Below, in pieces: positions 1-64,000 of a stretch of 64,000 nt of DNA. Source of the stretch: Saccharopolyspora sp. NFXS83. GTDB lineage: Bacteria > Actinomycetota > Actinomycetes > Mycobacteriales > Pseudonocardiaceae. Every line of letters starts with the position of its first letter. Position 1 is the stretch's first letter. The stretch covers positions 1 through 64,000 of the forward strand of contig NZ_JAPFGB010000030.1 in NCBI RefSeq assembly GCF_026241095.1, given 5' to 3'. Made by a program: the position numbers and the translations under genes. Under the pieces are notes generated by a model that saw only the letters and a program-made list of their open reading frames with translations, was not told where the DNA came from and did not search any database.

Positions 1-27
1 GCGAGGAAGCCGCTGAGGTTCCGCCAC
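1..27 (-). repeat. Edge-truncated copy of an interspersed inverted-repeat element (copy 1)
   Basis: The first 27 bases equal, in reverse orientation, the left end of the element seen complete near 18095-18187 and 62411-62504. Read on the minus strand the shared text is GGCGGAACCTCAGCGG followed by CTTCCTCGC. The rest of this copy would lie left of the window. Like the other copies it sits beyond a gene 3' end. Confidence 0.7.
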
Positions 28-71
28 CCGCCCCCAAAGCAAAAAGACCCCGACCCCCGCAGACGTGCGGA

Positions 72-136
72 CCCCCGGCCCGGTTCGGGGCAGGGCCGGG
101 GGAGCCGCGCCCCGTGCGGTGTCCACCGCACGGGGC
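72..136. terminator. Two tandem GC hairpins
   Basis: Two perfect stems lie back to back: 72-81 pairs with 93-102 (10 bp) and 109-121 pairs with 124-136 (13 bp, 2-nt loop). No T-run follows on either strand, as is common for actinomycete terminators. They may serve the carboxypeptidase gene that ends at 303 on the minus strand or a gene left of the window. The remaining bases 137-302 show no gene. Confidence 0.5.
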
Positions 137-302
137 AGGAGTGGGTGGCCGGTTCGGGGTCGCACCGTGAGGCGGTCCGTAGGTCATCCGGGCCGCCCGC
201 CACCAACTCCTATAAACGAGAATGCCGGGTCTAGCTTCTGGTCGAAGCCGTGCGATTACCCGAGTACTACCTAGCCCGTCCGAGTGATCAGGACGCGCAG
301 GA

Positions 303-1694
303 TCAGGGATGGTCGGTCGCGCGGTCGGCCTCGCGGCGGGCGGCGGCGAGCTTGGCTCGGCGCCTGCGCAGCACGGCGAACGCGCCGGCGACGACGATGC
401 CCGCGACGGCGAGCAGGGTCAGCGGTCCGCCGACGGTGCCGTACATGGGGGAGGACGGTTCGTCCACGTCGGCCGCGGCCTGCGGTTCCGGTTCGTGCTC
501 GGCCTCCGACGTCGGCGACGGCTCGGTCACCAGCTCGCCCACCGCGGCGTCGCGCGGCAGCGAGAACCCGTAGTCGAGCAGGTGCATCGTGTGCTGGGAC
601 TGCTTGACGGGCTTGTTCTCCCCGCGCATCAGCACCGCGACGAGCCGCCTGCCGTCGCGTTCGGCGGCGGCGATGAAGGTGTGCCGCGCGTCGTCGGTGA
701 AGCCGGTCTTGCCGCCCAGCGCTCCCGGGTAGTTCCACAGCACGGCGTTGTCGCTCTCCACCGGGATCGGTGGTTCACCCGGTTTGCCGGGCAGCTGGAT
801 CTCCCGGGTCGCCTCGGCGCTCGCGAACTCGGGGTGGCGCATCGCGGTCCGGAAGATCAGCGCCAGGTCGTAGGCGGAGGTGCTCATGCCCGGACCGTCC
901 AAACCGGATGGTGTGGCGGTGCGGGTGTCGTGCGCGCCGATCTCGGCGGCGAGCGCGTTCATCTTGTGGACGGTCTCCTCGACGCCGCCGAGCTTCATCG
1001 CGAGCGCGTGCGCGGCGTCGTTGCCGGACTGCATGATCAGCCCGGCCAGCACCTGCCGCACGGTGTAGACGACGCCGGGTTCGAGCCCCACCCGGCTGCC
1101 TTCCTGGTCGGCGTCGGCCTGGGTGGCGATGATCCGGTCGTCCAGGGCGAGTTCCCGGATCGTCACCAGCGCGGTGAGCACCTTGATCGTGGAGGCAGGT
1201 CGGTGCCGCGCGTGCGGATCGCGCGCCGCCACGACCTGCCCGGTGTCCAGGTCGGCGAGCACCCAGGACTGGGCGGCGACCGGGTCGATCGGCGCGGGCG
1301 GAACGCCGGGCGGCCGGACTTCCCCGCATTCGGCGAGCCGCGGGCCGCCGACGGGTTCGTCGGGGATCGGCAGCGGTTCCGGGGCGGGCACGCCCGGCGG
1401 CGGCACCTCGGAGGTGTCCACGGCCGCCGGTGGCGCGGCGGCGTTCGGGCAACCGCCGCCCGGTGCCGCGGGGGCGGCCGTCGCGGTCAGCGGCACGGGC
1501 CCCAGCAGCAGGAGCGCGGCGCATCCCGCGACGGCGAGCCGCAGGCCCGTCGAGCTCGGCCGGTGGTCCGAAGGCGATCTGCGCCGATCCGCGAACGATC
1601 CCGCTTCCGAGGCATTCGGCAGGAATGCCGGATTCCTCGGCTGAGACGGGGTTGTGCGGACCGGGGCGACCGGGCGGTGAGCTCTCACGGGCAC
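303..1694 (-). CDS. D-alanyl-D-alanine carboxypeptidase (PBP5-like, peptidase S11)
   Basis: Membrane-anchored penicillin-binding enzyme that trims the terminal D-alanine of peptidoglycan stem peptides outside the cell. All three catalytic boxes are visible in the 463-residue reading: SxxK as STIK at 168-171, SGN at 223-225 and KTG at 329-331. A signal-type hydrophobic stretch lies at about 51-73, a Pro-rich linker follows, and a C-terminal membrane segment with a basic tail closes the protein, so it is anchored at its C-terminus. The long basic N-terminus before the signal makes the GTG start at 1694 uncertain. It diverges from the SCO4848-type gene, the same pair found in Streptomyces (SCO4847/SCO4848). 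Family assignment is firm; which physiological carboxypeptidase it is remains open. Confidence 0.93.
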   Translation of the reverse strand: MPVRAHRPVAPVRTTPSQPRNPAFLPNASEAGSFADRRRSPSDHRPSSTGLRLAVAGCAALLLLGPVPLTATAAPAAPGGGCPNAAAPPAAVDTSEVPPPGVPAPEPLPIPDEPVGGPRLAECGEVRPPGVPPAPIDPVAAQSWVLADLDTGQVVAARDPHARHRPASTIKVLTALVTIRELALDDRIIATQADADQEGSRVGLEPGVVYTVRQVLAGLIMQSGNDAAHALAMKLGGVEETVHKMNALAAEIGAHDTRTATPSGLDGPGMSTSAYDLALIFRTAMRHPEFASAEATREIQLPGKPGEPPIPVESDNAVLWNYPGALGGKTGFTDDARHTFIAAAERDGRRLVAVLMRGENKPVKQSQHTMHLLDYGFSLPRDAAVGELVTEPSPTSEAEHEPEPQAAADVDEPSSPMYGTVGGPLTLLAVAGIVVAGAFAVLRRRRAKLAAARREADRATDHP

Positions 1695-1867
1695 GAGCTC
1701 AGGCTAGCGAACGCGGCGGCGCGATGATCCCCGGTCCGCGGAGATCATCACGAGCCGCCCCGGCGGAGCCACCGCCCGGCGGACCACCGGGCCGCGCCGG
1801 GAGACCTGGCCCACCTGCGGGCCGGGGCGCTCGAGCCTGCCACCAGGGCAGGGTGATACTGGGCCGC

Positions 1868-2095
1868 GTGACGTTCTCCCGCCGTACCGCCCTGTTCCTG
1901 CTCGCTTTCGGCGTCTGGTCCTGGTTGTTGTGGCCGACCTTCTTCCGCAACATCTGGATCAGCGAGAACTCCTGGCAGGCGGGCGCGCCCACGCCGTTCC
2001 TCTACGTGCACTTCGCGATCGCCGCGGTGTCGCTGGTGCTCGGCACCGCCATCGGCGTGCTCGGCTGGCGGGCGTTCCGCGCGACCCGCGGCTGA
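1868..2095 (+). CDS. SCO4848-family small membrane protein
   Basis: A 75-residue protein with GTG start and two hydrophobic segments (about 8-24 and 45-65) joined by a loop containing FFRNIWISENSW, the hallmark region of the actinobacterial SCO4848 family. Function is unknown in the family. It is recognised partly by position, since its homologue stands beside a D-Ala-D-Ala carboxypeptidase gene in Streptomyces, and here it diverges from one across a 173-bp gap that must hold both promoters. Longer upstream readings of the same frame run through the carboxypeptidase gene and are not credible. Confidence 0.75.
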   Translation: MTFSRRTALFLLAFGVWSWLLWPTFFRNIWISENSWQAGAPTPFLYVHFAIAAVSLVLGTAIGVLGWRAFRATRG

Positions 2096-2110
2096 ACGGT
2101 TCGCGCGCGG

Positions 2111-2329
2111 TCAGCCCGCCCGCGGTTCGCCGCGCAGCGCGGCGAGCGTCAGCACGTCCCCGCCGACCCCCCAGCCGCCGTCGGCGACGTCCTCCACGAG
2201 CACGAGGGTGGTGGCGCGGGCCCGTTCGCCGTAGATCTCGGCGTACAGGTCGGTGACGCGGTGCACGAGCCGTTCCTTCTGCTCGGCGTCGAGCGATCCG
2301 GCGGGCACCTTCAGGTTCGCGAACGGCAT
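2111..2329 (-). CDS. 4-oxalocrotonate tautomerase-like protein
   Basis: A 72-residue member of the tautomerase superfamily. The chosen start gives MPFANLKVP, which places the catalytic Pro-1 directly after the initiator Met, as this family requires; a strong GGAGGAGA ribosome-binding site lies 7 bases upstream, so the upstream ATG at 2356 is rejected. The residues that define substrate in this family cannot be read reliably from so short a sequence, so the substrate is not assigned. It follows the SDR gene by 23 bp on the same strand and is probably cotranscribed with it. Confidence 0.8.
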   Translation of the reverse strand: MPFANLKVPAGSLDAEQKERLVHRVTDLYAEIYGERARATTLVLVEDVADGGWGVGGDVLTLAALRGEPRAG

Positions 2330-2352
2330 GGTCTTCTCCTCCGGTCCGTGGA

Positions 2353-3117
2353 TCACTCGCCGTGGGGGTCGGCGGCGTTGAGCGCGGCCACCACCTGGTC
2401 GTAGTCGCCGCGCGCCTCCCCGTAGCGGAGGAACTTCACCCGCTCGACCAGGACCTCGCGGGCTTCGGGCTGGGATTCGAGCAGCGCGACGACCTCGTCG
2501 GCGAATTCGTCGAGCGGCATCGCGTGCGGGCTCTCCTGGTGGCCGGGCAGCAGTTCGGTGCGCACGGCCGGTGGTGCGAGCTCCTGCACTCGCACGCTGG
2601 TGTCCGCCAGCTGCAGCCGCAGCGATTCGGTGAGCATGTGGATCGCGGCCTTCGACGCGTTGTAGCTGGGCGTGGCGCGCAGCGGGGTGAACGCGAGCCC
2701 GGAGGACACGGTGAGGATGGTGGCGTCCGGCCGCGTCCGCAGGTGCTCGATGAACTCGGCGATGAGCCGGATCGGGCCGAGCACGTTGGTGGCGATGACG
2801 TCTTCGGCCGAGTCGAGGAAACCGGCGGGCGCGTGCCAGTCCTCGACGCGCATGATCCCGGCCATCGGGACGAGCACGTTGAGGCCGGGGTGCCGCGCCA
2901 GCACCGCTGCGGACGCGTCGCGGATGCTCGCCGGGTCGGTGGTGTCGATCGCCGCGGTGTCGATGCCGGGGTTCTCGGCGGCGATCCGCGCGAGCAGTTC
3001 CTCGCGGCGACCGCCGATGATCACTGTGTTGCCCTTGGCCTGGAGGCGCAACGCGAGGGCGAGGCCGATGCCGCTGCTGGCGCCGGGGATGAAGATGGTG
3101 TTGCCGCTGATGTGCAT
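2353..3117 (-). CDS. SDR-family oxidoreductase (DltE-like)
   Basis: Classical short-chain dehydrogenase of 254 residues. The start at 3117 puts the cofactor loop GASSGIG near residue 13, as usual for the family; the arginines after the second strand (GGRREE) suggest NADP(H). The catalytic Ser lies in TVSSGLAF and the YxxxK pair in YNASK. Substrate unknown. It is divergent from the MmyB-type regulator across a 100-bp gap, an arrangement very common in actinomycetes in which the regulator represses or activates the dehydrogenase. It probably heads a two-gene operon with the tautomerase. Confidence 0.88.
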   Translation of the reverse strand: MHISGNTIFIPGASSGIGLALALRLQAKGNTVIIGGRREELLARIAAENPGIDTAAIDTTDPASIRDASAAVLARHPGLNVLVPMAGIMRVEDWHAPAGFLDSAEDVIATNVLGPIRLIAEFIEHLRTRPDATILTVSSGLAFTPLRATPSYNASKAAIHMLTESLRLQLADTSVRVQELAPPAVRTELLPGHQESPHAMPLDEFADEVVALLESQPEAREVLVERVKFLRYGEARGDYDQVVAALNAADPHGE

Positions 3118-3217
3118 GCCACGAGTCTCAGCGGGCGGCGGTGCCACGTGCAGAGACCGGTCATCGGGGGATCCGCGGTCCCTGGTCGGCGCCGTCGGCC
3201 GGGGCCATGCTGGTGGC
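3118..3217. promoter_or_regulatory. Divergent promoter region between SDR and MmyB-type regulator
   Basis: This 100-bp spacer must contain promoters for both directions. A perfect 8-bp palindrome GACCGGTC at 3155-3162 is the only compact symmetrical site seen and is a candidate operator for the adjacent regulator. The operator role is inference. Confidence 0.35.
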
Positions 3218-4066
3218 ATGGACCGCGCCGAGCTCGCCACTTTCCTGTCCCGCCGCCGGGCGGCGTTGCGCCCCGCCGACGTCGGCCTGCCACCGGGTGC
3301 GCGCAGGCGCACTCCGGGGTTGCGGCGGGAGGAGGTGGCGTCGCTGGCGGGGATGTCCACGGACTACTACACCCGGCTGGAGCAGCGCCGCGGCCCGCAC
3401 CCCAGCGCGCAGCTGCTCACCGCGCTGGCCAGGGCGTTGCGGCTGACCGACGACGAGCGGGACTACCTGTTCCGCGTGGCCGGGCACAACGCCCCGACGT
3501 CGGTGGTCGCTGCGACGCACGTGGCGCCCGCGCTGCTGCGGGTGCTGGACCGGCTCGACGACACTCCGGCGCTGATCCTGTCCGCGCTGGGGGAGACGCT
3601 GGTGCAGAACCGGTTGGCGGTCGCCCTGCTCGGCGACCGCTCCGGCTACACCGGGCTGTCCCGCAGCGAGATCTACCGCTGGTTCACCGCCCCGGAGCAC
3701 GAGCGCCGGATGTACCCGGAGGACGACCGGGCCCGGCAGAGCCGCGCGCAGGTCGCGAACCTGCGCACCAGCTACGGGATGATGGGCGACGCCTCCGCCG
3801 CCGGCGACCTGGTGCGGGCGTTGCACAGGGAGAGCGCGGAGTTCGCCGAGCTGTGGCAGCGCCACGAGGTCGCGAAGCGCTTCGCCGACCACAAGACGCT
3901 GCTGCACCCCGAGCTCGGCGCGATCGAGCTGGACTGCCAGGTCCTGTTCACCGAGGACCAGTCCCAGGCGCTGCTCGTGCTCACCGCCGCCCCGGGAACC
4001 GAGGGCCACGCCAAGCTGGAACTCCTGGGCGTCGTCGGCCACGAACGCTTCACCGACGCCCAGTGA
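3218..4066 (+). CDS. Helix-turn-helix regulator with MmyB-like ligand domain
   Basis: A 282-residue transcription factor. An XRE-type helix-turn-helix occupies about residues 25-85, with the family text RRTPGLRREEVASLAGMSTDYY and LEQRRGPHPS. The remainder matches the MmyB-like C-terminal domain, a PAS-like pocket thought to bind fatty-acid-like ligands; typical text includes IYRWFTAPEHER and LLHPELGAIELDC. This architecture is abundant in Streptomyces and relatives and usually controls a divergent dehydrogenase gene, as here. ATG at 3218 is the only start that gives the normal N-terminus. Confidence 0.88.
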   Translation: MDRAELATFLSRRRAALRPADVGLPPGARRRTPGLRREEVASLAGMSTDYYTRLEQRRGPHPSAQLLTALARALRLTDDERDYLFRVAGHNAPTSVVAATHVAPALLRVLDRLDDTPALILSALGETLVQNRLAVALLGDRSGYTGLSRSEIYRWFTAPEHERRMYPEDDRARQSRAQVANLRTSYGMMGDASAAGDLVRALHRESAEFAELWQRHEVAKRFADHKTLLHPELGAIELDCQVLFTEDQSQALLVLTAAPGTEGHAKLELLGVVGHERFTDAQ

Positions 4067-4111
4067 CCGGGGCACGATCGTGTCCGGCCCGGAGAGCGGT
4101 TCGGGACGTCG

Positions 4112-5578
4112 TCAGTTCGGCCGGACCCGTGGAACTCCGCCCTTGCGGCCGAGGTCGAACGTGATGCGGTAGATGTCCGGCAGGTCAAGCATCCCGCTAG
4201 TGCGCCGTTTCATCACGCCCAGCTCGATCAGCTCTTCGACCAAGCTCTCCGCACGGTGGTTGCGGGGACCGGCCGAAACCTGTTGCTTCGTTTCCTGGCG
4301 CCCCTGCTCGCTGGACTGGGCCCGCTGGTGCTCGTCAAGGAGCTTCGGGAGGTCCACTTCGCCCCAGCGCGCGGCGACGTCGGCCTGCGAGATGGGGACC
4401 TGCTTTCCCGCCAGCGGCTTGATCGTCACAGGAACCCACCTGATGTCCTCGGTCAATTCCCCTACCCGCGTCTCGGACGCGGCCTGCACGCCTTTTTTGA
4501 TCGCGTCCCAGTGCAGGGCGTGCTCATATCCGGCGTGTTGAGCGCCCGAGCTCTCCCCCGCGCGGCGCAACGCTTCCAGGAAGCTGCGTGGGCTGATCTG
4601 GTCGGTGCCATCTGCGAGGTGGTTGGGCAGCCAGGTGTAGGTGTGGCCCTTCCTGTGGTTCTGCCCCATGTACGGCCCTGCGATCGCTATGAAGGTCGCG
4701 TTCTGCCTCTCGCGGTCGCCGGTCAGCGCGTCGGGCGCCACGTAGCGGTGCTGGGATTCTCGCCAGCGGCCGGTGGAGGACCGAAACACCTCGGCGTGGT
4801 CGCTTTCCGCATTGCCCAGCTGGTGGAAGAACAGCCCGTACAGGTTGGACCGGGTCCACGTGAGCTCGGCCGCGTTCGAGATGAGTTTCGAGGAGTCGGC
4901 GAAGTTGAGCGAGAGGTTGTTCAGCATGTCGGGCCGGATGAAGACCTTCGCCCGCAGGTGCCGCGTCATCATCCGGAGTTCCAGTGCGACCCGCAGGATC
5001 GCGGTGGCGAGGCGGTCTGCTTGCGACCGCTCCTGGTGGGTCCGCTCCAACGCGTCGAACATGACCAGCTCGGTGCGGCCCGCACGCTCGGCTTCTTCAT
5101 CGGCGCGGGCGAGCGCTCCCGCTCTGTCCTCCGGGTTGTCCCGCACCCATTCCACCCGTGCCGACCACTTCGGGAGAGCTCGGACCTCCGGCACCTCCAG
5201 TGCTTGCAAGACGACCGCGTACCAGATGTCCCTCGGTTCTGCTCCGCGATCGAGCATCGCCCGGATGGTGTCCGCGTCCGGGTATCGGGCAGGCAGCAGT
5301 GCCGCCCCGTGCCCGGGGTGGGGAACGATCCGGCGCAGCTGGGGGAGGCGGTACTCCTCGGCCGCCAGTTCGCGCAGCTGGTCCTTCTGCAACGCTTGGA
5401 ACCACACCGACTTCCCGACTCCGCGCCCGCCCCTGACGATGGTCACGTCCGGATCCAGCGACAGGCGGTGGCTGGATGGGGTGAACAGCGTGCGCGGATC
5501 GATCGGACTGGTGTCTGCGTCCACTGTGGAGGGAATTGCCGCCAGGAGTTCCCGGTACTGGTGAGGGGTGAGGCTCAT
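4112..5578 (-). CDS. P-loop ATPase, third gene of the HEPN/KGGVGR operon
   Basis: Protein of 488 residues with an unambiguous Walker A loop GGRGVGKS at 50-57 preceded by a beta-strand (VTIVR), and a Walker B-like strand LVMFDAL at 171-177 (Asp175). The middle is alpha-helical and charged. The C-terminal 60 residues (ESLVEELIELGVM, then SGMLDLPDIYRI) look like a small winged-helix domain, ending GRKGGVPRVRPN. I do not recognise a named family with a tested function. Its ATG overlaps the stop of the upstream KGGVGR ATPase gene by 4 bases, so translation is coupled and the two ATPases likely act together. Role as an effector or sensor in conflict is inferred from partners only. Its codon choice is slightly less GC-extreme than the flanking housekeeping genes. 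Confidence 0.75.
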   Translation of the reverse strand: MSLTPHQYRELLAAIPSTVDADTSPIDPRTLFTPSSHRLSLDPDVTIVRGGRGVGKSVWFQALQKDQLRELAAEEYRLPQLRRIVPHPGHGAALLPARYPDADTIRAMLDRGAEPRDIWYAVVLQALEVPEVRALPKWSARVEWVRDNPEDRAGALARADEEAERAGRTELVMFDALERTHQERSQADRLATAILRVALELRMMTRHLRAKVFIRPDMLNNLSLNFADSSKLISNAAELTWTRSNLYGLFFHQLGNAESDHAEVFRSSTGRWRESQHRYVAPDALTGDRERQNATFIAIAGPYMGQNHRKGHTYTWLPNHLADGTDQISPRSFLEALRRAGESSGAQHAGYEHALHWDAIKKGVQAASETRVGELTEDIRWVPVTIKPLAGKQVPISQADVAARWGEVDLPKLLDEHQRAQSSEQGRQETKQQVSAGPRNHRAESLVEELIELGVMKRRTSGMLDLPDIYRITFDLGRKGGVPRVRPN

Positions 5579-6900
5579 GCCTGCTCTTCCACGGCGAGGT
5601 CGCCTGCTTCGCGGAGGAACCGCTCGTAGGCGGCCTTGACGAACGGTTGATCGTGCCAGTCCGGGGCTCCGGCGTGGTCGACCCCGATGAGATCGTTGCT
5701 GAACAAGATCGGGAGCGGGAAATGCGGAGCATCCCGATCATCGGGACCGTAGTTGAACGCACCTTCGTCATCCGGGTACGCGTCGTCGTACAAGGTCTCC
5801 GCGAAGCACTGCTGGGCGTGGTCTTGGAAGCGTTCCAGCCGTTCCGGCGCCGACGCTGACGGAACCATGGCCGCAACCATCCGCAACCGTTTGCGGATGT
5901 CGTCGCGGAGCTCTGCCGGGAGCTGACGCCACTGGTCGAACAGCATCCGGTACCCGGCCCAGGTGTGCGGGTTGTCGTTCGCGAACAGCAGGCTCAGGCT
6001 GCTGAGCCGCGTGATCGCGATCGCAGCGATGTCGTGCACTCCGGCCCGGCTGTCCAGGAGGACCACGTCCGGTTCCCGGCTGCGCTCGGCGACCTGCCGT
6101 TCGGCCGCGCTGAGCGCGGATTCGAGGCGGTCGGCCAAGGTGCGCGGCGCACCGTTGTCGGCGTCGGGGAGCTCGGCGTACACCCGGTTGAGCTTGGCCA
6201 GGTAGTCGCGCTGGTACACGCCCCCGGGTTCCCGGCCGTCGGCGGCCAGCAACCACACTTCGCCGTTGCCGGGCGGCCTGATCACTTCGCTGCGGCTGAC
6301 CAGGTCGAGCCCGGCCTCGTTGCCCACTGCGGATTCCACGAGGTGGTCGACGAGCCCGTGCGCGGAACGGTTGTCCGGTTGTTGCAGAAGTTCGCCGACA
6401 CCGGGTGATTCCAGGTCCAGGTCCGCGACCAGGACGCACAGCCCCCGCTCAGCGAGGCTCTTCGCCAGCATGAAGGTCGCGGTCGAGCGGCCGACACCGC
6501 CTTTGAAGGCGTAAAGGGTGATTCGGCGAAGTGGCGGTGTCAGGCTCGGGCGTGCCCAGTCGGCGCCGACCACGGTTCGTTCGAGCACGGCGAACCGACC
6601 GGAGCCGGTATCGCGGTCCCGGGCGTGCCGAACGATCAGGTCAGGGGAGGTCAGCACTGCCTCCGGAACGAACAGCTCGGACGCGCGCAGCACCGGAGGC
6701 CGGGAGCCGAAAGGCCCAGCCGCGATCCGGATCTCGTCCTCCAGGCCGGCCGGGATCTCCTCGCCGCCGGTGTCGTCGAGCACCAGCGTGAGGCGCCCGG
6801 TGAGGTCTCGGATCAGCACGGTGTCGAGGCCGGACATCGACGTGTTCTCGGCGACCTGGCACGCGTTCGCCCACGCTTCGTCGAAGCGGATCGTCGTCAC
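5575..6900 (-). CDS. KGGVGR-motif variant ParA/MinD-like ATPase
   Basis: Protein of 441 residues, GTG start. Residues 1-125 form an alpha/beta N-terminal part of unknown fold. From about 125 there is a deviant-Walker (SIMIBI) ATPase: FKGGVGRST at 132-140, VADLDLESPG around 158-167 and the switch strand VVLLDSRAGVHD at 279-290. In ordinary ParA/MinD proteins the loop reads KGGxGKT/S; the Lys-to-Arg change is the defining mark of the KGGVGR variant group, which keeps the upstream signature Lys133. Such proteins are found in variable islands with HEPN or other putative effector genes. Start overlaps the HEPN-like gene stop (GTGA) and stop overlaps the next ATPase start (ATGA). Confidence 0.85.
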   Translation of the reverse strand: MTTIRFDEAWANACQVAENTSMSGLDTVLIRDLTGRLTLVLDDTGGEEIPAGLEDEIRIAAGPFGSRPPVLRASELFVPEAVLTSPDLIVRHARDRDTGSGRFAVLERTVVGADWARPSLTPPLRRITLYAFKGGVGRSTATFMLAKSLAERGLCVLVADLDLESPGVGELLQQPDNRSAHGLVDHLVESAVGNEAGLDLVSRSEVIRPPGNGEVWLLAADGREPGGVYQRDYLAKLNRVYAELPDADNGAPRTLADRLESALSAAERQVAERSREPDVVLLDSRAGVHDIAAIAITRLSSLSLLFANDNPHTWAGYRMLFDQWRQLPAELRDDIRKRLRMVAAMVPSASAPERLERFQDHAQQCFAETLYDDAYPDDEGAFNYGPDDRDAPHFPLPILFSNDLIGVDHAGAPDWHDQPFVKAAYERFLREAGDLAVEEQA

Positions 6901-7349
6901 GGGAGTGCTCCGTAGATCTGCGCCTGTTGGTGGAACGAGAGTATCTTCCGCGCCTCATCGAGGTGGGTATCAGCGCGGCGGGCGTCGATGTGCGAGCCGT
7001 CCGAATAGCGCTCAGCGACATCCCAGCGCAGGAAGGGATTGGTCCCGGTGATCACTTGGTGGAAGGTGCTGCCGGTCCGCCCGGAGGAGATCAATCCCAA
7101 TTCCCGCCACAAACCCGGTAAGTGGCCGTAACGGGAGTCCGAGTGCTGTGGATGCGTTGGTCTTCCCCTGCGGACGACACCACCGAGGTGCCCGACGAGG
7201 ATCGCCTTCAACGCACATTCGGCCGCGACGCCGGCGAGGTGATCGGCGTTCGCGAACCGTTGTTCCTCCCGCAACAGCTGGGCATCCCGGTAATGACGAT
7301 CTGCCGCGTCCGCGAAGCGGGTGGTGTCCGGTGGCTCGAGCACGATCAC
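6897..7349 (-). CDS. HEPN-like protein, first gene of the conflict operon
   Basis: A 150-residue helical protein. The stretch HYRDAQLLREEQRFANADHL followed by AGVAAECALKAIL fits the first two helices of HEPN domains (A..LA..AAE.ALKA), and the later W..AERY helix pair fits helix four. An Arg114-x5-His120 spacing satisfies the Rx4-6H rule of HEPN RNases, but many HEPN proteins carry only part of it, so nuclease activity is not claimed. Starts are GTG at 7349 or 7343. No Shine-Dalgarno is visible, and TATGCT ends six bases before the second GTG, which would suit a leaderless mRNA. It overlaps the KGGVGR gene by 3 bases. Confidence 0.6.
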   Translation of the reverse strand: MIVLEPPDTTRFADAADRHYRDAQLLREEQRFANADHLAGVAAECALKAILVGHLGGVVRRGRPTHPQHSDSRYGHLPGLWRELGLISSGRTGSTFHQVITGTNPFLRWDVAERYSDGSHIDARRADTHLDEARKILSFHQQAQIYGALP

Positions 7350-7355
7350 AGCATA
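7350..7355 (-). promoter_or_regulatory. Candidate -10 box of the HEPN/KGGVGR operon
   Basis: On the minus strand TATGCT occupies these six positions and is followed by six bases and then GTG at 7343. That spacing matches leaderless actinobacterial promoters, where transcription begins at the start codon. No clear -35 hexamer is seen. Confidence 0.35.
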
Positions 7356-7395
7356 CGCATGGTCGTCACGCAGAGTGGTTTCACTTGGAGGCGAA

Positions 7396-7428
7396 ACGGC
7401 GCCCGCCTCCGGTGGAAGCGGGCGCCGT
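7396..7428 (-). terminator. Terminator of the sdh operon
   Basis: Perfect 11-bp stem (7396-7406 with 7418-7428) 14 bases downstream of the sdhB stop, followed on the minus strand by a short TT. It separates sdhB from the conflict operon. Confidence 0.75.
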
Positions 7429-7442
7429 CGTAGTGCCGCGGG

Positions 7443-8230
7443 TCAGCGGCGGCGGAACATCAAGGCTCGCTTGACCTCTTGGATCGCCTTGGTGACCTGG
7501 ATGCCACGCGGGCAGGCGTCCGTGCAGTTGAACGTGGTGCGGCAGCGCCACACGCCGTCCACGTCGTTGAGGATGTCCAGGCGCTCTTCGGAGGCCTCGT
7601 CGCGGCTGTCGAAGATGAACCGGTGCGCGTTGACGATCGCGGCGGGCCCGAAGTAGGAGCCATCCGACCAGTACACCGGGCACGACGTGGTGCACGCCGC
7701 GCACAGGATGCACTTGGTGGTGTCGTCGAAGCGCGCGCGCTCCGCGACGGACTGGGTGCGCTCGCGGGTCGGCTCGTTGCCCGAGGTGACCAGGTACGGC
7801 TTGATCGCCCGGTACGCCTCGAAGAACGGCTCCATGTCGACCAGCAGGTCCTTGTGCACCGGCAGGCCCTTGATGGGCTCGACGCTGATCGTCGTCTCGC
7901 CGTTCTTGGCGAACAGGTCCTTCATGAGGACCTTGCACGCCAGCCGGTTGACGCCGTTGATGCGCATCGCGTCCGAGCCGCAGACACCGTGCGCGCACGA
8001 CCGGCGGAACGTCAGCGAGCCGTCGACGTACCACTTGATGTAGTGCAGCAGGTTCAGCACGCGGTCACTGGGCAGCGCCGGGATCCGGAAGGACTCCCAG
8101 TGCAGGTCCTCGTCGACCTCGGGGTTGAACCGCTGGATGCGGACCGTGACCATGGTCGCGCCCTCGGGGATCGGCGGTGCGTCCGAAGGCAGGTCCGCGG
8201 TCTGTTCGGAGTTCGTGACGGTTGCGGTCA

Positions 8231-8231
<1 letters not shown>
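7443..8231 (-). CDS. sdhB: Succinate dehydrogenase iron-sulfur subunit
   Basis: Electron-transfer subunit of complex II (262 residues). It carries the [2Fe-2S] ligands C79, C84 and C99 with Asp87 at the usual third position (CAHGVCGSD), the [4Fe-4S] set C174-x2-C177-x2-C180-x3-C184, and the [3Fe-4S] ligands C230, C236 and C240. The N-terminal 25 residues are a low-complexity extension. It is the last gene of sdhCDAB; its ATG shares one base with the sdhA stop (TGATG). Confidence 0.97.
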
Positions 8232-10021
<1,790 letters not shown>

Positions 10022-10089
10022 GGTCGCCTCCTAGGGCCGCTGGCGAGGCCGTCCGCTCACTGCGGGGCCTCGAAGCCTGCGCTGTGTCG

Positions 10090-10509
10090 TCAGCCGATGT
10101 TCGGGTCGAAGGTGAAGAGCACGAAGGTGCCCAGACCGACCGTGAGCAGGACCGAGACGTACAGCAGCATCTTCAGCCAGAACCGGGTGGCGTCCTTGCG
10201 GGAGTAGTCGTTGATCACGGTGCGCAGCCCGTTGCCGCCGTGCAGGCCGGCCAGCCACAGCATCGTCAGGTCCCAGAACTGCCAGAACGGCGAAGCCCAG
10301 CGGCCCGCGACGAACGCGAAGTTGATCCGGTGCACCCCGCCGTCCAGGAACAGCATGATCAGCATGTGTCCGAGGACCAAGAACAGCAGCAGCACGCCCG
10401 ACAGGCGCATGAACAGCCAGCTGTAGAGCTCGAAGTTGCTGCGGCGGGCGGCCGGGCGGTGCGGGGAACGCGGCTTGTCGACCGACAGCGGAGCGTCGAT
10501 GGTGGTCAT
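10090..10509 (-). CDS. sdhD: Succinate dehydrogenase membrane anchor subunit SdhD
   Basis: A 139-residue anchor with three hydrophobic helices (about 34-55, 72-95, 110-132). The conserved HGGNGLRTVINDY segment carries the presumed heme-side His90 and the quinone-pocket Asp101-Tyr102. It starts 3 bases after the sdhC stop. Confidence 0.92.
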   Translation of the reverse strand: MTTIDAPLSVDKPRSPHRPAARRSNFELYSWLFMRLSGVLLLFLVLGHMLIMLFLDGGVHRINFAFVAGRWASPFWQFWDLTMLWLAGLHGGNGLRTVINDYSRKDATRFWLKMLLYVSVLLTVGLGTFVLFTFDPNIG

Positions 10510-10512
10510 GGG

Positions 10513-10950
10513 TCAGTGCCCCCCGAACAGTTCCGTGACGGCGCGCGTGAGCATGCTGATGGCGGCGGGAACGATGAGCACCAGCCACAACACCAGAACG
10601 GTCCAGAGCATCGGCTTCTGGTATTTCGGTCCGTTCGCCCAGAAGTCGACCAGCATGACGCGGATGCCGTTGAACGCGTGGAACAGCACCGCCGCGAGCA
10701 GACCCAGTTCGAACAGGATCATGATCGGGCTTTTGTAGGTTTCGATGACCGTGTCGTACGCCTCAGGCGATACCCGCACGAGAGCGGTGTCCAACACGTG
10801 CACGAACAAGAAGAAGAATGTGAGCACGCCCGTGATGCGGTGCGCTACCCACGACCACATGCCCAAATCACCGCGGTAGAGGGATCCCTTGGCACGAGGG
10901 TTGCCCTCGCGCTGGGGGGCCTCCGCCGCGGAGGCGGTGGTGCTGGCCAT
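10513..10950 (-). CDS. sdhC: Succinate dehydrogenase cytochrome b556 subunit SdhC
   Basis: A 145-residue anchor that begins the operon. SWVAHRITG at 33-41 is the family motif with quinone-site residues, and His91 in LFHAFNGIR is the expected axial heme ligand. Three membrane helices are evident (about 38-56, 75-95, 112-133). The preceding 438-bp gap holds the operon promoter. Confidence 0.94.
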   Translation of the reverse strand: MASTTASAAEAPQREGNPRAKGSLYRGDLGMWSWVAHRITGVLTFFFLFVHVLDTALVRVSPEAYDTVIETYKSPIMILFELGLLAAVLFHAFNGIRVMLVDFWANGPKYQKPMLWTVLVLWLVLIVPAAISMLTRAVTELFGGH

Positions 10951-11388
10951 GGTGGAAGGCCTCCAACGTCGCTGGTGGACTGACGGCCCGTTCGGGAACG
11001 TGACGACCGGTCCGAGTCGTCATCATTCGTACGCCCGTCACCGGCCACCTGAACTAGGGCCTGGACTTCTCGGATGCTAGACCCGCGCCATCCTTGCGGC
11101 CTACTCGCCTGTGCTCTGTGTGATCGACCAGACAAAGGCCCCAGCCTGGTGGATCGATGTAGAAATCAACTCGTGACACCGCGGCAATGCGCAAGCGGCA
11201 GCGTCAAGCCTTAATTTCGAGAGCCACATCACCGGGCGTGCGCCGCGTATCGGGTCGGTCAATTCCTAGCGGAAACACCGAGCCCGTCGCCGGCGGCTTC
11301 CAATACCGGCGAGGAACCGGGTCCTCGCTCCGGTCGGCGAGGATGAGTGCGACATTCATCCGGAGAGCGAACGAGATCAGGAGCGGGC
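10951..11388. other. Intergenic region between sdhC and cdd
   Basis: Divergent 438-bp spacer that must contain the sdh promoter (minus strand) and the cdd promoter (plus strand). I see no convincing gene, RNA or long palindrome in it; the short readings it contains lack family resemblance. Confidence 0.6.
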
Positions 11389-11766
11389 ATGGAGACGATC
11401 AACTGGGAGGCGCTGCGGGCGGCGGCCGTGGAGGCCGCGGCGAAGGCGTACTGCCCCTACTCGAAGCTCCAGGTGGGCTCGGCGGCGATCTGCGACGACG
11501 GGCGGCTGGTCATCGGCTGCAACGTCGAGAACGGGTCCTACGGGGTGACGCTGTGCGCCGAGTGCACGATGGCCGGGCAGCTGCGGCTCACCGGCGGCGG
11601 CCGGTTCGTCGCCGTCGCCTGCCGCAGCGGCCAGGGCGAGCTGCTCATGCCGTGCGGGCGGTGCCGCCAGCTGCTCTACGAGCTCGGCGGCCCGGACTGC
11701 CTGATGGACACCCCGCGCGGCATCGTCTCGATGCGCGATGTCCTGCCGGACGCCTTCGAGCTCTGA
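11389..11766 (+). CDS. cdd: Cytidine deaminase
   Basis: Zinc hydrolase converting cytidine and deoxycytidine to uridine and deoxyuridine (125 residues, the tetrameric short form). CNVENGSYG binds the nucleoside; zinc ligands are C56 in CAE, with catalytic Glu58, and C89 and C92 in PCGRC. ATG at 11389 follows CAGGAG at 6 bases; a longer GTG reading from 11347 has no such site. The product feeds the thymidine/uridine phosphorylase encoded just downstream. Confidence 0.96.
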   Translation: METINWEALRAAAVEAAAKAYCPYSKLQVGSAAICDDGRLVIGCNVENGSYGVTLCAECTMAGQLRLTGGGRFVAVACRSGQGELLMPCGRCRQLLYELGGPDCLMDTPRGIVSMRDVLPDAFEL

Positions 11767-11869
11767 CGCTCGCGGCGGGTTCTCGACGCGGGCGACAAGT
11801 CCGGGCACGAGGTGATCTCATCGGAGCAGCACCCGGCGCTGGCCCGGGGACGGTGAGGGGATCTGGCTG

Positions 11870-13150
11870 ATGGCGCACTCGGTGATCGACGTGATCCGCG
11901 CGAAGCGGGACGGCGACCGGCTCGACGACGAGCAGATCGACTGGGTGGTCGACGCCTACACCCGCGGCGCGGTGGCCGAGGAGCAGATGGCCGCCCTGGC
12001 GATGGCGATCCTGCTGCGCGGCATGGATCGCGCCGAGACGGCCCGCTGGACCGCGGCGATGATCGGTTCCGGCGAACGGCTCGACCTCAGCGGCGTCCCG
12101 CGTTCCACGGTGGACAAGCATTCCACCGGCGGCGTCGGGGACAAGATCACCTTGCCGCTGACCCCGCTGGTCGCGGCCTGCGGCGCGGCGGTGCCGCAGC
12201 TGTCCGGCCGCGGGCTCGGGCACACCGGCGGCACGCTGGACAAGCTGGAGTCCATCCCCGGCTGGCGCGCCCGGCTCTCGGCGGCCGAGATCCGCGCTCA
12301 GCTCGCCGAGGTCGGCGCCGTGGTGTGCGCGGCCACCGAAGGCATCGCGCCCGCGGACCGCAAGCTCTACGCGCTGCGCGACGTCACCGGCACCGTCGAG
12401 TCCATCCCCCTGATCGCCAGCTCCATCATGAGCAAGAAGATCGCGGAGGGCGCCGAATCCCTGGTGCTCGACGTGAAGTGCGGGTCCGGCGCGTTCATGA
12501 AGGACTTGGAGCAGGCGCGGGCGCTGGCCGACGAGCTCGTCTCGATCGGCGCCGCGCACGGCGTCCGCACGAGCGCGCTGCTCACCGACATGTCGGTGCC
12601 GCTGGGAGCCGCCGTGGGCAACGCGCTGGAGGTCGCGGAGTCCCTCGAGGTGCTGCAGGGCGGCGGCCCGGCGGACGTCGTGGAGCTGACGCTGGCGCTG
12701 GCTCGGGAGATGCTCGCGCACGCGGGCCTGTCCGACGTGGATCCGGCGGAGGTGCTGGCCTCGGGCAAGGCGTACGACTCCTGGCGCTCGATGATCGGCG
12801 CCCAGGGCGGCGACCCGGACGCGGAACTGCCCACGGCCGCGCACGTGGAGACGTTCGCGGCCCCGGCGACCGGCGTAGTGTCCACTTTGGACGCTTATGC
12901 CGTGGGGCTGGCCGCCTGGCGGCTGGGGGCGGGCCGGGCGCGCAAGGAGGACGCCGTGCAGCACGCCGCAGGCATCCGCTGCCTGGCGAAACCGGGGGAG
13001 CCGGTCATCGAGGGCGCCCCGCTGCTCGAACTCCACACCGACACCCCCGACAAGCTCCCCGCCGCCCGCGAGGCGCTCGCCGAGGCCGTCGCCATCACCG
13101 CCGAAGCCCCCGCCGCCACCCCGCTGATCCTCGACACGATCCGCCCCTGA
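11870..13150 (+). CDS. deoA: Thymidine phosphorylase
   Basis: Phosphorolyses thymidine and deoxyuridine to base and deoxyribose-1-phosphate (426 residues, normal length). The phosphate site KHSTGGVGDK is at 83-92 and the family signature SGRGLGHTGGTLDKLE at 112-127. It lies 103 bp after cdd in the same direction and is probably cotranscribed. The spacer region after the gene contains unusual palindromes. Confidence 0.96.
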   Translation: MAHSVIDVIRAKRDGDRLDDEQIDWVVDAYTRGAVAEEQMAALAMAILLRGMDRAETARWTAAMIGSGERLDLSGVPRSTVDKHSTGGVGDKITLPLTPLVAACGAAVPQLSGRGLGHTGGTLDKLESIPGWRARLSAAEIRAQLAEVGAVVCAATEGIAPADRKLYALRDVTGTVESIPLIASSIMSKKIAEGAESLVLDVKCGSGAFMKDLEQARALADELVSIGAAHGVRTSALLTDMSVPLGAAVGNALEVAESLEVLQGGGPADVVELTLALAREMLAHAGLSDVDPAEVLASGKAYDSWRSMIGAQGGDPDAELPTAAHVETFAAPATGVVSTLDAYAVGLAAWRLGAGRARKEDAVQHAAGIRCLAKPGEPVIEGAPLLELHTDTPDKLPAAREALAEAVAITAEAPAATPLILDTIRP

Positions 13151-13168
13151 CGCCCCGCGGCGCGGGCT

Positions 13169-13311
13169 GGGTGAACGGACCGTTCGTCCAACGAGACCGG
13201 GCGAACGGTCCCGTCACCCGCAACGGCACCACGCGCCCCGCCGCCTCTGACGACGTCGGGGTGGGTGAACGGACCGTTCGTCCAATCCGGTTGGACGAAC
13301 GGTCCGTTCAC
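13169..13311. repeat. Palindromic GTGAACGGACCGTTCG repeat cluster
   Basis: GTGAACGGACCGTTCGTCC appears twice in direct orientation (from about 13170 and 13264). The second copy is followed after five bases by its exact inverted complement ending near 13311, giving a 21-bp perfect stem. A degenerate half (GCGAACGGTCCCGTCAC) lies between. GTGAACGG-type palindromes are, as I recall, frequent after genes in Pseudonocardiales genomes. Likely roles are termination or mRNA 3'-end protection for deoA; no T-run follows. Confidence 0.7.
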
Positions 13312-13340
13312 TCCGAAAAAATCCGGCGCCGGACATGCGA

Positions 13341-13376
13341 CAGGGCCGCGGTTCCCGGGTGGGAACCGCGGCCCTG
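13341..13376. terminator. Bidirectional hairpin between deoA and the coiled-coil gene
   Basis: Perfect 16-bp stem (13341-13356 with 13361-13376) and a GGGT loop, located between two convergent genes and 15 bp from the stop of the minus-strand one. Confidence 0.75.
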
Positions 13377-13391
13377 GTCGGTGCTGCGGGG

Positions 13392-14597
13392 TCAGGCGCT
13401 CTCGGCGGCGTAACCCTCGTCGGAGGAGTCGTCCGAACCCAGCGCCTTCGCGTCGCCGTCGCGCTTGGCGCTCTTCGAGCGACCGCGACCGCGCTGCTGG
13501 CGGGGCAGCGTGGTGGGCGGCGGCGGGCTGGACGGGCCGCTGCCGCCGAGGATCAGCTCGGCGAACGTGGCCATGGCCTCGTCGAGCTGACCGGCGTGGC
13601 GCCGCTCGGTCTCCTCGTTGGCCTGGCGGACCATCGTGTCCACCGCGTCGGAGTCCGGCCGCGACGCGAGCGTGCCGCTGATCTGCGACAGGTTCTGCGC
13701 CAGCGTGCCGCCGAGCTCGCCGAGCCCGGACTTGACGCCCTCTTCGACGGTGTCGAGCCGGGTGCTGACGCCCTGCTCGACCGCCTCGATGCGGGTGTGC
13801 ACGTTGTCCTCGACGTTGTCCAACCGGCCGGAGACGCGGTCGAGCCGCTCGGTGAGCTGCTCCAGGCGCTCGGCCAGCTTGTCGAGCTTCTCGGTCGGGT
13901 CGACCGCGGGGCGCTCGGCGAGCGCGTCGAGGCCGGTCTGCAGCTGGTCGCGGCTGCCGGTGACGGCTTCGGTGAGCGCGCCCTGCACGCCGCTGCCGGT
14001 CTCGGTGACCGCGCGCTGCAGGGACTCGCGGGTGCCGTCGAGGTGCTCGTGGACGCCCTCGTCGATCTCGGCGAACCGGCCGCGCAGGCTGGTCTCCAGG
14101 CCGTCGATGCGCTCGCGGACCTGACCGGTCACCGAACCCGGGATGGCTTCCAGGCGGGTGTCCTGCTTGTCGAGGTGGCCGCCGAGCTCGTCGAGGCGCT
14201 TGTGGATGTGCGCGAGCTTGTCCTCCAACCCGTCCATCCGGCCGGCGACGCCGTCGAAGCGTCCGGAGACGCCGTCGAGGCGGCCGTCGAGCTGCGCGAA
14301 CGGCTTGGCGAGCTTGTCGAACAGGCCGTCCACGGCCAGTTTGACGTCGCCGATGACCCCGTCCTGGGCGTCGATCTTGGAGAGGGCTTCGTCGACCCGC
14401 TCGGTCAGCACGCCGAGTTCGGTGCGGTCGGGGAGTTCGGACAGCCGCTTGCGGACGGAACCCAGCGATTCCAGCGGGGACATCCGGGCGTGGATCTCGT
14501 CGAGTGCGTCGAAAATCTGCTGCTGCTCGCTCTCGCGGATTTCGGCCGCACGCGTGAGCATGTTCCGCATGCGGTCGAAGGACATGTTCTCGTTCAC
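13392..14597 (-). CDS. Long coiled-coil protein with apolipoprotein-like helical repeats
   Basis: About 401 residues from the GTG start at 14597 (GAAGGA site upstream); an ATG four codons later is nearly as good. Nearly the whole of residues 1-330 is amphipathic helix with recurring RLDGV, RMDGLEDKL, HLDKQ and RLDTVEEGV units, in the style of apolipoprotein A/E-like or tether coiled coils. A Pro-rich break (SSPPPPTTLP), a basic cluster (RQQRGRGRSKSAKR) and an acidic tail follow. No enzyme motif, signal or membrane segment. I do not recognise its family; a structural or cell-envelope/nucleoid scaffolding role is only a guess. Confidence 0.7.
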   Translation of the reverse strand: MNENMSFDRMRNMLTRAAEIRESEQQQIFDALDEIHARMSPLESLGSVRKRLSELPDRTELGVLTERVDEALSKIDAQDGVIGDVKLAVDGLFDKLAKPFAQLDGRLDGVSGRFDGVAGRMDGLEDKLAHIHKRLDELGGHLDKQDTRLEAIPGSVTGQVRERIDGLETSLRGRFAEIDEGVHEHLDGTRESLQRAVTETGSGVQGALTEAVTGSRDQLQTGLDALAERPAVDPTEKLDKLAERLEQLTERLDRVSGRLDNVEDNVHTRIEAVEQGVSTRLDTVEEGVKSGLGELGGTLAQNLSQISGTLASRPDSDAVDTMVRQANEETERRHAGQLDEAMATFAELILGGSGPSSPPPPTTLPRQQRGRGRSKSAKRDGDAKALGSDDSSDEGYAAESA

Positions 14598-14884
14598 GGC
14601 TCGGACGTCCTTCGTCGAGGGGCAGGGGAGGACCAATGGAGCGTAGCTAGTCGTTTCCCGCGTTCCCAGCCACCCCCGGATACATTGAGTTAGCGCATCG
14701 TGAAGCTTCACTCTGAATGATGGCCGGGAACTAGGCCGTTCAGCCCAGCGTTCGTGTATGTCAATAGGGCGCTTGGGTTGCGCTTAGGCTATTCGGGTGA
14801 CTTCTGGGGCGACGTGCATTCGGGTGGTTTTCCGGCCCTCGCCGCCCGCGCGGAGGGGTCGTGGCCGGGTTGTAACGTAGTGCC

Positions 14885-15973
14885 ATGTCGACACCGGTGA
14901 GCTTGGACACGATCCGACTGGCCCCTAAAGTCCTGCTGCACGACCACCTCGACGGTGGTCTCCGCCCGCAGACCGTGATCGAACTGGCCGCTGACGCCGG
15001 ATACGAGGGGTTGCCGCACCAGGACGCGGAATCCCTCGGTTCGTGGTTTCGGGAAGCGGCGGATTCCGGCTCGCTGGAGCGATACCTGGAAACGTTCGCG
15101 CACACCGTCGCGGTGATGCAGACCGCCGATGCGCTGCGCCGGGTATCCGCCGAATGTGCCGAGGACCTGGCGGCCGATGGGGTCGTCTACGCCGAGGTCC
15201 GCTACGCGCCGGAGTTGTTCCAGGAAGGCGGGTTGAGCCTGCCGGAGATCGTGGAATCCGTGCAGGAGGGATTCCGCGAAGGGGAACGCCGTGCGGAATC
15301 GCAAGGGAAACTTATCCGAATCGGAACCTTGCTCTGCGCGATGCGGCAGAACGCGCGTTCCGCGGAAATCGCGGAACTCGCGGTGCGCTATCGCGACGCC
15401 GAGGTGGTGGGGTTCGACATCGCGGGCCCGGAGGCCGGATTCCCGCCCACCCGGAACCTGGACGCCTTCGAATACCTGCGCCAGCGCAACGCGCACTTCA
15501 CCGTGCACGCCGGTGAGGCATTCGGGCTGCCCTCCATCTGGGAGGCCATCCAGCACTGCGGCGCGGAGCGGCTCGGGCACGGCGTGCGGATCGTCGACGA
15601 CATCAAGGTCGACGAGGACGGCGAGGTGCACCTGGGCAGGCTGGCGTCCTACGTGCGGGACCGGCGCATCCCGCTGGAGATGTGCCCGTCGTCGAACCTG
15701 CAGACCGGGGCCGCGGCCTCGCTCGCCGAGCACCCGATCGGGCTGCTGAGCCGGTTGCGGTTCCGCGTCACGGTGAACACCGACAACCGCCTGATGAGCC
15801 ACTGCACGATGTCCAGCGAGTTCGCCGCGCTGCACGAGACGTTCGGCTACGGCTGGGCGGACATGCAGTGGTTCACGGTGAACGCGATGAAGTCCTCGTT
15901 CCTGGGCTTCGACGACCGCCTGGCGATCATCAACGACGTGATCAAGCCCGGCTACGCCACCCTGGTGGGGTGA
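14885..15973 (+). CDS. add: Adenosine deaminase
   Basis: Zinc metalloenzyme turning adenosine and deoxyadenosine into inosine forms (362 residues). The ligand pair His19/His21 sits in LHDHLDGG; further active-site segments are VHAGEAFG (His and catalytic Glu), RLGHGVR and VNTDNRLM. Products can enter purine nucleoside phosphorylase encoded at 32182-32991. It stands between coiled-coil and acidic-protein genes, as a single-gene transcript ending at a strong hairpin. Confidence 0.96.
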
Positions 15974-15992
15974 GCTCCGGGCGCGAACGAGG

Positions 15993-16025
15993 AACGGGCC
16001 GCCCGATCTGATCGGGCGGCCCGTT
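15993..16025. terminator. Bidirectional terminator between add and the acidic conserved gene
   Basis: Perfect 15-bp stem (15993-16007 with 16011-16025) and a three-base loop, between two convergent genes. Confidence 0.85.
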
Positions 16026-16039
16026 GTCACGTCGGGATG

Positions 16040-17266
16040 TCAGTGCTTGCGCAGGCGCTGGTCCTCGAACTGGGCCACGAGCTCGCGCCAGACCTCCACC
16101 TCGGCGTCGAACGGCGGGCTCGGGGGCAGCCGGTTCGGGTTCGGGCGCAGCACGAACGACACCAGCCAGCCGAGCCGCTCCGAGGGCTGCAGCGCCTCGT
16201 CCACCGACTTGTCGTCGGCCCAGGTCGCCGCGTCCAGCAGCAGTTCCTCGGCCAGGTCCAGCTGGTTCGGGTCCACTTCGGACGGGCCTGCGGCGAGGTC
16301 GTCGTCCAGCCCGGTGAGCACGTAGCTGTTGTCCGGGTCGACCTCGATCTCCAGCTCACCGCCGGTCGCCCGTTGCGTCACCTGCGGCCAGGTCGCGACC
16401 CGTGCCAGGTCGTTGTCCTCCAGCGCGTCGCTCTCGGCGAGGAACCGGGCGAGCGCGCGGGGCGAGCCGAACACGTCGATGCGCCCGTCGGAACCGAGGA
16501 AGACCGGGTCGTCGTCGAGGTAGCAGCGCAGCGAGTAGAACTCGCCCTGGCCGGTGATGATCCGGATCGGGTCGATGCCGATCTCACCCCAGAAGCCGGG
16601 CTCGGCATCCTCGTCCACCGGGTCCACATCGGACTCGGAGTCGGTCTGCTCGGCCTCGTCGTGCTCCAGGGCCTCGGCGAGCTCGGTCTCCGCGGTGGCC
16701 ACGGCGTCCGCGGGTACCTCGGGGGTGCACACGACGGAGTCGAGCGCGTCGAGCAGCTCGTCCCAGCGCTCGGCGACCACGGCGCACAGCTCGGACCAGC
16801 GCTTCTGCCCGTCCTTGCCGGTGAACACCAGGGTGCCCTGGTCGAGCAGGCTGAAGCCGTCCGCGGCGTCGAGCACCTCGTGCACCGTGTCCAGCTCGCA
16901 CACGTCGGCCAGCGACCGCGCGATCTCCACGATGTCGTGCAGCTCGTTGATCGCCCAGACGTCCGGTGTGTCGGCCACCAGCTCGGGCACGCCCACCAGG
17001 TCGAACTGGTGGTCCTCGTCCGGGTTCAGCTCGACCGCGGACAGGGCGGGCACCACGTACCAGGCGGGGTGATCGTCGAGGTCGTGCTCGCGCGCGGTGC
17101 GCACGAACGCGGCGAGCCTCGCGGCGTCGGGGAACGCGTAGAGGTCCTCCTCGTGGCCGAGGAAGGCCTCCCAGTCCTCGCCGTCCTCACGCCATCGCGG
17201 TGCCCACAGGGTGACCACGTCACCTTGCGGGAGCCCCAGTTCGATGGGGACGATGTCCTGCGCCAT
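16040..17266 (-). CDS. Conserved acidic actinobacterial protein (often annotated primosomal protein)
   Basis: A 408-residue, strongly acidic protein starting MAQDIVPIELGLPQGD. Homologues next to adenosine deaminase genes are widespread in actinomycetes and are often labelled primosomal protein without experimental support that I know of. It appears to hold two related halves, each with an aromatic-rich strand (DWEAFLGHEEDLYAFP; then GEFYSLRCYLDDDPVFLG) separated by a poly-acidic linker near residues 200-220. No catalytic motif is visible. Cytoplasmic. The function should be treated as unknown. Confidence 0.75.
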   Translation of the reverse strand: MAQDIVPIELGLPQGDVVTLWAPRWREDGEDWEAFLGHEEDLYAFPDAARLAAFVRTAREHDLDDHPAWYVVPALSAVELNPDEDHQFDLVGVPELVADTPDVWAINELHDIVEIARSLADVCELDTVHEVLDAADGFSLLDQGTLVFTGKDGQKRWSELCAVVAERWDELLDALDSVVCTPEVPADAVATAETELAEALEHDEAEQTDSESDVDPVDEDAEPGFWGEIGIDPIRIITGQGEFYSLRCYLDDDPVFLGSDGRIDVFGSPRALARFLAESDALEDNDLARVATWPQVTQRATGGELEIEVDPDNSYVLTGLDDDLAAGPSEVDPNQLDLAEELLLDAATWADDKSVDEALQPSERLGWLVSFVLRPNPNRLPPSPPFDAEVEVWRELVAQFEDQRLRKH

Positions 17267-17465
17267 CTTCCTACCTCCGGTCGCCGAACCAGACGTCCGC
17301 GAAGCCTACGGGTTGCCCGACGCACGCCTGCCGTCCGGTCGGGCTGCCTACCGTATCGACCTTGTCGAGAGCCGTCGCAACCGAATGGGTTCGAGCGGTC
17401 GTCCGAGGTGAGCAGCGGCGCGCGGTCACGGTTGGCGGTACCGGCCTCCGGTCGCCCCGTCGATC

Positions 17466-18056
17466 ATGGTTCGAATGGATGTCACGGAGCTGTGGACGAG
17501 AATCGTGCTTTGGTTGGGTGAGCACGCGCCGGTGACCGCAGCGGCCCTGCTTCCGCCTTCGCCGCCGCCGGATTTCGCCGAGCTGGAAACGGAATTCGAG
17601 ATCCGGTTGCCGGAGGAGCTGCGGGAGTGGTGGACCAGCTGTGGCGGCACCGACGGTGACGTCCTCGCCGATGTGCTGCCGCCGTTCTACACGCCCTACA
17701 GCGCGCAGCGCGCGTGGGAAGTGTGGAGCGGGCACCGCAAGACCTGGGCGGCGCAGTGGGAACGGCCCGCGTGCGACTACTACGCGGGCGCGCCGGGGTC
17801 GAGCTACCACCCGGCGTGGATTCCCATCGCCGGGGACGGGTTCGCCGACGAACTGGTGGTGGACCTGCGGCCGGGGCCGCTGCGCGGGTGCGTCCTGGAA
17901 TGGGAGCAGGAGGCCGGGCAGGTGCAGCGCCCGGAGTGGCGCAGCATCTCGGCGATGCTCACCGACGTGCACCGGTCGCTGACCGAAGGGGCCTCCGCCG
18001 GGCACAGCCACCCGACGGTCACCGAGGACGGCAGGCTGGACTGGCAGATCCGCTGA
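17466..18056 (+). CDS. SMI1/KNR4-family protein
   Basis: A 196-residue member of the SMI1/KNR4 (SUKH) fold: the helix DFAELETEFEIRLPEELREWW and the following cysteine-glycine turn match the family start, and PAWIPIAGDGFADELVVDLRPG matches the central strands. In bacteria such proteins are often immunity proteins for secreted toxins, but no toxin gene is adjacent, and stand-alone housekeeping members also exist. ATG at 17466 or 17475. Downstream lies a copy of the interspersed repeat. Confidence 0.8.
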   Translation: MVRMDVTELWTRIVLWLGEHAPVTAAALLPPSPPPDFAELETEFEIRLPEELREWWTSCGGTDGDVLADVLPPFYTPYSAQRAWEVWSGHRKTWAAQWERPACDYYAGAPGSSYHPAWIPIAGDGFADELVVDLRPGPLRGCVLEWEQEAGQVQRPEWRSISAMLTDVHRSLTEGASAGHSHPTVTEDGRLDWQIR

Positions 18057-18094
18057 GGAATTCCCTCGCGGTGGTCCGCGTACCGGTCGAGTAG

Positions 18095-18187
18095 CGGAAC
18101 CTCAGCGGTTTCCTCGCCGCGGGATCGATCGCGCACGTGGCTGCGTCACGAGCGAATTCGCGGTCCTCTCGAGGAAACCGCTGAGCC
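18095..18187. repeat. Interspersed inverted-repeat element (copy 2, complete)
   Basis: A roughly 90-bp element with perfect 16-bp terminal inverted repeats (18101-18116 with 18170-18185, CTCAGCGGTTTCCTCG) and a conserved inner segment CGGGATC after the left arm. It lies between the 3' ends of convergent genes. Copies 1 and 3 share arms and inner text. Confidence 0.8.
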
Positions 18188-18241
18188 CCCACCGGTCACG
18201 CATTTCACCGCAAGGGTGGTTTGCACGATCGAGCGATCGGG

Positions 18242-19210
18242 TCAGGTACCGATGGGGTGCCAGACGGTTTTGAGCTCGGTGAAGGCGCGGAGGCGTTCCA
18301 GGCCGGGGGAGGCGGTCCAGTCCGGTTCGGTGCGGCCGGTGCGGAGCACGCGCGTGACGGTGCCCGCCGCGGCCCGTTCCAGCTCCGGACGCAGCTCGGC
18401 GGGGGCGCCGGTGAGGTCGAGGGCGTTGACGTCGGCGTGCGACGCCAGCCGCGGCGCGAGCTCGGAGGTCGTGCCCGTGAGCAGGTTGACCACGCCGCCG
18501 GGCACGTCGGAGGTCGCGAGCACCTCGGACAGCGCGATCGCGGGCAGCGGGCGCTCGGCGCTCGTCACGACGACGGCGGCGTTGCCCGCCGCCAGCACCG
18601 GAGCGAGCACGCTGACCAGCCCCAGCAGCGAGGAGTCCTGCGGTGCGAGGACGCCGACGACCCCGGTCGGCTCGGGCACGCTGAACGAGAAGTACGGCCC
18701 CGCCACGGGATTCGCCGCGCCCAGCACGCCGGTGATCTTGTCGGTCCAGCCGGCGAACCACACCACCCGGTCGATCGCCGCGTCCACCACCGCCGACGCC
18801 GCGTCGAAGCCGATCCCCTCGGCGGCGGCGACCTCGGCGCCGAACTGCGCGCGGCGGCCCTCCATCACCTCCGCGATGCGGAACAGCACCTGGCCGCGGT
18901 TGTAGGCGGTGGCGCCGGACCAGCCGGGGAACGCCTTGCGCGCGGCGGCGACCGCGTCCCGCACGTCCTTGCGGGAGGCCAGCGCCGCGTTCGCCAGCAG
19001 CGCACCGTCGGCGGCGCGCACCGGGTACACCCGGCCCGACTCGGAACGCGGGAACTTGCCGCCGACGTAGAGCTTGCAGGTCTTGGCCACCGCGACCCGA
19101 CCTGCCGGGGACCGCCCCGTCGAACCCTGTTCGCGGGACGCGCCGCCACCGTCCGACGCCGTCCCGCCGTCCGGTGCGAGGCCGTTCTGCGGGCTGTGCT
19201 CAGACGTCAA
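18242..19210 (-). CDS. Truncated, probably non-catalytic aldehyde dehydrogenase-like protein
   Basis: A 322-residue reading related to the NAD-binding half of aldehyde dehydrogenases (KLYVGGKFPRSESGR, then EPTGVVGVLAPQ and VLAAGNAAVVV). It is about 150 residues short and the conserved ELGGK glutamate and the catalytic cysteine loop (GQxCxA) of its upstream neighbour have no counterpart. A TTG at 19210 overlaps the end of the full-length gene by 11 bases; the low-complexity first 40 residues suggest the true start may be a GTG near VAVAKTC. Because paired full and short ALDH genes beside deoC recur in actinomycetes, it is probably a conserved partner or regulatory subunit rather than debris; this is inference. 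Confidence 0.75.
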   Translation of the reverse strand: MTSEHSPQNGLAPDGGTASDGGGASREQGSTGRSPAGRVAVAKTCKLYVGGKFPRSESGRVYPVRAADGALLANAALASRKDVRDAVAAARKAFPGWSGATAYNRGQVLFRIAEVMEGRRAQFGAEVAAAEGIGFDAASAVVDAAIDRVVWFAGWTDKITGVLGAANPVAGPYFSFSVPEPTGVVGVLAPQDSSLLGLVSVLAPVLAAGNAAVVVTSAERPLPAIALSEVLATSDVPGGVVNLLTGTTSELAPRLASHADVNALDLTGAPAELRPELERAAAGTVTRVLRTGRTEPDWTASPGLERLRAFTELKTVWHPIGT

Positions 19211-20633
19211 GGTATGCCTCCAGACCTGCGCGACCGCCTTCGCGGCCGAACCCGGATTCCTGGTAGCCGCCGAACGGGGCGGTCGGGTCGAACCGGTTGA
19301 ACGTGTTGGCCCACACCACGCCGGCGCGCAGCTGCTGCGCTGCCCACAGGATGCGGGAGCCCTTCTCCGTCCACACGCCCGCGGACAGGCCGTACGGGGT
19401 GTTGTTGGCCTTGCTGATCGCCTCGTCCGGGGTGCGGAAGGTCAGCACCGACAGCACCGGGCCGAAGATCTCCTCCCGCGCGATGCGCATCGACTGCTGC
19501 ACCTCGCCGAAGACGGTGGGGGAGAAGAAGAAACCCCGTTCCGGCAGCGGGCACGAGCTGCTCCAGCGCGACGCGCCCTCGGCCTCCCCGGCTGCGACGA
19601 GCTCGGTGATGCGGGCGAGCTGCTCGGCGGAGTTGATGGCGCCGACATCGGTGTTCTTGTCCAGCGGATCGCCCACCCGCAAGGTCTCCATCCGGGCGCG
19701 CAGCTTGCCGAGCAGTTCCTCCGCGACGGATTCCTGCACCAGCAACCGCGATCCGGCGCAGCACACCTGGCCCTGGTTGAAGAAGATGCCGTTGACGACG
19801 CCCTCGACCGCCTGGTCCAGCGGCGCGTCGTCGAACACGATGTTCGCGGCCTTGCCGCCGAGCTCCAGCGTGAGCTTCGAGCCGGTGCCCGCGAGGGTGC
19901 GCTGGATCTCCTTGCCCACCGCGGTGGAACCGGTGAACGCGACCTTGTCCACGTCCTGGTGCGCGACGAGCCGGGCTCCCACGTCACCGGCGCCGGGCAG
20001 GATGTTCACCACGCCCGGTGGCAGCCCGGCCTCCTGGCACAGCTCGCCGAACACCAGCGCCGTCAGCGGCGTGGTCTCGGCGGGCTTGAGCACGACGGTG
20101 TTGCCGCAGGCCAGCGCCGGGGCGATCTTCCAGGCCAGCATCAGCAGCGGGAAGTTCCACGGGATGATCCCGGCGGCCACGCCCAGCGGTCGCGGATCGG
20201 GGCCGTACCCGGCGTACCCGAGCTTGTCGGCCCACCCCGCGTGGTGGAAGAAGTGCGCCGCCGCCGTGGGGATGTCGGTGTCGCGGGCCTCCTTGATGGG
20301 CTTGCCGTTGTCCAGCGTCTCCAGCACGGCCAGTTCCCGGCCGCGTTCCTGGATGAGCCGGGCGATGCGGAACAGGTACTTCGCGCGTTCCGCGCCGGGC
20401 ATCGGGCCCCAGGTCCGCTCGAAGGCGCGCCGCGCCGCCCGAACCGCGGTGTCCACATCGGACTGATCGGCGGTGGCGACTTCGGCGAGCGGTTCCCCGG
20501 TCGCCGGGTTGATCGTCTTGAGCGGATCGCCCGCGCCGTCGACGAACTCGCCGCCGACGAACATCCGGTACCGGTCGCGCAGATTCGCCACGGCCGCCGA
20601 TTCCGGCGCGGGCGCGTACTCCCAGAAGCTCAT
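19200..20633 (-). CDS. NAD-dependent aldehyde dehydrogenase
   Basis: Full-length enzyme of 477 residues. Catalytic set complete: Asn160 in PWNFP, Lys183 in LKPAE, Glu257 in ELGGK and Cys291 in NQGQVCCAG. Substrate is not readable, but the start overlaps the deoC stop (ATGA), so oxidation of the acetaldehyde released by deoxyribose-phosphate aldolase is the natural hypothesis. The downstream gene is a short ALDH paralogue. Confidence 0.93.
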   Translation of the reverse strand: MSFWEYAPAPESAAVANLRDRYRMFVGGEFVDGAGDPLKTINPATGEPLAEVATADQSDVDTAVRAARRAFERTWGPMPGAERAKYLFRIARLIQERGRELAVLETLDNGKPIKEARDTDIPTAAAHFFHHAGWADKLGYAGYGPDPRPLGVAAGIIPWNFPLLMLAWKIAPALACGNTVVLKPAETTPLTALVFGELCQEAGLPPGVVNILPGAGDVGARLVAHQDVDKVAFTGSTAVGKEIQRTLAGTGSKLTLELGGKAANIVFDDAPLDQAVEGVVNGIFFNQGQVCCAGSRLLVQESVAEELLGKLRARMETLRVGDPLDKNTDVGAINSAEQLARITELVAAGEAEGASRWSSSCPLPERGFFFSPTVFGEVQQSMRIAREEIFGPVLSVLTFRTPDEAISKANNTPYGLSAGVWTEKGSRILWAAQQLRAGVVWANTFNRFDPTAPFGGYQESGFGREGGRAGLEAYLDV

Positions 20634-21622
20634 GCGTCCACCGCCACGTAGTCCGCGGCCGAGTAGTGGCCGGTGCGTTGCGTTCGTCGTTGCATCAGCA
20701 GATCCCCCAGCAGGCTCGACGCGCCGAAGCGGAACAGTTCCGGGGTCAGCCACTCCGGCCCGGCCACCTCGTGCACCGCGACCAGGTAGCGCATCGCGTC
20801 CTTCGTGGTCCGGATGCCGCCCGCCGGTTTCACGCCGCGCAGCTGCCCGGTGCGGTCCCGCCAATCCCGCACGGCCTGCAGCATCAGCGTCGTCACCGGC
20901 AACGTCGCCGCGGGGGAGACCTTGCCGGTGGAGGTCTTGATGAAGTCGCCCCCGGCCAGCAGCGCCAGCCACGAGGCCCGCCGCACGTTGTCGCAGGTGG
21001 CGAGCTCGCCGGTCTCCAGAATGACCTTCAGGTGCGCCGAGCCGCACGCCGCCTTCACGGCCCGGATCTCTTCGAAGACCTGGCCGTAGCGGCCGGACAG
21101 GAACGCGCCCCGGTCGATCACCATGTCCACGTCGGACGCGCCCGCGGAGACCGCGAGCTCCACTTCGCTGAGCTTCACCTGCCGGGAGGACCGCCCGGAC
21201 GGGAACGCGGTCGCGACGGAGGCGACGCCCACGCCGGAACCGGCCAGCGCCTCGACCGCCGTCGCCGCCAGGTCCGGGTAGACGCACACCGCGGCGACCG
21301 GCGGGACGTCCGGGTAGTCGGCGTCGGGGCGGCGCGCCTTCGCCGCCAGCGCGCGGACCTTGCCCTCGGTGTCGGCGCCTTCCAACGTGGTCAGGTCGAC
21401 CATGCCGATCGCCGCGTCGATCGCCCAGGTCTTCGCGTCCTTCTTGATGCTGCGGGTGGCCAGGCCCGCGGCCCGCTGCTCCAGCCCCACCTGGTCCACT
21501 CCGGGCAGCCCGTGCAGGAACCGCCGCAGCGAGCGCTCGTCCCTGGTGGCCTCGGCGAGTTCAGGCGGCAACGAGCCCGCGTGCTGCTCGCCTGACGACG
21601 ACGTCGGCAGTGGTTCGACCAT
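20630..21622 (-). CDS. deoC: Deoxyribose-phosphate aldolase
   Basis: Class I aldolase cleaving 2-deoxyribose-5-phosphate to acetaldehyde and glyceraldehyde-3-phosphate (330 residues). The Schiff-base lysine lies in FIKTSTGK, the second lysine in GVKPAGGIRT, and the proton-relay Asp in SDVDMVIDRG. About 60 N-terminal residues precede the usual barrel, as in other actinobacterial members. It begins a deoC-ALDH-short ALDH operon with overlapping genes, finishing the deoxynucleoside pathway begun by DeoA. Confidence 0.95.
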   Translation of the reverse strand: MVEPLPTSSSGEQHAGSLPPELAEATRDERSLRRFLHGLPGVDQVGLEQRAAGLATRSIKKDAKTWAIDAAIGMVDLTTLEGADTEGKVRALAAKARRPDADYPDVPPVAAVCVYPDLAATAVEALAGSGVGVASVATAFPSGRSSRQVKLSEVELAVSAGASDVDMVIDRGAFLSGRYGQVFEEIRAVKAACGSAHLKVILETGELATCDNVRRASWLALLAGGDFIKTSTGKVSPAATLPVTTLMLQAVRDWRDRTGQLRGVKPAGGIRTTKDAMRYLVAVHEVAGPEWLTPELFRFGASSLLGDLLMQRRTQRTGHYSAADYVAVDA

Positions 21623-21662
21623 GCGCGCAGTCTAAGTCAGCGACCGCCCGGCCTCGATGCCT

Positions 21663-21737
21663 TCGCTCGGGTGATCGCGCTCCCGCGAGCCGCTGTGGGC
21701 CCGCCGCGCGGCCACCCGAGCGAGGCGGCGCGATCAC
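21663..21737 (-). terminator. Structured spacer with two interleaved 10-bp stems
   Basis: Positions 21663-21672 pair with 21714-21723, and 21671-21680 pair with 21728-21737. The stems interleave, so they are alternative to each other or form a pseudoknot. The second overlaps the last codons of the alcohol dehydrogenase gene. A terminator for that gene ahead of deoC is the simplest role. Confidence 0.4.
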
Positions 21738-22867
21738 GGGTGCAGGACGACCTTCGTGTACCCCTCGATGCGCTGGTCGAACTTGGTGTAGGCGTCGGGG
21801 GCCTCGGACAGCGACAGCTCGTGGGAGACCACGAAGCTCGGCGCGGCCCGGCCCGCCGTGATCATGTCGCGCAGCTGCCGGTTGTAGCGCTTGACGTTGC
21901 ACTGCCCGGTGCCGATGACCTGGCCCTTCTCGAACATCTTCCCGATCGCCACCAGCAACATGCCCTGCTTGGCGTTCGCGTCCGGTCCGCCGGGATCGGC
22001 GGGCACGTACAGGCCCGGCACGCCGAGCCTGCCGGTGGCCCGCACGGTGTGGATCAGCGAGTTGAGCACCACGGCCGGTTCCTCGCCGGACGCGTCGCCG
22101 GTCTGCGCCTGGTAGCCGACGGCGTCGATGCCCTTGTCGGTGCCGATCCCCTCGGTGCGGTCCTTGATCTGCTCGACCGGGTCGCCCGCGCTGAAGTCGA
22201 TCGGGACGGCGCCGATCTGCTCGGCCTTCGCCAGCCGCTCCGGGATCCGGTCGACGCAGAACACGCGGGAGGCGCCGCGCAGCAGCGCCGAGTACGCGGC
22301 CATCAACCCGACGGGCCCCGCGCCGTAGACCACGCAGGTCTCGCCCGGCGACACCTGGGCGAGTTCGCAACCGTGGTAGCCGGTGGGGAAGATGTCGGCC
22401 AGCAGCACGTAGTCGGTCTCCTTGCTGGAGTCCGGCGGCAGCACCAGGCAGTTGAAGTCGGCGAACGGCACCCGCAGGTACTCGGCCTGCCCGCCGGTGT
22501 AGGGCCCCATCGCCACGTAGCCGTAGGCGCCACCCGCGAAGCCGGGGTTGACGGTGAGGCAGAACGCCGTGTCGCCCGCCATGCAGTTCATGCAGAAGCC
22601 GCAGGCGACGTTGAACGGCATCACCACGCGGTCGCCGCGGTTGAGGCCGACGACCCCGGCACCGACCTCGTCGATGATCCCGAGGTTCTCGTGCCCGAAC
22701 ACGATGCCGGGTTCGGCGGCGGTGCGGCCTTCGTACATGTGCAGGTCGGAACCGCAAATCGCGGTCGAGGTGACGCGCACGATGACGTCGTTGGGGTGCT
22801 CGATCTTCGGACGGTCGACTTCGTCGACGGCGACTGCGAACGGCTCTCGGTAGACCACTGCCTTCAT
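21734..22867 (-). CDS. Zinc-dependent alcohol dehydrogenase, FdhA-like
   Basis: Medium-chain dehydrogenase of 377 residues. Catalytic zinc ligands Cys38 and His59 (CGSDLH, GHE), structural zinc cysteines 89, 92, 95 and 103, and an NAD loop [12 protein letters not shown]. The long insert and the C-terminal text resemble glutathione-independent formaldehyde dehydrogenases and related enzymes, so aldehyde dismutation or formaldehyde oxidation is possible; the substrate is not settled. The ATG at 22867 has GGAGGTG seven bases upstream. No operon partner is evident. Confidence 0.85.
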
Positions 22868-23117
22868 GGGAAACACCTCCGCCGGGTACCGGTTCCCGGC
22901 ATGCTGCCGGGCCGACGCGCACGTGCCGGTATGCGCATCGCTTCCGGACTACCCGGCACGCGCGCTCCTACTGTCACTCGTTCGAGTGGGCATCCGTCGT
23001 CGGCGGGAGAAGACCGGAACGCTGCCGCGAGGGTGCGGACGGCTCGGCGGGACGTGGGGCACATCGGGTGGTCGCCGTTGCTCGGGGCCGGACCGGAGCC
23101 GGTTAGTGTGCTCGGCC
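22868..23117. other. Intergenic region between adh and upp
   Basis: Divergent 250-bp spacer with the promoters of the alcohol dehydrogenase gene (minus) and upp (plus). No additional gene recognised. Confidence 0.5.
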
Positions 23118-23741
23118 ATGGACGTTCGGGTCGTGGACCACCCGCTGGCGAAGTCGAGGCTGTCGACCATGCGCGACGCGCGCACGGAGAACGCCGCCTT
23201 CCGGGCAGCGCTGCAAGAACTCACCCTCATGCTGATCTACGAGGCGACCCGCGACGCCGAAGTCGCCGAAGCGCCGATCCACACGCCGGTCGCCCGCACC
23301 ACCGGTTACCGGCTGGCGAACCCGCCGCTGCTGGTGCCCGTGCTGCGCGCCGGGCTCGGCATGGCCGACCAGGCGCACCGGCTGATCCCGGAGGCGCAGA
23401 TGGGCTTCGTCGGGCTCGCCCGCGACGAGGAGACGCTGCTGCCGACGCCGTACCTGGAGTCGCTGCCGAAGGACCTCTCCGGGCTTCCGGTGCTGGTGCT
23501 GGATCCGATGCTGGCCACCGGCGGCTCGATGCTGCACACGATCCACCTGTTGGTCGAGCGCGGCGCCACCGACGTCACCGCGATCTGCACCCTCGCCGCG
23601 CCGGAAGGGATCCAGCACCTGGAGGAATCCGGGCTGCCGCTGCGGGTCGTGACGGCCAGCGTCGACGAGCGCCTCAACGAATCCGGCTTCATCGTGCCGG
23701 GCCTCGGCGACGCGGGGGACCGCGAGTACGGCGCCGTGTAG
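23118..23741 (+). CDS. upp: Uracil phosphoribosyltransferase
   Basis: Salvages uracil with PRPP to UMP (207 residues, typical length). PRPP-binding loop [14 protein letters not shown], early PVLRAGLGM segment and the C-terminal uracil-binding [12 protein letters not shown]-type text (here [15 protein letters not shown]) are all present. ATG at 23118 gives the usual [10 protein letters not shown] start. Confidence 0.97.
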
Positions 23742-23789
23742 CACCACTCCCACGCTGGGAAAAGGGGCAGGACGACACCTTGGTCCGGG

Positions 23790-23808
23790 TGGTATCAGCG
23801 AGATACCA
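23790..23808. promoter_or_regulatory. Operator-like palindrome before the RHH gene
   Basis: Perfect 7-bp arms TGGTATC and GATACCA separated by AGCGA, ending 8 bases before the antitoxin-like ATG. Ribbon-helix-helix antitoxins normally bind such sites and repress their own operon. Confidence 0.6.
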
Positions 23809-23816
23809 TCCGGGCC

Positions 23817-24023
23817 ATGGCGATGACACTGCGGCTGACCGACGAGGAGAGCGATCGGTTGGCGGAGCTCGCCGCCGCCGAGGGTCGCTCGAAGCAGGAG
23901 ATCGTGCGCTCCGCGCTCGCCGAGCGGTGGGCCCGGCAGTGCAAGGACCAGCAGCTCGGCGAAGTGATGCAGCGGGTGCTGCCGCATTACCGGGGATTGC
24001 TGGACAAACTCGGACCCGCATGA
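23817..24023 (+). CDS. Ribbon-helix-helix antitoxin-like protein
   Basis: A 68-residue protein beginning MAMTLRLTDEESDRLAELA, then EGRSKQEIVRSAL: the strand-helix-helix of the CopG/RHH family, with a basic C-terminal tail that could engage a toxin. It starts just after a palindromic operator-like site and is followed after 14 bases by a Doc/Fic-like gene, the standard antitoxin-toxin order. Confidence 0.8.
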   Translation: MAMTLRLTDEESDRLAELAAAEGRSKQEIVRSALAERWARQCKDQQLGEVMQRVLPHYRGLLDKLGPA

Positions 24024-24037
24024 TCGATTATTGATCG

Positions 24038-24418
24038 GTGCTCGTATACCTCGACGCTTCCGATCTGCTGCTGCTCGCGACCGCCGTCACGCGAGGTGAC
24101 CTGGTCGTGCGGGACAGCGGCCTGCTCGATTCGGCGGCGTACCGGCCGCGCGCCGAAGTGCTCGGAGTGCCCGCCTACGAGACGTTGTGGCTGAAGTCGG
24201 CTGCCCTGCTGGACTCCCTGGTGCGCACCCGGCCGCTGTCGGAGGGCAACTGGCGCCTCGGCTGGATCGCCGCGGTCGCGATGTGCGACGTCAACGGCTG
24301 GTGGATCGAGGCCGACGAGGACGAAGCGCTCACCCTGGTCCGTGAGGTCGGCCGGGACCAGCGGGAGATCGCCGAGGTCGCGGACTTCCTGGAACGTTCC
24401 GCCAAACCCAAGGACTGA
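24038..24418 (+). CDS. Doc/Fic-like toxin with substituted catalytic His
   Basis: A 126-residue GTG-start protein. RTRPLSEGNWRLGW at 63-76 lines up with the Fic/Doc core HxFx(D/N)xNxR: the anion-hole Gly70-Asn71 and Arg73 remain, but the catalytic His is Arg65 and the Phe is Leu67. The surrounding helices (IAAVAMCDVNGWW, then EADEDEALTLV) also match Doc. Active Doc proteins phosphorylate EF-Tu; without His this one is either inactive, works differently, or belongs to the actinobacterial group annotated Fic-family toxin component. Coupled to the RHH gene. Confidence 0.7.
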   Translation: MLVYLDASDLLLLATAVTRGDLVVRDSGLLDSAAYRPRAEVLGVPAYETLWLKSAALLDSLVRTRPLSEGNWRLGWIAAVAMCDVNGWWIEADEDEALTLVREVGRDQREIAEVADFLERSAKPKD

Positions 24419-24527
24419 TCTCCGCCACCGGTCGCGGGAGCGGGACCGCGGCCGGACTCGCGAAGTTACCGAGGTGTTCGCGTGCGCGATCTCGGGTGTT
24501 TCGCCCGTTTCGTGGCAGGCTGGGGTG

Positions 24528-25694
24528 GTGGCTCCACGTAGAACCGCCGTCGTGACCGCCCTGCTCGGTGGCGCGGTCGCGGGGGCTTGCTATCGCAGCG
24601 TCCGCACGGTGCGCCAGGTCCGTTCGCTCGTACCGCTGCACGAGGCACCGCCCAGCAGCGTCATCCCGGCCGTGGTCACCGTCGTCGTCCCCGCCCGCAA
24701 CGAGTCCGCGGTGCTCGACGACTGCCTGCGCGGAATCCGCTCGCAGACCTACGGAGACGGCGATGCGTCCGCGCTGCGCGTGGTGCTGGTCGACGACGGC
24801 TCCACCGACGGCACCGGCGACATCGCCCGCACCCACGCGGCGGTCGACGACCGGGTGCGGGTCGTGCGGGTCGACGGTCCGCCGCCCGGCTGGGCGGGCA
24901 AGGTGCACGCCATGCACGTCGGCGTCGAAGCCGCCGGGCCGCCCGGAGCCGGGGAGTGGCTGCTGTTCGTCGACGCGGACACCGTGCTCGCCCCCGACCT
25001 GCTGTCGCGACTGCTGGCCACCGCCGACGCGGTCGACGCCGACCTGGTCTCCACGCCCGGCGGGCCCCCGGCCGACCGCTCGGCGGCCTGGCCGCTGCTG
25101 ATGCCGCCGGGACTGCAGATGATCGGGGAGAACGCCGCCCCGGACGGCCGCGGGAGCAAGGCGTTCGCGATCGGGCACTGCATCCTGCTGCGCCGCTCGC
25201 ACTACGAGAAGGTCGGCGGCTGGAGCTCGCTGGCCGCGCTGCGCAACGAGGACATCGCGATCGCCACGTCGGTCCGAGACCACGGCGGCGTGACCCGCAT
25301 GGTGGACGGGCTCGATCACGTCACGACCACCGGCATGGACCCGTTCTCGCAGGGCTGGGCGTCGTTCCGGAAGAGCTTCGTGGCGGGCACCCGGCAATCG
25401 GTGCCGGTGCTGCTGGGAGGCGGCCTCGGGCAGATCGCGCTGTCGCTGGCGGCGCCCGCCGCCCTCGCGGTCGGGGCTCGCCGCCGACGGCCGCTGCTGG
25501 CGGCGCTCGGCGCGCTCGGCTGGATGGCGCAGGGCGTCGCGCACGCGCACACCGCGCGCTACATGCGGGCCGAGCCGAAGCTGGCGCCGCTGGCCCCGTT
25601 CACCGGAGCGCTGTTCGGCGGGGTGCTGCTCGACGGTGCGGTGCGCGTGCTGCGGGGAACCGTGTCGTGGAAGGGGCGCCGCAGCAGGAGCTGA
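24528..25694 (+). CDS. Family 2 glycosyltransferase, membrane-associated
   Basis: A 388-residue GT-A enzyme with a short N-terminal hydrophobic anchor, the nucleotide strand VVVPARNES, LVDDGSTDGT, the metal motif FVDADT and a later NED acid pair. The C-terminus has two or three membrane helices (about 285-310 and 320-340). The layout resembles HpnB or CrtQ-type transferases that act on polyprenoid or carotenoid lipids; the acceptor is not predictable. GTG at 24525 or 24528; longer upstream readings run into the toxin gene. Confidence 0.82.
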   Translation: MAPRRTAVVTALLGGAVAGACYRSVRTVRQVRSLVPLHEAPPSSVIPAVVTVVVPARNESAVLDDCLRGIRSQTYGDGDASALRVVLVDDGSTDGTGDIARTHAAVDDRVRVVRVDGPPPGWAGKVHAMHVGVEAAGPPGAGEWLLFVDADTVLAPDLLSRLLATADAVDADLVSTPGGPPADRSAAWPLLMPPGLQMIGENAAPDGRGSKAFAIGHCILLRRSHYEKVGGWSSLAALRNEDIAIATSVRDHGGVTRMVDGLDHVTTTGMDPFSQGWASFRKSFVAGTRQSVPVLLGGGLGQIALSLAAPAALAVGARRRRPLLAALGALGWMAQGVAHAHTARYMRAEPKLAPLAPFTGALFGGVLLDGAVRVLRGTVSWKGRRSRS

Positions 25695-25707
25695 GCGGCT
25701 TCCCGGG

Positions 25708-25739
25708 GTGTGGCCCGCTCCCGGAGGAACGGGCCACAC
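25708..25739. terminator. Terminator after the glycosyltransferase gene
   Basis: Perfect 10-bp stem (25708-25717 with 25730-25739) between two convergent genes. Confidence 0.75.
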
Positions 25740-25761
25740 GGTGGGCGGATGACGTCAGCGA

Positions 25762-26100
25762 TCAGTCTTCGACGTGATCCGTTTCATGCTTGCGGAGGGC
25801 GAGTGGCGCGCCGGCCAGGTCTTCTTCGTTGCAGAGCAACTTCAATTCGTAGTACGGCGCACCTTTGCGGTCGTCGTAGTCCAAGTGGACTGCGATGACA
25901 TCTACGGGCTCGCCCAACCAGGACTGTGCTTCGCGCAGCCAGCGGGCGGACCGTTCCAATGCGGTCGGCAGATCGTCGTCGCGGAACTCGACCGGCCGGT
26001 AAGGCACTCCGTGGACCTGGTCCCGCGGGTGGGCGGGCTTCGGAAGATCAACGGAGACGCCGGAGTCGTCGAGTTCGAGTTCGATCGTTTCCTCACTCAC
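25762..26100 (-). CDS. Small acidic protein of unknown function
   Basis: A 112-residue cytoplasmic protein, rich in Asp and Glu. Predicted as mixed strand and helix: an amphipathic helix (LPTALERSARWLREAQSWLG) then strands (VDVIAVHLDYDD, YYELKLLCNE). I do not recognise the family. Codon use is of the local type, and the reading is bounded by a terminator on the 3' side, so it is probably a real gene. Confidence 0.6.
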   Translation of the reverse strand: MSEETIELELDDSGVSVDLPKPAHPRDQVHGVPYRPVEFRDDDLPTALERSARWLREAQSWLGEPVDVIAVHLDYDDRKGAPYYELKLLCNEEDLAGAPLALRKHETDHVED

Positions 26101-26489
26101 CGTGAAAGGGTAACGCGTAGCCGGTGACCTGGTCGAATGTCGGTATGGTAAGCGGTTGTCCCGCGTCAGAGCAGGTTTCGGCGAGCAGCGGGCGCGGTCG
26201 TGGGCCGCGGCGCCGGTTGGCTCGGATCCGGGGTGTTCGCTTCGGGGGGACGCCCTGAACTCGACACGACAGTTGAGGGAAGGCGGGCCGTCATCCAGGG
26301 CGTCCCGTTCGCCGCGCGGGTGCGCGTCCCGGCGACCTTGATCACCTTACCGGGTGATCTTCGATCAAGATCAACAGGGGCGGTTTCGGCTCTGCTGGGG
26401 GAAAATCCACGCGCGTGCCCTCGCCTGGGCGGAGATCGCACGGGCGGCCCGATGGTCGAGCGCAAGATCGGAATTCCGGCGTCCGGACG
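26101..26489. other. Intergenic stretch without a recognisable gene
   Basis: No supported gene. It contains clustered GATC symmetry: GATCACC at 26340-26346 pairs with GGTGATC at 26353-26359, followed by TGATCTTCGATCA. The function is unknown. Confidence 0.5.
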
Positions 26490-26760
26490 TCAGGGAGCCC
26501 ATCCCGCCGCGACCGCGGCGCCCGGTCCCCGGCACGCGGACAGGCCCGCCGAATCGGGTTGGCCGGACAGGCGGAGCGGCTCGGCGGCCTGCGTCCAGGG
26601 CGGTCCCGTGTTGATCGTCGTGATGGCGCGCACAGCACCTTCGGCGCCTTCGTTTCCGTGCGCGTAACACGCGAACGGGCGACCCACGGTCGAGTCGAGG
26701 CGCGGGTAGTAGACGGTGTCGAAGAAGTGCCCAGCGACGAGCGCTGTCCCAGGGGGCCTT
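26490..26760 (-). pseudogene. Remnant of a flavodoxin-like (NADPH-FMN reductase type) gene
   Basis: One minus-strand frame reads HFFDTVYYPRLDSTVGRP, then YAHGNEGAEGAVRAITT, then PLRLSGQPDSAGLSAC, closely parallel to the intact flavodoxin gene at 29527-29979 (FFDLAYYPCLDSTRGRP, YVHGNDDTTGAVRGIES) and ending with the same GA-VAAG tail. The N-terminal half, including the FMN phosphate loop, is missing and no ribosome-binding site is present. It is a 3'-terminal relic of a paralogue. Confidence 0.65.
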
Positions 26761-26923
26761 TCCCCGCCCGTTCGGGCTCGGTGGGCATGGCGATCCAGCA
26801 GTTGTACGGGTTTTCAGGTAGCCGGGGCGGCCTACCTCGTCGATTCGATTGGAATCTCATGCGCACTGGATACGTGTGGCGTGTTGATGGCCTGGCGTGA
26901 CACGGGCACGTCGGCTGGCGTGT

Positions 26924-27406
26924 TCAGCTCACCGCGACGGCGACCACGAGTCCCAGGGCGAAGTGCCCGGCCCCGACGATCAGGCTGACCGGGGAGAACC
27001 GGTCGGCCTGGAGCACGCGTCCGATGTCTATGCCAATGATCCGCTCGAGCAGTCGGACCGCGAGTACCTGCACGGCGATTCCCGCCAGGCCGAAGATCAT
27101 CGACGTGAGTAGTCCTTCGAGCAGGCGGTTAGAGGTGGAGTAGATCGCCACCACGACGATCAGCGCCATGCTCACCAGGCCCATCGCGGTCACCACGACC
27201 GCGTTGGGTGCTCCTTCCCGCACCATGTGGCCCAACCGGCCGGGTGTGGTCACGTCTATGGCGTAGAAGCCGATGATCATCAGCGCCAGGCCGACGAGCG
27301 CGTAGAGCAGGATCGCACCGACACCGCGGCCGATGGCTTCGAAGAAGCCGGGCGCGAGCGTCAACTCGTCCTGCTCGGTGAGCGCCGTGATCATGTGCTG
27401 CCCCAT
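26924..27406 (-). CDS. DUF350-family membrane protein
   Basis: A 160-residue inner-membrane protein with four hydrophobic helices (about 30-52, 70-92, 98-118, 140-159). The segment LMIIGFYAIDVTTPGRLG identifies the DUF350 (UPF0719) family, whose function is unknown; family members often occur near envelope stress or ATP-grasp genes. ATG at 27406 or an in-frame ATG four codons later. It lies in a region rich in gene fragments but is itself intact. Confidence 0.8.
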   Translation of the reverse strand: MGQHMITALTEQDELTLAPGFFEAIGRGVGAILLYALVGLALMIIGFYAIDVTTPGRLGHMVREGAPNAVVVTAMGLVSMALIVVVAIYSTSNRLLEGLLTSMIFGLAGIAVQVLAVRLLERIIGIDIGRVLQADRFSPVSLIVGAGHFALGLVVAVAVS

Positions 27407-27599
27407 TTCGCGGAGAACGTCCTACATCCGGCGGATCATGGTGGGGTCGGCCGAAGCGTCGCCGTGCTCACCGCTGCCCGCGGACCGCCTCCAGCGTGAG
27501 CTACGACCTGCTCCCGCGCCGCACGAACGCGCATGGTCTGCGCTGGAGCGCCGTTACCGCCAACCGAGCGGTCGCGACTTCTTCGGTTCCCGTGGGCGG

Positions 27600-27683
27600 T
27601 CAAGGGACCACCACCTCGTCCACACCGGTCAGGCGGCGTTGGCGCTTGCGCACAGCTTTCGGTTCGAACGAGTTCCCGGCCCC
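27600..27683 (-). mobile_element. Fragment of an IS256-family transposase gene
   Basis: The minus strand encodes NSFEPKAVRKRQRRLTGVDE followed by VVVP and a stop. FEPxIVxKRQRRLTGVDE is a characteristic internal segment of IS256-family transposases, which should continue with a helical region and the DDE catalytic core; all of that is absent. No terminal inverted repeats found. The surrounding 27407-27980 shows no intact gene. Confidence 0.6.
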
Positions 27684-27980
27684 TGGGCGCCACGGCAGGC
27701 CAGCAGGAACCACATCCGCACCAACGAGGTGCCATCGGGTAGCCAACGTTTCGCAGCCGGCGGAATTGGTTTGGCTGGTCGGCGGCGAAAAGCCAGCGTT
27801 CCCATCCGCGCCGCGCTCGCGACGAACAGCGCGGCCTGCAGCGCTGCCGGGAGCACCGGCGGCAGAAACATCGCCACGATGCCGATGCCCATCGGACATG
27901 GGCGGCGCGTCGAGGCATTAGGGCTCTGGTCGAGACCGGCGCTGCGGGTCAGCGTTGGCGTGACGAGTAGGGGAGTAGTC

Positions 27981-28340
27981 ATGCCACTGGAGAAGAAGAG
28001 CCTGGACAAGCCGGACGGCACTCGCGAGTTCCCGAACGGGCAGATGGTCGTGGTGGAGTTGCCCGACGTGACGGTGGGGCGCGCCGTGATGCGGCCGGGC
28101 TGGAAGTGGTCCAGCGACGTGAAGCCGATCGTCGAGACCGACAGCTGCCAGCAGGCCCACACGATGTACGTGATGCAGGGGCGGCTGCACATCGCGATGG
28201 ACGACGGCACGGAAAGCGAGGTCGGCGCCGGTGAGGCCGTGGTCGTTTCGCCAGGCCACGATGCCTGGGTGGTGGGCGACGAGGACTTCATCGCCCTCGA
28301 CTGGTCCGGCGCCGCGACCTACGCCAAGCCCGCGCAGTGA
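27981..28340 (+). CDS. Cupin-domain protein
   Basis: A 119-residue single-domain cupin. The first metal-type motif is reduced (QQAHTMYVMQGRLHI) and the second is PGHDAWVVGDE; the ligand set is incomplete, so metal binding is doubtful. Related small cupins are common in actinomycetes near signalling or stress genes. ATG preceded by AGGGGAG. The frame continues upstream for 200 codons but those codons lie in the decayed region and are not credible. Confidence 0.82.
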   Translation: MPLEKKSLDKPDGTREFPNGQMVVVELPDVTVGRAVMRPGWKWSSDVKPIVETDSCQQAHTMYVMQGRLHIAMDDGTESEVGAGEAVVVSPGHDAWVVGDEDFIALDWSGAATYAKPAQ

Positions 28341-28393
28341 CGAACCCACCGACTGGGCCGGGACGACGAAGACGATCAAGGGGCTGTTCAACG

Positions 28394-28501
28394 ATCTCGA
28401 ACGCGGGCACCGCCTTCACCTGGAACGACATCGCGGTGCTGGCGGGCACGACTCGTCTTCCGGCGTGGATCAAGGGCGTGCTGGCTCCTGAAACGCAGAG
28501 G
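28394..28501 (+). pseudogene. Fragment of an FMN-dependent alpha-hydroxy-acid dehydrogenase gene
   Basis: The plus strand reads SNAGTAFTWNDIAVL, then TRLPAWIKGVLAPETQR. This matches the FTWDDLxxLRxxTxLPxxLKGIL segment of lactate oxidase/monooxygenase-type enzymes, including the lysine of the FMN site. Nothing of the remaining 350 residues is seen on either side, so it is a short relic. Confidence 0.5.
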
Positions 28502-28619
28502 CCCTGCGAACGTGACCATTGCACCTGGTCAACAAGGGTGACCGGCGAGTCTTCGTCGCGTCTCGTTAGGCTTATCGCCGGCACTATCCTTGTGATGCCG
28601 CAGGCGAAGGAGCACGACC

Positions 28620-29219
28620 GTGGGAACGTCCAGTTCTGCTGACGACATCAGCGACGAGGTCCGCGGTCGTATCGACGCCGGTGCCCGACACCTTCGCAAT
28701 ATTCATGACGCCCCGCACCCGGAGCAGAAGAAAAAAGCGACAGCCAGTTTGGCGGAAACCATGCTCTGGCTTCGAAAGAACTGTCGACGCCTCGACGGGG
28801 AAATGGATCTGCGCGGCAAGTCGAGGCAGTACAAGGAAGCGATTGGCCGTATCCGCGCGGAAGCTGGTGAGCCCGGTTCGCCATTAGGCGTTCCGGCGGG
28901 CGTGAAGTACAAGGTCAGTGAACTTCTTTTTCAAGATCCCGAGATCGGCGAAGAAACTCGTAGCGCGTACGGATTCGGTTCCGCGCCTTCGCATATCGCC
29001 GCCCGGCAGAAGTACGATAATCGCCGATCGCGTGATCGTGCGTTTCGGCGCTCAAGTTTGGTCGATAACCTCGCCGGACTGATTTGCGACGTCGAACAGC
29101 TCGAACTCTCGAAACTGATCGATGCAGACGAATCGGAACGCGAGAAAGTGGTCGAACAGCTGATCCGGTTGGAAACCTCGGTCCGCGAGCGGCGTGACGA
29201 GATCGGCGAGATCGTCTAG
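28620..29219 (+). CDS. Orphan helical protein, probably acquired
   Basis: A 199-residue, charged, mostly helical protein with GTG start and an AAGGAG site at 8 bases. No membrane segment or known motif. Its centre (VPAGVKYKVSELLFQDPEI) may be a small folded unit; the C-terminus is coiled-coil-like (EREKVVEQLIRLETSVRERR). Codons such as AAT, ATT, TTT and AAA are far more frequent than in the neighbours, suggesting recent transfer. It ends at the only T-rich intrinsic terminator in the window. I do not recognise it. Confidence 0.7.
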   Translation: MGTSSSADDISDEVRGRIDAGARHLRNIHDAPHPEQKKKATASLAETMLWLRKNCRRLDGEMDLRGKSRQYKEAIGRIRAEAGEPGSPLGVPAGVKYKVSELLFQDPEIGEETRSAYGFGSAPSHIAARQKYDNRRSRDRAFRRSSLVDNLAGLICDVEQLELSKLIDADESEREKVVEQLIRLETSVRERRDEIGEIV

Positions 29220-29240
29220 CGCTGAGCCGCGACAACCACT

Positions 29241-29270
29241 CGCTTCCCTATTGGAGGAAGCGGGTTTTTT
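29241..29270 (+). terminator. Classical intrinsic terminator with T-run
   Basis: CGCTTCC at 29241-29247 pairs with GGAAGCG at 29256-29262, then GG and six T. It lies 22 bases after the orphan gene stop and is unusual for this genome in having a T-run, in keeping with a foreign origin of the gene. Confidence 0.85.
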
Positions 29271-29526
29271 CGTCGCACGACACTGGTCCATGCGAGTGAA
29301 CACGTGCTTCGACGTGCCCACTGCCCGCGGCGTAGCACCCGTGCTGCACCTTCGCCCCGAAGGATGGCGGCTCGCCCCCGTTCGCGTGGACGAAGAAGTG
29401 TTGAGGAACTCCCGTGCACGAGTCCGCGCAGTCGACCGGATCGCAGCGACGGAAAGCGAAGCACTGAAATTGGTCACCAGCCACGTCGGATCTTCATCCC
29501 TGACGGGGCGTCCGAGGGCGCTCCAT
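29271..29526 (+). other. Possible decayed coding stretch
   Basis: From an ATG at 29290 the plus strand reads a protein-like sequence (NTCFDVPTARGVAPVLHL, then VDEEVLRNSRARVRAVDR) with native-like codon use up to about 29510, but it has no ribosome-binding site, follows a terminator, and would run antisense into the flavodoxin gene. It may be a relic of an unidentified gene. Confidence 0.25.
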
Positions 29527-29979
29527 CTATGGCATGAGCCCGGCTGCGACTGTTGCGCCGAGTTCCCAGCACGCCTGCAAGTCGTCCTTGCTTGGCTGCG
29601 CGGTCACGGAGACGTTCGGCGTTGCCTTCTGCCAGCCGAGTCCGGTGGTGATCGACTCGATGCCCCGGACCGCGCCGGTCGTGTCGTCGTTGCCGTGTAC
29701 GTACAGGCCGTAGGGGCGTCCTCGCGTCGAGTCCAAGCACGGGTAGTAGGCAAGATCGAAAAAAACCTTGAGCGCTCCACTCATCATGCCGAGGTTGGCC
29801 GGCGTACCAAGCACGTAGCCGTCGGCGTCGAGAGCGTCGGAAGGGGTTGCCTCCAAGGCTGCGCGTCGCACGACTTCGATGTCTTCGACCTCGTCGGTGG
29901 TGGCGCCCGCGACGACGGCTTCGAACATGGCTTGCAGGTTCGGCGACGGGGTGTGGTGAACGATCAGCAACCTGGGCAC
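29527..29979 (-). CDS. Flavodoxin-like NADPH-dependent FMN reductase family protein
   Basis: A 150-residue intact member of the flavodoxin fold. HHTPSPNLQAMFEAV is the FMN phosphate-loop region, GYVLGTPANLGMMSG is the flavin-contacting loop and FFDLAYYP with RPYGLYVHGND follows. GTG at 29979 has GAAGG upstream. Probable role: flavin-dependent redox or quinone/xenobiotic reduction. It directly follows a truncated paralogue (30107-30301), and a third copy survives as a 3' fragment at 26490-26760. Confidence 0.82.
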   Translation of the reverse strand: MPRLLIVHHTPSPNLQAMFEAVVAGATTDEVEDIEVVRRAALEATPSDALDADGYVLGTPANLGMMSGALKVFFDLAYYPCLDSTRGRPYGLYVHGNDDTTGAVRGIESITTGLGWQKATPNVSVTAQPSKDDLQACWELGATVAAGLMP

Positions 29980-30106
29980 TAGCTGACCTTCTCGCGGGCG
30001 GTCTGCGGTTGGCAAGTCGTCGCCCTGCCGCGCCCCACAGCTGGCTCATCCGAAACGGGCGTATCGTTTCCGCAGGTCGACGTGAATGCTGTTTCATCGC
30101 CTTGTC

Positions 30107-30301
30107 ACCGCTGATGTACCCGAGGTTCGCCGGAGTGCCCAGCAGGTGACCGTCCGCGTGCAGCACGTCCGAGGCGGTCGCCGCCGGCGCGGCCTTGCGG
30201 ACCACCTCGACGTCCTCGTTCTCGTCGGTCGTCGCTCCCGTCACGACCTGCTCGAACATGGCCTGCGTCCCCGGCGGCGGCGTGTGGCCGACGATCAGCA
30301 A
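30107..30301 (-). pseudogene. Truncated flavodoxin-like gene (5' part only)
   Basis: From a TTG at 30301 the minus strand reads LLIVGHTPPPGTQAMFE, then HADGHLLGTPANLGYISG, homologous to the first 65 residues of the adjacent intact gene, and then turns into unrelated sequence where the FFDLAYYP half should follow. It begins 37 bases after the phosphomannomutase stop. Most likely the front half of a tandem duplicate. Confidence 0.7.
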
Positions 30302-30338
30302 TCGGGGTGGCGAGGGCGAAGGGGGCGTGCGTCCCGGC

Positions 30339-32009
30339 TCAGACGTCCGGGCGGACGAGGACCGAGACGGCGGCGTGCAGCAGCGCGAGGCGTTCGTCCG
30401 CGCGCTGCTCGGCGGCTGCCAGGTCGGGCTCGGCGGCCTCCACCACCTGGAAGTAGCACTTGAGCTTCGGTTCGGTGCCCGAAGGCCGGACCACCAGGCG
30501 CAGCCCGCCGGGACCGGTGATCAGCAGCGCGTCGGTCTCCGGCAGCTGGTCCCGGACCGACACCTCGGTCCCGATCAGCGCGCTCGGCGGGTCGGCGCGC
30601 AACCGCCGCATCGTCTCCGCGATCACCCCGAGGTCGGTGACGCGCACCGACACCTGCCCGGTGCGGTGCACGCCGTGCTCAGTGGAGAGCTCGTCGAGCA
30701 GGTCGGGCAGCCCGCGTCCCCGCTCCTTGAGCGTCGCCGCCAGGTCGCAGGCCAGGACCGCCGCCGAGATGCCGTCCTTGTCCCGCACCCGCTCCGGGTC
30801 GACGCAGTGCCCCAGCGCCTCCTCGTAGGCGTAGACCAGCCCCGTGCCGCTGCCGTCGCCGGAGCGGACCAGCCACTTGAAGCCGGTGAGCGTCTCGTCG
30901 AAGCGGACGGCGTGGCGGTCCGCGATCGAACGCAGCATGGTCGCCGAGACGATCGTGGTCGCGACCAGCGGATCCGGGACGACGGAGCGGTCCAGCGTCG
31001 ACAGGACGTGCTCGCCCAGCAGCACGCCGGTCTCGTCGCCGCGCAGCATCCGCCAGCCGTCCCGGTCCCGGATGCCGAGCGCGCAGCGGTCCGCATCCGG
31101 GTCCAGCGCGATCGCGAGGTCGGCCGAGGTCTCCGCCGCCAGCGCGAGCAGCAGGTCGGTCGCTCCCGGCTCCTCCGGGTTCGGGAAGCCGACGGTGGGG
31201 AAGTCCGGGTCCGGTGCGGACTGCTCGGCCACCCAGTGCACGTCGGTGAAGCCCGCGGCGTCCAGCGCGCGTTGCAGCGGGCCCGCGCCGACCCCGTGCA
31301 GCGCGGTCGCGGCCACCCGCAGCGTTCGCGCGTCACCGCGCGGCAGCGCCGCCACCGGAGCCAGGTAGTCCGCGAGCGCCCGCTCGTGCACCGACCACGT
31401 CCGCTCCCGGGGGACTGCGGACGCGGCGGGGCTGCGCGCGATGCGCTGCTCGATCTCGGTGTCGGCGGGACCGATCAGCTGGGCGCCGCCCGCCAGGTAA
31501 AGCTTGTAGCCGTTGTCCTGCGGCGGATTGTGCGAGGCGGTGATCTGCACCCCGGCGACGGCGTCGAGCGCGCGGGCCGCGTGCGCGAGGACCGGGGTGG
31601 GCAGCGGCTCGGGCAGCACCCGGACGTCGAACCCGGCCGCCGCGAACACCCCGGCGGTGTCCTCGGCGAACTCCCGCGAGCCGTGCCGCGCGTCCCGGCC
31701 CACCACGACGACCCCGCCCCGGTGGCCCTGGTCGAGCAGCCAGCGGGCGACGCCGGCGGTGGTGCGCACGACGACGGCCCGGTTCATGCCGTTCGCCCCG
31801 GCCCGGACGGTGCCGCGCAGCCCCGCCGTGCCGAAGGTCGGCAGCCCGGACATGCGCTGCGCGAGCTCGTCGGCCGCCGCGGACTCTCCGGCGGACGCGG
31901 CGTCGAGCAGCTCGGTGAGTTCGGCCCGTGCCGCCGGGTCGACGTCGTCGTCGATCCAGTTCCGGGCGGCGTCCACCAACCCCTGGTCGAGGTGCTGATC
32001 GGTGACCAC
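30339..32009 (-). CDS. pmmB: Phosphomannomutase/phosphoglucomutase-family phosphohexomutase
   Basis: Phosphosugar mutase of 556 residues, the long form seen beside purine nucleoside phosphorylase in mycobacteria (PmmB) and relatives. TFGTAGLRG at 58-66, the phospho-serine loop TASHNP with Ser159, the metal loop DPDADR near 300, the sugar loop EEALGH and the C-terminal phosphate-binding RPSGTEPK are all intact. Members of this clade may also move phosphate in ribose- or deoxyribose-1-phosphate, which would link the nucleoside phosphorylases to DeoC; that is inference. The flavodoxin pseudogene follows at once. Confidence 0.92.
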   Translation of the reverse strand: MVTDQHLDQGLVDAARNWIDDDVDPAARAELTELLDAASAGESAAADELAQRMSGLPTFGTAGLRGTVRAGANGMNRAVVVRTTAGVARWLLDQGHRGGVVVVGRDARHGSREFAEDTAGVFAAAGFDVRVLPEPLPTPVLAHAARALDAVAGVQITASHNPPQDNGYKLYLAGGAQLIGPADTEIEQRIARSPAASAVPRERTWSVHERALADYLAPVAALPRGDARTLRVAATALHGVGAGPLQRALDAAGFTDVHWVAEQSAPDPDFPTVGFPNPEEPGATDLLLALAAETSADLAIALDPDADRCALGIRDRDGWRMLRGDETGVLLGEHVLSTLDRSVVPDPLVATTIVSATMLRSIADRHAVRFDETLTGFKWLVRSGDGSGTGLVYAYEEALGHCVDPERVRDKDGISAAVLACDLAATLKERGRGLPDLLDELSTEHGVHRTGQVSVRVTDLGVIAETMRRLRADPPSALIGTEVSVRDQLPETDALLITGPGGLRLVVRPSGTEPKLKCYFQVVEAAEPDLAAAEQRADERLALLHAAVSVLVRPDV

Positions 32010-32181
32010 GACGTCACATCCTTCAGTGAGTGTTCCGCGCCGGCGATCCGGTGAGCCCGCCGGCGTGCATCAACGGCGGCGCCGCGCCTCGCGGCGAAGC
32101 GCGGCTCGCCTGCACGACCCGACCACCGAGGGTTCCGCTACCGGGTCCCCGCGCGGGATGAGCCCAACGATGAGAAGAGGA

Positions 32182-32991
32182 TCAAGACCGCTCGACCAGG
32201 GCGTGGAGCAGCTTGCCCATCCGGCCTGCTGCCGCACGCCCGGCGTCGAGCACTTCCTGGTGGTTCAACGGCTGACCCGACAGTCCGGCGGCCAGGTTCG
32301 TCACCAGCGACAGCCCGAACACCTCCGCGCCCGCGGCGCGCGCGGCGATCGCCTCCGCGACGGTCGACATGCCCACCAGGTCCACGCCGTTGCCGCGCAA
32401 CATGCGGATCTCCGCCGGAGTCTCGAAGTGCGGGCCCGGCAGCCCGGCGTACACGCCTTCCTCCAGCGACTCGTCGATCTCGCGGGCGAGCCCGCGCAGC
32501 CGCGGCGAGTACAGGTCGGTGAGGTCCACGAAGTGCGGGCCGACCAGCGGCGACCGGGCGGTGAGGTTCACGTGGTCGCTGATCAGCACCGGCTGCCCCA
32601 CGGACATGCCCTCGCGCAGCCCGCCCGCGGCGTTGGTGAGCACCACCGTCTGGCACCCGGCGGCGACCGCGGTGCGCACCCCGTGCACCACCGAGTCCAT
32701 GCTCTTGCCCTCGTAGAGGTGGGTGCGGCCCAGGAACACCAGCACCTGCTTGCCCGCGACGGACACCGACCAGATCCGCCCGCTGTGCCCGCTCGCGCTC
32801 GGCGGTTCGAAACCGGGCAGGTCGGACATGGTCACTTCGGCGCCGGGGCTGCCGATCTCCTCGGCGGCGGGCCGCCAGCCGGAGCCCAGCACGACGGCCA
32901 GGTCGTGGTGGGCCGCTCCGGTGCTCTCGGCGAGCGCAGCGGCGGCGGCGCTGGCGGTGGCGAACGGGTCAGAGGTCGAAGAAGACGTCAC
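32182..32991 (-). CDS. punA: Purine nucleoside phosphorylase (trimeric type)
   Basis: Converts inosine, guanosine and deoxy forms plus phosphate to base and (deoxy)ribose-1-phosphate (269 residues). Phosphate-site serine in VLGSGW, the segment [15 protein letters not shown], the base-site Glu in [16 protein letters not shown] and Asn in LVTNLAAGL define the trimeric class; the mycobacterial orthologue is called deoD. Its gene precedes pmmB by 172 bp on the same strand, and the spacer contains a GC-rich stem (GCCGCGC with GCGCGGC). Confidence 0.95.
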
Positions 32992-33087
32992 GATCGACCA
33001 GCGTAGTCATCTCCCCGCCGCCGGGTGGGTAGCCGGAGGAACCTGGGATCGCCGTCTTTCCCGGACACCGCCGCGCGGCAGGAGCGC

Positions 33088-34800
33088 TCAGGCCCCGGTG
33101 AGGCGGAAGCTGTTGAGCGCGGTGGTGAACAGCTCGTCGTTGTCGGCGGGCCGATCACCGGGACTGGTCACGCGCAGCACCCACAGGTCACCGTTGCGCG
33201 GCATCACCTGCGAGCTGGTGATGCGCCCCTCCGCCGTCGAAGCCGGGCCGATCAGCCCGCCCTGGCGGCTGGTGTAGCGCAGGTGCCGGTCCGCCTCCCC
33301 GCTGGTGCTCTCGACGGCGCCGGCCGTTTGGTCCACTTCCAAGGAGTACTGGCCGTGCTGGCCCGCGGAACGCTGCTTGAGCGCGTCGACGTACTCCTGC
33401 GCGGTGTGGCCGTCGCTGTAGTAGTCCTGGAACCGCTCGACGGCGACCTCGGAGGCCCCGTCCGGCGACACCAGGTACACGATCATGCTCTCGGTGGGCT
33501 GGTTTCGGCTGCCGCGGAACGACGACCAGCCTTCCGGGGCGGTGACCTCGAAGGCGCCCCGGCCGTCCTCGGTGCGCTTGGCCTCGTCGACGTAGCGGGC
33601 CAGCCGCGGTGCGGTGGGGCCGACGGGAGCGGGGCGGTCGAGTTGCGGCAGCACGTCGCGCCCGGCGAGCACGCGGGTCGCCGCGAAACCGCCCGCGGCT
33701 GACCCGGCGAACAGCACGACGGCCGCCAGCACCAGCGCCACCGCCCCCCAGCGGAAGCGCTTGCGCGGCGCGGGCGGTGGATCGGTCAGCATGAACGGCA
33801 ACGGCCCCGGATCTGCGGCCAGCTGTGCGGGCTCCTCCTCGGCCTGCGCTTCGGTGCTGCTCTGCGCGGTGCTCGCGGGCTTGCGCACCCGCACCGTCGG
33901 GGCGTCCGGGTCCAGCAGCATCTCGAACGGGCGGGAACCGGACGGCGGCAGCAGGCCCTGCACTTGCCTGCGCACCTCCTGCGCCGGCATCCGCTGCGCC
34001 GGATCCTTGATCATCAGGCTCGCGATGATCTCCGCGATCGGACCGGCCCGGTGAGCGGCAGGCACCGGGCCGCGCACCACGGAGGTGATCGTCGCCAGCG
34101 GGTCGTCGTCGGTGCCGTAGGGAGCCGCGCCCTCGGACGCGGCGAACAGGGTCGCGCCCAGGCCCCACAGGTCCGCGGCGTCGGTGACGGCTTCCCCGGA
34201 TGCGATCTCGGGCGCGATGAACGCGGGAGTGCCCAGCATGATCCCGGTGCTGGTGATCGTGTGCTCGGAGACGTTGCGCGAGATGCCGAAGTCGCTGAGC
34301 TTGATGCGGCCGTCGTCGCCGATGAGCACGTTGCCGGGCTTCACGTCCCGGTGCACGATCCCGGCCCGGTGCGCGGCGTCGAGCGCGGCGGCGACGCCGT
34401 CGGCGACCAGCGCGAGCTGCGGATCGTCGAGCGCGCCGTGCTCGCCGAGCACCGCCGCGAGGCTCTGCGAGGGCACCAGCTCCATCACGACGAACGGCTC
34501 GCCCTCGTGACGGGCCACGTCGTAGAGCGTCACCACGTTCGGATGGGTGACCAGCGCGATGGCCCGCGCCTCGCGCAGGGCGCGTTCGCGGAGCTCGGCG
34601 GCCTCGCCCTCGGGCATGCCCTTGGGCAGCAGGACCTCCTTCACAGCGACCGGCCTGCGCAGCAGTTCATCGGTGCCGGCCCACACGATGCCCATGGCGC
34701 CGCCGCCGATGCGCTGTTCCAGCCGGTAGCGGTCGGCGATCAGCCGATCCGCGCCTGCGGAGGTCTCTTCCTCAGTCGTGGGCACGCGCTCATTCTCCAT
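33088..34800 (-). CDS. Transmembrane serine/threonine protein kinase
   Basis: PknB-type kinase of 570 residues. Gly-rich loop IGGGAMGIVW, catalytic Lys54, HRDVKPGN with Asp152, DFG at 170-172 and an activation segment with STGIMLGTPAFIAPE are complete. A Pro/acidic linker precedes one membrane helix at about 351-375, and a roughly 180-residue extracellular domain follows without PASTA repeats, so its input signal is unknown. Start chosen at the ATG of MENERVPTTEE (34800); an ATG 15 codons earlier is possible. Divergent from the Mrp operon. Confidence 0.93.
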   Translation of the reverse strand: MENERVPTTEEETSAGADRLIADRYRLEQRIGGGAMGIVWAGTDELLRRPVAVKEVLLPKGMPEGEAAELRERALREARAIALVTHPNVVTLYDVARHEGEPFVVMELVPSQSLAAVLGEHGALDDPQLALVADGVAAALDAAHRAGIVHRDVKPGNVLIGDDGRIKLSDFGISRNVSEHTITSTGIMLGTPAFIAPEIASGEAVTDAADLWGLGATLFAASEGAAPYGTDDDPLATITSVVRGPVPAAHRAGPIAEIIASLMIKDPAQRMPAQEVRRQVQGLLPPSGSRPFEMLLDPDAPTVRVRKPASTAQSSTEAQAEEEPAQLAADPGPLPFMLTDPPPAPRKRFRWGAVALVLAAVVLFAGSAAGGFAATRVLAGRDVLPQLDRPAPVGPTAPRLARYVDEAKRTEDGRGAFEVTAPEGWSSFRGSRNQPTESMIVYLVSPDGASEVAVERFQDYYSDGHTAQEYVDALKQRSAGQHGQYSLEVDQTAGAVESTSGEADRHLRYTSRQGGLIGPASTAEGRITSSQVMPRNGDLWVLRVTSPGDRPADNDELFTTALNSFRLTGA

Positions 34801-35273
34801 CCAGCGCCGTCGTGCTCGGTCGAAACCCGGTCCTTCGCCGACCATCAGCGGGTATCACTCAGCGTGATCGGATGGGCCCGTTGAGCAGGATAGCGGTGTT
34901 ACCGGTAGTGAAGTTTCCCACGCGGGCGGTTCCGTCCCGTGGCCACCGCAGGTGTCCAAGATTATTTCGTCGCAACGAAAAACCCCTCCGGACGGGCTCT
35001 GTCCCCGGACGGACGCCGCAGCTCGGGATTATGGCCGGACGGGGCGATTCGGATAAGTTGGGCGCGGCCGGGACCACCGCCAGCGGGAGCAAACCGTTCG
35101 GCGACCCCGTCACGCACCACTCGGCGTCCGTCTTCGGTCGGCGAGAGTGTCCTGGAGGCCCCACCGGCTCGTCGGTGGGGTCGCGCGATGGTGGGCGCAG
35201 CGTGAGTGACGAACAATTCCACGGGGTCGCCTGGTCCACGGTCGTTGATCACCGGCTCGCCGAGGAGGTGCCC
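34801..35273. other. Divergent spacer between kinase gene and Mrp operon
   Basis: About 470 bp that must hold the promoters of both transcription units. An AT-richer patch with TTCGTCGCAACGAA symmetry lies near 34968-34981. Open frames through it have no family resemblance; the MrpA frame is open far upstream but the protein homology begins only at about 35280. Confidence 0.5.
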
Positions 35274-37658
35274 TTGTCCGCGTTCGTCCTCGTCCATCTG
35301 CTGGTGGCTCTGGCTTTGCCGGCGGTAGCCCGGCGCAACACGCGAGCGGCTTTCGCGATCGCCGCCGTGCCACCCGCGGCGGCGCTGACCTGGGTGCTGG
35401 CGCGCTCGGGTTCGGTGCTCAGCGGGGACGCCATCGTGGAGCAGATCCCGTGGGCGCCGCTGCTCGGCCTGGAGTTCACCTTCCGGCTCGACACCCTCGC
35501 GCTGCTGATGACGCTGCTCGTCGCGGGCATCGGCGTGCTGGTGCTGGTCTACTCGATCGGCTACTTCCAGCCGGGTAGCGGTGACGCCCGGCGTTCCGCC
35601 CCGCTGCTGCTCGCGTTCGCGGGCGCCATGTTCGGGCTGGTGCTCGCCGACGACCTGCTGACCGCCTACGTGTTCTGGGAACTGACCACGATCTGCTCGT
35701 TCCTGCTGGTCGGGCAGGCGGGCATCAGCCGCGAGTCGCGGCGCTCGGCGCTGCAGGCCCTGATGATCACCACCATGGGCGGGCTGGTGATGCTGCTGGG
35801 CTTCGTGGTCCTGGGCGAATCCGCCGGGACCTACCGGATCTCGGAGATCATCGACAAGCCGCCGGGCGGCACACCGCTCGCGGTCGCGGCGACGCTGATC
35901 CTCGTCGGCGCGCTCACCAAGTCCGCGCAGATGCCGTTCCACAACTGGCTGCCCGCGGCGATGGTCGCGCCCACCCCGATCAGCGCCTACCTGCACGCGG
36001 CCTCGATGGTCAAAGCGGGCGTCTTCCTGGTCGCCCGGCTCGGCCCCGTGTTCGTCGGGGTGCCGCAGTGGTGGGTGCCGACCCTGGTGTTCGGCCTGTT
36101 CACGATGGTCCTCGGCGGGTGGCGCGCGCTGCACGAGACGGACCTCAAGAAGCTGCTCGCCTACGGCACCGTCAGCCAGCTCGGCTTCCTGATGGTGCTC
36201 GTCGGGCAGGGCACCTACGCGGCGGCGCTGGCCGGAGCGGCGATGCTGCTGGCGCACGGCATGTTCAAGGCCACCCTGTTCCTGGTGATCGGCGCCGTCG
36301 ACCACCAGGCGGGCACCCGCGACGTGCGGGAACTGTCGGGGCTGGGCCGCCGGATGCCCGCGTTGGCGATCATCGCGCTGCTCGCCGCCGCCTCCATGGC
36401 AGGCCTGCCGCCGATGCTGGGCTTCCTCGGCAAGGAGGCCGCGTTCGGCGCGTTCCTCGGCACCGGGGGAGGCGGGCTGCTCGTCGATCTCGTCCTGGTG
36501 CTCGGCTCGGTGTTCACCGTCGCCTACAGCGCCCGGATGCTGTGGGGCGCGTTCGGCGACAAGCCGGGAGTGCACCCGACCGCGGCGAAGCCGCCGAACG
36601 CCCTGCTGCTGGTGCCCGCCGCGGTGCCCGCGTTCGCGGGTGTCGTGCTCGGCGTCGGCTACCCGCTGACCGATGAGCTCGCCGGTTCCTACGCGGCGGT
36701 GTTCGGCGCCGGCTCCGGCGCGCCCCACTTGGAGTTGTGGCACGGCTTCGAGCTGCCGCTGCTGTTCTCCGTGATCGCCGTGGCCGCCGGGTTGTGGGCG
36801 CACGCGGCGCGCGCCCGGCTCACCGCGGTGCGCAACCGGCTGCCGAAGCTGCTCGACGCGCAACGCGGCTACGAGCGGATGATGGCGCTGCTGGAGCGCA
36901 CGGCGGTCGGCGTCACCGGGCGCACGCAGGTCGGTTCGCTGCCGACGTACCTGGCGATCATCCTGCTCACCGTGCTCGCGGTGCCCGGCTCGGTGCTGAT
37001 CTACCACGCGCACATCCCCGATGACATGCGGCTTTACCACAACCTGCTGCAGGTGCCGCTGGCCGTTCTGGTGATCATCGCGGCGATCGCGGCGGTGCGG
37101 GCCAAGCGGCGGCTGACGGCCGTGGTCGTCGTCGGCGTGATCGGCTACGGCATCGGCGGGCTGTTCATCGTCGACGGCGGACCGGACGTCGCCTTGGCGC
37201 AGTTCCTGGTCGAGACGCTCACGATGGTCGCGTTCGTGTTCGTGCTGCGGCGGTTGCCCGCGCGGTTCACCAAGGGCGACACGGCGCGCTCGCTGCGCTG
37301 GCCGAAGCTGGCCCTGTCGGTGGCGGGCGGCGTGGTCATCGCGCTCGCGGCGGTGCTGTTCAGCGCCGCCCGGCAACGGCCACCGGACGTCAGCGCCGAC
37401 TTCATCGCGCAGTCCGAGCAGGGCGCGGGCGCCACGAACGTCGTGAACGCGATCCTGGTCGACTTCCGCGCGTTCGACACCGTCGGGGAGATCTCCGTGC
37501 TCGCCGTCGCCGCCACCGGTGTCGCCAGCCTCGTGCTGGCCTCCCGGTTCGACCGCAGGCGCCGCAGCACCCGCCGCGGTGCCTCGGCGGCGCCCGCCGA
37601 GCGGCCGAACGCGGTGCTCAGCGGGAACGGCCACAGCCACGAGGAGGTGCAGGAATGA
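35274..37658 (+). CDS. mrpA: Mrp-type Na+/H+ antiporter subunit A
   Basis: Largest subunit of the multi-component cation/proton antiporter (about 794 residues). The N-terminal two-thirds is NuoL-like: the conserved membrane Glu in AYVFWELTTICSFLL and Lys in ALTKSAQMPFHNWLP are present, followed by KATLFLVIGAVDH. The C-terminal part (from about 570) carries the MrpB-like domain fused to A, including VDGGPDVALAQFLVETLTMV and VNAILVDFRAFDTVGEISVL. TTG at 35274 is chosen because GGAGGTG lies five bases before it; GTG at 35268 is the alternative. First of seven overlapping genes. Confidence 0.9.
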   Translation: MSAFVLVHLLVALALPAVARRNTRAAFAIAAVPPAAALTWVLARSGSVLSGDAIVEQIPWAPLLGLEFTFRLDTLALLMTLLVAGIGVLVLVYSIGYFQPGSGDARRSAPLLLAFAGAMFGLVLADDLLTAYVFWELTTICSFLLVGQAGISRESRRSALQALMITTMGGLVMLLGFVVLGESAGTYRISEIIDKPPGGTPLAVAATLILVGALTKSAQMPFHNWLPAAMVAPTPISAYLHAASMVKAGVFLVARLGPVFVGVPQWWVPTLVFGLFTMVLGGWRALHETDLKKLLAYGTVSQLGFLMVLVGQGTYAAALAGAAMLLAHGMFKATLFLVIGAVDHQAGTRDVRELSGLGRRMPALAIIALLAAASMAGLPPMLGFLGKEAAFGAFLGTGGGGLLVDLVLVLGSVFTVAYSARMLWGAFGDKPGVHPTAAKPPNALLLVPAAVPAFAGVVLGVGYPLTDELAGSYAAVFGAGSGAPHLELWHGFELPLLFSVIAVAAGLWAHAARARLTAVRNRLPKLLDAQRGYERMMALLERTAVGVTGRTQVGSLPTYLAIILLTVLAVPGSVLIYHAHIPDDMRLYHNLLQVPLAVLVIIAAIAAVRAKRRLTAVVVVGVIGYGIGGLFIVDGGPDVALAQFLVETLTMVAFVFVLRRLPARFTKGDTARSLRWPKLALSVAGGVVIALAAVLFSAARQRPPDVSADFIAQSEQGAGATNVVNAILVDFRAFDTVGEISVLAVAATGVASLVLASRFDRRRRSTRRGASAAPAERPNAVLSGNGHSHEEVQE

Positions 37659-38224
37659 CCGATCCCAGGATCACCGCTCCCCAGAACGGCCAGGCCAACC
37701 GCGGGCCGTGGACGGGGTGGGACGCGCCCCGGGAGCGCTGGCTGCTGTCCGGCTTCCCCCGGGACGGCCGGGAACGCGCCATGCTGCTCGAACTCGCGGC
37801 CCGCATCGTGTTCCCCACGGTGCTGGTGCTGTCGATCTACCTGCTGTTCGCCGGGCACGACCGCGCGGGCGGCGGGTTCAGCGGCGGCCTCGTCGCCGGG
37901 CAGGCGTTCGCGCTGCGCTACCTCGCGGGCGGCCGGATGGACGACAGCGCGATCATCTCGCTGCGGCCACCGGTGCTGATCGGGCTCGGCCTCACCATCG
38001 CCACCCTCACCGGGTTCGTCCCGCTGATGTTCGGCAACGAGCTGTTGGAGAGCGCCATCTACAAGATCGGCGTCCCGCTGCTGGGGCAGATCAAGTTCGT
38101 CAGCAGCATCGTGCTCGACATCGGCGTGTACCTGCTGATCATCGGAGTGGTGCTGGACCTGCTGCGCACCCTCGGATCGGGAGTCGAAGCCGACGCGGCG
38201 GCGGCGGAGAGGGGACAGGCATGA
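37655..38224 (+). CDS. mrpB: Mrp antiporter subunit B (MnhB domain)
   Basis: A 189-residue protein with a 45-residue hydrophilic N-terminus, then the MnhB domain: RIVFPTVLVLSIYLLFAGHD, the GGGFSGGLVAG loop and IVLDIGVYLLIIGVVLD at the end. Overlaps mrpA by four bases (ATGA) and mrpC by four. Confidence 0.92.
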   Translation: MTDPRITAPQNGQANRGPWTGWDAPRERWLLSGFPRDGRERAMLLELAARIVFPTVLVLSIYLLFAGHDRAGGGFSGGLVAGQAFALRYLAGGRMDDSAIISLRPPVLIGLGLTIATLTGFVPLMFGNELLESAIYKIGVPLLGQIKFVSSIVLDIGVYLLIIGVVLDLLRTLGSGVEADAAAAERGQA

Positions 38225-38652
38225 CCGACGACCTCACCGTCAACTTCACGATGGCCGTGGTGCTCGCCGCGCTCTACTCCGCCGGGTTCTACCTGATCAT
38301 GCAGCGCTCGCTGATGCGCATCCTGATCGGAACCGTGATCGTCGGGCACGGCGCCAACCTGCTGCTGCAGCTCGCCGGTGGGCCGCCGGGACGGGCACCG
38401 ATCCTCGGTGACGCGGCACCGGAGCAGATGACCGACCCCTTGCCCCAGGCCATGGCGCTGACCGCGATCGTCATCACCTTCGCGCTCACCACGTTCCTGC
38501 TCGCACTCGCCTACCGCTCGTGGGTGCTGCTCGGCCACGACGAAGTCCGCGACGACGTCGAGGACCGCCGGATCCGGCGGCTGGAGCGCAGGCTCGCCGA
38601 GTCCGAGGACGAGGCCCAAGAAGAGGAACTCGAACGGGAGGCCACTCAGTGA
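38221..38652 (+). CDS. mrpC: Mrp antiporter subunit C
   Basis: A 143-residue NuoK-like subunit. Three membrane helices, with the family segment MRILIGTVIVGHGANLLL and PLPQAMALTAIVITFALTTF. The C-terminal 45 residues are an acidic, charged extension typical of actinobacterial members. Overlaps both neighbours. Confidence 0.93.
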   Translation: MTDDLTVNFTMAVVLAALYSAGFYLIMQRSLMRILIGTVIVGHGANLLLQLAGGPPGRAPILGDAAPEQMTDPLPQAMALTAIVITFALTTFLLALAYRSWVLLGHDEVRDDVEDRRIRRLERRLAESEDEAQEEELEREATQ

Positions 38653-40178
38653 CCGTCCTCGTGGCCCTGCCCGTCCTGCTTCCGCTGGCGGCTGCGGGGA
38701 TGTCGCTCGCGCTGGGCCGGTTCGCCGACTTCCAGCGGATCATCGGGCTCGTCGTGCTCGCCGCGATCATCGTCGATGCCGGTGTCCTGCTCTACGCCAC
38801 CGACCGCACCGGCCCCGTCGTGCTGCAGGTCGGGGGCTGGGCGGCGCCGGCGGGCATCACGCTGATCGCCGACCGGCTCTCCGCGCTGCTGCTCGTGGTC
38901 TCGGCGGTGGTGACCTTCGCGGTGCTGATCTACTCGATCGGCCAGCGGCTCACCGACTACGGCCGGGAGCGCGCCAGCACGACGTTCCACCCGATGTACC
39001 TGGTGCTGTGCGCGGGGGTGTCGCTGGCCTACCTCGCGGGCGACCTGTTCAACCTGTTCGTCGCGTTCGAGATCATGCTGTCCTCCTCGTACGTGCTGAT
39101 CACGCGGCGCACCACGGCCAGCCGGGTGCGCGCGGGCATGACCTACGTGATCGTCAGCCTCACCTCGTCGCTGCTGTTCATCACCATGATCGCGCTGGTG
39201 TACGCGGCGACCGCGACGGTGAACCTGGCCGACCTCGGCGACAAGGTCGCGCTGCTGCCCGAAGGTCTCCAGGTGGCGCTGGGCCTGCTGATGGTCATCG
39301 TGTTCGGCGTGAAGGCGGCGATGGTGCCGCTGCACTTCTGGCTGCCCGACAGCTATCCGACCGCGCCCGCGCCGGTCACCGCCGTGTTCGCCGGGCTGCT
39401 CACCAAGGTCGGCATCTACGCGCTGATCCGCACCCAGACCCTCGTGTTCAGCCACGAACAACCGTGGACGCTGATGCTGGTGATCGCGCTGATCACCATG
39501 CTGGTCGGGGCGCTGGGCGCGCTCGCGCAGAACGACCTCAACCGGATGCTGTCGTTTCTGCTGGTCAGCCACATCGGCTACATGTTGTTCGGGCTCGGCG
39601 TCTACGACATCATCGGGCTCACCGGCGTGATCCTCTACGTGGTGCACCACATCACCGTGCAGGCGACGCTGTTCCTGGTCAGCGGTCTGATCACCCGGCA
39701 CACCGGCACGGTGGCGCTGAGCCGGATGGGCGGGCTGGCGAAGGCCGCACCGATGATCGCCGTGCTGTTCGCGCTGCCCGCGCTGAGCCTCGCCGGGGTG
39801 CCCCCGTTCTCCGGGTTCGTGGCGAAGCTGGCGCTGCTCCAGGCCGGTGCGGGCGCCGGGAGCTGGGCGGCGTACGCGGTGACCGGGGGAGTGGTGTTCA
39901 CCAGCTTGCTCACCCTGTACGCGATGGCGCGGGTGTGGACGCGGGCGTTCTGGGGCCAGGTCCGCGCGCCGGAACCGGACCCGGACCCCGACGACGAGCT
40001 GGTCGTCGGTACCGGGAACTCGACCCGCCCGATGGTCGCCGCCACCGGGGTGCTGGTCACCGCGAGCGTCGTGATCGCCCTGTTCGCCGGGCCGCTGGCC
40101 GGAGTCAGCGAGCGGGCCGCGGACGACCTGATGCACGGCGAGACCTACCGCGAAGCGGTGCTGGGAGGTGCGCGATGA
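38649..40178 (+). CDS. mrpD: Mrp antiporter subunit D
   Basis: NuoN/M-like proton channel subunit of 509 residues. The functional Glu lies in LFVAFEIMLSSSYVLI and the Lys residues in FGVKAAMVPLHFWLPD and AGLLTKVGIYA. About 14 membrane helices. GTG start overlaps mrpC stop (GTGA). Confidence 0.95.
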   Translation: MTVLVALPVLLPLAAAGMSLALGRFADFQRIIGLVVLAAIIVDAGVLLYATDRTGPVVLQVGGWAAPAGITLIADRLSALLLVVSAVVTFAVLIYSIGQRLTDYGRERASTTFHPMYLVLCAGVSLAYLAGDLFNLFVAFEIMLSSSYVLITRRTTASRVRAGMTYVIVSLTSSLLFITMIALVYAATATVNLADLGDKVALLPEGLQVALGLLMVIVFGVKAAMVPLHFWLPDSYPTAPAPVTAVFAGLLTKVGIYALIRTQTLVFSHEQPWTLMLVIALITMLVGALGALAQNDLNRMLSFLLVSHIGYMLFGLGVYDIIGLTGVILYVVHHITVQATLFLVSGLITRHTGTVALSRMGGLAKAAPMIAVLFALPALSLAGVPPFSGFVAKLALLQAGAGAGSWAAYAVTGGVVFTSLLTLYAMARVWTRAFWGQVRAPEPDPDPDDELVVGTGNSTRPMVAATGVLVTASVVIALFAGPLAGVSERAADDLMHGETYREAVLGGAR

Positions 40179-40738
40179 CGCGATTCGCCCGCCGCACGCT
40201 GCGCCGCCTGCCGCTGGTGCTGTGGCTGACCGCGGTGTGGATCATGCTGTGGGGCACGCTGGACCTGGGCACCCTCGTGTTCGGCCTGCTGGTGGCCCTG
40301 CTCGTGACGACCATGTTCCCGCTGCCCTCGGTCACCACCCACATGGTGGCGCGCCCGCTGCCGCTGCTGCGGTTGGTCTGCTACCTCGCCGTCGACCTGG
40401 TCATCTCCACGCTGCGCGTGTCGTGGCAGGCGATCCGGTACGGGCCGCGCACCACCGCGGGCATCGTGCAGGTGACCCTGCTGACCGACTCCGACCACCT
40501 GACGGCGATGGTCGCCAACGCCGTGTCGCTGGCGCCCGGCAAGTTCGTCATGCAGATCGACCGCGGGCACCGCATCTGCTACGTCTACGCACTCGGGATG
40601 CAGGCCGGGGGAGAGGAAGCGGTGCGGCGGGAAGTGCTGGGCCTGGAGCGCCGCATCGTCCGGGCCGTCGGTTCCGCGCGCGAGCTCGAGATCGTCGGAC
40701 GCGTCGCGCGGGACGCGGGCATCAAGGAGGCCTCCTGA
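40175..40738 (+). CDS. mrpE: Mrp antiporter subunit E
   Basis: A 187-residue subunit: two N-terminal hydrophobic helices, the typical YLAVDLVISTLRVSWQ segment, then a cytoplasmic alpha/beta domain (TLLTDSDHLTAMVANAVSLA, APGKFVMQID). A GGGAGG site precedes its ATG, and it overlaps mrpD by four bases. Confidence 0.92.
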   Translation: MTRFARRTLRRLPLVLWLTAVWIMLWGTLDLGTLVFGLLVALLVTTMFPLPSVTTHMVARPLPLLRLVCYLAVDLVISTLRVSWQAIRYGPRTTAGIVQVTLLTDSDHLTAMVANAVSLAPGKFVMQIDRGHRICYVYALGMQAGGEEAVRREVLGLERRIVRAVGSARELEIVGRVARDAGIKEAS

Positions 40739-41004
40739 TGGATGTGGTGTTCGTCGTGACCTTCGCGCTGCTGTGCGTGGCGGGGTTGCTGACGCTGATC
40801 AGGCTGATCCTGGGCGCGTCGACGCTGGACCGCATCGTGGCGCTGGACGTGCTGCTGACGCTGATCGTCGCCGGGACCTGTGTGAGCATGGGTTGGTTGC
40901 GCGACGGTTCCAACATCGCACTGCTCGCGGCGTTCGCGCTGCTGACGTTCATCGGTTCGATCAGCGCGGCCCGCCTCGTCGAGAAGAAGGAGCCGTACCG
41001 GTGA
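40738..41004 (+). CDS. mrpF: Mrp antiporter subunit F
   Basis: An 88-residue, three-helix subunit with the family core RLILGASTLDRIVALDVL. ATG shares one base with the mrpE stop (TGATG). Confidence 0.92.
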   Translation: MDVVFVVTFALLCVAGLLTLIRLILGASTLDRIVALDVLLTLIVAGTCVSMGWLRDGSNIALLAAFALLTFIGSISAARLVEKKEPYR

Positions 41005-41348
41005 ACTGGCTCGATGTGGTCTCCGCCTGCTGCCTGATCTTGGGCGCGCTGTCCTGCCTGTTCGGGGCGATCGGGTTGCTGAGCTTCCCGGACGTCACCG
41101 CGCGGCTGCAGGCCGCGACGAAACCGCAGACGCTCGGGCTGATCCTGATCCTCATCGGCACGGCCCTGCGGCTGGACTTCCACTACTCGCTGGCGCTGGT
41201 GCTGGTGGCGTTGTTCCAGATGCTCACCGCGCCGGTGCTGGCGCAGCTGGTGGGGCGCGCGGCGTACCGGACCGACAGCATCCGCAGGGAGAACCTGGTC
41301 GTCGACGACCTGGGTGAGCGCATCGGCCGCGAGCAAGATCGGCGGTGA
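41001..41348 (+). CDS. mrpG: Mrp antiporter subunit G
   Basis: A 115-residue subunit with the conserved FGAIGLLSFPDVTARLQAAT loop and TLGLILILIGTAL helix, completing the A-G set. GTG start overlaps mrpF by four bases. The order and completeness indicate a functional antiporter for Na+ resistance and pH homeostasis. Confidence 0.93.
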   Translation: MNWLDVVSACCLILGALSCLFGAIGLLSFPDVTARLQAATKPQTLGLILILIGTALRLDFHYSLALVLVALFQMLTAPVLAQLVGRAAYRTDSIRRENLVVDDLGERIGREQDRR

Positions 41349-41498
41349 CCGCCGCACCGGGTGCGGTCGCCGGTACCGTTCCTGGGCAGAGCGCCCGAGG
41401 AGATCGGCGGCTGTGTCGTGGCTCACTTTCGATTACTCGGAGGGTGCGACGCGCGTCCTCCCTCGTGGCAGGGCGGACCCAGTGAACGAGGAGCGACC

Positions 41499-42035
41499 AT
41501 GCGTGCCCGACTGATCGCCGGATCGATGATCGCGGGGCTGTGCCTCGCGGGATGCGGCGCCGCACCCGAGTCCGCGCCCGCCCAGCAGCCGCCCGCGGTG
41601 GTGACCCTGCCGAAGGCCCTCGAGCCCCCGCCGCCCACCGCCGACGCGGCCCCCAGCGGCCCCGCCGAGCCGTCGGCGACCGGCGAGACGCCCGCCACCG
41701 CGTCGGTGACCACCGGCGACCGGCCGTCCACGACGCCCACGTCCGACACCGGCGAGTCGACCGCTCCGCCCGACACCGGCGACACCGACTGCGGCGAGAT
41801 CACCAACCGCGCGGGCGTCACGTACCGGCTGTTCGCGGAGAACGACTCGGGGAAGACCTTGGGCTGCGCCGAGGCCGAGCGCGTGATGACCAAGTACCTC
41901 TCGCTGCCGGCGGACGAGTACCAGGGCAGCGGCCGGTTCGCGAACTTCGAGGGCTACGGCTGCGCGTCCACGCCCCAGGAGCGGGAGAAGGCGCTGTGTG
42001 CGAAGCAGGGGATCTCGACGTACATCACGGCCTGA
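41499..42035 (+). CDS. Secreted lipoprotein of unknown function
   Basis: A 178-residue precursor with a lipobox LAGC at 16-19. A long Pro/Thr/Ser/Ala-rich spacer (about 30-95) leads to a small C-terminal domain with four cysteines (DTDCGEI, LGCAEAERV, YGCAST, ALCAKQG) that probably form two disulfides outside the membrane. GAGGAG before the ATG. Not similar to a family I can name. Confidence 0.82.
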   Translation: MRARLIAGSMIAGLCLAGCGAAPESAPAQQPPAVVTLPKALEPPPPTADAAPSGPAEPSATGETPATASVTTGDRPSTTPTSDTGESTAPPDTGDTDCGEITNRAGVTYRLFAENDSGKTLGCAEAERVMTKYLSLPADEYQGSGRFANFEGYGCASTPQEREKALCAKQGISTYITA

Positions 42036-42163
42036 CCGGAGGCGTTGCGACGATCCGGGCAACCTGCCCTGGACGCGAGCGTCCCCCGGCCGCGATGTGA
42101 TCAAATGACCTGGTGCGGCGGCCCGTCGCCGCGTAGCGCTGCGTGGAAAGGTGTGGAGTGCTG

Positions 42164-42463
42164 ATGGCACGCATGGGGCGACTGCTCGCGGTCCTGACGC
42201 TCGGCGGGGTCCTCCTGCTCTCGCCCGCGGCCGGTGGCACCGCCGTCGCCGCGACCGAGCAGGTGCCGGTCGCCGCGACCGCGCTGGTCGCGCAGGAGCC
42301 CACGGCCCCGCCTGGGCCGGACCTCAACGGCGACCAGCAGAGCGCGATGGACGACAAGCAGCGGCTCGCGGTCGGCATCGGTGGCTTCGTGCTCATCGCG
42401 GCGGTGCTGTTGTCCCGGAAGGCCCGCAAGCGCCCGATCCTCAGCTTCAAGTGGAAAAAGTAG
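42164..42463 (+). CDS. Small exported/membrane protein
   Basis: A 99-residue protein: signal-like helix (LLAVLTLGGVLLLSPAAG), an Ala/Pro-rich exposed segment, a second membrane helix (AVGIGGFVLIAAVLLS) and a basic tail KARKRPILSFKWKK. ATG at 42164 follows GGAG. Unknown function; perhaps cotranscribed with the lipoprotein gene 128 bp upstream. Confidence 0.7.
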   Translation: MARMGRLLAVLTLGGVLLLSPAAGGTAVAATEQVPVAATALVAQEPTAPPGPDLNGDQQSAMDDKQRLAVGIGGFVLIAAVLLSRKARKRPILSFKWKK

Positions 42464-43135
42464 GGCAACCCCTCACTTAGCGGTCCGTGAAAAAGGGCAA
42501 CGGGGTCGGTTTTCGGCATTCTTTTCGAAGATTTCCCGCTATGGACTAGACCTGGCGGGCTAACCTGTGGGATTTTCACAACTGCACGGGATGTGCGAGC
42601 CGGGTTCGGCGCACTCCGCACTCCCGGCGGGACGGTGCACTACTTGGGGTCGTGACCCCTCGCAGACGTGGGCCGGCACCGGGAAGCCCCCCGACCGGTG
42701 CCGGCCCACACCCTCTTTCAGCCCGTCTTCGGCGCTTTCGGCGTGACCTGTTCGGGTGCCGCGCCAGGCCTGTGGCGGCGGTGTCCCAGTGGCGGAAAGC
42801 GTTCCGCCGCTTGGGTAATCGCCCGCGAGGAGCCGCGTCGGCCGGTCGACCGCGCGGCTCGCGGAATCGTGCGCGCGCAGTCGTGGCCTTCGGCGAGTTC
42901 CGCTTTCCACGCGCATCCCGGTCCCGCATTGCGTTTCGCATCGGAGTTCTGCTTCCGGTGCGGCGCACTCGGATGCGTTGCGCGGAGTTCGGAAAGCTCG
43001 CGAAGAAGTTGAATCTGGAACTTCTACTCCGCGGCTGATCACACGGTGCCGCTGAGCGCAATCCGCCGACCGGCTGGCGGACCGTCGTGGAGACTGCGGC
43101 TTCAGCGCTCCGGAATCGTGCAGGATGGTCGCCAC
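42464..43135. other. Intergenic region with hairpin and possible operator
   Basis: About 670 bp. It contains the strong hairpin at 42668-42709 and a TGGACTAGACCT sequence at 42542-42553 resembling part of DasR/chitin-type operators. Readings across it are Arg-rich GC frames without homology, so no gene is assigned. The promoter of the amidohydrolase pair should lie near its right end. Confidence 0.5.
42668..42709. terminator. 15-bp stem hairpin
   Basis: Perfect pairing of 42668-42682 with 42695-42709, loop of 12 bases. No T-run. Confidence 0.65.
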
Positions 43136-44428
43136 ATGAACCAGGACCCATCCGCGCGAGAGGCCGCACCGCGCTCCGAAACCCGCGCCACCTGCCGGGA
43201 GGCCGTCCGGCGCCACGAGCACGCGCTCGTCGAGCTCGCGCGCAGCCTGCACGCGGAACCCGAGACGGCCTTCGCCGAGCACCGCAGCGCCGCCAAGGTG
43301 AGCGCGCTGCTGGCCGAGCACGGCTTCACCGTCCGGGCGCCCCTCGCCGGGCTGGACACCGCCTTCTCCGCGGAACGCGGCCACGGCGATCTCGTGATCG
43401 GCATCTGCGCCGAGTACGACGCGCTGCCCGAGATCGGCCACGCCTGCGGGCACAACGTGATCGCCGCGGCGGCCGTCGGCGCCGCGCTGGCGCTGGCGGA
43501 GGTCGCCGACGAACTCGGCATCACCGTCCGCGTCCTCGGCACCCCGGCCGAGGAACTCGGCGGCGGCAAGGTGCTGATGCTGGAACGCGGCGCGTTCGAC
43601 GGCCTGGCGATGGCGATGATGGTGCATCCCGGTCCGGAGGAGGTCTGCGCGCCCAGATCGCTGGCCATCAACGACCTCGAAGTGCGCTACGCGGGCAGAG
43701 CGGCGCACGCGGCGGCGGCTCCGGAGCTCGGCGTGAACGCCGCCGACGCGCTGACCGTCACCCAGGTCGCGATCGGATTGCTGCGCCAGCACCTCGAATC
43801 CGGCCAGATGGTGCACGGTATCGTGACCGCAGGCGGCGCCGCGCCGAACGTCGTTCCCGCTCACACTGCGGCGATGTACAACCTGCGCGCCGCCGAGTCG
43901 CTTTCCTTGGAGCGCCTGGAGAACCGCATCCGGGCCTGCTTCGAGGCGGGTGCGACGGCGACCGGCTGCTCCCACGAGGTCGTGCAGGTCTCCCCGGTGT
44001 ACGCCGAACTGTCCTGCGACGACGAGCTCTCCGAGGCGTACCGCGCGGCGATCACCGAACTCGGCCGGCGGCCGGTTCCTCGCGCCGAGCAGGCCGCACG
44101 GGTCATCGGCAGCACCGACATGGGCAACGTGACGCAGGTGCTGCCCGCGATCCACCCGATGATCGCGCTGGACTGCGGCGACGCCGTGACCCACCAGGCC
44201 GAGTTCGCCGCCGCGTGCGCGTCGCCGTCGGCCGATCGCGCCGTGCTCGACGCGGCGGTGGCGATGGCGTGGACGGCCGTCGCGGCGGCGACCGAACCCG
44301 GCCTGAGATCGCGGCTCGCGGCCTCGGCAGAAGACCGCCCGGTGCGAACCGGGAAGCACAACGCCGCCGGGCCCGGGGCTGCTCCGAGCTCGGCGCGACG
44401 GCGACACACGTCGGGAGGCGTGGCGTGA
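43136..44428 (+). CDS. M20-family amidohydrolase (AmiB1-like)
   Basis: A 430-residue metallopeptidase-type hydrolase. AEYDALPEIGHACGHN carries the first metal ligands, GTPAEELGGGK the catalytic Glu pair, and STDMGNVTQ the late part of the active site. The form matches the ACY1L2/AbgB-like branch that cleaves amide bonds such as p-aminobenzoyl-glutamate. In M. tuberculosis the pair amiB1-amiA1 has the same neighbours (deoD, pmmB, lpdA). Its stop overlaps the next gene start. Confidence 0.88.
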   Translation: MNQDPSAREAAPRSETRATCREAVRRHEHALVELARSLHAEPETAFAEHRSAAKVSALLAEHGFTVRAPLAGLDTAFSAERGHGDLVIGICAEYDALPEIGHACGHNVIAAAAVGAALALAEVADELGITVRVLGTPAEELGGGKVLMLERGAFDGLAMAMMVHPGPEEVCAPRSLAINDLEVRYAGRAAHAAAAPELGVNAADALTVTQVAIGLLRQHLESGQMVHGIVTAGGAAPNVVPAHTAAMYNLRAAESLSLERLENRIRACFEAGATATGCSHEVVQVSPVYAELSCDDELSEAYRAAITELGRRPVPRAEQAARVIGSTDMGNVTQVLPAIHPMIALDCGDAVTHQAEFAAACASPSADRAVLDAAVAMAWTAVAAATEPGLRSRLAASAEDRPVRTGKHNAAGPGAAPSSARRRHTSGGVA

Positions 44429-45795
44429 CGGTAGTGGATTCTCGCGGCCCCGAGCCGCGCAAGACATCGAACAACGGCGGCCTGGAAGACGCGGACGCGT
44501 GGCGGGAGGCCGAGCTGGGCGCCAGGCCGCCCGGCGAGCCGATCGGCGGCAGCGGCGACACCATGTCCGGCGTGGGGTCCGATGGTCACGGCGCGCTGGA
44601 AGACCTGGGTGCCGGACGGGGCCCGGCCTGGCTCGACGCGTGGCTCACCGCGAACGCGGGGCACGTCCTGTCGTGGCGCAGGCACATCCACGCCCACCCG
44701 GAGCTCTCCCGCGCCGAGCACGGCACGACCGCGTTCCTGGCCGAGCGGCTCACCGCGGCCGGGTTGAGCCCGCGCGTGCTGCCGGGCGGCACCGGGCTGC
44801 TCTGCGACCTGGGCCCGGAGAACGCGCAGCCGCGGCGCACCATCGCGTTGCGCGCCGACATCGACGCGCTGCCGCTGACCGAGGCGACCGGGCTGCCGTT
44901 CTCCTCGACCGCGGACGGCGTGGCGCACGCCTGCGGCCACGACGCGCACACGACGATCCTGCTGGGCACGGCCCTGGCGCTGGCGACGGGGCCGGAGCTG
45001 CCCGGCCGGATCCGGTTGATCTTCCAGCACGCCGAGGAGGTCATGCCGGGCGGCGCGCTCGACGTGCTCGCCGCCGGTGGGCTCGACGGCGTGGAGCAGA
45101 TCTTCGGGCTGCACTGCGATCCGCGGCTGCCGGTCGGCCGGGTCGGGGTGAAGGCCGGCGCCATCACCTCCGCCAGCGATCTGCTGGAACTGCGGCTGAA
45201 CTCGCCCGGCGGGCACACCTCGCGACCGCACCTGACCGCGGACCTGGTGCACGCGCTGGGCACCGTGATCACCGGGCTTCCGACGTTGCTGTCCCGCCGC
45301 GTCGATCCCCGCACCGGAACGGTGCTGACCTGGGGCGCGGTGCACGCGGGCGAGGCGCCGAACGCGATCCCGCAGACCGGTGTGCTCACCGGCACGCTGC
45401 GCACCGGCGATCGGGGGACGTGGGCGGAGCTGGAGCCGCTGACCCGCGAACTGGTGTCGGGGTTGCTGGCGCCGCTGGGCGTGGGCTTCGACCTGCAGCA
45501 CCGGCGCGGTGTGCCGCCCGTGGTCAACGACGCGGCGAGCACCGAGCTGATGTCCGCGGCGATCCAGGCCGCGTTGGGCGAGCACGCGGTCACCGGCACT
45601 CCGCAGTCCTCGGGTGGCGAGGACTTCGGCTGGTACCTGGAGCACGTGCCGGGTTCGTTCGTGCGGCTCGGCGTGCGTTCCGGGCAGGCGCGGGCGCGTG
45701 ACCTGCACCAGCCGACGTTCGACCTGGACGAGCGGGCGTTGCTGGTCGGGATCCGGGTGATGGTCGGGACGGCGCTGGCGGCGCTGACCAGGTGA
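44425..45795 (+). CDS. M20-family amidohydrolase (AmiA1-like)
   Basis: A 456-residue hydrolase of the aminoacylase/IAA-amino-acid hydrolase branch. HIHAHPELSRAEHGT, LRADIDALPLTE, HACGHDAHTTILLG and IFQHAEEVMPGG carry the di-metal ligands and catalytic Glu; SSGGEDFGWYL supplies the late His/Glu region. The GTG at 44425 follows GGGAGG; the 55-residue hydrophilic N-terminus before the domain makes an internal start possible. Two related hydrolases in one operon suggest sequential or differing amide substrates. Confidence 0.88.
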   Translation: MTVVDSRGPEPRKTSNNGGLEDADAWREAELGARPPGEPIGGSGDTMSGVGSDGHGALEDLGAGRGPAWLDAWLTANAGHVLSWRRHIHAHPELSRAEHGTTAFLAERLTAAGLSPRVLPGGTGLLCDLGPENAQPRRTIALRADIDALPLTEATGLPFSSTADGVAHACGHDAHTTILLGTALALATGPELPGRIRLIFQHAEEVMPGGALDVLAAGGLDGVEQIFGLHCDPRLPVGRVGVKAGAITSASDLLELRLNSPGGHTSRPHLTADLVHALGTVITGLPTLLSRRVDPRTGTVLTWGAVHAGEAPNAIPQTGVLTGTLRTGDRGTWAELEPLTRELVSGLLAPLGVGFDLQHRRGVPPVVNDAASTELMSAAIQAALGEHAVTGTPQSSGGEDFGWYLEHVPGSFVRLGVRSGQARARDLHQPTFDLDERALLVGIRVMVGTALAALTR

Positions 45796-45802
45796 CGCGT
45801 CG

Positions 45803-45886
45803 GGCGAGACGTCTCGCCTGGTCTTGACGTCTCCGGGCGGGGCCTCGGCGGCCTTCGCGTTGCGGGACCGCCCCCGAGGGGCGGTC
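45803..45886 (+). terminator. Palindrome and hairpin after the amidohydrolase operon
   Basis: A perfect 16-bp palindrome GGCGAGACGTCTCGCC lies at 45803-45818, and a 9-bp stem pairs 45866-45874 with 45878-45886, followed by TT. The second is the more typical terminator. Confidence 0.6.
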
Positions 45887-45972
45887 TTCGCCCGGAGGCG
45901 GCCGGGAGTTCCGGCCGCGGCGTTCACTCGAACGAGATGTATCAGTTCCGGGGTTCGCGCCCTCTTGTAGGT

Positions 45973-46725
45973 ATGACCGCGAACCTGCTGCTTCCCACGG
46001 CTCCTCCCGAGGTCCCCGCCGAGCGGCGCGAGCCGGCTCCATCCGGCCGCGCCGAGCGGATCGCCGCCGCGCCGCGTCCGAAGCCCGAGGTCCCGGGCGG
46101 AACGCTGCACGGCGCGCTTCGCCGGTCCAGCGCGGAACGCGCGTTCGGCGCGGACGGATTACGAGCGGCGCTGGACGACGGCCGGTGGATCGAGCCGTGG
46201 TCCGGTGTGGTGCTGCCGTCCGAACGAGCCGGAGACCCGCTGGTACGAGCGGAGGCCGCTCTGCTGCGCGCCGGACCGCACGCGGTGCTCAGCGGTCCGA
46301 CCGCCGTCGCGATGCACGGCTGCACCGAGGCGGTCGCCGACCGGACGGTGCACGTCGCGGTGCCCTACGACCGCCAGATCCGCCCGGTGGCGGACCTGGC
46401 GATCAAGCAGACCTGGATCCGCGAAGCCGACGTGATCGAACTCGACGGACTCCGGGTGTACGCGCTGGACGTGGCCCTGGCGGAGATGCTCTGCACGGGT
46501 GAGCGCCGGACCGCGCTGGCCTGCTTGGAACAGGCGTTGGAGGCGCTGGGCTCGGCCGCGGTCCGGTTCCACGCGGTCGTGACCGAGCAGGTGGCCCGGC
46601 GCCGTGATCGGCGAGGTACCCGGCGCGCCGCCGAACTGCTGGAGCTGGCCCGCCTCGGCCCGTCCGGAGCGGTTCCCGTCGTCGCCCGCATCGAGGCGGC
46701 CCTGCCCACCGGAGGTGGATTGTGA
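45973..46725 (+). CDS. AbiEi-like/DUF559-associated N-terminal domain protein
   Basis: A 250-residue protein. Residues about 50-190 follow the pattern of AbiEi-type antitoxin proteins (a GRWIEPWSGVVLP strand pair, RAEAALLRAGPHAVLSGPTA, VHVAVPYDR, then the IELDGLRVYALDVALAEML segment). The nuclease-like DUF559 C-terminus that many actinobacterial relatives carry is absent; a short helical tail replaces it. No AbiEii-type nucleotidyltransferase gene is adjacent, so a toxin-antitoxin role is not supported by context. ATG at 45973 preferred over 45937. Confidence 0.5.
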   Translation: MTANLLLPTAPPEVPAERREPAPSGRAERIAAAPRPKPEVPGGTLHGALRRSSAERAFGADGLRAALDDGRWIEPWSGVVLPSERAGDPLVRAEAALLRAGPHAVLSGPTAVAMHGCTEAVADRTVHVAVPYDRQIRPVADLAIKQTWIREADVIELDGLRVYALDVALAEMLCTGERRTALACLEQALEALGSAAVRFHAVVTEQVARRRDRRGTRRAAELLELARLGPSGAVPVVARIEAALPTGGGL

Positions 46726-46762
46726 ACAGGCTCCGGAACATCACACGAACGGCTGTGATGAC

Positions 46763-46776
46763 CGCATTCGAATGCG
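46763..46776. promoter_or_regulatory. 14-bp perfect palindrome upstream of the HAD gene
   Basis: CGCATTCGAATGCG lies about 100 bases before the HAD start, followed by TTATGTT, which could be a -10 region. Candidate binding site for an unknown dimeric regulator. Confidence 0.4.
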
Positions 46777-46878
46777 TTATGTTCAGCGAGGAGCCCGGCA
46801 TTCCGGCCCGAGCCGACGTCGGCGTCCGCCGCTTCGGCGTGCGGATTCAGCGGGTCCGCGGGACGAGGAGGACGCGAA

Positions 46879-47667
46879 GTGTCACGGCAGAGCGAGAAGT
46901 CCCCCGGCGAGTTCCCGGCTCCGGAGCCGGCCGCCGCGCCCGCGCACTCCGGGCCGGGATCGGCGGTGGCGCCCGCGGCGCCCGGCGAGCGGATCGAACT
47001 GGTCCTGCTGGACGTGGGCGGGCCGATCTACGACGACTCCTGGTACCGGGAAGCCCTGCTGCGGGCGACCTGCGAACTGGTCGCGGAGAACGGCGGAGTG
47101 CTGCTCGAAGCGGACTTCCAGCGGGTCTACGACGCGCGGCGGCAGTCGCAGGAAGGCTCGTTGCGCACCGCGATGGCCGAGCGCTTCCTGCGCGAGGGGG
47201 ACCGGCAGCGGTTGTCCGACCGCGCCGAGAGCTACTGGTTCTACCCGCCCTCCGCGCTGCAGCCCGATGTGCTGCCCGCGCTGCGGGAGCTCTCCGAGCG
47301 CTACAAGATCGCCGTGGTGGCCAATCAGCGAGCCTTGGTGGTGGACGCGTTGCGCCGCGACGGCGTGGCCTCGTTCATCGACTACTGGGCCATCTCGGAG
47401 CTGGTGGGCGCGTCCAAGCCGGATCCGGCGATCTTCCAGCACGCGCTGGACCGGGCGGGGGTGTCACCGGCGCGCGCGGTGCACGTCGGCAACCGGCTGG
47501 ACTCCGACGTCCGCGGCGCGCAGCGGCTGGGGATCCGCACGGTCTGGGTGGTCCGCGGGGAGGCGCCGCCCGATCCGACGCGGGAGCAGCTCGACGAGCC
47601 CGACATCGCGGTGTTCTCGCTGGCCGACGTGCCGGCCGCGGTGGAACGGCTGCAACGGGCCAGGTAG
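46879..47667 (+). CDS. HAD-superfamily hydrolase
   Basis: A 262-residue phosphatase-like protein with a Pro/Ala-rich 35-residue N-terminus. Motif I is LLDVGGPIYDD (nucleophile Asp45; the second Asp of DxD is Gly, as in the DxGG group), motif II VVANQ, motif III Lys in GASKPDPAIF and motif IV HVGNRLDSDV. The cap is helical and C1-type. Substrate unknown. The GTG start has GAGGAGG upstream. Convergent with the DeoR gene, with 17 bp between stops. Confidence 0.87.
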   Translation: MSRQSEKSPGEFPAPEPAAAPAHSGPGSAVAPAAPGERIELVLLDVGGPIYDDSWYREALLRATCELVAENGGVLLEADFQRVYDARRQSQEGSLRTAMAERFLREGDRQRLSDRAESYWFYPPSALQPDVLPALRELSERYKIAVVANQRALVVDALRRDGVASFIDYWAISELVGASKPDPAIFQHALDRAGVSPARAVHVGNRLDSDVRGAQRLGIRTVWVVRGEAPPDPTREQLDEPDIAVFSLADVPAAVERLQRAR

Positions 47668-47684
47668 TTCGCGCGGACGCCGGA

Positions 47685-48470
47685 TCAGGCCTCGGCGATC
47701 TCCACGGCCACGCCGCGACCGCGCAAGCCTTCGACCACCGGAGGCGGTGTGTCGACGTCCACGATGACCAGGTCGAAATCGGTCAGCGGCGCCAGCTCGT
47801 GCACGGCCCGGCGCTCGAACTTGGAGTGGTCGGCCAGCAGGATGCGGGTGGCCGCGGTGCGCATCAAGGCCCGCTTCACCTGCACCGTCTCCTGCGACCG
47901 GTGCAGGCAGTGCCCGTCGGCCACGGCGGTCGTCGACAGCAGCAGCACGTCCGAGCGCAAGGTGCCCGCCATGTCGGCGGCGTGCAGGCCGAGGAACGCG
48001 TCGAAGCCGGGGTGGTAGTCGCCGCCCAGGCCGATCACGTGCAGCCCGTTCTCCCCGCTGAGCAGGTTGATCACCGGCAGGAAGTTGGTGACGACGGTCA
48101 GCGGAGCCGCCGGGGCGAGCAGTTCGGCGACCGCCAGCCCGCTGGTGCTGTCGTCGATCGCGACCACCTGGCCGGAGGTGATGTGGCGCAGCGCGTGGCG
48201 CGCGATCCGGGCCTTCGCGTCCGCGGCGTCGGAGCGCCGCGCGCCCACCGACCTCGCCAGCAGCGAACCCGGCGTGGAAGTGGCTCCGCCGCGGATCTTG
48301 CGCAACCAGCCCTGGCGTTCCAGCAGGTCCAGATCGCGGTGGATGGTCATACCGCTGACGCCGTGCTCCTCGACGAGCCGTTCGATGCGCACGTGGCCGT
48401 GGGCGAGCACGTCCTGCCGGATCTGCTCGCGCCGCTGCTGCTGGGACACCGTCCCGTCGACCTGGGCCAC
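47685..48470 (-). CDS. DeoR-family transcriptional regulator
   Basis: A 261-residue regulator. Winged helix at about 8-60 (QQQRREQIRQ, then VSGMTIHRDLDLLERQGWLRK) and a sugar-phosphate sensor domain (AIDDSTSGLAVAELL, VVTNF, GLGGDYHPGFDAFLG, ADGHCL). It is clearly paralogous to GlpR at 59642-60523. GTG at 48470 is chosen because GAGGTGG precedes it and because a GTG at 48512 would fall inside the palindromic site at 48500-48514. No sugar kinase or transporter gene is adjacent, so the target is unknown. Confidence 0.88.
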   Translation of the reverse strand: MAQVDGTVSQQQRREQIRQDVLAHGHVRIERLVEEHGVSGMTIHRDLDLLERQGWLRKIRGGATSTPGSLLARSVGARRSDAADAKARIARHALRHITSGQVVAIDDSTSGLAVAELLAPAAPLTVVTNFLPVINLLSGENGLHVIGLGGDYHPGFDAFLGLHAADMAGTLRSDVLLLSTTAVADGHCLHRSQETVQVKRALMRTAATRILLADHSKFERRAVHELAPLTDFDLVIVDVDTPPPVVEGLRGRGVAVEIAEA

Positions 48471-48499
48471 ACCCACCTCACCCACGACGTGTGCCGTCG

Positions 48500-48514
48500 G
48501 TGTGATTATCACAC
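48500..48514. promoter_or_regulatory. Palindromic operator candidate for the DeoR-family regulator
   Basis: GTGTGAT-T-ATCACAC has perfect 7-bp arms and lies 30 bases upstream of the chosen start. Its position suits autoregulation. Confidence 0.55.
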
Positions 48515-48555
48515 GCGGGATGTGGCGCCAGGATCGCTCGACGGCGGCGAGCCGA

Positions 48556-49008
48556 TCACGGTCCGATGTTGCCGCAGGGCCGGGTCCGCAGCTTCGACAC
48601 GTAGTCCTCGGGGGCGCCCGCCGCTTCCGCGGCGTCGGCCATCACCCCGAGGTAGCGCGCCGACGGCAACCCGCCCTCGTAGGCGTCGAGCACGTACAAC
48701 CAGGCGAGCACCGGGCCGTCGAGGGTCTGCACGCGAAGCCGCAGCTTCTTGTGCATCCGCAGCTCGGAGCCCTCCCAACGGTCGAGCTGGCGTTCGTCCT
48801 CGGGGCTGACGTCATACAGCACGGTGAAGACCTGTTCGCCGGGGTGCTCGACGATCGTCGCCAGCGCACCTTCCCAGCCGTAGTCCTCACCACCGAAGGT
48901 CAGCCGCCAGTCCATCAGCCAGCCCGTTCCCGCCATGGGGGAGTGCGGGGCTCGCTCTGTCATCTGGGCCGGGTCCATGTTGGACCCGTACGCGGCGTAC
49001 AGCGGCAC
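48556..49008 (-). CDS. Gamma-glutamylcyclotransferase-fold protein
   Basis: A 150-residue member of the GGCT/AIG2-like fold. The substrate loop AAYGSNMDPAQM near the N-terminus matches YGSN, and the conserved Glu is in SELRMHK or nearby. Homologous to Rv3304, which also adjoins lpdA in M. tuberculosis. GTG at 49008 puts the YGS loop at the expected position; longer readings are low-complexity. Divergent from lpdA. Confidence 0.82.
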   Translation of the reverse strand: MPLYAAYGSNMDPAQMTERAPHSPMAGTGWLMDWRLTFGGEDYGWEGALATIVEHPGEQVFTVLYDVSPEDERQLDRWEGSELRMHKKLRLRVQTLDGPVLAWLYVLDAYEGGLPSARYLGVMADAAEAAGAPEDYVSKLRTRPCGNIGP

Positions 49009-49183
49009 GCCCCACAGGGTAGCGATCGATCCGCCCGATGTCGGAGTGGACCGCGTCACCGTCGACGGCGAGTCGTGATCGGAACGCGACGAACCGGTGG
49101 GTACCGCCCGAATCGGCGGGAGCGCGTGCGACATAGGGTGGCTCCGGCGCCCACAAGGCTCGGATTTTCGGGAGGAACGCGAA

Positions 49184-50587
49184 GTGACCCGCATCGTGAT
49201 CATGGGAGGTGGGCCGGCCGGTTACGAGGCGGCCCTGGTCGCAGCGCAGAACGGCGCCGACGTCACGCTCGTCGAATCGGACGGGCTCGGCGGCGCGTGC
49301 GTGCTCTACGACTGCGTCCCGTCCAAGACGTTCATCGCGTCCGCGGGTGCGCGTTCCTCCGCGCGCGACGTCAGCGAGCTGGGCATCCGCACCAGCCCCG
49401 AATCCGTCGCGGTCGACGTCGCCGTGGTGCACGGCCGGGTCAAGGGACTCGCGCTGGCGCAGTCCGCGGACATCCGTGCTCGGGTCCGCCGGGAAGGCGT
49501 CAAGATCATCGCCGGCCGGGCCCGGTTCACCGACCGCGAACACGGCATGGCCCAGCACCACATCGGTGTCGAGCGGGCCGACGGCGGCTCCGAGGAGCTG
49601 ATCGGCGACGTGGTGCTGATCGCCACCGGCGCCACTCCGCGCGTGCTGCCGGGCGCGGTGCCCGACGGCGAGCGGATCTTGAGCTGGCGGCAGCTCTACG
49701 ACCTGCCGGAGCTGCCCGAGCACCTCGCGGTGATCGGGTCCGGGGTGACCGGCGTGGAATTCGCCTCCGCGTACACCGAGATGGGCGTCAAGGTCACGAT
49801 GATCTCCAGCCGGGACCGGGTGCTGCCGCACGAGGACGCCGACGCGGCCGGGGTGCTCGAAGAGGTCTTCGCCGAGCGCGGCACCGAGGTGGTCAAGCAC
49901 GCCCGCGCCGAGCGCGTCGAACGCACCGACAAGGGCGTGATCGTGCACCTCGCCGACGGCAGGCAGGTGGAGGCCAGCCACGCCCTGATGACGGTCGGTT
50001 CGGTGCCCAACACCGAGGACATCGGCCTGGAGCGGCTCGGCCTGGAGACCGACCGCGGCGGCTACGTCAAGGTCGACCGGGTGTCCCGGACGAAGGTGCC
50101 CGGCGTGTACGCGGCCGGTGACTGCACCGGCCTGCTGCTGCTGGCCTCCGTCGCGGCCATGCAGGGGCGCATCGCGATGTGGCACGCGCTGGGCGAAGGC
50201 GTCAGCCCGATCAAGCTGAAGACTGTCGCGGGCAACGTGTTCACCCACCCCGAGATCGCCACGGTCGGCATCAGCCAGCAGGCGATCGACTGCGGTGACG
50301 TGCCCGCGCGGATCGTGACGCTGCCGCTGGCGACGAACCCGCGGGCGAAGATGGAAGGGCTGCGCCGGGGCTTCCTCAAGGTCTTCTGCCGCCCGCAGAC
50401 CGGTGTGGTCATCGGTGGCGTCGTCGTCTCCCCGAACGCCAGCGAACTGGTGCTGCCGATCGCACTGGCCGTGCAGAACCAGGTCACGGTGGAGAACCTC
50501 GCGAACACGTTCTCGGTGTACCCGTCGCTGTCGGGCTCGCTGACCGAGGCCGGGCGCCAGTTGATGCGCCACGACGACCTCGACTGA
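49184..50587 (+). CDS. lpdA: NAD(P)H:quinone reductase LpdA (lipoamide dehydrogenase-like)
   Basis: FAD/NAD disulfide-reductase family protein (467 residues). FAD loop IMGGGPAGYEAAL; redox motif GGACVLYDCVPSK with both cysteines (39 and 44); NAD loop VIGSGVTGVEFA; FAD-binding YAAGDCTG. The C-terminal active-site His-Glu pair of true lipoamide dehydrogenases (HPTxxE) is replaced by VYPSLSGSLTEA, so lipoamide turnover is unlikely. Orthologous by context to Rv3303c, a quinone reductase that adjoins glpD2. GTG start with GGGAGG. Confidence 0.9.
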   Translation: MTRIVIMGGGPAGYEAALVAAQNGADVTLVESDGLGGACVLYDCVPSKTFIASAGARSSARDVSELGIRTSPESVAVDVAVVHGRVKGLALAQSADIRARVRREGVKIIAGRARFTDREHGMAQHHIGVERADGGSEELIGDVVLIATGATPRVLPGAVPDGERILSWRQLYDLPELPEHLAVIGSGVTGVEFASAYTEMGVKVTMISSRDRVLPHEDADAAGVLEEVFAERGTEVVKHARAERVERTDKGVIVHLADGRQVEASHALMTVGSVPNTEDIGLERLGLETDRGGYVKVDRVSRTKVPGVYAAGDCTGLLLLASVAAMQGRIAMWHALGEGVSPIKLKTVAGNVFTHPEIATVGISQQAIDCGDVPARIVTLPLATNPRAKMEGLRRGFLKVFCRPQTGVVIGGVVVSPNASELVLPIALAVQNQVTVENLANTFSVYPSLSGSLTEAGRQLMRHDDLD

Positions 50588-50663
50588 TCCCGCTCGCGGC
50601 TCCCGCCGCGGGTTCGACGGGCGTTCCCGGAACGGGGACGCTGGAAGGCGGGAGGCGCGAAAC

Positions 50664-51047
50664 ATGGCGACACCGGTTCTGATCTACGACGGCGACTGCG
50701 GGTTCTGCACCCGCAGCGTGCGGCTCGCCGAGAGGTTGCCGCTGCGGGCCCGCATCGTCGCGTGGCAGGAGGCCGACCTGGCGGCGTTGGGCATCACCGA
50801 GCAGCGCGCCCGGCACGAGGTGCTCTGGGTGGGCGAGCGCAGTCGCGTGCGCGGTGGCGCGGACGCGGTCGCCGCGCTGTTCCGGCACTGCGGTTTCCCG
50901 TGGTCGGTGCCGGGAACGCTGCTGTCGTTGCCGGTGCTGCGTTCGCTCGCCGCGTTCGCGTACCGGTGGATCGCCGCGAACCGCTACCGGCTGCCGGGGT
51001 CCACACCGGCGTGCGCGCTGCCCGCTGACCAGCGGCCGGGGGCCTGA
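50664..51047 (+). CDS. DCC-family thiol-disulfide oxidoreductase (DUF393)
   Basis: A 127-residue protein with the defining YDGDCGFC at 8-15, containing a CxxC-like redox pair, then a helical C-terminal half (VPGTLLSLPVLRSLAAFAYRWIA) that could lie on the membrane. Function in the family is thiol-disulfide exchange by prediction. It follows lpdA by 76 bp and could be part of the same transcript. Confidence 0.88.
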   Translation: MATPVLIYDGDCGFCTRSVRLAERLPLRARIVAWQEADLAALGITEQRARHEVLWVGERSRVRGGADAVAALFRHCGFPWSVPGTLLSLPVLRSLAAFAYRWIAANRYRLPGSTPACALPADQRPGA

Positions 51048-51333
51048 CCAGGAATTCCCCGCCGGTGCTGGGTGCCCGGCCCGGCCACGATTGATCGACA
51101 GGTCAGCGCACTCGGGCCGAAAGTATGAGAACGGCCCGCTTCCACGGCCTATCGATCGACTTCAACCGCGCCACTTCGGCCGATCCGGACGGCCCGTGCC
51201 CGCGCCTAAATTCATTCGTGCAAGGGGTGCGGAGGGGTGCGGGTGGCCACTGCCACGGGGCATCAGCGGTGGCCACCCGTATCGGCGACGACAGCGCCGA
51301 GCATCGGCGATCAGGCAAGTGAGGCGGACTCGA

Positions 51334-52356
51334 ATGAACGGCAACAAGGCGTTCGCACCGGAATACCAAGGCGCGCTGCGGGACATGTCCGTGAACACGG
51401 CGTACGAGGACGTCCTCGGGCAGGCGCGAATCCGGGAGCAGTGGGCGTCCGAGGAAGGCACGGCGCTCGACGTCGCGCAGGCGAAGCTGGCCGTCGCCGA
51501 GTCCTGCCGCAGGCTGGGGCACCTGGAAGAGGCCGAGCTCGCGTGGAAGGCCAGCTACCGCGCTGCCCGCACCGCCGACGACACCGCCGCGCGGGCGTGG
51601 GCGCTGTGGAGCGGGGGCACGCTGGCGCGCCAGCGGGGCGAGCTGAACCTGGCGCTGCGCTGGCTGAGCCAGGGGCGGGACCTGGCCGCGGCAGCGGGGG
51701 ACATCGTCGCCTACGGCTACACCTTCGCCGGTGTCGCCGAGACGGTGCGCATCCAGGGCGATTTCGAGCAGGCGCGCGGATTGCACGAGCACGTGCTCAC
51801 CGAGGCGCGCAAGCGGAAGGAATCCCGGCACATCGTGTGGGCGCTGGAAGGACTCGCGCAGATCGAGCGCAACACCGGGGACCTCGAATCGGCGGCGCAG
51901 CGGTTCGAGGAGGCCGCGCGCGTCGCGGAGGACTCCGGCGACGATCGCGGCCACGCGTGGGCGCTGCGCGGACAAGCGGACGTGCTGTCGCTGCGCGGCG
52001 AGCACGACCAGGCCCTGCAGCTGCTGACGAGCGCGGAAGGGACCTGCCGCCGGATGGACCTGTCCAGCGCCCTGGCCTACAACCGCAAGATGCGCGGCAA
52101 CGTGCACTTCCGGGCGGGCCGGTACGGCGACGCCGCCCGCACCTACCGGGACGCGCACGGGAAGTTCCGCGCCATCCGGGAACCGCGCGGCATGGCGCTG
52201 GCCCAGCTGGGGCTGCTCAAGAGCCTCGACGAGCTGGGCCGTCCGTCGGAGGCGACCATGGCGGACCTGGTCGCGCTGCGCGACGAGGTCAACGGCAACG
52301 AGCTGTGGCAGACGCGCCGCATGGTCGAAAACGCCATCGCCGAACGCACCGCCTGA
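51334..52356 (+). CDS. TPR-repeat protein
   Basis: A 340-residue all-helical protein with about seven tetratricopeptide repeats (for example LGHLEEAELAWKASYRAAR, GDFEQARGLHEHVL, GDLESAAQRFEEAARVAEDS, GEHDQALQLL, GRYGDAARTYRDA). No DNA-binding or catalytic domain. Such solitary TPR proteins act as protein-binding scaffolds; the partner is unknown. ATG at 51334 with GAGGCGG upstream. Confidence 0.85.
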   Translation: MNGNKAFAPEYQGALRDMSVNTAYEDVLGQARIREQWASEEGTALDVAQAKLAVAESCRRLGHLEEAELAWKASYRAARTADDTAARAWALWSGGTLARQRGELNLALRWLSQGRDLAAAAGDIVAYGYTFAGVAETVRIQGDFEQARGLHEHVLTEARKRKESRHIVWALEGLAQIERNTGDLESAAQRFEEAARVAEDSGDDRGHAWALRGQADVLSLRGEHDQALQLLTSAEGTCRRMDLSSALAYNRKMRGNVHFRAGRYGDAARTYRDAHGKFRAIREPRGMALAQLGLLKSLDELGRPSEATMADLVALRDEVNGNELWQTRRMVENAIAERTA

Positions 52357-52429
52357 GCCGGTCACCGCAGGTCGGTGCGGTGGCGAAAATGACGCGACGG
52401 CACCGGCGCGGCCCGGTTAAGGTTCCGGC

Positions 52430-52456
52430 ATGTTCTGGCACCAGTACTACCTCTGA
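52430..52456 (+). CDS. Putative leader peptide MFWHQYYL before the macrolide glycosyltransferase
   Basis: An 8-codon ORF, ATG to TGA, with AAGG seven bases upstream of the ATG. It is made almost wholly of aromatic and polar residues. It lies 190 bases ahead of the macrolide glycosyltransferase gene, where inducible resistance genes often have stalling leader ORFs. CTGATTC at its stop (52453-52459) can pair with GAATCAG (52637-52643) directly before the downstream ATG. The size means chance occurrence cannot be excluded. Confidence 0.35.
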   Translation: MFWHQYYL

Positions 52457-52645
52457 TTCCCGCCCACCTGCGGAACATCACCCGTGACGTGCCCGCGCGA
52501 GTTCGCCGCATCCGGCTGAACCGCGCGGCCCCGCACCGCCCGCTGTCCGGGTTCGGGTCCGCGCGTGATGCGCAGGTGCTCGCCGACATTCCGAGCTCGC
52601 CCCCGTCCGAGCGGGCGGCTTTCCGAATCGTGGAGTGAATCAGGG

Positions 52646-53815
52646 ATGAATCAAGTGCCGAAGAACAGCCGTGCGCACATCGCCTTCATGGCCGTGCCCG
52701 CGCACGGCCACATCAACCCCGGTCTGGGGCTGGTCGCTGAACTGAGCGCCCGAGGCCACCGCGTCACCTACGCCGTGACCGAGGACTTCGTGCCGCAGGT
52801 CGTCGAGGTCGGAGCCGCGCCGGTCCGCTACGAGTCGACGTTGCCCTCCGCGGCCACCCAGGAGCAGTGGCCGGAGGAGCAGGCCGCCGCGGTGCTGCTG
52901 TTCGTCGAGGAGATGATCACGGTGCGGGCGCAGCTCGCCCCCGCCTACGACCAGGACCGGCCGGACCTGATCGTCTACGACATCGGCGCGCTGCAAGCGC
53001 CGGTGCTCGCGCACCAGTGGGGCGTCCCGGCGATCTGCCTGTCCTCGACGCACGTGCGGTTCGAGGGAATCGAAGAGGTCTTCGGTTCGCAGGACAGCCC
53101 GGAGCTGAAAGCGGTCCACGCCCGTGCCGACGAGTTCTTCGCCGAGCAGGGCGTGCCGATGACGTTCGAGAAAATGGATCCCGAGCGTTGCGTGGTCGCC
53201 CTTCCGCGCTCGTTCCAGTACAACGGCGATTCGGTCGCGGACAATTACACCTTCGTCGGGCCGATGCTGACCGAGCGTTCCTTCCAAGGCGAATGGGAGC
53301 CGTCCGACGAGCGGCCGGTGCTGCTGATCTCGATGGGTTCGGCCTACACCGATCAGCTGGAGCTGTACCGCTCCTGCCTGGCCGCCTTCGGCGGTCTCGA
53401 CTGGCAGGTGGTGCTCACCATCGGCAAGGTCATCGACCCGGCGGAGCTGGGGGAGATCCCGGCGAACGTCGAAGTGCACCGGTGGGTGCCGCAGCTCAAC
53501 GTGCTGTCGCAAGCGGATGTGTTCATCACCCACGCCGGGATGGGCGGGTCGATGGAAGGCCTGTACTCCGGCGTGCCGATGATCGCGATTCCGCAGGCCG
53601 CGGACCAGTTCGCGAACGCCGAGCGGATCGAGCAGCTCGGCATCGGGGTGCGGTTGTCGAAGGAGGAGGCGACCCCGGAGGCGCTGCGCGCGGCGCTGGA
53701 CGAGGTGTGCGACGACCCAGCGCTGCTCGCCAGGTCGCGGGCGATCCGGCAGGAGATCCACGAGGCCGGTGGTGTGCGCACCGCGGCCGACATCGTCGAG
53801 CAGGCGCTCTCCTGA
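52646..53815 (+). CDS. Macrolide-inactivating UDP-glycosyltransferase (MGT/OleD family)
   Basis: A 389-residue GT1 enzyme. The acceptor-activating His20 is in PAHGHINPG with partner Asp112 (VYDIGALQ); the sugar-nucleotide signature is WVPQLNVLSQ, then THAGMGGSMEGLYSGVPM and ADQ, whose Gln suggests UDP-glucose. The closest known relatives (OleD, OleI, Mgt) glucosylate the desosamine of macrolides and give self-resistance or tolerance. In a Saccharopolyspora-like host this may protect against its own or a neighbour's macrolide. ATG at 52646 with CAGGG. Confidence 0.9.
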   Translation: MNQVPKNSRAHIAFMAVPAHGHINPGLGLVAELSARGHRVTYAVTEDFVPQVVEVGAAPVRYESTLPSAATQEQWPEEQAAAVLLFVEEMITVRAQLAPAYDQDRPDLIVYDIGALQAPVLAHQWGVPAICLSSTHVRFEGIEEVFGSQDSPELKAVHARADEFFAEQGVPMTFEKMDPERCVVALPRSFQYNGDSVADNYTFVGPMLTERSFQGEWEPSDERPVLLISMGSAYTDQLELYRSCLAAFGGLDWQVVLTIGKVIDPAELGEIPANVEVHRWVPQLNVLSQADVFITHAGMGGSMEGLYSGVPMIAIPQAADQFANAERIEQLGIGVRLSKEEATPEALRAALDEVCDDPALLARSRAIRQEIHEAGGVRTAADIVEQALS

Positions 53816-53817
53816 CG

Positions 53818-53856
53818 GCACTGGTGAGGGGGCGGCCGTCCCGCCTCCTCGCCAGT
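53818..53856 (+). terminator. Imperfect hairpin after the macrolide glycosyltransferase
   Basis: GCACTGGTGAGG pairs with CCTCGCCAGTGC (one G-U pair, one mismatch further in) starting three bases after the stop. Confidence 0.65.
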
Positions 53857-54127
53857 GCACCACGAGCGTCCGGGGCCGTCGCTCCGCTCTCGATTCCGGG
53901 ACGCCTTCAGTTCGTTTCGCCGCCGTCGGCGATGAATTCACGCCGTTCGAGCACGGGTTCGATGATATGTCAAAAAGATCGGCAGATGAAAAAGTCGGCA
54001 TTCGGTCAATGTGATTCTTCGAATGGGGAGAATCGGGGCGGGCGTTTCTCGTTTCGGTGTACGGTCGCGCTCGCCGGCCCGGTCGAGTGATCCCGGGCCG
54101 AATTCGAATTCCGACTGGGGAGTGGCG
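53857..54127 (+). other. AT-richer upstream region of the NmrA-like operon
   Basis: A 270-bp gap with A/T-rich text around 53960-54015 (TGATATGTCAAAAAG, GATGAAAAAG) unusual here and likely to hold a promoter. No gene seen. Confidence 0.45.
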
Positions 54128-54967
54128 ATGACGGTGCTGGTGACCGGTGCGACCGGATCGATCGGACGGGGCGTGGTCCGCCGCCTGCTGGCGGCCGGCG
54201 AGCAGGTGCGGGCGGTGACGCGCAGGCCGGAGACCGCACGGCTGCCCGCCGAGGCGGACGTGGTCGCGGGAGACCTGGCCGACCCGGGCGCGTTCCGCGA
54301 GGCACTGCGCGGGGTCCGGGCGGTGTACCTGTTCCCGGTGCCGGAGACGGCTCGGGAGTTCGCCGACCTGGCGGTGCGAAGCGGGGTGCGGCGGATCGTG
54401 GTGCTCTCCTCGCTGGCCGCCTCCGGCGGACCCGAGGGGAACATGAGCGCCGCGACGCATTCCGCCGTGGAGCGCGCCGTCGAGGAGTCCGGGGTCGCGG
54501 AACGGACGTTCCTGCGGCCGGGGGCGTTCGCCTCGAACGTCCTGGGCTGGGCCGAGTCGATCCGCGCGGAGGGCGTGGTGCGCGCCCCGCACGGTTCGGC
54601 GGCGCAGGCGTTGATCCACGAGGAGGACATCGCGGAGGTCGCGGCGGCGGCCCTGCTCACCGACGACCACGTGGGGGCGACCTACGAGCTCAGCGGCCCG
54701 GCCGCGGTGTCCCAGGTCGAGCAGGTCGCGGCGATCTCGGTCGCGATCGGCGAGCCGCTGCGGTTCGAGGAGCTCGCACCGGAACAGGCTCGGCAGCAGT
54801 GGTCCGCGCGGGGCATGCCTCCGGAGGTCGCCGCGATGCTGCTCGACTACCTGGCCGAGGCCGTGGACTCCCCGGACGTGCCGCTGCCCGCGGTGCGGCA
54901 GGTGACCGGTCACCCGGCCCGCGCGTTCGCCGACTGGGCGACCGACCACGCGGCGGACTTCCGGTGA
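54128..54967 (+). CDS. NAD(P)-binding atypical SDR (NmrA-like)
   Basis: A 279-residue Rossmann protein: VTGATGSIGRGVVRRLL near the N-terminus, VTRRPET after strand two (suggesting NADPH), VVVLSS-type strand (IVVLSSLAASGG), no YxxxK catalytic pair. Members are NADPH sensors or quinone/ether reductases. Coupled by a GTGA overlap to the alpha/beta-hydrolase-fold gene. ATG with GGGGAG upstream. Confidence 0.87.
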   Translation: MTVLVTGATGSIGRGVVRRLLAAGEQVRAVTRRPETARLPAEADVVAGDLADPGAFREALRGVRAVYLFPVPETAREFADLAVRSGVRRIVVLSSLAASGGPEGNMSAATHSAVERAVEESGVAERTFLRPGAFASNVLGWAESIRAEGVVRAPHGSAAQALIHEEDIAEVAAAALLTDDHVGATYELSGPAAVSQVEQVAAISVAIGEPLRFEELAPEQARQQWSARGMPPEVAAMLLDYLAEAVDSPDVPLPAVRQVTGHPARAFADWATDHAADFR

Positions 54968-55866
54968 CCGAGCGGGTGATCCGCTCAGGCGGGGTGCGGT
55001 TGTGGAGCGAGTCCGCGGGCGACCCGGCCGATCCGGTGTTGCTGCTGGTGGCGGGCGATGCGACTTCGGCGTTCGGCTGGCCGGACGAGTTCGTGTCGCT
55101 GCTGGTGGACGGCGGGTTGCGGGTGCTGCGCTACGACCACCGCGACACCGGCCGTTCCGCGCACCGCGACTTCGCCGCGCACCCGTACGGTTTCGACGAT
55201 CTGGCGGCGGACGCGGTCGCGGTGCTCGACGGGTGGGGAGCGGAGTCGGCGCACCTGCTGGGCATGGGGCTCGGCGGCGGCCTCGGGCAGCTCATCGCCG
55301 TGGCCGAACCGGACCGGCTGCGCAGCCTGACACTGCTGGCCACGCACGGGCTGGGAGTGGACTTCGCCGGGAACTGGGCGCTGGCGCGCGCAGGGGAGCC
55401 CAGCGGGACCGGGTTTCCGACTCCCCGGCCGTGGTTCGTGCGCGGGGCGGAGGAACCGTCGCGCGCGGTCGACGCGGAAACCGCGCTGGCGGAGCGGGTC
55501 GAGTGGCATCGGCTGTGCTCCGGCGACGGGTTGCCGTTCGACGCCGCGGAGTTCCGCCGCTGGGAGTCGCGCGACGACGAGCACACCGGCACGTGGCGGC
55601 GGCCCGCGGTGCACCCGCACGGCTTCATGCCGCACGTGCTCGCCGAGCGCGGCGATGACCTGGCGAAGATCAGCACTCCGACGCTGGTCGTGCAGGCGCC
55701 GCTGGATCCGATCAACCCGCCGCCGCACGGCAAGCTGCTGGCCGAGGCGATCAGCGGCGCCCGGTACGCGGAGATCGACGGGATGGGCTACGCGCTGCCG
55801 AACGCGGCGCACCGCCCGCTCGTGGACCGCGTGCTCGACCAGGTGCGGCTCGCCGGACTGCACTAG
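54964..55866 (+). CDS. Alpha/beta-hydrolase-fold protein lacking the nucleophile serine
   Basis: A 300-residue protein of the RdmC/aclacinomycin-methylesterase-like group (LLLVAGDATSAFGW, LRYDHRDTGRS, helical cap, PTLVVQAPLDPINPP). The nucleophile elbow reads G100-M-G-L-G104: Gly102 replaces the catalytic Ser, and the usual His of GMGHxLP is Tyr (GMGYALP). With two of three triad residues changed it is unlikely to be a normal esterase; it may bind ligand or perform non-hydrolytic chemistry. Translationally coupled to the NmrA-like gene. Confidence 0.83.
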   Translation: MTERVIRSGGVRLWSESAGDPADPVLLLVAGDATSAFGWPDEFVSLLVDGGLRVLRYDHRDTGRSAHRDFAAHPYGFDDLAADAVAVLDGWGAESAHLLGMGLGGGLGQLIAVAEPDRLRSLTLLATHGLGVDFAGNWALARAGEPSGTGFPTPRPWFVRGAEEPSRAVDAETALAERVEWHRLCSGDGLPFDAAEFRRWESRDDEHTGTWRRPAVHPHGFMPHVLAERGDDLAKISTPTLVVQAPLDPINPPPHGKLLAEAISGARYAEIDGMGYALPNAAHRPLVDRVLDQVRLAGLH

Positions 55867-55927
55867 CCGGGGCCCTCGCGGGAAAACCGGTACCGCTCGG
55901 GAGCGGAGTGCAGCAGACTCCTGCGTC

Positions 55928-56488
55928 ATGGAGCCGCACGAGAGCCTGCACCACGATGGAGTGGATCTTCGCCGGTGGCGGCCGGAGGACGCCGGTGTCG
56001 TACTGCGGCTCGTGACGGAATCGTTGGAGCACCTGGGGCCGTGGTTGCCGTGGGCGAAGCCCGGTTACGGGATGAAGGAGGCCGCCGACTTCGTCGGCAC
56101 GAACGACCGGGATTGGGTGCGGCGCACGGCCTTCAACTACGCGGTGCTCGGACCGGACCAGCAGGTGATCGGGGCGGCCGGCCTGATGAACCGGATCGGG
56201 CCGGGCGGTTTGGAGATCGGCTACTGGCTGCACCGGGACTTCGAGGGACGCGGAATCATGCGCCGGGCGGTGACCGCGCTGATCGATGAGGGTTTCCGGC
56301 TGGGCGCTGACCGCTTGGAGATCTGGCACGACGAGGCGAACGCGCGCAGCGCCGCGATCCCGAAGGCCCTGGGGTTCGTCGAGGTCGACCGGCGTCCCGC
56401 TGTGGAGGACCAGATGGCGCCGGCGTGCACCGGCACGCACGTGGTCTGGCGGCTCACCGCTCCAGGCCTGCCTGGTCGGCCGGAGTAA
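55928..56488 (+). CDS. GNAT N-acetyltransferase (RimJ/RimL type)
   Basis: A 186-residue acetyltransferase. LRRWRPEDAGVVLRLV start, then IGYWLHRDFEGRGIMRRAVT, whose EGRGIM loop binds acetyl-CoA pyrophosphate, and the NARSAAIPKALGF ending typical for this subgroup (N-terminal amine or antibiotic/peptide acceptors). ATG at 55928. Confidence 0.88.
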   Translation: MEPHESLHHDGVDLRRWRPEDAGVVLRLVTESLEHLGPWLPWAKPGYGMKEAADFVGTNDRDWVRRTAFNYAVLGPDQQVIGAAGLMNRIGPGGLEIGYWLHRDFEGRGIMRRAVTALIDEGFRLGADRLEIWHDEANARSAAIPKALGFVEVDRRPAVEDQMAPACTGTHVVWRLTAPGLPGRPE

Positions 56489-56521
56489 CGGGCCGCCCGA
56501 CTTCGGCGACCTTGGTAGCGG

Positions 56522-56538
56522 GCCGGCACGGTGCCGGC
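56522..56538. terminator. Short perfect hairpin after the GNAT gene
   Basis: GCCGGCAC and GTGCCGGC separated by one base; probably a weak terminator or a palindromic site 18 bases before the next start. Confidence 0.4.
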
Positions 56539-56555
56539 GGGCTGAGGGGGGACGC

Positions 56556-56708
56556 ATGCCGAAGGTGTCGGTGTCCTGGGCGGTCGCGGTGGCCGCGTTG
56601 ATCGGGGTCGTGCTGGTCGTGATGTCCGGCGGTGAACCGAACGAGCCGCGCCGCATCGAAGTGACCGGCGAACCGGTGACGACTCCGACCGACACCACCT
56701 GGCCGTAG
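56556..56708 (+). CDS. Very small membrane protein
   Basis: A 50-residue protein: short basic N-terminus, one helix (VAVAALIGVVLVVMSGG) and a polar Thr/Pro tail. GAGGGGGG lies 5-10 bases before the ATG, a strong site that supports real translation. Unknown function. Confidence 0.65.
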   Translation: MPKVSVSWAVAVAALIGVVLVVMSGGEPNEPRRIEVTGEPVTTPTDTTWP

Positions 56709-56810
56709 CCGAGGGGTGCGGCGGCTCCCCGGTGCGGAGGGCGCCCGCGCACCGAGGAGCCGCCAAGCCGGCGGACGCTCGGCCCGCCGGCAGTCCGTGC
56801 CGCGGAGTGC

Positions 56811-58310
56811 TCAGGCCCAGTCGAAGGTCTTCGTGACGGCCTTCTGCCACTGGGCGTACTCGTGGGTGCGGCGCTCTTCCGGCATCACCGGGTCCCACTG
56901 CTTGTCCTTCGCCCAGTTGGACCGGATGTCGTCCTCCCCGGCCCAGAACCCGACGGCGAGCCCGGCGGCGTAGGCGGCGCCGAGCGCGGTGGTCTCGCTG
57001 ACCGTCGGGCGGATCACGGGGACACCGAGGATGTCGGCCTGGAACTGCATGAGCAGCTCGTTGCCGACCATGCCGCCGTCGACCTTGAGCGACTTCAGCG
57101 GCACCCCGGAGTCGGCGTTCATGGCCTCGATGACCTCGCGGGTCTGGAACGCCGTGGCCTCCAGCACCGCGCGGGCGAGGTGGCCGCGGTTGACGAACCG
57201 GGTGAGCCCGACGATGGCGCCGCGAGCGTCGGAACGCCAGTGCGGGGCGAACAGGCCGGAGAACGCGGGCACGAAGTAGGCGCCGCCGTTGTCGTCGACG
57301 CTGCGTGCGATCTGCTCGATCTCGGGAGCGCTTCCGATCAGCCCGAGGTTGTCCCGCAGCCACTGCACCAGCGACCCGGTGACCGCGATGGAGCCCTCCA
57401 GGCAGTACACCGTGTCGTTCGATCCGATCTTGTAGCCGACGGTGGTGAGCAGCCCGTTCTGGCTCAGCACCGGCTCGGTTCCGGTGTTGAGCAGCAGGAA
57501 GTTGCCGGTGCCGTAGGTGTTCTTGGCCTCGCCGGGCGACAGGCAGGCCTGCCCGAACGTCGCGGCCTGCTGGTCGCCGAGGATCCCGGCGATGGGCAGT
57601 CCGCCGAACACGCCGCGCTCGCGGAAGTGCCCGTAGACCTCCGACGACGACCGGATCTCCGGCAGCATCGAGGTCGGCACGCCGATCTCGCGGCAGATGT
57701 CCTCGTCCCACTCCAGCTTCTCCAGGTCCATCAGCAGGGTCCGGGAGGCGTTGGTCGGGTCGGTGACGTGCAGGCCGCCGTCGGGGCCACCGGTGCAGTT
57801 CCACAGCACCCAGGTGTCCATGTTGCCGAACAGCAGCTCGCCCTTCTCGGCGCGGGCGCGCACGCCGTCGACGTTGTCCAGGATCCAGCGGATCTTGGTG
57901 CCGGAGAAGTACGGCGACAGCGTCAGGCCGGTCTTGGCGTGGAAGCGGTTCTGCCCGCCTTCCTCGGCGAGCTCGCCGACGATGCCGTCGGTGCGGGTGT
58001 CCTGCCAGACGATGGCGTTGTAGACGGGCTTGCCGGTGGACTTGTCCCACACGACGGTCGTCTCGCGCTGGTTGGTGATGCCGACCGCGGCGATCTCGGA
58101 GGTCACCAGGTCGGCCTTGGCCAGGGCGCCCGCGCACACCTGGCGGGTGTTGCTCCAGATCTCCTCCGGGTCGTGCTCGACCCAGCCGGCCTTCGGGAAG
58201 ATCTGCCGGTGTTCGACCTGGTCGACGGCCACCACCCGGCCGCCGTGGTCGAAGATCATGCAGCGGGTGGAGGTGGTGCCCTGGTCGATCGCGGCGACGT
58301 AGGAGGCCAT
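56811..58310 (-). CDS. glpK: Glycerol kinase
   Basis: Phosphorylates glycerol to glycerol-3-phosphate with ATP (499 residues). ATP-site [16 protein letters not shown], glycerol-site [10 protein letters not shown] and WQDTRT, signature [13 protein letters not shown] and phosphate loop [15 protein letters not shown] are all intact. No PTS phospho-His loop is evident, as in most actinobacteria. Second gene of the glpF-glpK transcript; AGGAGG-type site lies close to the ATG at 58310. Confidence 0.97.
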
Positions 58311-58436
58311 GATGTCGTCCTTTTCGATGGATTCCGAGATGTGCGTGGTGGGCCTGGGGTGAGTGTCACCCGCGCAGGCCGGTGGGGCAGCCTCCCGACG
58401 CCACCTGCGGTGCGCCGATCGGCCGCCGCGGGCGAA

Positions 58437-58472
58437 CCCGTCCCGCGCGGGCGTGCGTTCGCGCGGGACGGG
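58437..58472 (-). terminator. Hairpin in the glpF-glpK spacer
   Basis: Perfect 13-bp stem (58437-58449 with 58460-58472) 8 bases after the glpF stop. It may protect the glpF 3' end or partly terminate, setting a glpF:glpK ratio. Confidence 0.65.
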
Positions 58473-58479
58473 AGCACGC

Positions 58480-59223
58480 TCAGGTCGCTGGCAGCACCAG
58501 CGCCAGCGCGCCCGCCAGGACGCCGCCGATGATCGGACCCACGACCGGGATCCAGGAGTAGCCCCAGTCCGCGGGCCCCTTGCCGCGGATCGGCACCAGC
58601 GCGTAGGCGATGCGCGGGCCGAGGTCGCGAGCCGGGTTGATGGCGTAGCCGGTGGGCCCGCCGAGCGAGGCACCGAGCCCGATCACGATGAACGCGACCG
58701 CCGCATAGCCGAGCGCGTCGTTGCCGAAGCTGAAGGCGCCGTCGTCACCACGTCCGGAACCGGGCGTCTGGATGATCCACAGCACCAGCACGAAGGTGGC
58801 GATGATCTCGGTGACCAGGTTCCACGGCGTGTTGCGCACGGTGGCGGCGGTGCTGAAGATCCCGAGGGTGCCCTCGGGTTCGTCGTGGGTGTCGAACTGG
58901 AGCTTGTAGACGGCCCAGCACAGCACGCCACCGAGCGTGCCGCCGATCAGCTGCGCGACGATGTAGACCGGCACCTGGCCCCACGGCACCTGCCCGTCCA
59001 CGGCCAGGCCCAGCGTGACGGCCGGGTTGATGTGCGCCCCGGTCGGTTCGGCGATGCTCGCGCCCGCGAACACGGCGAAGCCCCAGCCGAAATTCACCAG
59101 CAGCCAGCCGCCGTTGTTCCCGAGCGCTTTGCGCAAGGTCACGTTGGCGACCACCCCGCAGCCCATCAGGGTCAGCACGGCGGTTCCCATCAATTCCCAG
59201 AGGAAGATCTCACCCAGACTCAT
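58480..59223 (-). CDS. glpF: Glycerol uptake facilitator (aquaglyceroporin)
   Basis: Six-helix MIP channel of 247 residues. The two pore half-helices carry HINPAVT and AINPARD; the Asp after the second NPAR marks the glycerol-conducting subfamily rather than water-only aquaporins. ATG at 59223 with GGGAC upstream; a longer reading from 59271 is basic and unlikely. First gene of the operon, divergent from glpR. Confidence 0.95.
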
Positions 59224-59468
59224 GTCCCAGGTCCCCTCGTCGCGGCGCCATCGGCGCGGTCGGGTGTGCATTGATCGTCCGACGTGCGGGTAGCGCGGGA
59301 GGGCGCGTCGCGATGGCTCGGGCGGAGTGGTCCTGGCCAGCCTGGCGAGGGTGCCGGATCACGGGTCGGCGGCGAGTCCCGGTTGCGGGCACGGGCACGT
59401 CGACCTCCTCCGTTGGAGCTGCTCCGGCGGCCGGACGCGCCGGAGAACACGGTCACATTAGGCATGTG

Positions 59469-59505
59469 AAAACAAACATTGCAATAGCTTTGCGATGGTG
59501 TTTTT
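59469..59505. promoter_or_regulatory. Candidate GlpR operator in the glpF-glpR divergent region
   Basis: An A/T-rich imperfect inverted repeat stands out in GC-rich surroundings: AAAACAAACATTGCAA (59469-59484) against TTGCGATGGTGTTTTT (59490-59505), centred on TAGCT. It lies between the divergent glpFK and glpRD units, where a GlpR-type repressor should bind. Confidence 0.6.
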
Positions 59506-59641
59506 ATCGCGATGTACGGTGAAGCCGTAGTCGGCGGCGTTCGGGCCGCGAGGCGCGACGGCCGGGCGCGGGCTCGGCCGGGAGGATGGGCATCCAATGG
59601 TGGAAGTCCCCGCAGGGGATACGGCGGTGAGGGGGACGACG

Positions 59642-60523
59642 ATGTCCGCTACGTCCGGTCGACGCCCGTCCGGAAAGCAGCAGGACCGGCGACGCCGGAT
59701 CACCGAGCTGGTGATGGCCGAAGGCTCGCTGCGCATCGACGACCTGGTCGCGACGGTCGGCGCCAGCGCCATGACCGTGTACCGCGATCTGGCCGACCTG
59801 GAATCGCAAGGCCTCGTGCACCGCAACCGCGGCTACGTCTCCGCGGCGTCCTCGCTGCTCTACGAGGCCGCTTCGGAATACCGGATGCAGCAGAACGAGG
59901 CGGAGAAGGACGAGCTCGCGGCAGCCGCGGCCGAGCTGATCGAACCGGGCCAGGCCCTGGTGCTCGACGATTCGACCACCGGCGTCTACCTGGCTCGGCG
60001 GTTGCCGGAGCGCGCGCCGCTGACCGTGGTGACGAACCATCGAGGGGTGTTCGGCGAACTGGCCGCGCACCAAGGCGTGCACCTGATCTCCATCGGCGGC
60101 GACTACCTGCCCTGGGCCGACGCGTTCGTCGGCGGCATGGCGCTGGACGCGCTGCGCGGGCTGCGGGTGGACCTCGCGGTCATGTCCGTCTCGGCGGTCA
60201 CCGACGGGATCTGCTGCTACCCGCAGCAGGAGATGGTGCAGATCAAGAAGGCGATGCTGGCCGCGGCCAGCCGCCGAGTGCTCTACGTGGACCACACGAA
60301 GTTCCGCAGGCGCGCACTGCACGCGGTCGCGCCCGCGGAGGAGTTCGACATGGTGATCGTCGATTCGGCGACGCCGGACGCCGAGATCGAGGTCCTCGTG
60401 CAACGCGGGGCGACGGTCCGGCGGACCGGCGATGTCCATGCGGAAACGTCGAAGAAGGACCTGGCCGCAGCAGGTCCGAGCAGCAATGGCGCGGCAGGCG
60501 TGCAAGGCGCAGGCCGGGCATGA
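59642..60523 (+). CDS. glpR: DeoR-family glycerol regulon repressor
   Basis: A 293-residue GlpR-type regulator: winged helix (QQDRRRRITELVMAEGSLR, ASAMTVYRDLADLESQG) and a phosphosugar sensor (VLDDSTTGVYLAR, VVTNH, SIGGDYLPWADAFVG). Expected inducer is glycerol-3-phosphate. ATG at 59642 has GAGGGGG at good spacing; ATG at 59597 is the alternative. The last 30 residues are a non-conserved Ala/Gly tail. Next to glpD and opposite glpFK. Confidence 0.88.
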   Translation: MSATSGRRPSGKQQDRRRRITELVMAEGSLRIDDLVATVGASAMTVYRDLADLESQGLVHRNRGYVSAASSLLYEAASEYRMQQNEAEKDELAAAAAELIEPGQALVLDDSTTGVYLARRLPERAPLTVVTNHRGVFGELAAHQGVHLISIGGDYLPWADAFVGGMALDALRGLRVDLAVMSVSAVTDGICCYPQQEMVQIKKAMLAAASRRVLYVDHTKFRRRALHAVAPAEEFDMVIVDSATPDAEIEVLVQRGATVRRTGDVHAETSKKDLAAAGPSSNGAAGVQGAGRA

Positions 60524-60593
60524 TGACCACCGCGGAACGTGCCGATCGGGCGCGGGTCGGCGGTGATCGCGATTCGAGCGAGGAGGACGCCAG

Positions 60594-62369
60594 GTGTCCC
60601 ACGACGAGAAATCATCCGCAACGACCGGTGCCACCGATGCCACCCGTGCCTCGGAAGAGGCCCAGGGCAGGCTCGGTCCGGGCGACCGGGAGCGCAACTG
60701 GCGACGGCTGGGGTCGGAGGAGTTCGACGTCGTCGTGATCGGCGGCGGAGTCACCGGCGCCGGCGCCGCGCTGGACGCCGCCACCCGCGGTCTGCGGGTC
60801 GCCCTCGTGGAGGCGCGCGACCTCGCGGCGGGCACGTCGAGCCGTTCCAGCAAGTTGTTCCACGGCGGCCTGCGCTACCTGGAGCAGCTGGAGTTCTCCC
60901 TGGTCCGCGAGGCCCTGCGGGAGCGCGAGCTGATGCTCACGCGGCTCGCGCCGCACCTGGTCAAGCCGGTGCCGTTCCTGTACCCGCTGAGCCACCGGGT
61001 GTGGGAGCGCCCGTACACCGCGGCCGGGCTGCTGATGTACGACACGATGGGCGGCGCCCGCTCGGTCCCCGGGCAGAAGCACCTGTCGCGGGCCGGTGCG
61101 TTGCGCATGGTGCCCGCGTTGAAGCGGGACGCGCTCATCGGCGGCATCCGCTACTACGACGCGCAGTCCGACGACGCGCGCCACACCATGACCGTGGCCC
61201 GCACCGCCGCCCGCTACGGCGCGGTGGTGGCGACCTCCACCCAGGTCACCGGGTTCCTCCGGGAAGCCGACCGGGTCGCGGGCGTGCAGCTGCGCGACGT
61301 GGAGACCGGCGCCGAGACCGAGGTCCGCGCGCAGACCGTGATCAACGCGACCGGCGTGTGGACCGACGAGCTGCAGCGCCTGTCCGGAAGCCGCGGCCGG
61401 TTCCGGGTGCGGGCCAGCAAGGGCGTGCACATCGTCGTGCCGCGCGACCGCATCGTCTCGGAGGCCGGGATGATCCTGCGCACCGAGAAGTCCGTGCTGT
61501 TCGTCGTCCCGTGGGGCGGGCACTGGATCGTCGGCACCACCGACACCGACTGGAACCTGGACTTGGCGCACCCGGCGGCGACCAAGAAGGACATCGACTA
61601 CATCCTCGAACACGTCAACACGGTGCTGGCCACACCGCTCAAGCACGAGGACATCGAGGGCGTGTACGCCGGGCTGCGCCCGCTGCTGGCGGGCGAGAGC
61701 GACGAGAGCTCGAAGCTCTCGCGGGAGCACGCGGTGGCCCGCGTCGCCCCGGGCCTGGTGGCGATCGCCGGCGGCAAGTACACGACGTACCGGGTGATGG
61801 CGGCCGACGCGGTGGACGCGGTGACCCCGGACCTGTCCGGCCGGGTCGCCTCGTCGATCACCGACCAGGTCCCGCTGCTCGGCGCCGACGGCTACCACGC
61901 GCTGGTGAACCAGGCCGATCAGATCGCGTCCGCGCACGGCGTGCACCCGTACCGGATCCGGCACCTGCTGGACCGCTACGGCTCGCAGGTGCACGAGGTC
62001 CTGGCACCCACGGTGGACCGTCCGGAACTGCTCAAGCCCGTTCCGGGTGCGTCGGCCTACCTGCAGGCCGAGGTCGTGTACGCGTGCACCCACGAGGGCG
62101 CGCTGCACCTGGAGGACGTGCTGACGCGGCGGACCCGCATCTCCATCGAGTACCCGCACCGCGGCGTCGAGTCGGCGGACGCGGTGGCCCGGCTGATGGC
62201 CGAGGTGCTCGGCTGGGACGAGGCGCGCATCGCCCGCGAGGTCGAGGTGTACACCGCGCGCGTCGAGGCGGAGCGGGACTCGCAAACGCAGCCCGACGAC
62301 GAGGCCGCGGACGCGAAGCGTTCGGCCGCGCCGGAGGTCCGCACGGAACTGACCGAACCGATCGCTTGA
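60594..62369 (+). CDS. glpD: Aerobic glycerol-3-phosphate dehydrogenase
   Basis: FAD enzyme oxidising glycerol-3-phosphate to dihydroxyacetone phosphate with electrons to the quinone pool (591 residues). FAD loop VIGGGVTGAGAALDA, SRSSKLFHGGLRYL signature, GGKYTTYR and the C-terminal helical cap (EVVYACTHEGALHLEDVL) are all present. GTG start with GAGGACG upstream. Corresponds to glpD2 of mycobacteria. Follows glpR by 70 bp. Confidence 0.97.
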   Translation: MSHDEKSSATTGATDATRASEEAQGRLGPGDRERNWRRLGSEEFDVVVIGGGVTGAGAALDAATRGLRVALVEARDLAAGTSSRSSKLFHGGLRYLEQLEFSLVREALRERELMLTRLAPHLVKPVPFLYPLSHRVWERPYTAAGLLMYDTMGGARSVPGQKHLSRAGALRMVPALKRDALIGGIRYYDAQSDDARHTMTVARTAARYGAVVATSTQVTGFLREADRVAGVQLRDVETGAETEVRAQTVINATGVWTDELQRLSGSRGRFRVRASKGVHIVVPRDRIVSEAGMILRTEKSVLFVVPWGGHWIVGTTDTDWNLDLAHPAATKKDIDYILEHVNTVLATPLKHEDIEGVYAGLRPLLAGESDESSKLSREHAVARVAPGLVAIAGGKYTTYRVMAADAVDAVTPDLSGRVASSITDQVPLLGADGYHALVNQADQIASAHGVHPYRIRHLLDRYGSQVHEVLAPTVDRPELLKPVPGASAYLQAEVVYACTHEGALHLEDVLTRRTRISIEYPHRGVESADAVARLMAEVLGWDEARIAREVEVYTARVEAERDSQTQPDDEAADAKRSAAPEVRTELTEPIA

Positions 62370-62410
62370 TCCGAGCGGTCTTCTCGGAACGGTCTGCGCA
62401 GATGTCCGGG

Positions 62411-62504
62411 CGGCGGAACCTCAGCGGCTTCCTCGCTGCGGGATCAATTTTTCGAATGGCTCCGCCACGCGCGAAATTGCTGTCCTCGCGAGGAAGCCGC
62501 TGCG
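62411..62504. repeat. Interspersed inverted-repeat element (copy 3, complete)
   Basis: Arms CAGCGGCTTCCTCGC (62422-62436) and its exact inverse (62488-62502). The conserved GCGGAACCT precedes the left arm and CGGGATC follows it. Lies between the 3' ends of glpD and espG, as copy 2 lies between two 3' ends. Confidence 0.8.
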
Positions 62505-62606
62505 AACCCGCGGGTGGTCGATCTGCGTGCGTGGTCGCTGCTCAGCGGCTCCGCCGCTGACAGGACGCCGGCGAAAGATCGCTCGGGCGGATCCAGCAGT
62601 TGTGCA

Positions 62607-62641
62607 GCGGACCATCCGTCCTGTGCGGATGGATGGTCCGC
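62607..62641. terminator. Hairpin before the espG 3' end
   Basis: GCGGACCAT (62607-62615) pairs with ATGGTCCGC (62633-62641), with further internal pairing of CCG/CGG. It lies 9 bases beyond the minus-strand espG stop. Confidence 0.6.
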
Positions 62642-62649
62642 TTCGTCCG

Positions 62650-63456
62650 TCAGCTGAGGTCGGTGAGCAGTTCTTCGACGTGGGCGATCATGCGGCGGGA
62701 ATCGGCCGGGGCGATCGTGCTCCAGGAATCGCCGGAGGGGGAGTCGCGGCGCAGCTGCGCGTAGCGGCCGTGCGGGGTGTCGAAGAAGCCGACGACCCGC
62801 TGCGCTCGAACCCGGCGGCCCAGCCGGTCGCGTGCCGCCGCGCCGAACTGACCGCGCGCTCCCGCTTCGCGGACCATCGACGTCAGCATCTCCGCGTCGT
62901 CGCCGCGCACGCCGCGGCGCACCAGTTCCCCTTCCAGCGCCTCGGTGTTCCCGCCGGTCCCGGCCGCGGCCTCGTCGAGGTCCGCGCTGCGCACCGTCAC
63001 CGATCGTCCCGGTCCGGCCGACAGGGCCGGCAGCACCGAGGTCGCCTCCCGCGCCAGCCCTGACGCCGACACCGCCCGCAAGGTCAGCGCGTCCTCGTCC
63101 TTGACGACCAGCACCGCGTCCGCGCCGCTGCCGTCCGGCACGCCCGAGGCCGCGAGCACCCGGACGCTGCGGTCGAACCAGGTCCGCCCGTCCAGTTCGG
63201 ACACGGGATGGGCGAGCAGCCGCAGCATCCGCTCCAGCGCCGGATCGAGGTCGCGGCGGTCGCCGAGCCGCCGCGCGCCCAGCTCCCGCCACACCGATTC
63301 CGCCAGCTCCGCCCGCTCGGACCAGGTGCGGCCCGGCGAGGGAACCCGCAGCACCAGCGGCATCGTGTCCAGTCCCAAGTGCTCGACGAGCACGTCGAAC
63401 TCCAACGCGGACAACCGGACCGGGTCCGCCCCCGCGAGGGCGGCGCCGTCGATCAT
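62650..63456 (-). CDS. EspG-family ESX secretion-associated protein
   Basis: A 268-residue EspG-like protein (cytosolic chaperone that binds PE/PPE substrates of type VII secretion). The N-terminal LSALEFDVLVEHLGLDTMPLV and the C-terminal RRVRAQRVVGFFDTPHGRYA, then WSTIAPAD, are family text. Start overlaps the stop of the partial PPE gene by four bases, so substrate and chaperone are coupled. No ESX core gene is inside the window. Confidence 0.85.
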   Translation of the reverse strand: MIDGAALAGADPVRLSALEFDVLVEHLGLDTMPLVLRVPSPGRTWSERAELAESVWRELGARRLGDRRDLDPALERMLRLLAHPVSELDGRTWFDRSVRVLAASGVPDGSGADAVLVVKDEDALTLRAVSASGLAREATSVLPALSAGPGRSVTVRSADLDEAAAGTGGNTEALEGELVRRGVRGDDAEMLTSMVREAGARGQFGAAARDRLGRRVRAQRVVGFFDTPHGRYAQLRRDSPSGDSWSTIAPADSRRMIAHVEELLTDLS

Positions 63457-64000
63457 CGGTCGAGGTCCCCGCCGATGACCGGGCGGGACAGGGTCTGCGG
63501 TTCGTCGAAGAATCCGGTGCCGCCGCCGACCTGCTCGGTCACCGCGCGGTCCACCGAGTCGTCCTCGCGGCGTCGCGTCCGGCCGGCACCGCCCGAACCG
63601 GTCGGGTGGGTCCGGCCTCGTTCGGAGCCGCGCCCGCCGCTGCCGCGCCCGGACTGCCTGCGCGAGCCCTGGACCCCGGCGGTGGAACCCGGCGCGGCGC
63701 GCGGAGCGGGCACCGGCGTGCCGCCCCAGCTGATCGTGATCCCCGGCTGCTGCCACGTCTTCGGGGCGCCGGGGGAGGAAGCGGGACCGTCGACGACGAC
63801 CTGCGGCGGCGGCGTGAAGGAGGCCAGCGAGGTCGTGTTCGCCTGGGTGGAGGACTCGTAGGTCCGCATCACCTCGAACGCGCGCTGCTCGGCGGCGTTC
63901 TGCCGCGCCTCCTGGACCTCGTAGTCGGTCTGCCCGCCGAACAGGTGCACCAGTCCGGTGATCGCGGTACCGGGGTCCTCAGTGGTCGTCGGCTGCGGCT
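63453..64000 (-). CDS. PPE-domain protein, C-terminal part (cut by window edge)
   Basis: The frame is open to the window edge. Its beginning here (EDPGTAITGLVHLFGG, then EVQEARQNAAEQRAFEVMRTYESST and a FTPPPQVVVD turn) is the region after the N-terminal PPE helices of Pseudonocardiales PPE proteins. A long Gly/Ser/Arg-rich low-complexity tail follows. Presumed type VII secretion substrate of the coupled EspG. The N-terminus lies right of the window. Confidence 0.75.
   Translation of the reverse strand, partial: PQPTTTEDPGTAITGLVHLFGGQTDYEVQEARQNAAEQRAFEVMRTYESSTQANTTSLASFTPPPQVVVDGPASSPGAPKTWQQPGITISWGGTPVPAPRAAPGSTAGVQGSRRQSGRGSGGRGSERGRTHPTGSGGAGRTRRREDDSVDRAVTEQVGGGTGFFDEPQTLSRPVIGGDLDR

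Follow-up and report, generated by a model that had tools for sequence, protein, structure and literature searches.

A predicted HEPN protein and two P-loop ATPases form a mobile three-gene module in Saccharopolyspora that matches the catalogued defence candidate PDC-M28

The 64,000-nucleotide stretch of Saccharopolyspora sp. NFXS83 DNA analysed here (the window) carries three overlapping minus-strand genes, A, B and C, which form one mobile module and which, judged by their profile matches, are an already listed suspected phage-defence system, the PADLOC candidate PDC-M28. We consider it rather probable that this trio is a mobile antiphage abortive-infection module in which C would act as the sensor, B as the switch and A as an RNase. 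What is added here to the catalogue entry are empty sites in congeners, a wide distribution, repeated placings beside BREX-2 genes and a predicted HEPN fold with invariant residues. The features concerned are:

7349..6897, minus strand: gene A, 150 aa, GTG start; predicted HEPN-fold protein, PDC-M28A
6900..5575, minus strand: gene B, 441 aa, GTG start; ParA/MinD-like ATPase with a KGGVGR P-loop, PDC-M28B
5578..4112, minus strand: gene C, 488 aa, ATG start; PDC-M28C, a P-loop ATPase only distantly related to the Sll1717 family
~4071..7395, no strand: inserted segment, from alignment to the empty sites L054-L058, with A, B and C as its three long genes
7396..7428, no strand: hairpin in the interval from sdhB to gene A, at the insert's right edge, from inverted repeat I14 and intergenic folding

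The arrangement of three minus-strand genes with short overlaps, as described by the first-pass annotation, is confirmed, with a 4-base overlap at A/B and again at B/C. Nearly over their full length and in this order, the genes match the PADLOC-DB profiles PDC-M28A, B and C within one operon (A against PDLC04558, E 8e-40; B against PDLC04559, E 6.8e-120; C against PDLC04561, E 4.1e-161), and the PDC-M28A model is likewise matched by 19/19 relatives' A sequences scanned. These E-values, together with dN/dS values of 0.00-0.25 (15 gene comparisons in five pairs of relatives, with gene C the lowest of the trio in four of the five), indicate that the trio is real and beyond chance. Since all three proteins match PDC-M28 in order, the earlier label of an undescribed system has to be given up in favour of a catalogued one: no difference from PDC-M28 was found, and its PADLOC-DB entry gives the candidate no description. 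The PDC names presumably stem from the Payne et al. 2024 preprint on defences embedded in other systems. A search of the literature other than preprints (bioRxiv) returned no paper naming PDC-M28, and nothing for KGGVGR, Sll1717 or an antiphage HEPN protein combined with a ParA-like ATPase.

Gene B was taken from its letters to be a ParA/MinD-like ATPase whose P-loop Lys is Arg, and this assignment holds. The KGGVGRST stretch lies at residues 133-140, the protein scores 174.8 bits against the NCBIfam model AAA_KGGVGR (NF047398; cut-off 90), which places it within the KGGVGR-variant AAA ATPases, and Arg replaces the P-loop Lys in all 33 B sequences compared (GG[VA]GR); alignment A3 comprised the window and 20 of 21 B proteins, with L014 left out. 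For gene C, the match to NCBIfam ATPase_Sll1717 (NF047389) stays at 54.8 bits, below the cut-off of 75 and hence outside the family, and 24/24 C sequences scanned hit the same model with E-values of 0.001 or lower. Walker A Lys56 is invariant (24/24 sequences; alignment A2, the window plus 23 of 27 C proteins, without L014, L027, L029 and L031). Searches of solved structures with the C sequence and the C profile returned nothing significant.

Gene A had been called a HEPN-like helical protein, a view borne out by its AlphaFold2 model (pLDDT 79.8; helices at 32-54, 78-87/93-103 and 111-115), which has the predicted four-helix fold of the HEPN superfamily and whose closest solved structures are HEPN domains; the A profile itself found nothing significant among solved structures. 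Its R-x5-H spacing is indeed present in the window (R114 to H120, letters RYSDGSH). As an active site, however, it had to be rejected: R114 occurs in 35/35 A sequences, whereas His at position 120 is kept in only 4/35, so that the classical Rx4-6H RNase motif is not conserved across the family. Invariant instead, in 35/35, are E44, C45, K48, H76, R114 and Y115. This count omits L011 (uncertain start), which had entered an earlier 30-sequence count, and L019 (A broken), and keeps the near-duplicates L012/L014 and L109/L112; alignment A1 held the window and 18 of the 21 A genes of the genome_contigs set, without L011, L014 (a near-duplicate) and L019.

These residues appear to fit the alternative active site proposed for HEPNs of the AF0298/AbiV type, which combines an acidic residue in helix 2, a His between helices 2 and 3 and an Arg close to where helix 3 ends. 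In the model of A, E44, H76 and R114 sit at the matching places relative to the helices. A resembles the AF0298-type HEPN-T (PF05168) and AbiV proteins in fold, in keeping the motif Arg without the classical His and in a second His before helix 3, invariant in A; it differs in its partners, the KGGVGR ATPase B and the P-loop ATPase C, and in falling below the Pfam cut-offs. Against PF05168 it reaches 15.4 bits (cut-off 22), while its profile matches that of 16 PF05168 proteins with Prob 95 and E 3e-8. Membership in AbiV itself was considered and rejected, given scores below the cut-offs (Pfam 16.7 against 27.1; NCBIfam 12.9 against 27), a match at E 0.01 by only 1/19 A sequences and a weak, local profile match to four AbiV proteins (Prob 14).

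The block had been thought to part two regions that adjoin in relatives, and this is what the congeners show: in 5/5 the site is empty and C is missing, the flanks adjoining with ~16-85 bases in place of window positions ~4071-7395. No target-site duplication was visible by eye at the insert junctions, and the repeats found in the repeat search are taken as chance. The hairpin at the right edge has a terminator-like stem without a T run; the consensus scan returned 0 terminators and 0 promoters, and no tRNA was found within the window. The trio directly follows sdhB in the window and in Saccharothrix L025, and not one of A, B and C was seen in the stretch after sdhB in the 40 family genomes outside the genus that were examined (0/40; L074 read to 5.9 kb), these 40 being chosen from 90 family genomes, one to three per genus, and including G034, where the trio sits at another place. 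Thirteen of the 40 sdhB sites, chosen for wider gaps, were also read with a rough gene caller; one (L085) holds a toxin-antitoxin-like pair, and by the same gene caller no recognisable defence genes were seen in the other 12. The idea that the stretch 3′ of sdhB is a defence hotspot was rejected for want of evidence.

Beyond the genus, the same gene order occurs in Actinomycetota, three classes of Pseudomonadota and one cyanobacterium, as well as on plasmids (10 of 20 matches opened, chosen for spread) and four viral contigs, two of them lambdoid. The unit is sporadic and mobile, and its three genes are inherited together in most loci seen; the exceptions are seven loci with C alone and L019, where A is broken. 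The co-inheritance set comprises the 31 loci with all three genes, apart from L011, L019 and the viral loci, and G122, G219 and G425 (L004-L006), where C is matched weakly and in part, are not counted among the trio loci. Two outcomes had been named as speaking against the defence reading, genes not inherited together, or a housekeeping trio at a core locus with a gene A lacking the HEPN fold. Neither occurred: apart from the exceptions above the genes are co-inherited, the trio does not belong to the core genome, and A is predicted to fold as a HEPN domain.

A defence context exists at part of these loci. At 12 of the 33 non-viral trio loci (counting the window and L019), the available surrounding sequence contains BREX-2 (Pgl) genes, arranged in at least four ways and spread over two phyla; in that surrounding sequence none is seen at the other 21/33, nor at the seven loci with C alone (0/7). 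In the genome_contigs set, 8/21 trio loci have BREX-2 genes against a rough expectation of 0.5% per locus (a 25-kb BREX locus in an 8.5-Mb genome), giving a binomial tail of 7e-14 that ignores kinship among loci of which many come from related Streptomyces (n = 21; also run with n = 20). The label PglY is given here to proteins whose annotation reads ‘phage resistance protein’ or DUF6079. A PADLOC scan of 20 chosen neighbour proteins matched four, namely TmtA (L009), STAND_TPR (L013), HmaC (L039) and, weakly, RmrA (L010), the last having as its best NCBIfam match a transcriptional regulator, below cut-off; the other 16, two of which are SdhA and SdhB of L025, had no PADLOC match.

Within the abortive-infection reading, C would most likely sense an infection cue, and B, its P-loop Arg fixed, would most likely be a switch that retains its nucleotide, cycling slowly or not at all, and that holds A in check until C gives its signal. 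Once released, A, as an AF0298-like HEPN, may act as a metal-independent RNase using E44, H76 and R114 rather than a classical Rx4-6H site; its cleavage of RNA would stop translation and abort the infection. The initial interpretation, a nucleotide-gated abortive defence with the HEPN protein as effector, is partly supported: the co-inherited trio, its mobility, the predicted HEPN fold, the KGGVGR ATPase and a defence context at part of the loci stand, novelty and the R-x5-H site do not. A more elaborate version, possible but doubtful, sees an immune switch of new layout, in which two P-loop NTPases that are unrelated to each other, one of them Arg-fixed, gate an alternative-site HEPN-T RNase; the switch would guard BREX-2 in many hosts, and temperate phages would also have taken it up as a means of shutting out competitors.

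Other explanations start from the same genes. In an addiction or toxin-antitoxin unit, A would be a toxin held by the ParA-like B that keeps plasmids and phages rather than fighting them, a role we regard as unlikely. The trio's presence on plasmids and viral contigs would suit it, and a HEPN gene beside a ParA/Soj-like ATPase gene, as seen for A and B, has been proposed as such a pair in the MAE_18760 family (PMC3710099, accessible portion). The HEPNs of that family keep Rx4-6H according to a table in the same portion, which mentions no third ATPase; A lacks the conserved motif, and the trio includes C, with the lowest dN/dS in most pairs, while recurrent placing with BREX-2 is better explained by defence. 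The two roles are not exclusive. Also starting from the proteins, a non-catalytic A might bind nucleotide or RNA as an adaptor between the two ATPases, leaving B or C to kill or block; the invariant E44, K48, H76 and R114 include residues expected of the alternative active site, and we give this version only a slim chance.

Marginally less improbable than such an adaptor is a role within Pgl/BREX-2 or as its backup guard, set off by phage proteins that block BREX; PARIS, a guard triggered by Ocr, offers a parallel. The recurrence of BREX-2 beside the trio in varied arrangements points this way, as do HEPN proteins at BREX loci reported as backup effectors in the accessible portion of PMC12839542. 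Those HEPN genes also lie inside BREX clusters; they are described there as standalone or MNT-fused, and that portion mentions no three-gene unit. Several observations stand against a BREX-2 accessory. Most loci show no BREX-2 gene in the available surrounding sequence, and the trio also turns up on phage-like contigs and plasmids that have no BREX genes close to it. The genome that the window comes from, which is not assigned type-2 BREX, has no PglW above cut-off. Housekeeping or metabolic genes tied to the sdh operon are very improbable: the position 3′ of sdhB in the window and Saccharothrix would agree with them, but the empty congener sites, the 0/40 count and the different location in G034 mean that the trio's distribution largely refutes them.

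If the abortive-infection reading is right, a catalogued but mute defence candidate would gain a testable mechanism, and the long-proposed alternative HEPN active site would gain a case. It would also raise the question of why the P-loop Arg has been kept in every copy of B compared, and the placings beside BREX-2 and in prophages raise two more, namely whether the trio backs up Pgl and whether it excludes other phages.

Three overlapping minus-strand genes encode a protein with a predicted HEPN fold (A), a ParA/MinD-like ATPase with a KGGVGR motif (B) and a P-loop ATPase (C), and each matches its counterpart in PDC-M28, an uncharacterised phage defence candidate of PADLOC-DB:

7349-6897, minus strand: gene A, 150 aa; PADLOC-DB PDC-M28 A, E 8e-40, near full length
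6900-5575, minus strand: gene B, 441 aa; PADLOC-DB PDC-M28 B, E 6.8e-120, near full length
5578-4112, minus strand: gene C, 488 aa; PADLOC-DB PDC-M28 C, E 4.1e-161, near full length

The matches follow the gene order A, B, C, and both joints in the window are 4-base overlaps. Pfam finds a ParA/MinD domain in B and weak, below-cut-off HEPN signals in A; NCBIfam matches C below cut-off to the Sll1717 P-loop ATPase and places B above cut-off as a KGGVGR-motif variant AAA ATPase, in agreement with the first-pass annotation. That annotation had called the trio undescribed, a claim that falls with the PADLOC-DB entry: the trio belongs to a candidate kind that was already listed. PDC-M28 is not named in any paper of the literature searched, the scope of which excluded bioRxiv preprints. 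In the parts covered, PMC11514479 and PMC12255303 provide the term phage defence candidate and the notion of one system embedded in another, and DefensePredictor (PMC13092281) lists four validated HEPN-containing systems, the trio not being among those in the parts covered.

In the window, the trio is an insertion. In all five congeners compared, its flanks, sdhB and the SCO4848/carboxypeptidase pair (SCO4848 being the label of the first-pass annotation), adjoin with ~16 to 85 bases in place of window ~4071-7395, and C is absent genome-wide, which bears out the earlier remark that the block separates regions adjacent in relatives. C ends ~40 bases from one edge of the insert; at the other edge, ~50 bases from the start of A, begins the hairpin that closes the sdh operon. 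The three long genes fill the insert and leave no space in it for a transposase or integrase. The trio sits at the same place in Saccharothrix coeruleofusca (L025), whose SdhA shares 84% identity with the window's, which suggests that the window's host belongs to the Pseudonocardiaceae. A further relative, G034, carries the trio elsewhere, between genes that by eye resemble those for a sugar kinase and a hydrolase (L059:6929-10133); inspection by eye of the ORF list of this stretch and its flanks recognised no mobility gene. The C proteins of these three, the window, L025 and G034, cluster together in a phylogenetic tree (support values not shown). C is present in two of the 60 relatives searched (the window's genome and G034) and matched in five of 396 genomes of the phylum, the window's included, at full length in G000 and G082 and weakly and partially in the other three.

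Downstream of sdhB, none of A, B or C occurred in the stretch read in any of 40 genomes from other genera of the family. In another family genome, the genes that follow sdhB (L085:931-1570) resemble, on inspection by eye, a toxin–antitoxin pair of the ribbon-helix-helix and PIN type, and at L019 a distant sdhAB-like pair precedes the trio by ~2 kb. Elsewhere in the window, the peptide NGPF(V/T) recurs in overlapping ORFs on both strands at 12895-13681, which suggests short, partly palindromic repeats in the DNA where a phosphorylase-like gene (11870-13150) ends.

Scanning genome_contigs with C returned 27 loci, 20 of which hold A, B and C in the window's order; at L019, A is broken (5900-6610) and B and C are still open, and C stands alone at six (L018, L026, L027, L028, L030 and L031). 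Another 20 plasmid records contain C, and among the 10 opened nine hold the trio and one (L041) C alone; three of the plasmid loci (L036, L037 and L042) have integrase genes adjoining A. The trio loci come from Streptomyces and other Actinomycetota, from alpha-, beta- and gammaproteobacteria and from the cyanobacterium Calothrix. Over 31 loci, the tree distances of A, B and C correlate at 0.95-0.98, a level reached in 0 of 2000 permutations, which upholds their proposed co-inheritance. The trio is one unit that travels. Across 15 comparisons dN/dS was 0.00-0.25, with C lowest in four of five pairs, and, with start codons as chosen by us, most A/B and B/C joints are 1- or 4-base overlaps, seven joints differing. 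Six Streptomyces C proteins with neither A nor B (L026, L027, L028, L030, L031 and L041) form one clade nested within trio C, the P-loop Lys being kept in the three aligned members (L026, L028 and L030). L018 is a 6.3-kb contig from a metagenome-assembled genome, on which C alone follows two GGDEF diguanylate-cyclase proteins (497-5785).

Phages carry the trio, too. C matched no GenBank phage; in IMG/VR, four contigs matched, all four with the whole trio. Its neighbours in L109 encode antiterminator Q, NinB, replication proteins O and P and CII, and L112 has parts of this region in common at 88% DNA identity. A 4.7-kb stretch comprising the trio and one further gene after C (L109:3925-8624 versus L112:3923-8624) is 98.7% identical, whereas the aligned flanks reach 88%, as if a cassette had recently been moved or swapped.

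In a sizeable share of loci, the trio keeps company with defence genes. Genes of type-2 BREX (BREX-2; PglW, PglX, PglY-like or PglZ) occur in the surrounding sequence covered at 12 of the 33 trio loci outside viral contigs, namely in eight of 21 genome_contigs loci having B and C (L010, L011, L012, L014, L016, L023, L024 and L033; L013, whose PglW-like piece spans only 57 residues, is not counted among them), in three of nine plasmid trio loci (L034, L035 and L040) and at G082 (L060); the loci of the window and G034 have none. For eight of 21, the binomial tail under a rough expectation of 0.5% is 7e-14, although relatedness weakens the true figure; none of the seven C-alone loci has BREX-2 (L018 being a short contig). 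The placing varies: W-ABC-X, where small genes separate C from X in two loci; the trio between Y and X on the opposite strand; W, reversed CBA, then X; and X-ABC-Y in two proteobacteria. A search of 20 chosen neighbours for other defence genes gave, among its matches, an HmaC-type gene adjoining the trio in Calothrix. Since no PglW match passed the cut-off in the window's genome, where matches below it fall mostly on the kinase-domain part, the trio stands there without BREX-2. A BREX survey describes nearby HEPN genes as backup effectors, typically standalone and some fused to nucleotidyltransferases; the parts covered do not mention this three-gene unit (PMC12839542).

How might such a module act? 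The R-x5-H spacing noted in the first-pass annotation is literally present in A, but His occurs at position 120 in only four of 35 A sequences while R114 is invariant, as are E44, C45, K48, H76 and Y115. According to the parts covered of Anantharaman et al. (2013, PMC3710099), AF0298-type HEPN-T and AbiV proteins lack the Rx4-6H His and keep the basic residue, a second conserved His from an insert between helices 2 and 3 could make an alternative site, and HEPN domains have their conserved acidic residue in helix 2. In the model of A, in which residues 66-74 are poorly modelled, H76, R114 and E44 lie at matching places, and because of this match A is plausibly an RNase by a motif other than Rx5H. 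The title of PDB entry 9bj6 names an AbiV RNase from a two-component antiphage system.

All 33 B sequences compared have Arg in place of the P-loop Lys; 31 retain the leading KGG (L012 and L014 have RGG instead), and 32 share a DSRAG-like motif. Replacing this Lys by Arg usually slows hydrolysis or stops it, suggesting that B works as a nucleotide-holding switch. The Walker Lys of C is present in all 24 members aligned, of which one or two each match the AAA_22, AAA_16 and NACHT models, and weakly; from its size, its conservation and the habit of such operons, we infer that C is a sensor. Predicted-inactive MinD/ParA-like domains occur in other conflict systems, as noted in the parts covered of PMC7159879.

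Taken together, the three genes form a genuine module that is mobile and evolves under purifying selection, and it is very probably defensive. An RNase-based abortive mechanism is our best guess, one we hold at somewhat better than even chances as a whole. To the catalogued candidate, this analysis adds a proposed alternative active site, empty sites, the breadth of distribution with carriage by phages and a counted placing with BREX-2, and the mechanism of the trio is directly testable.
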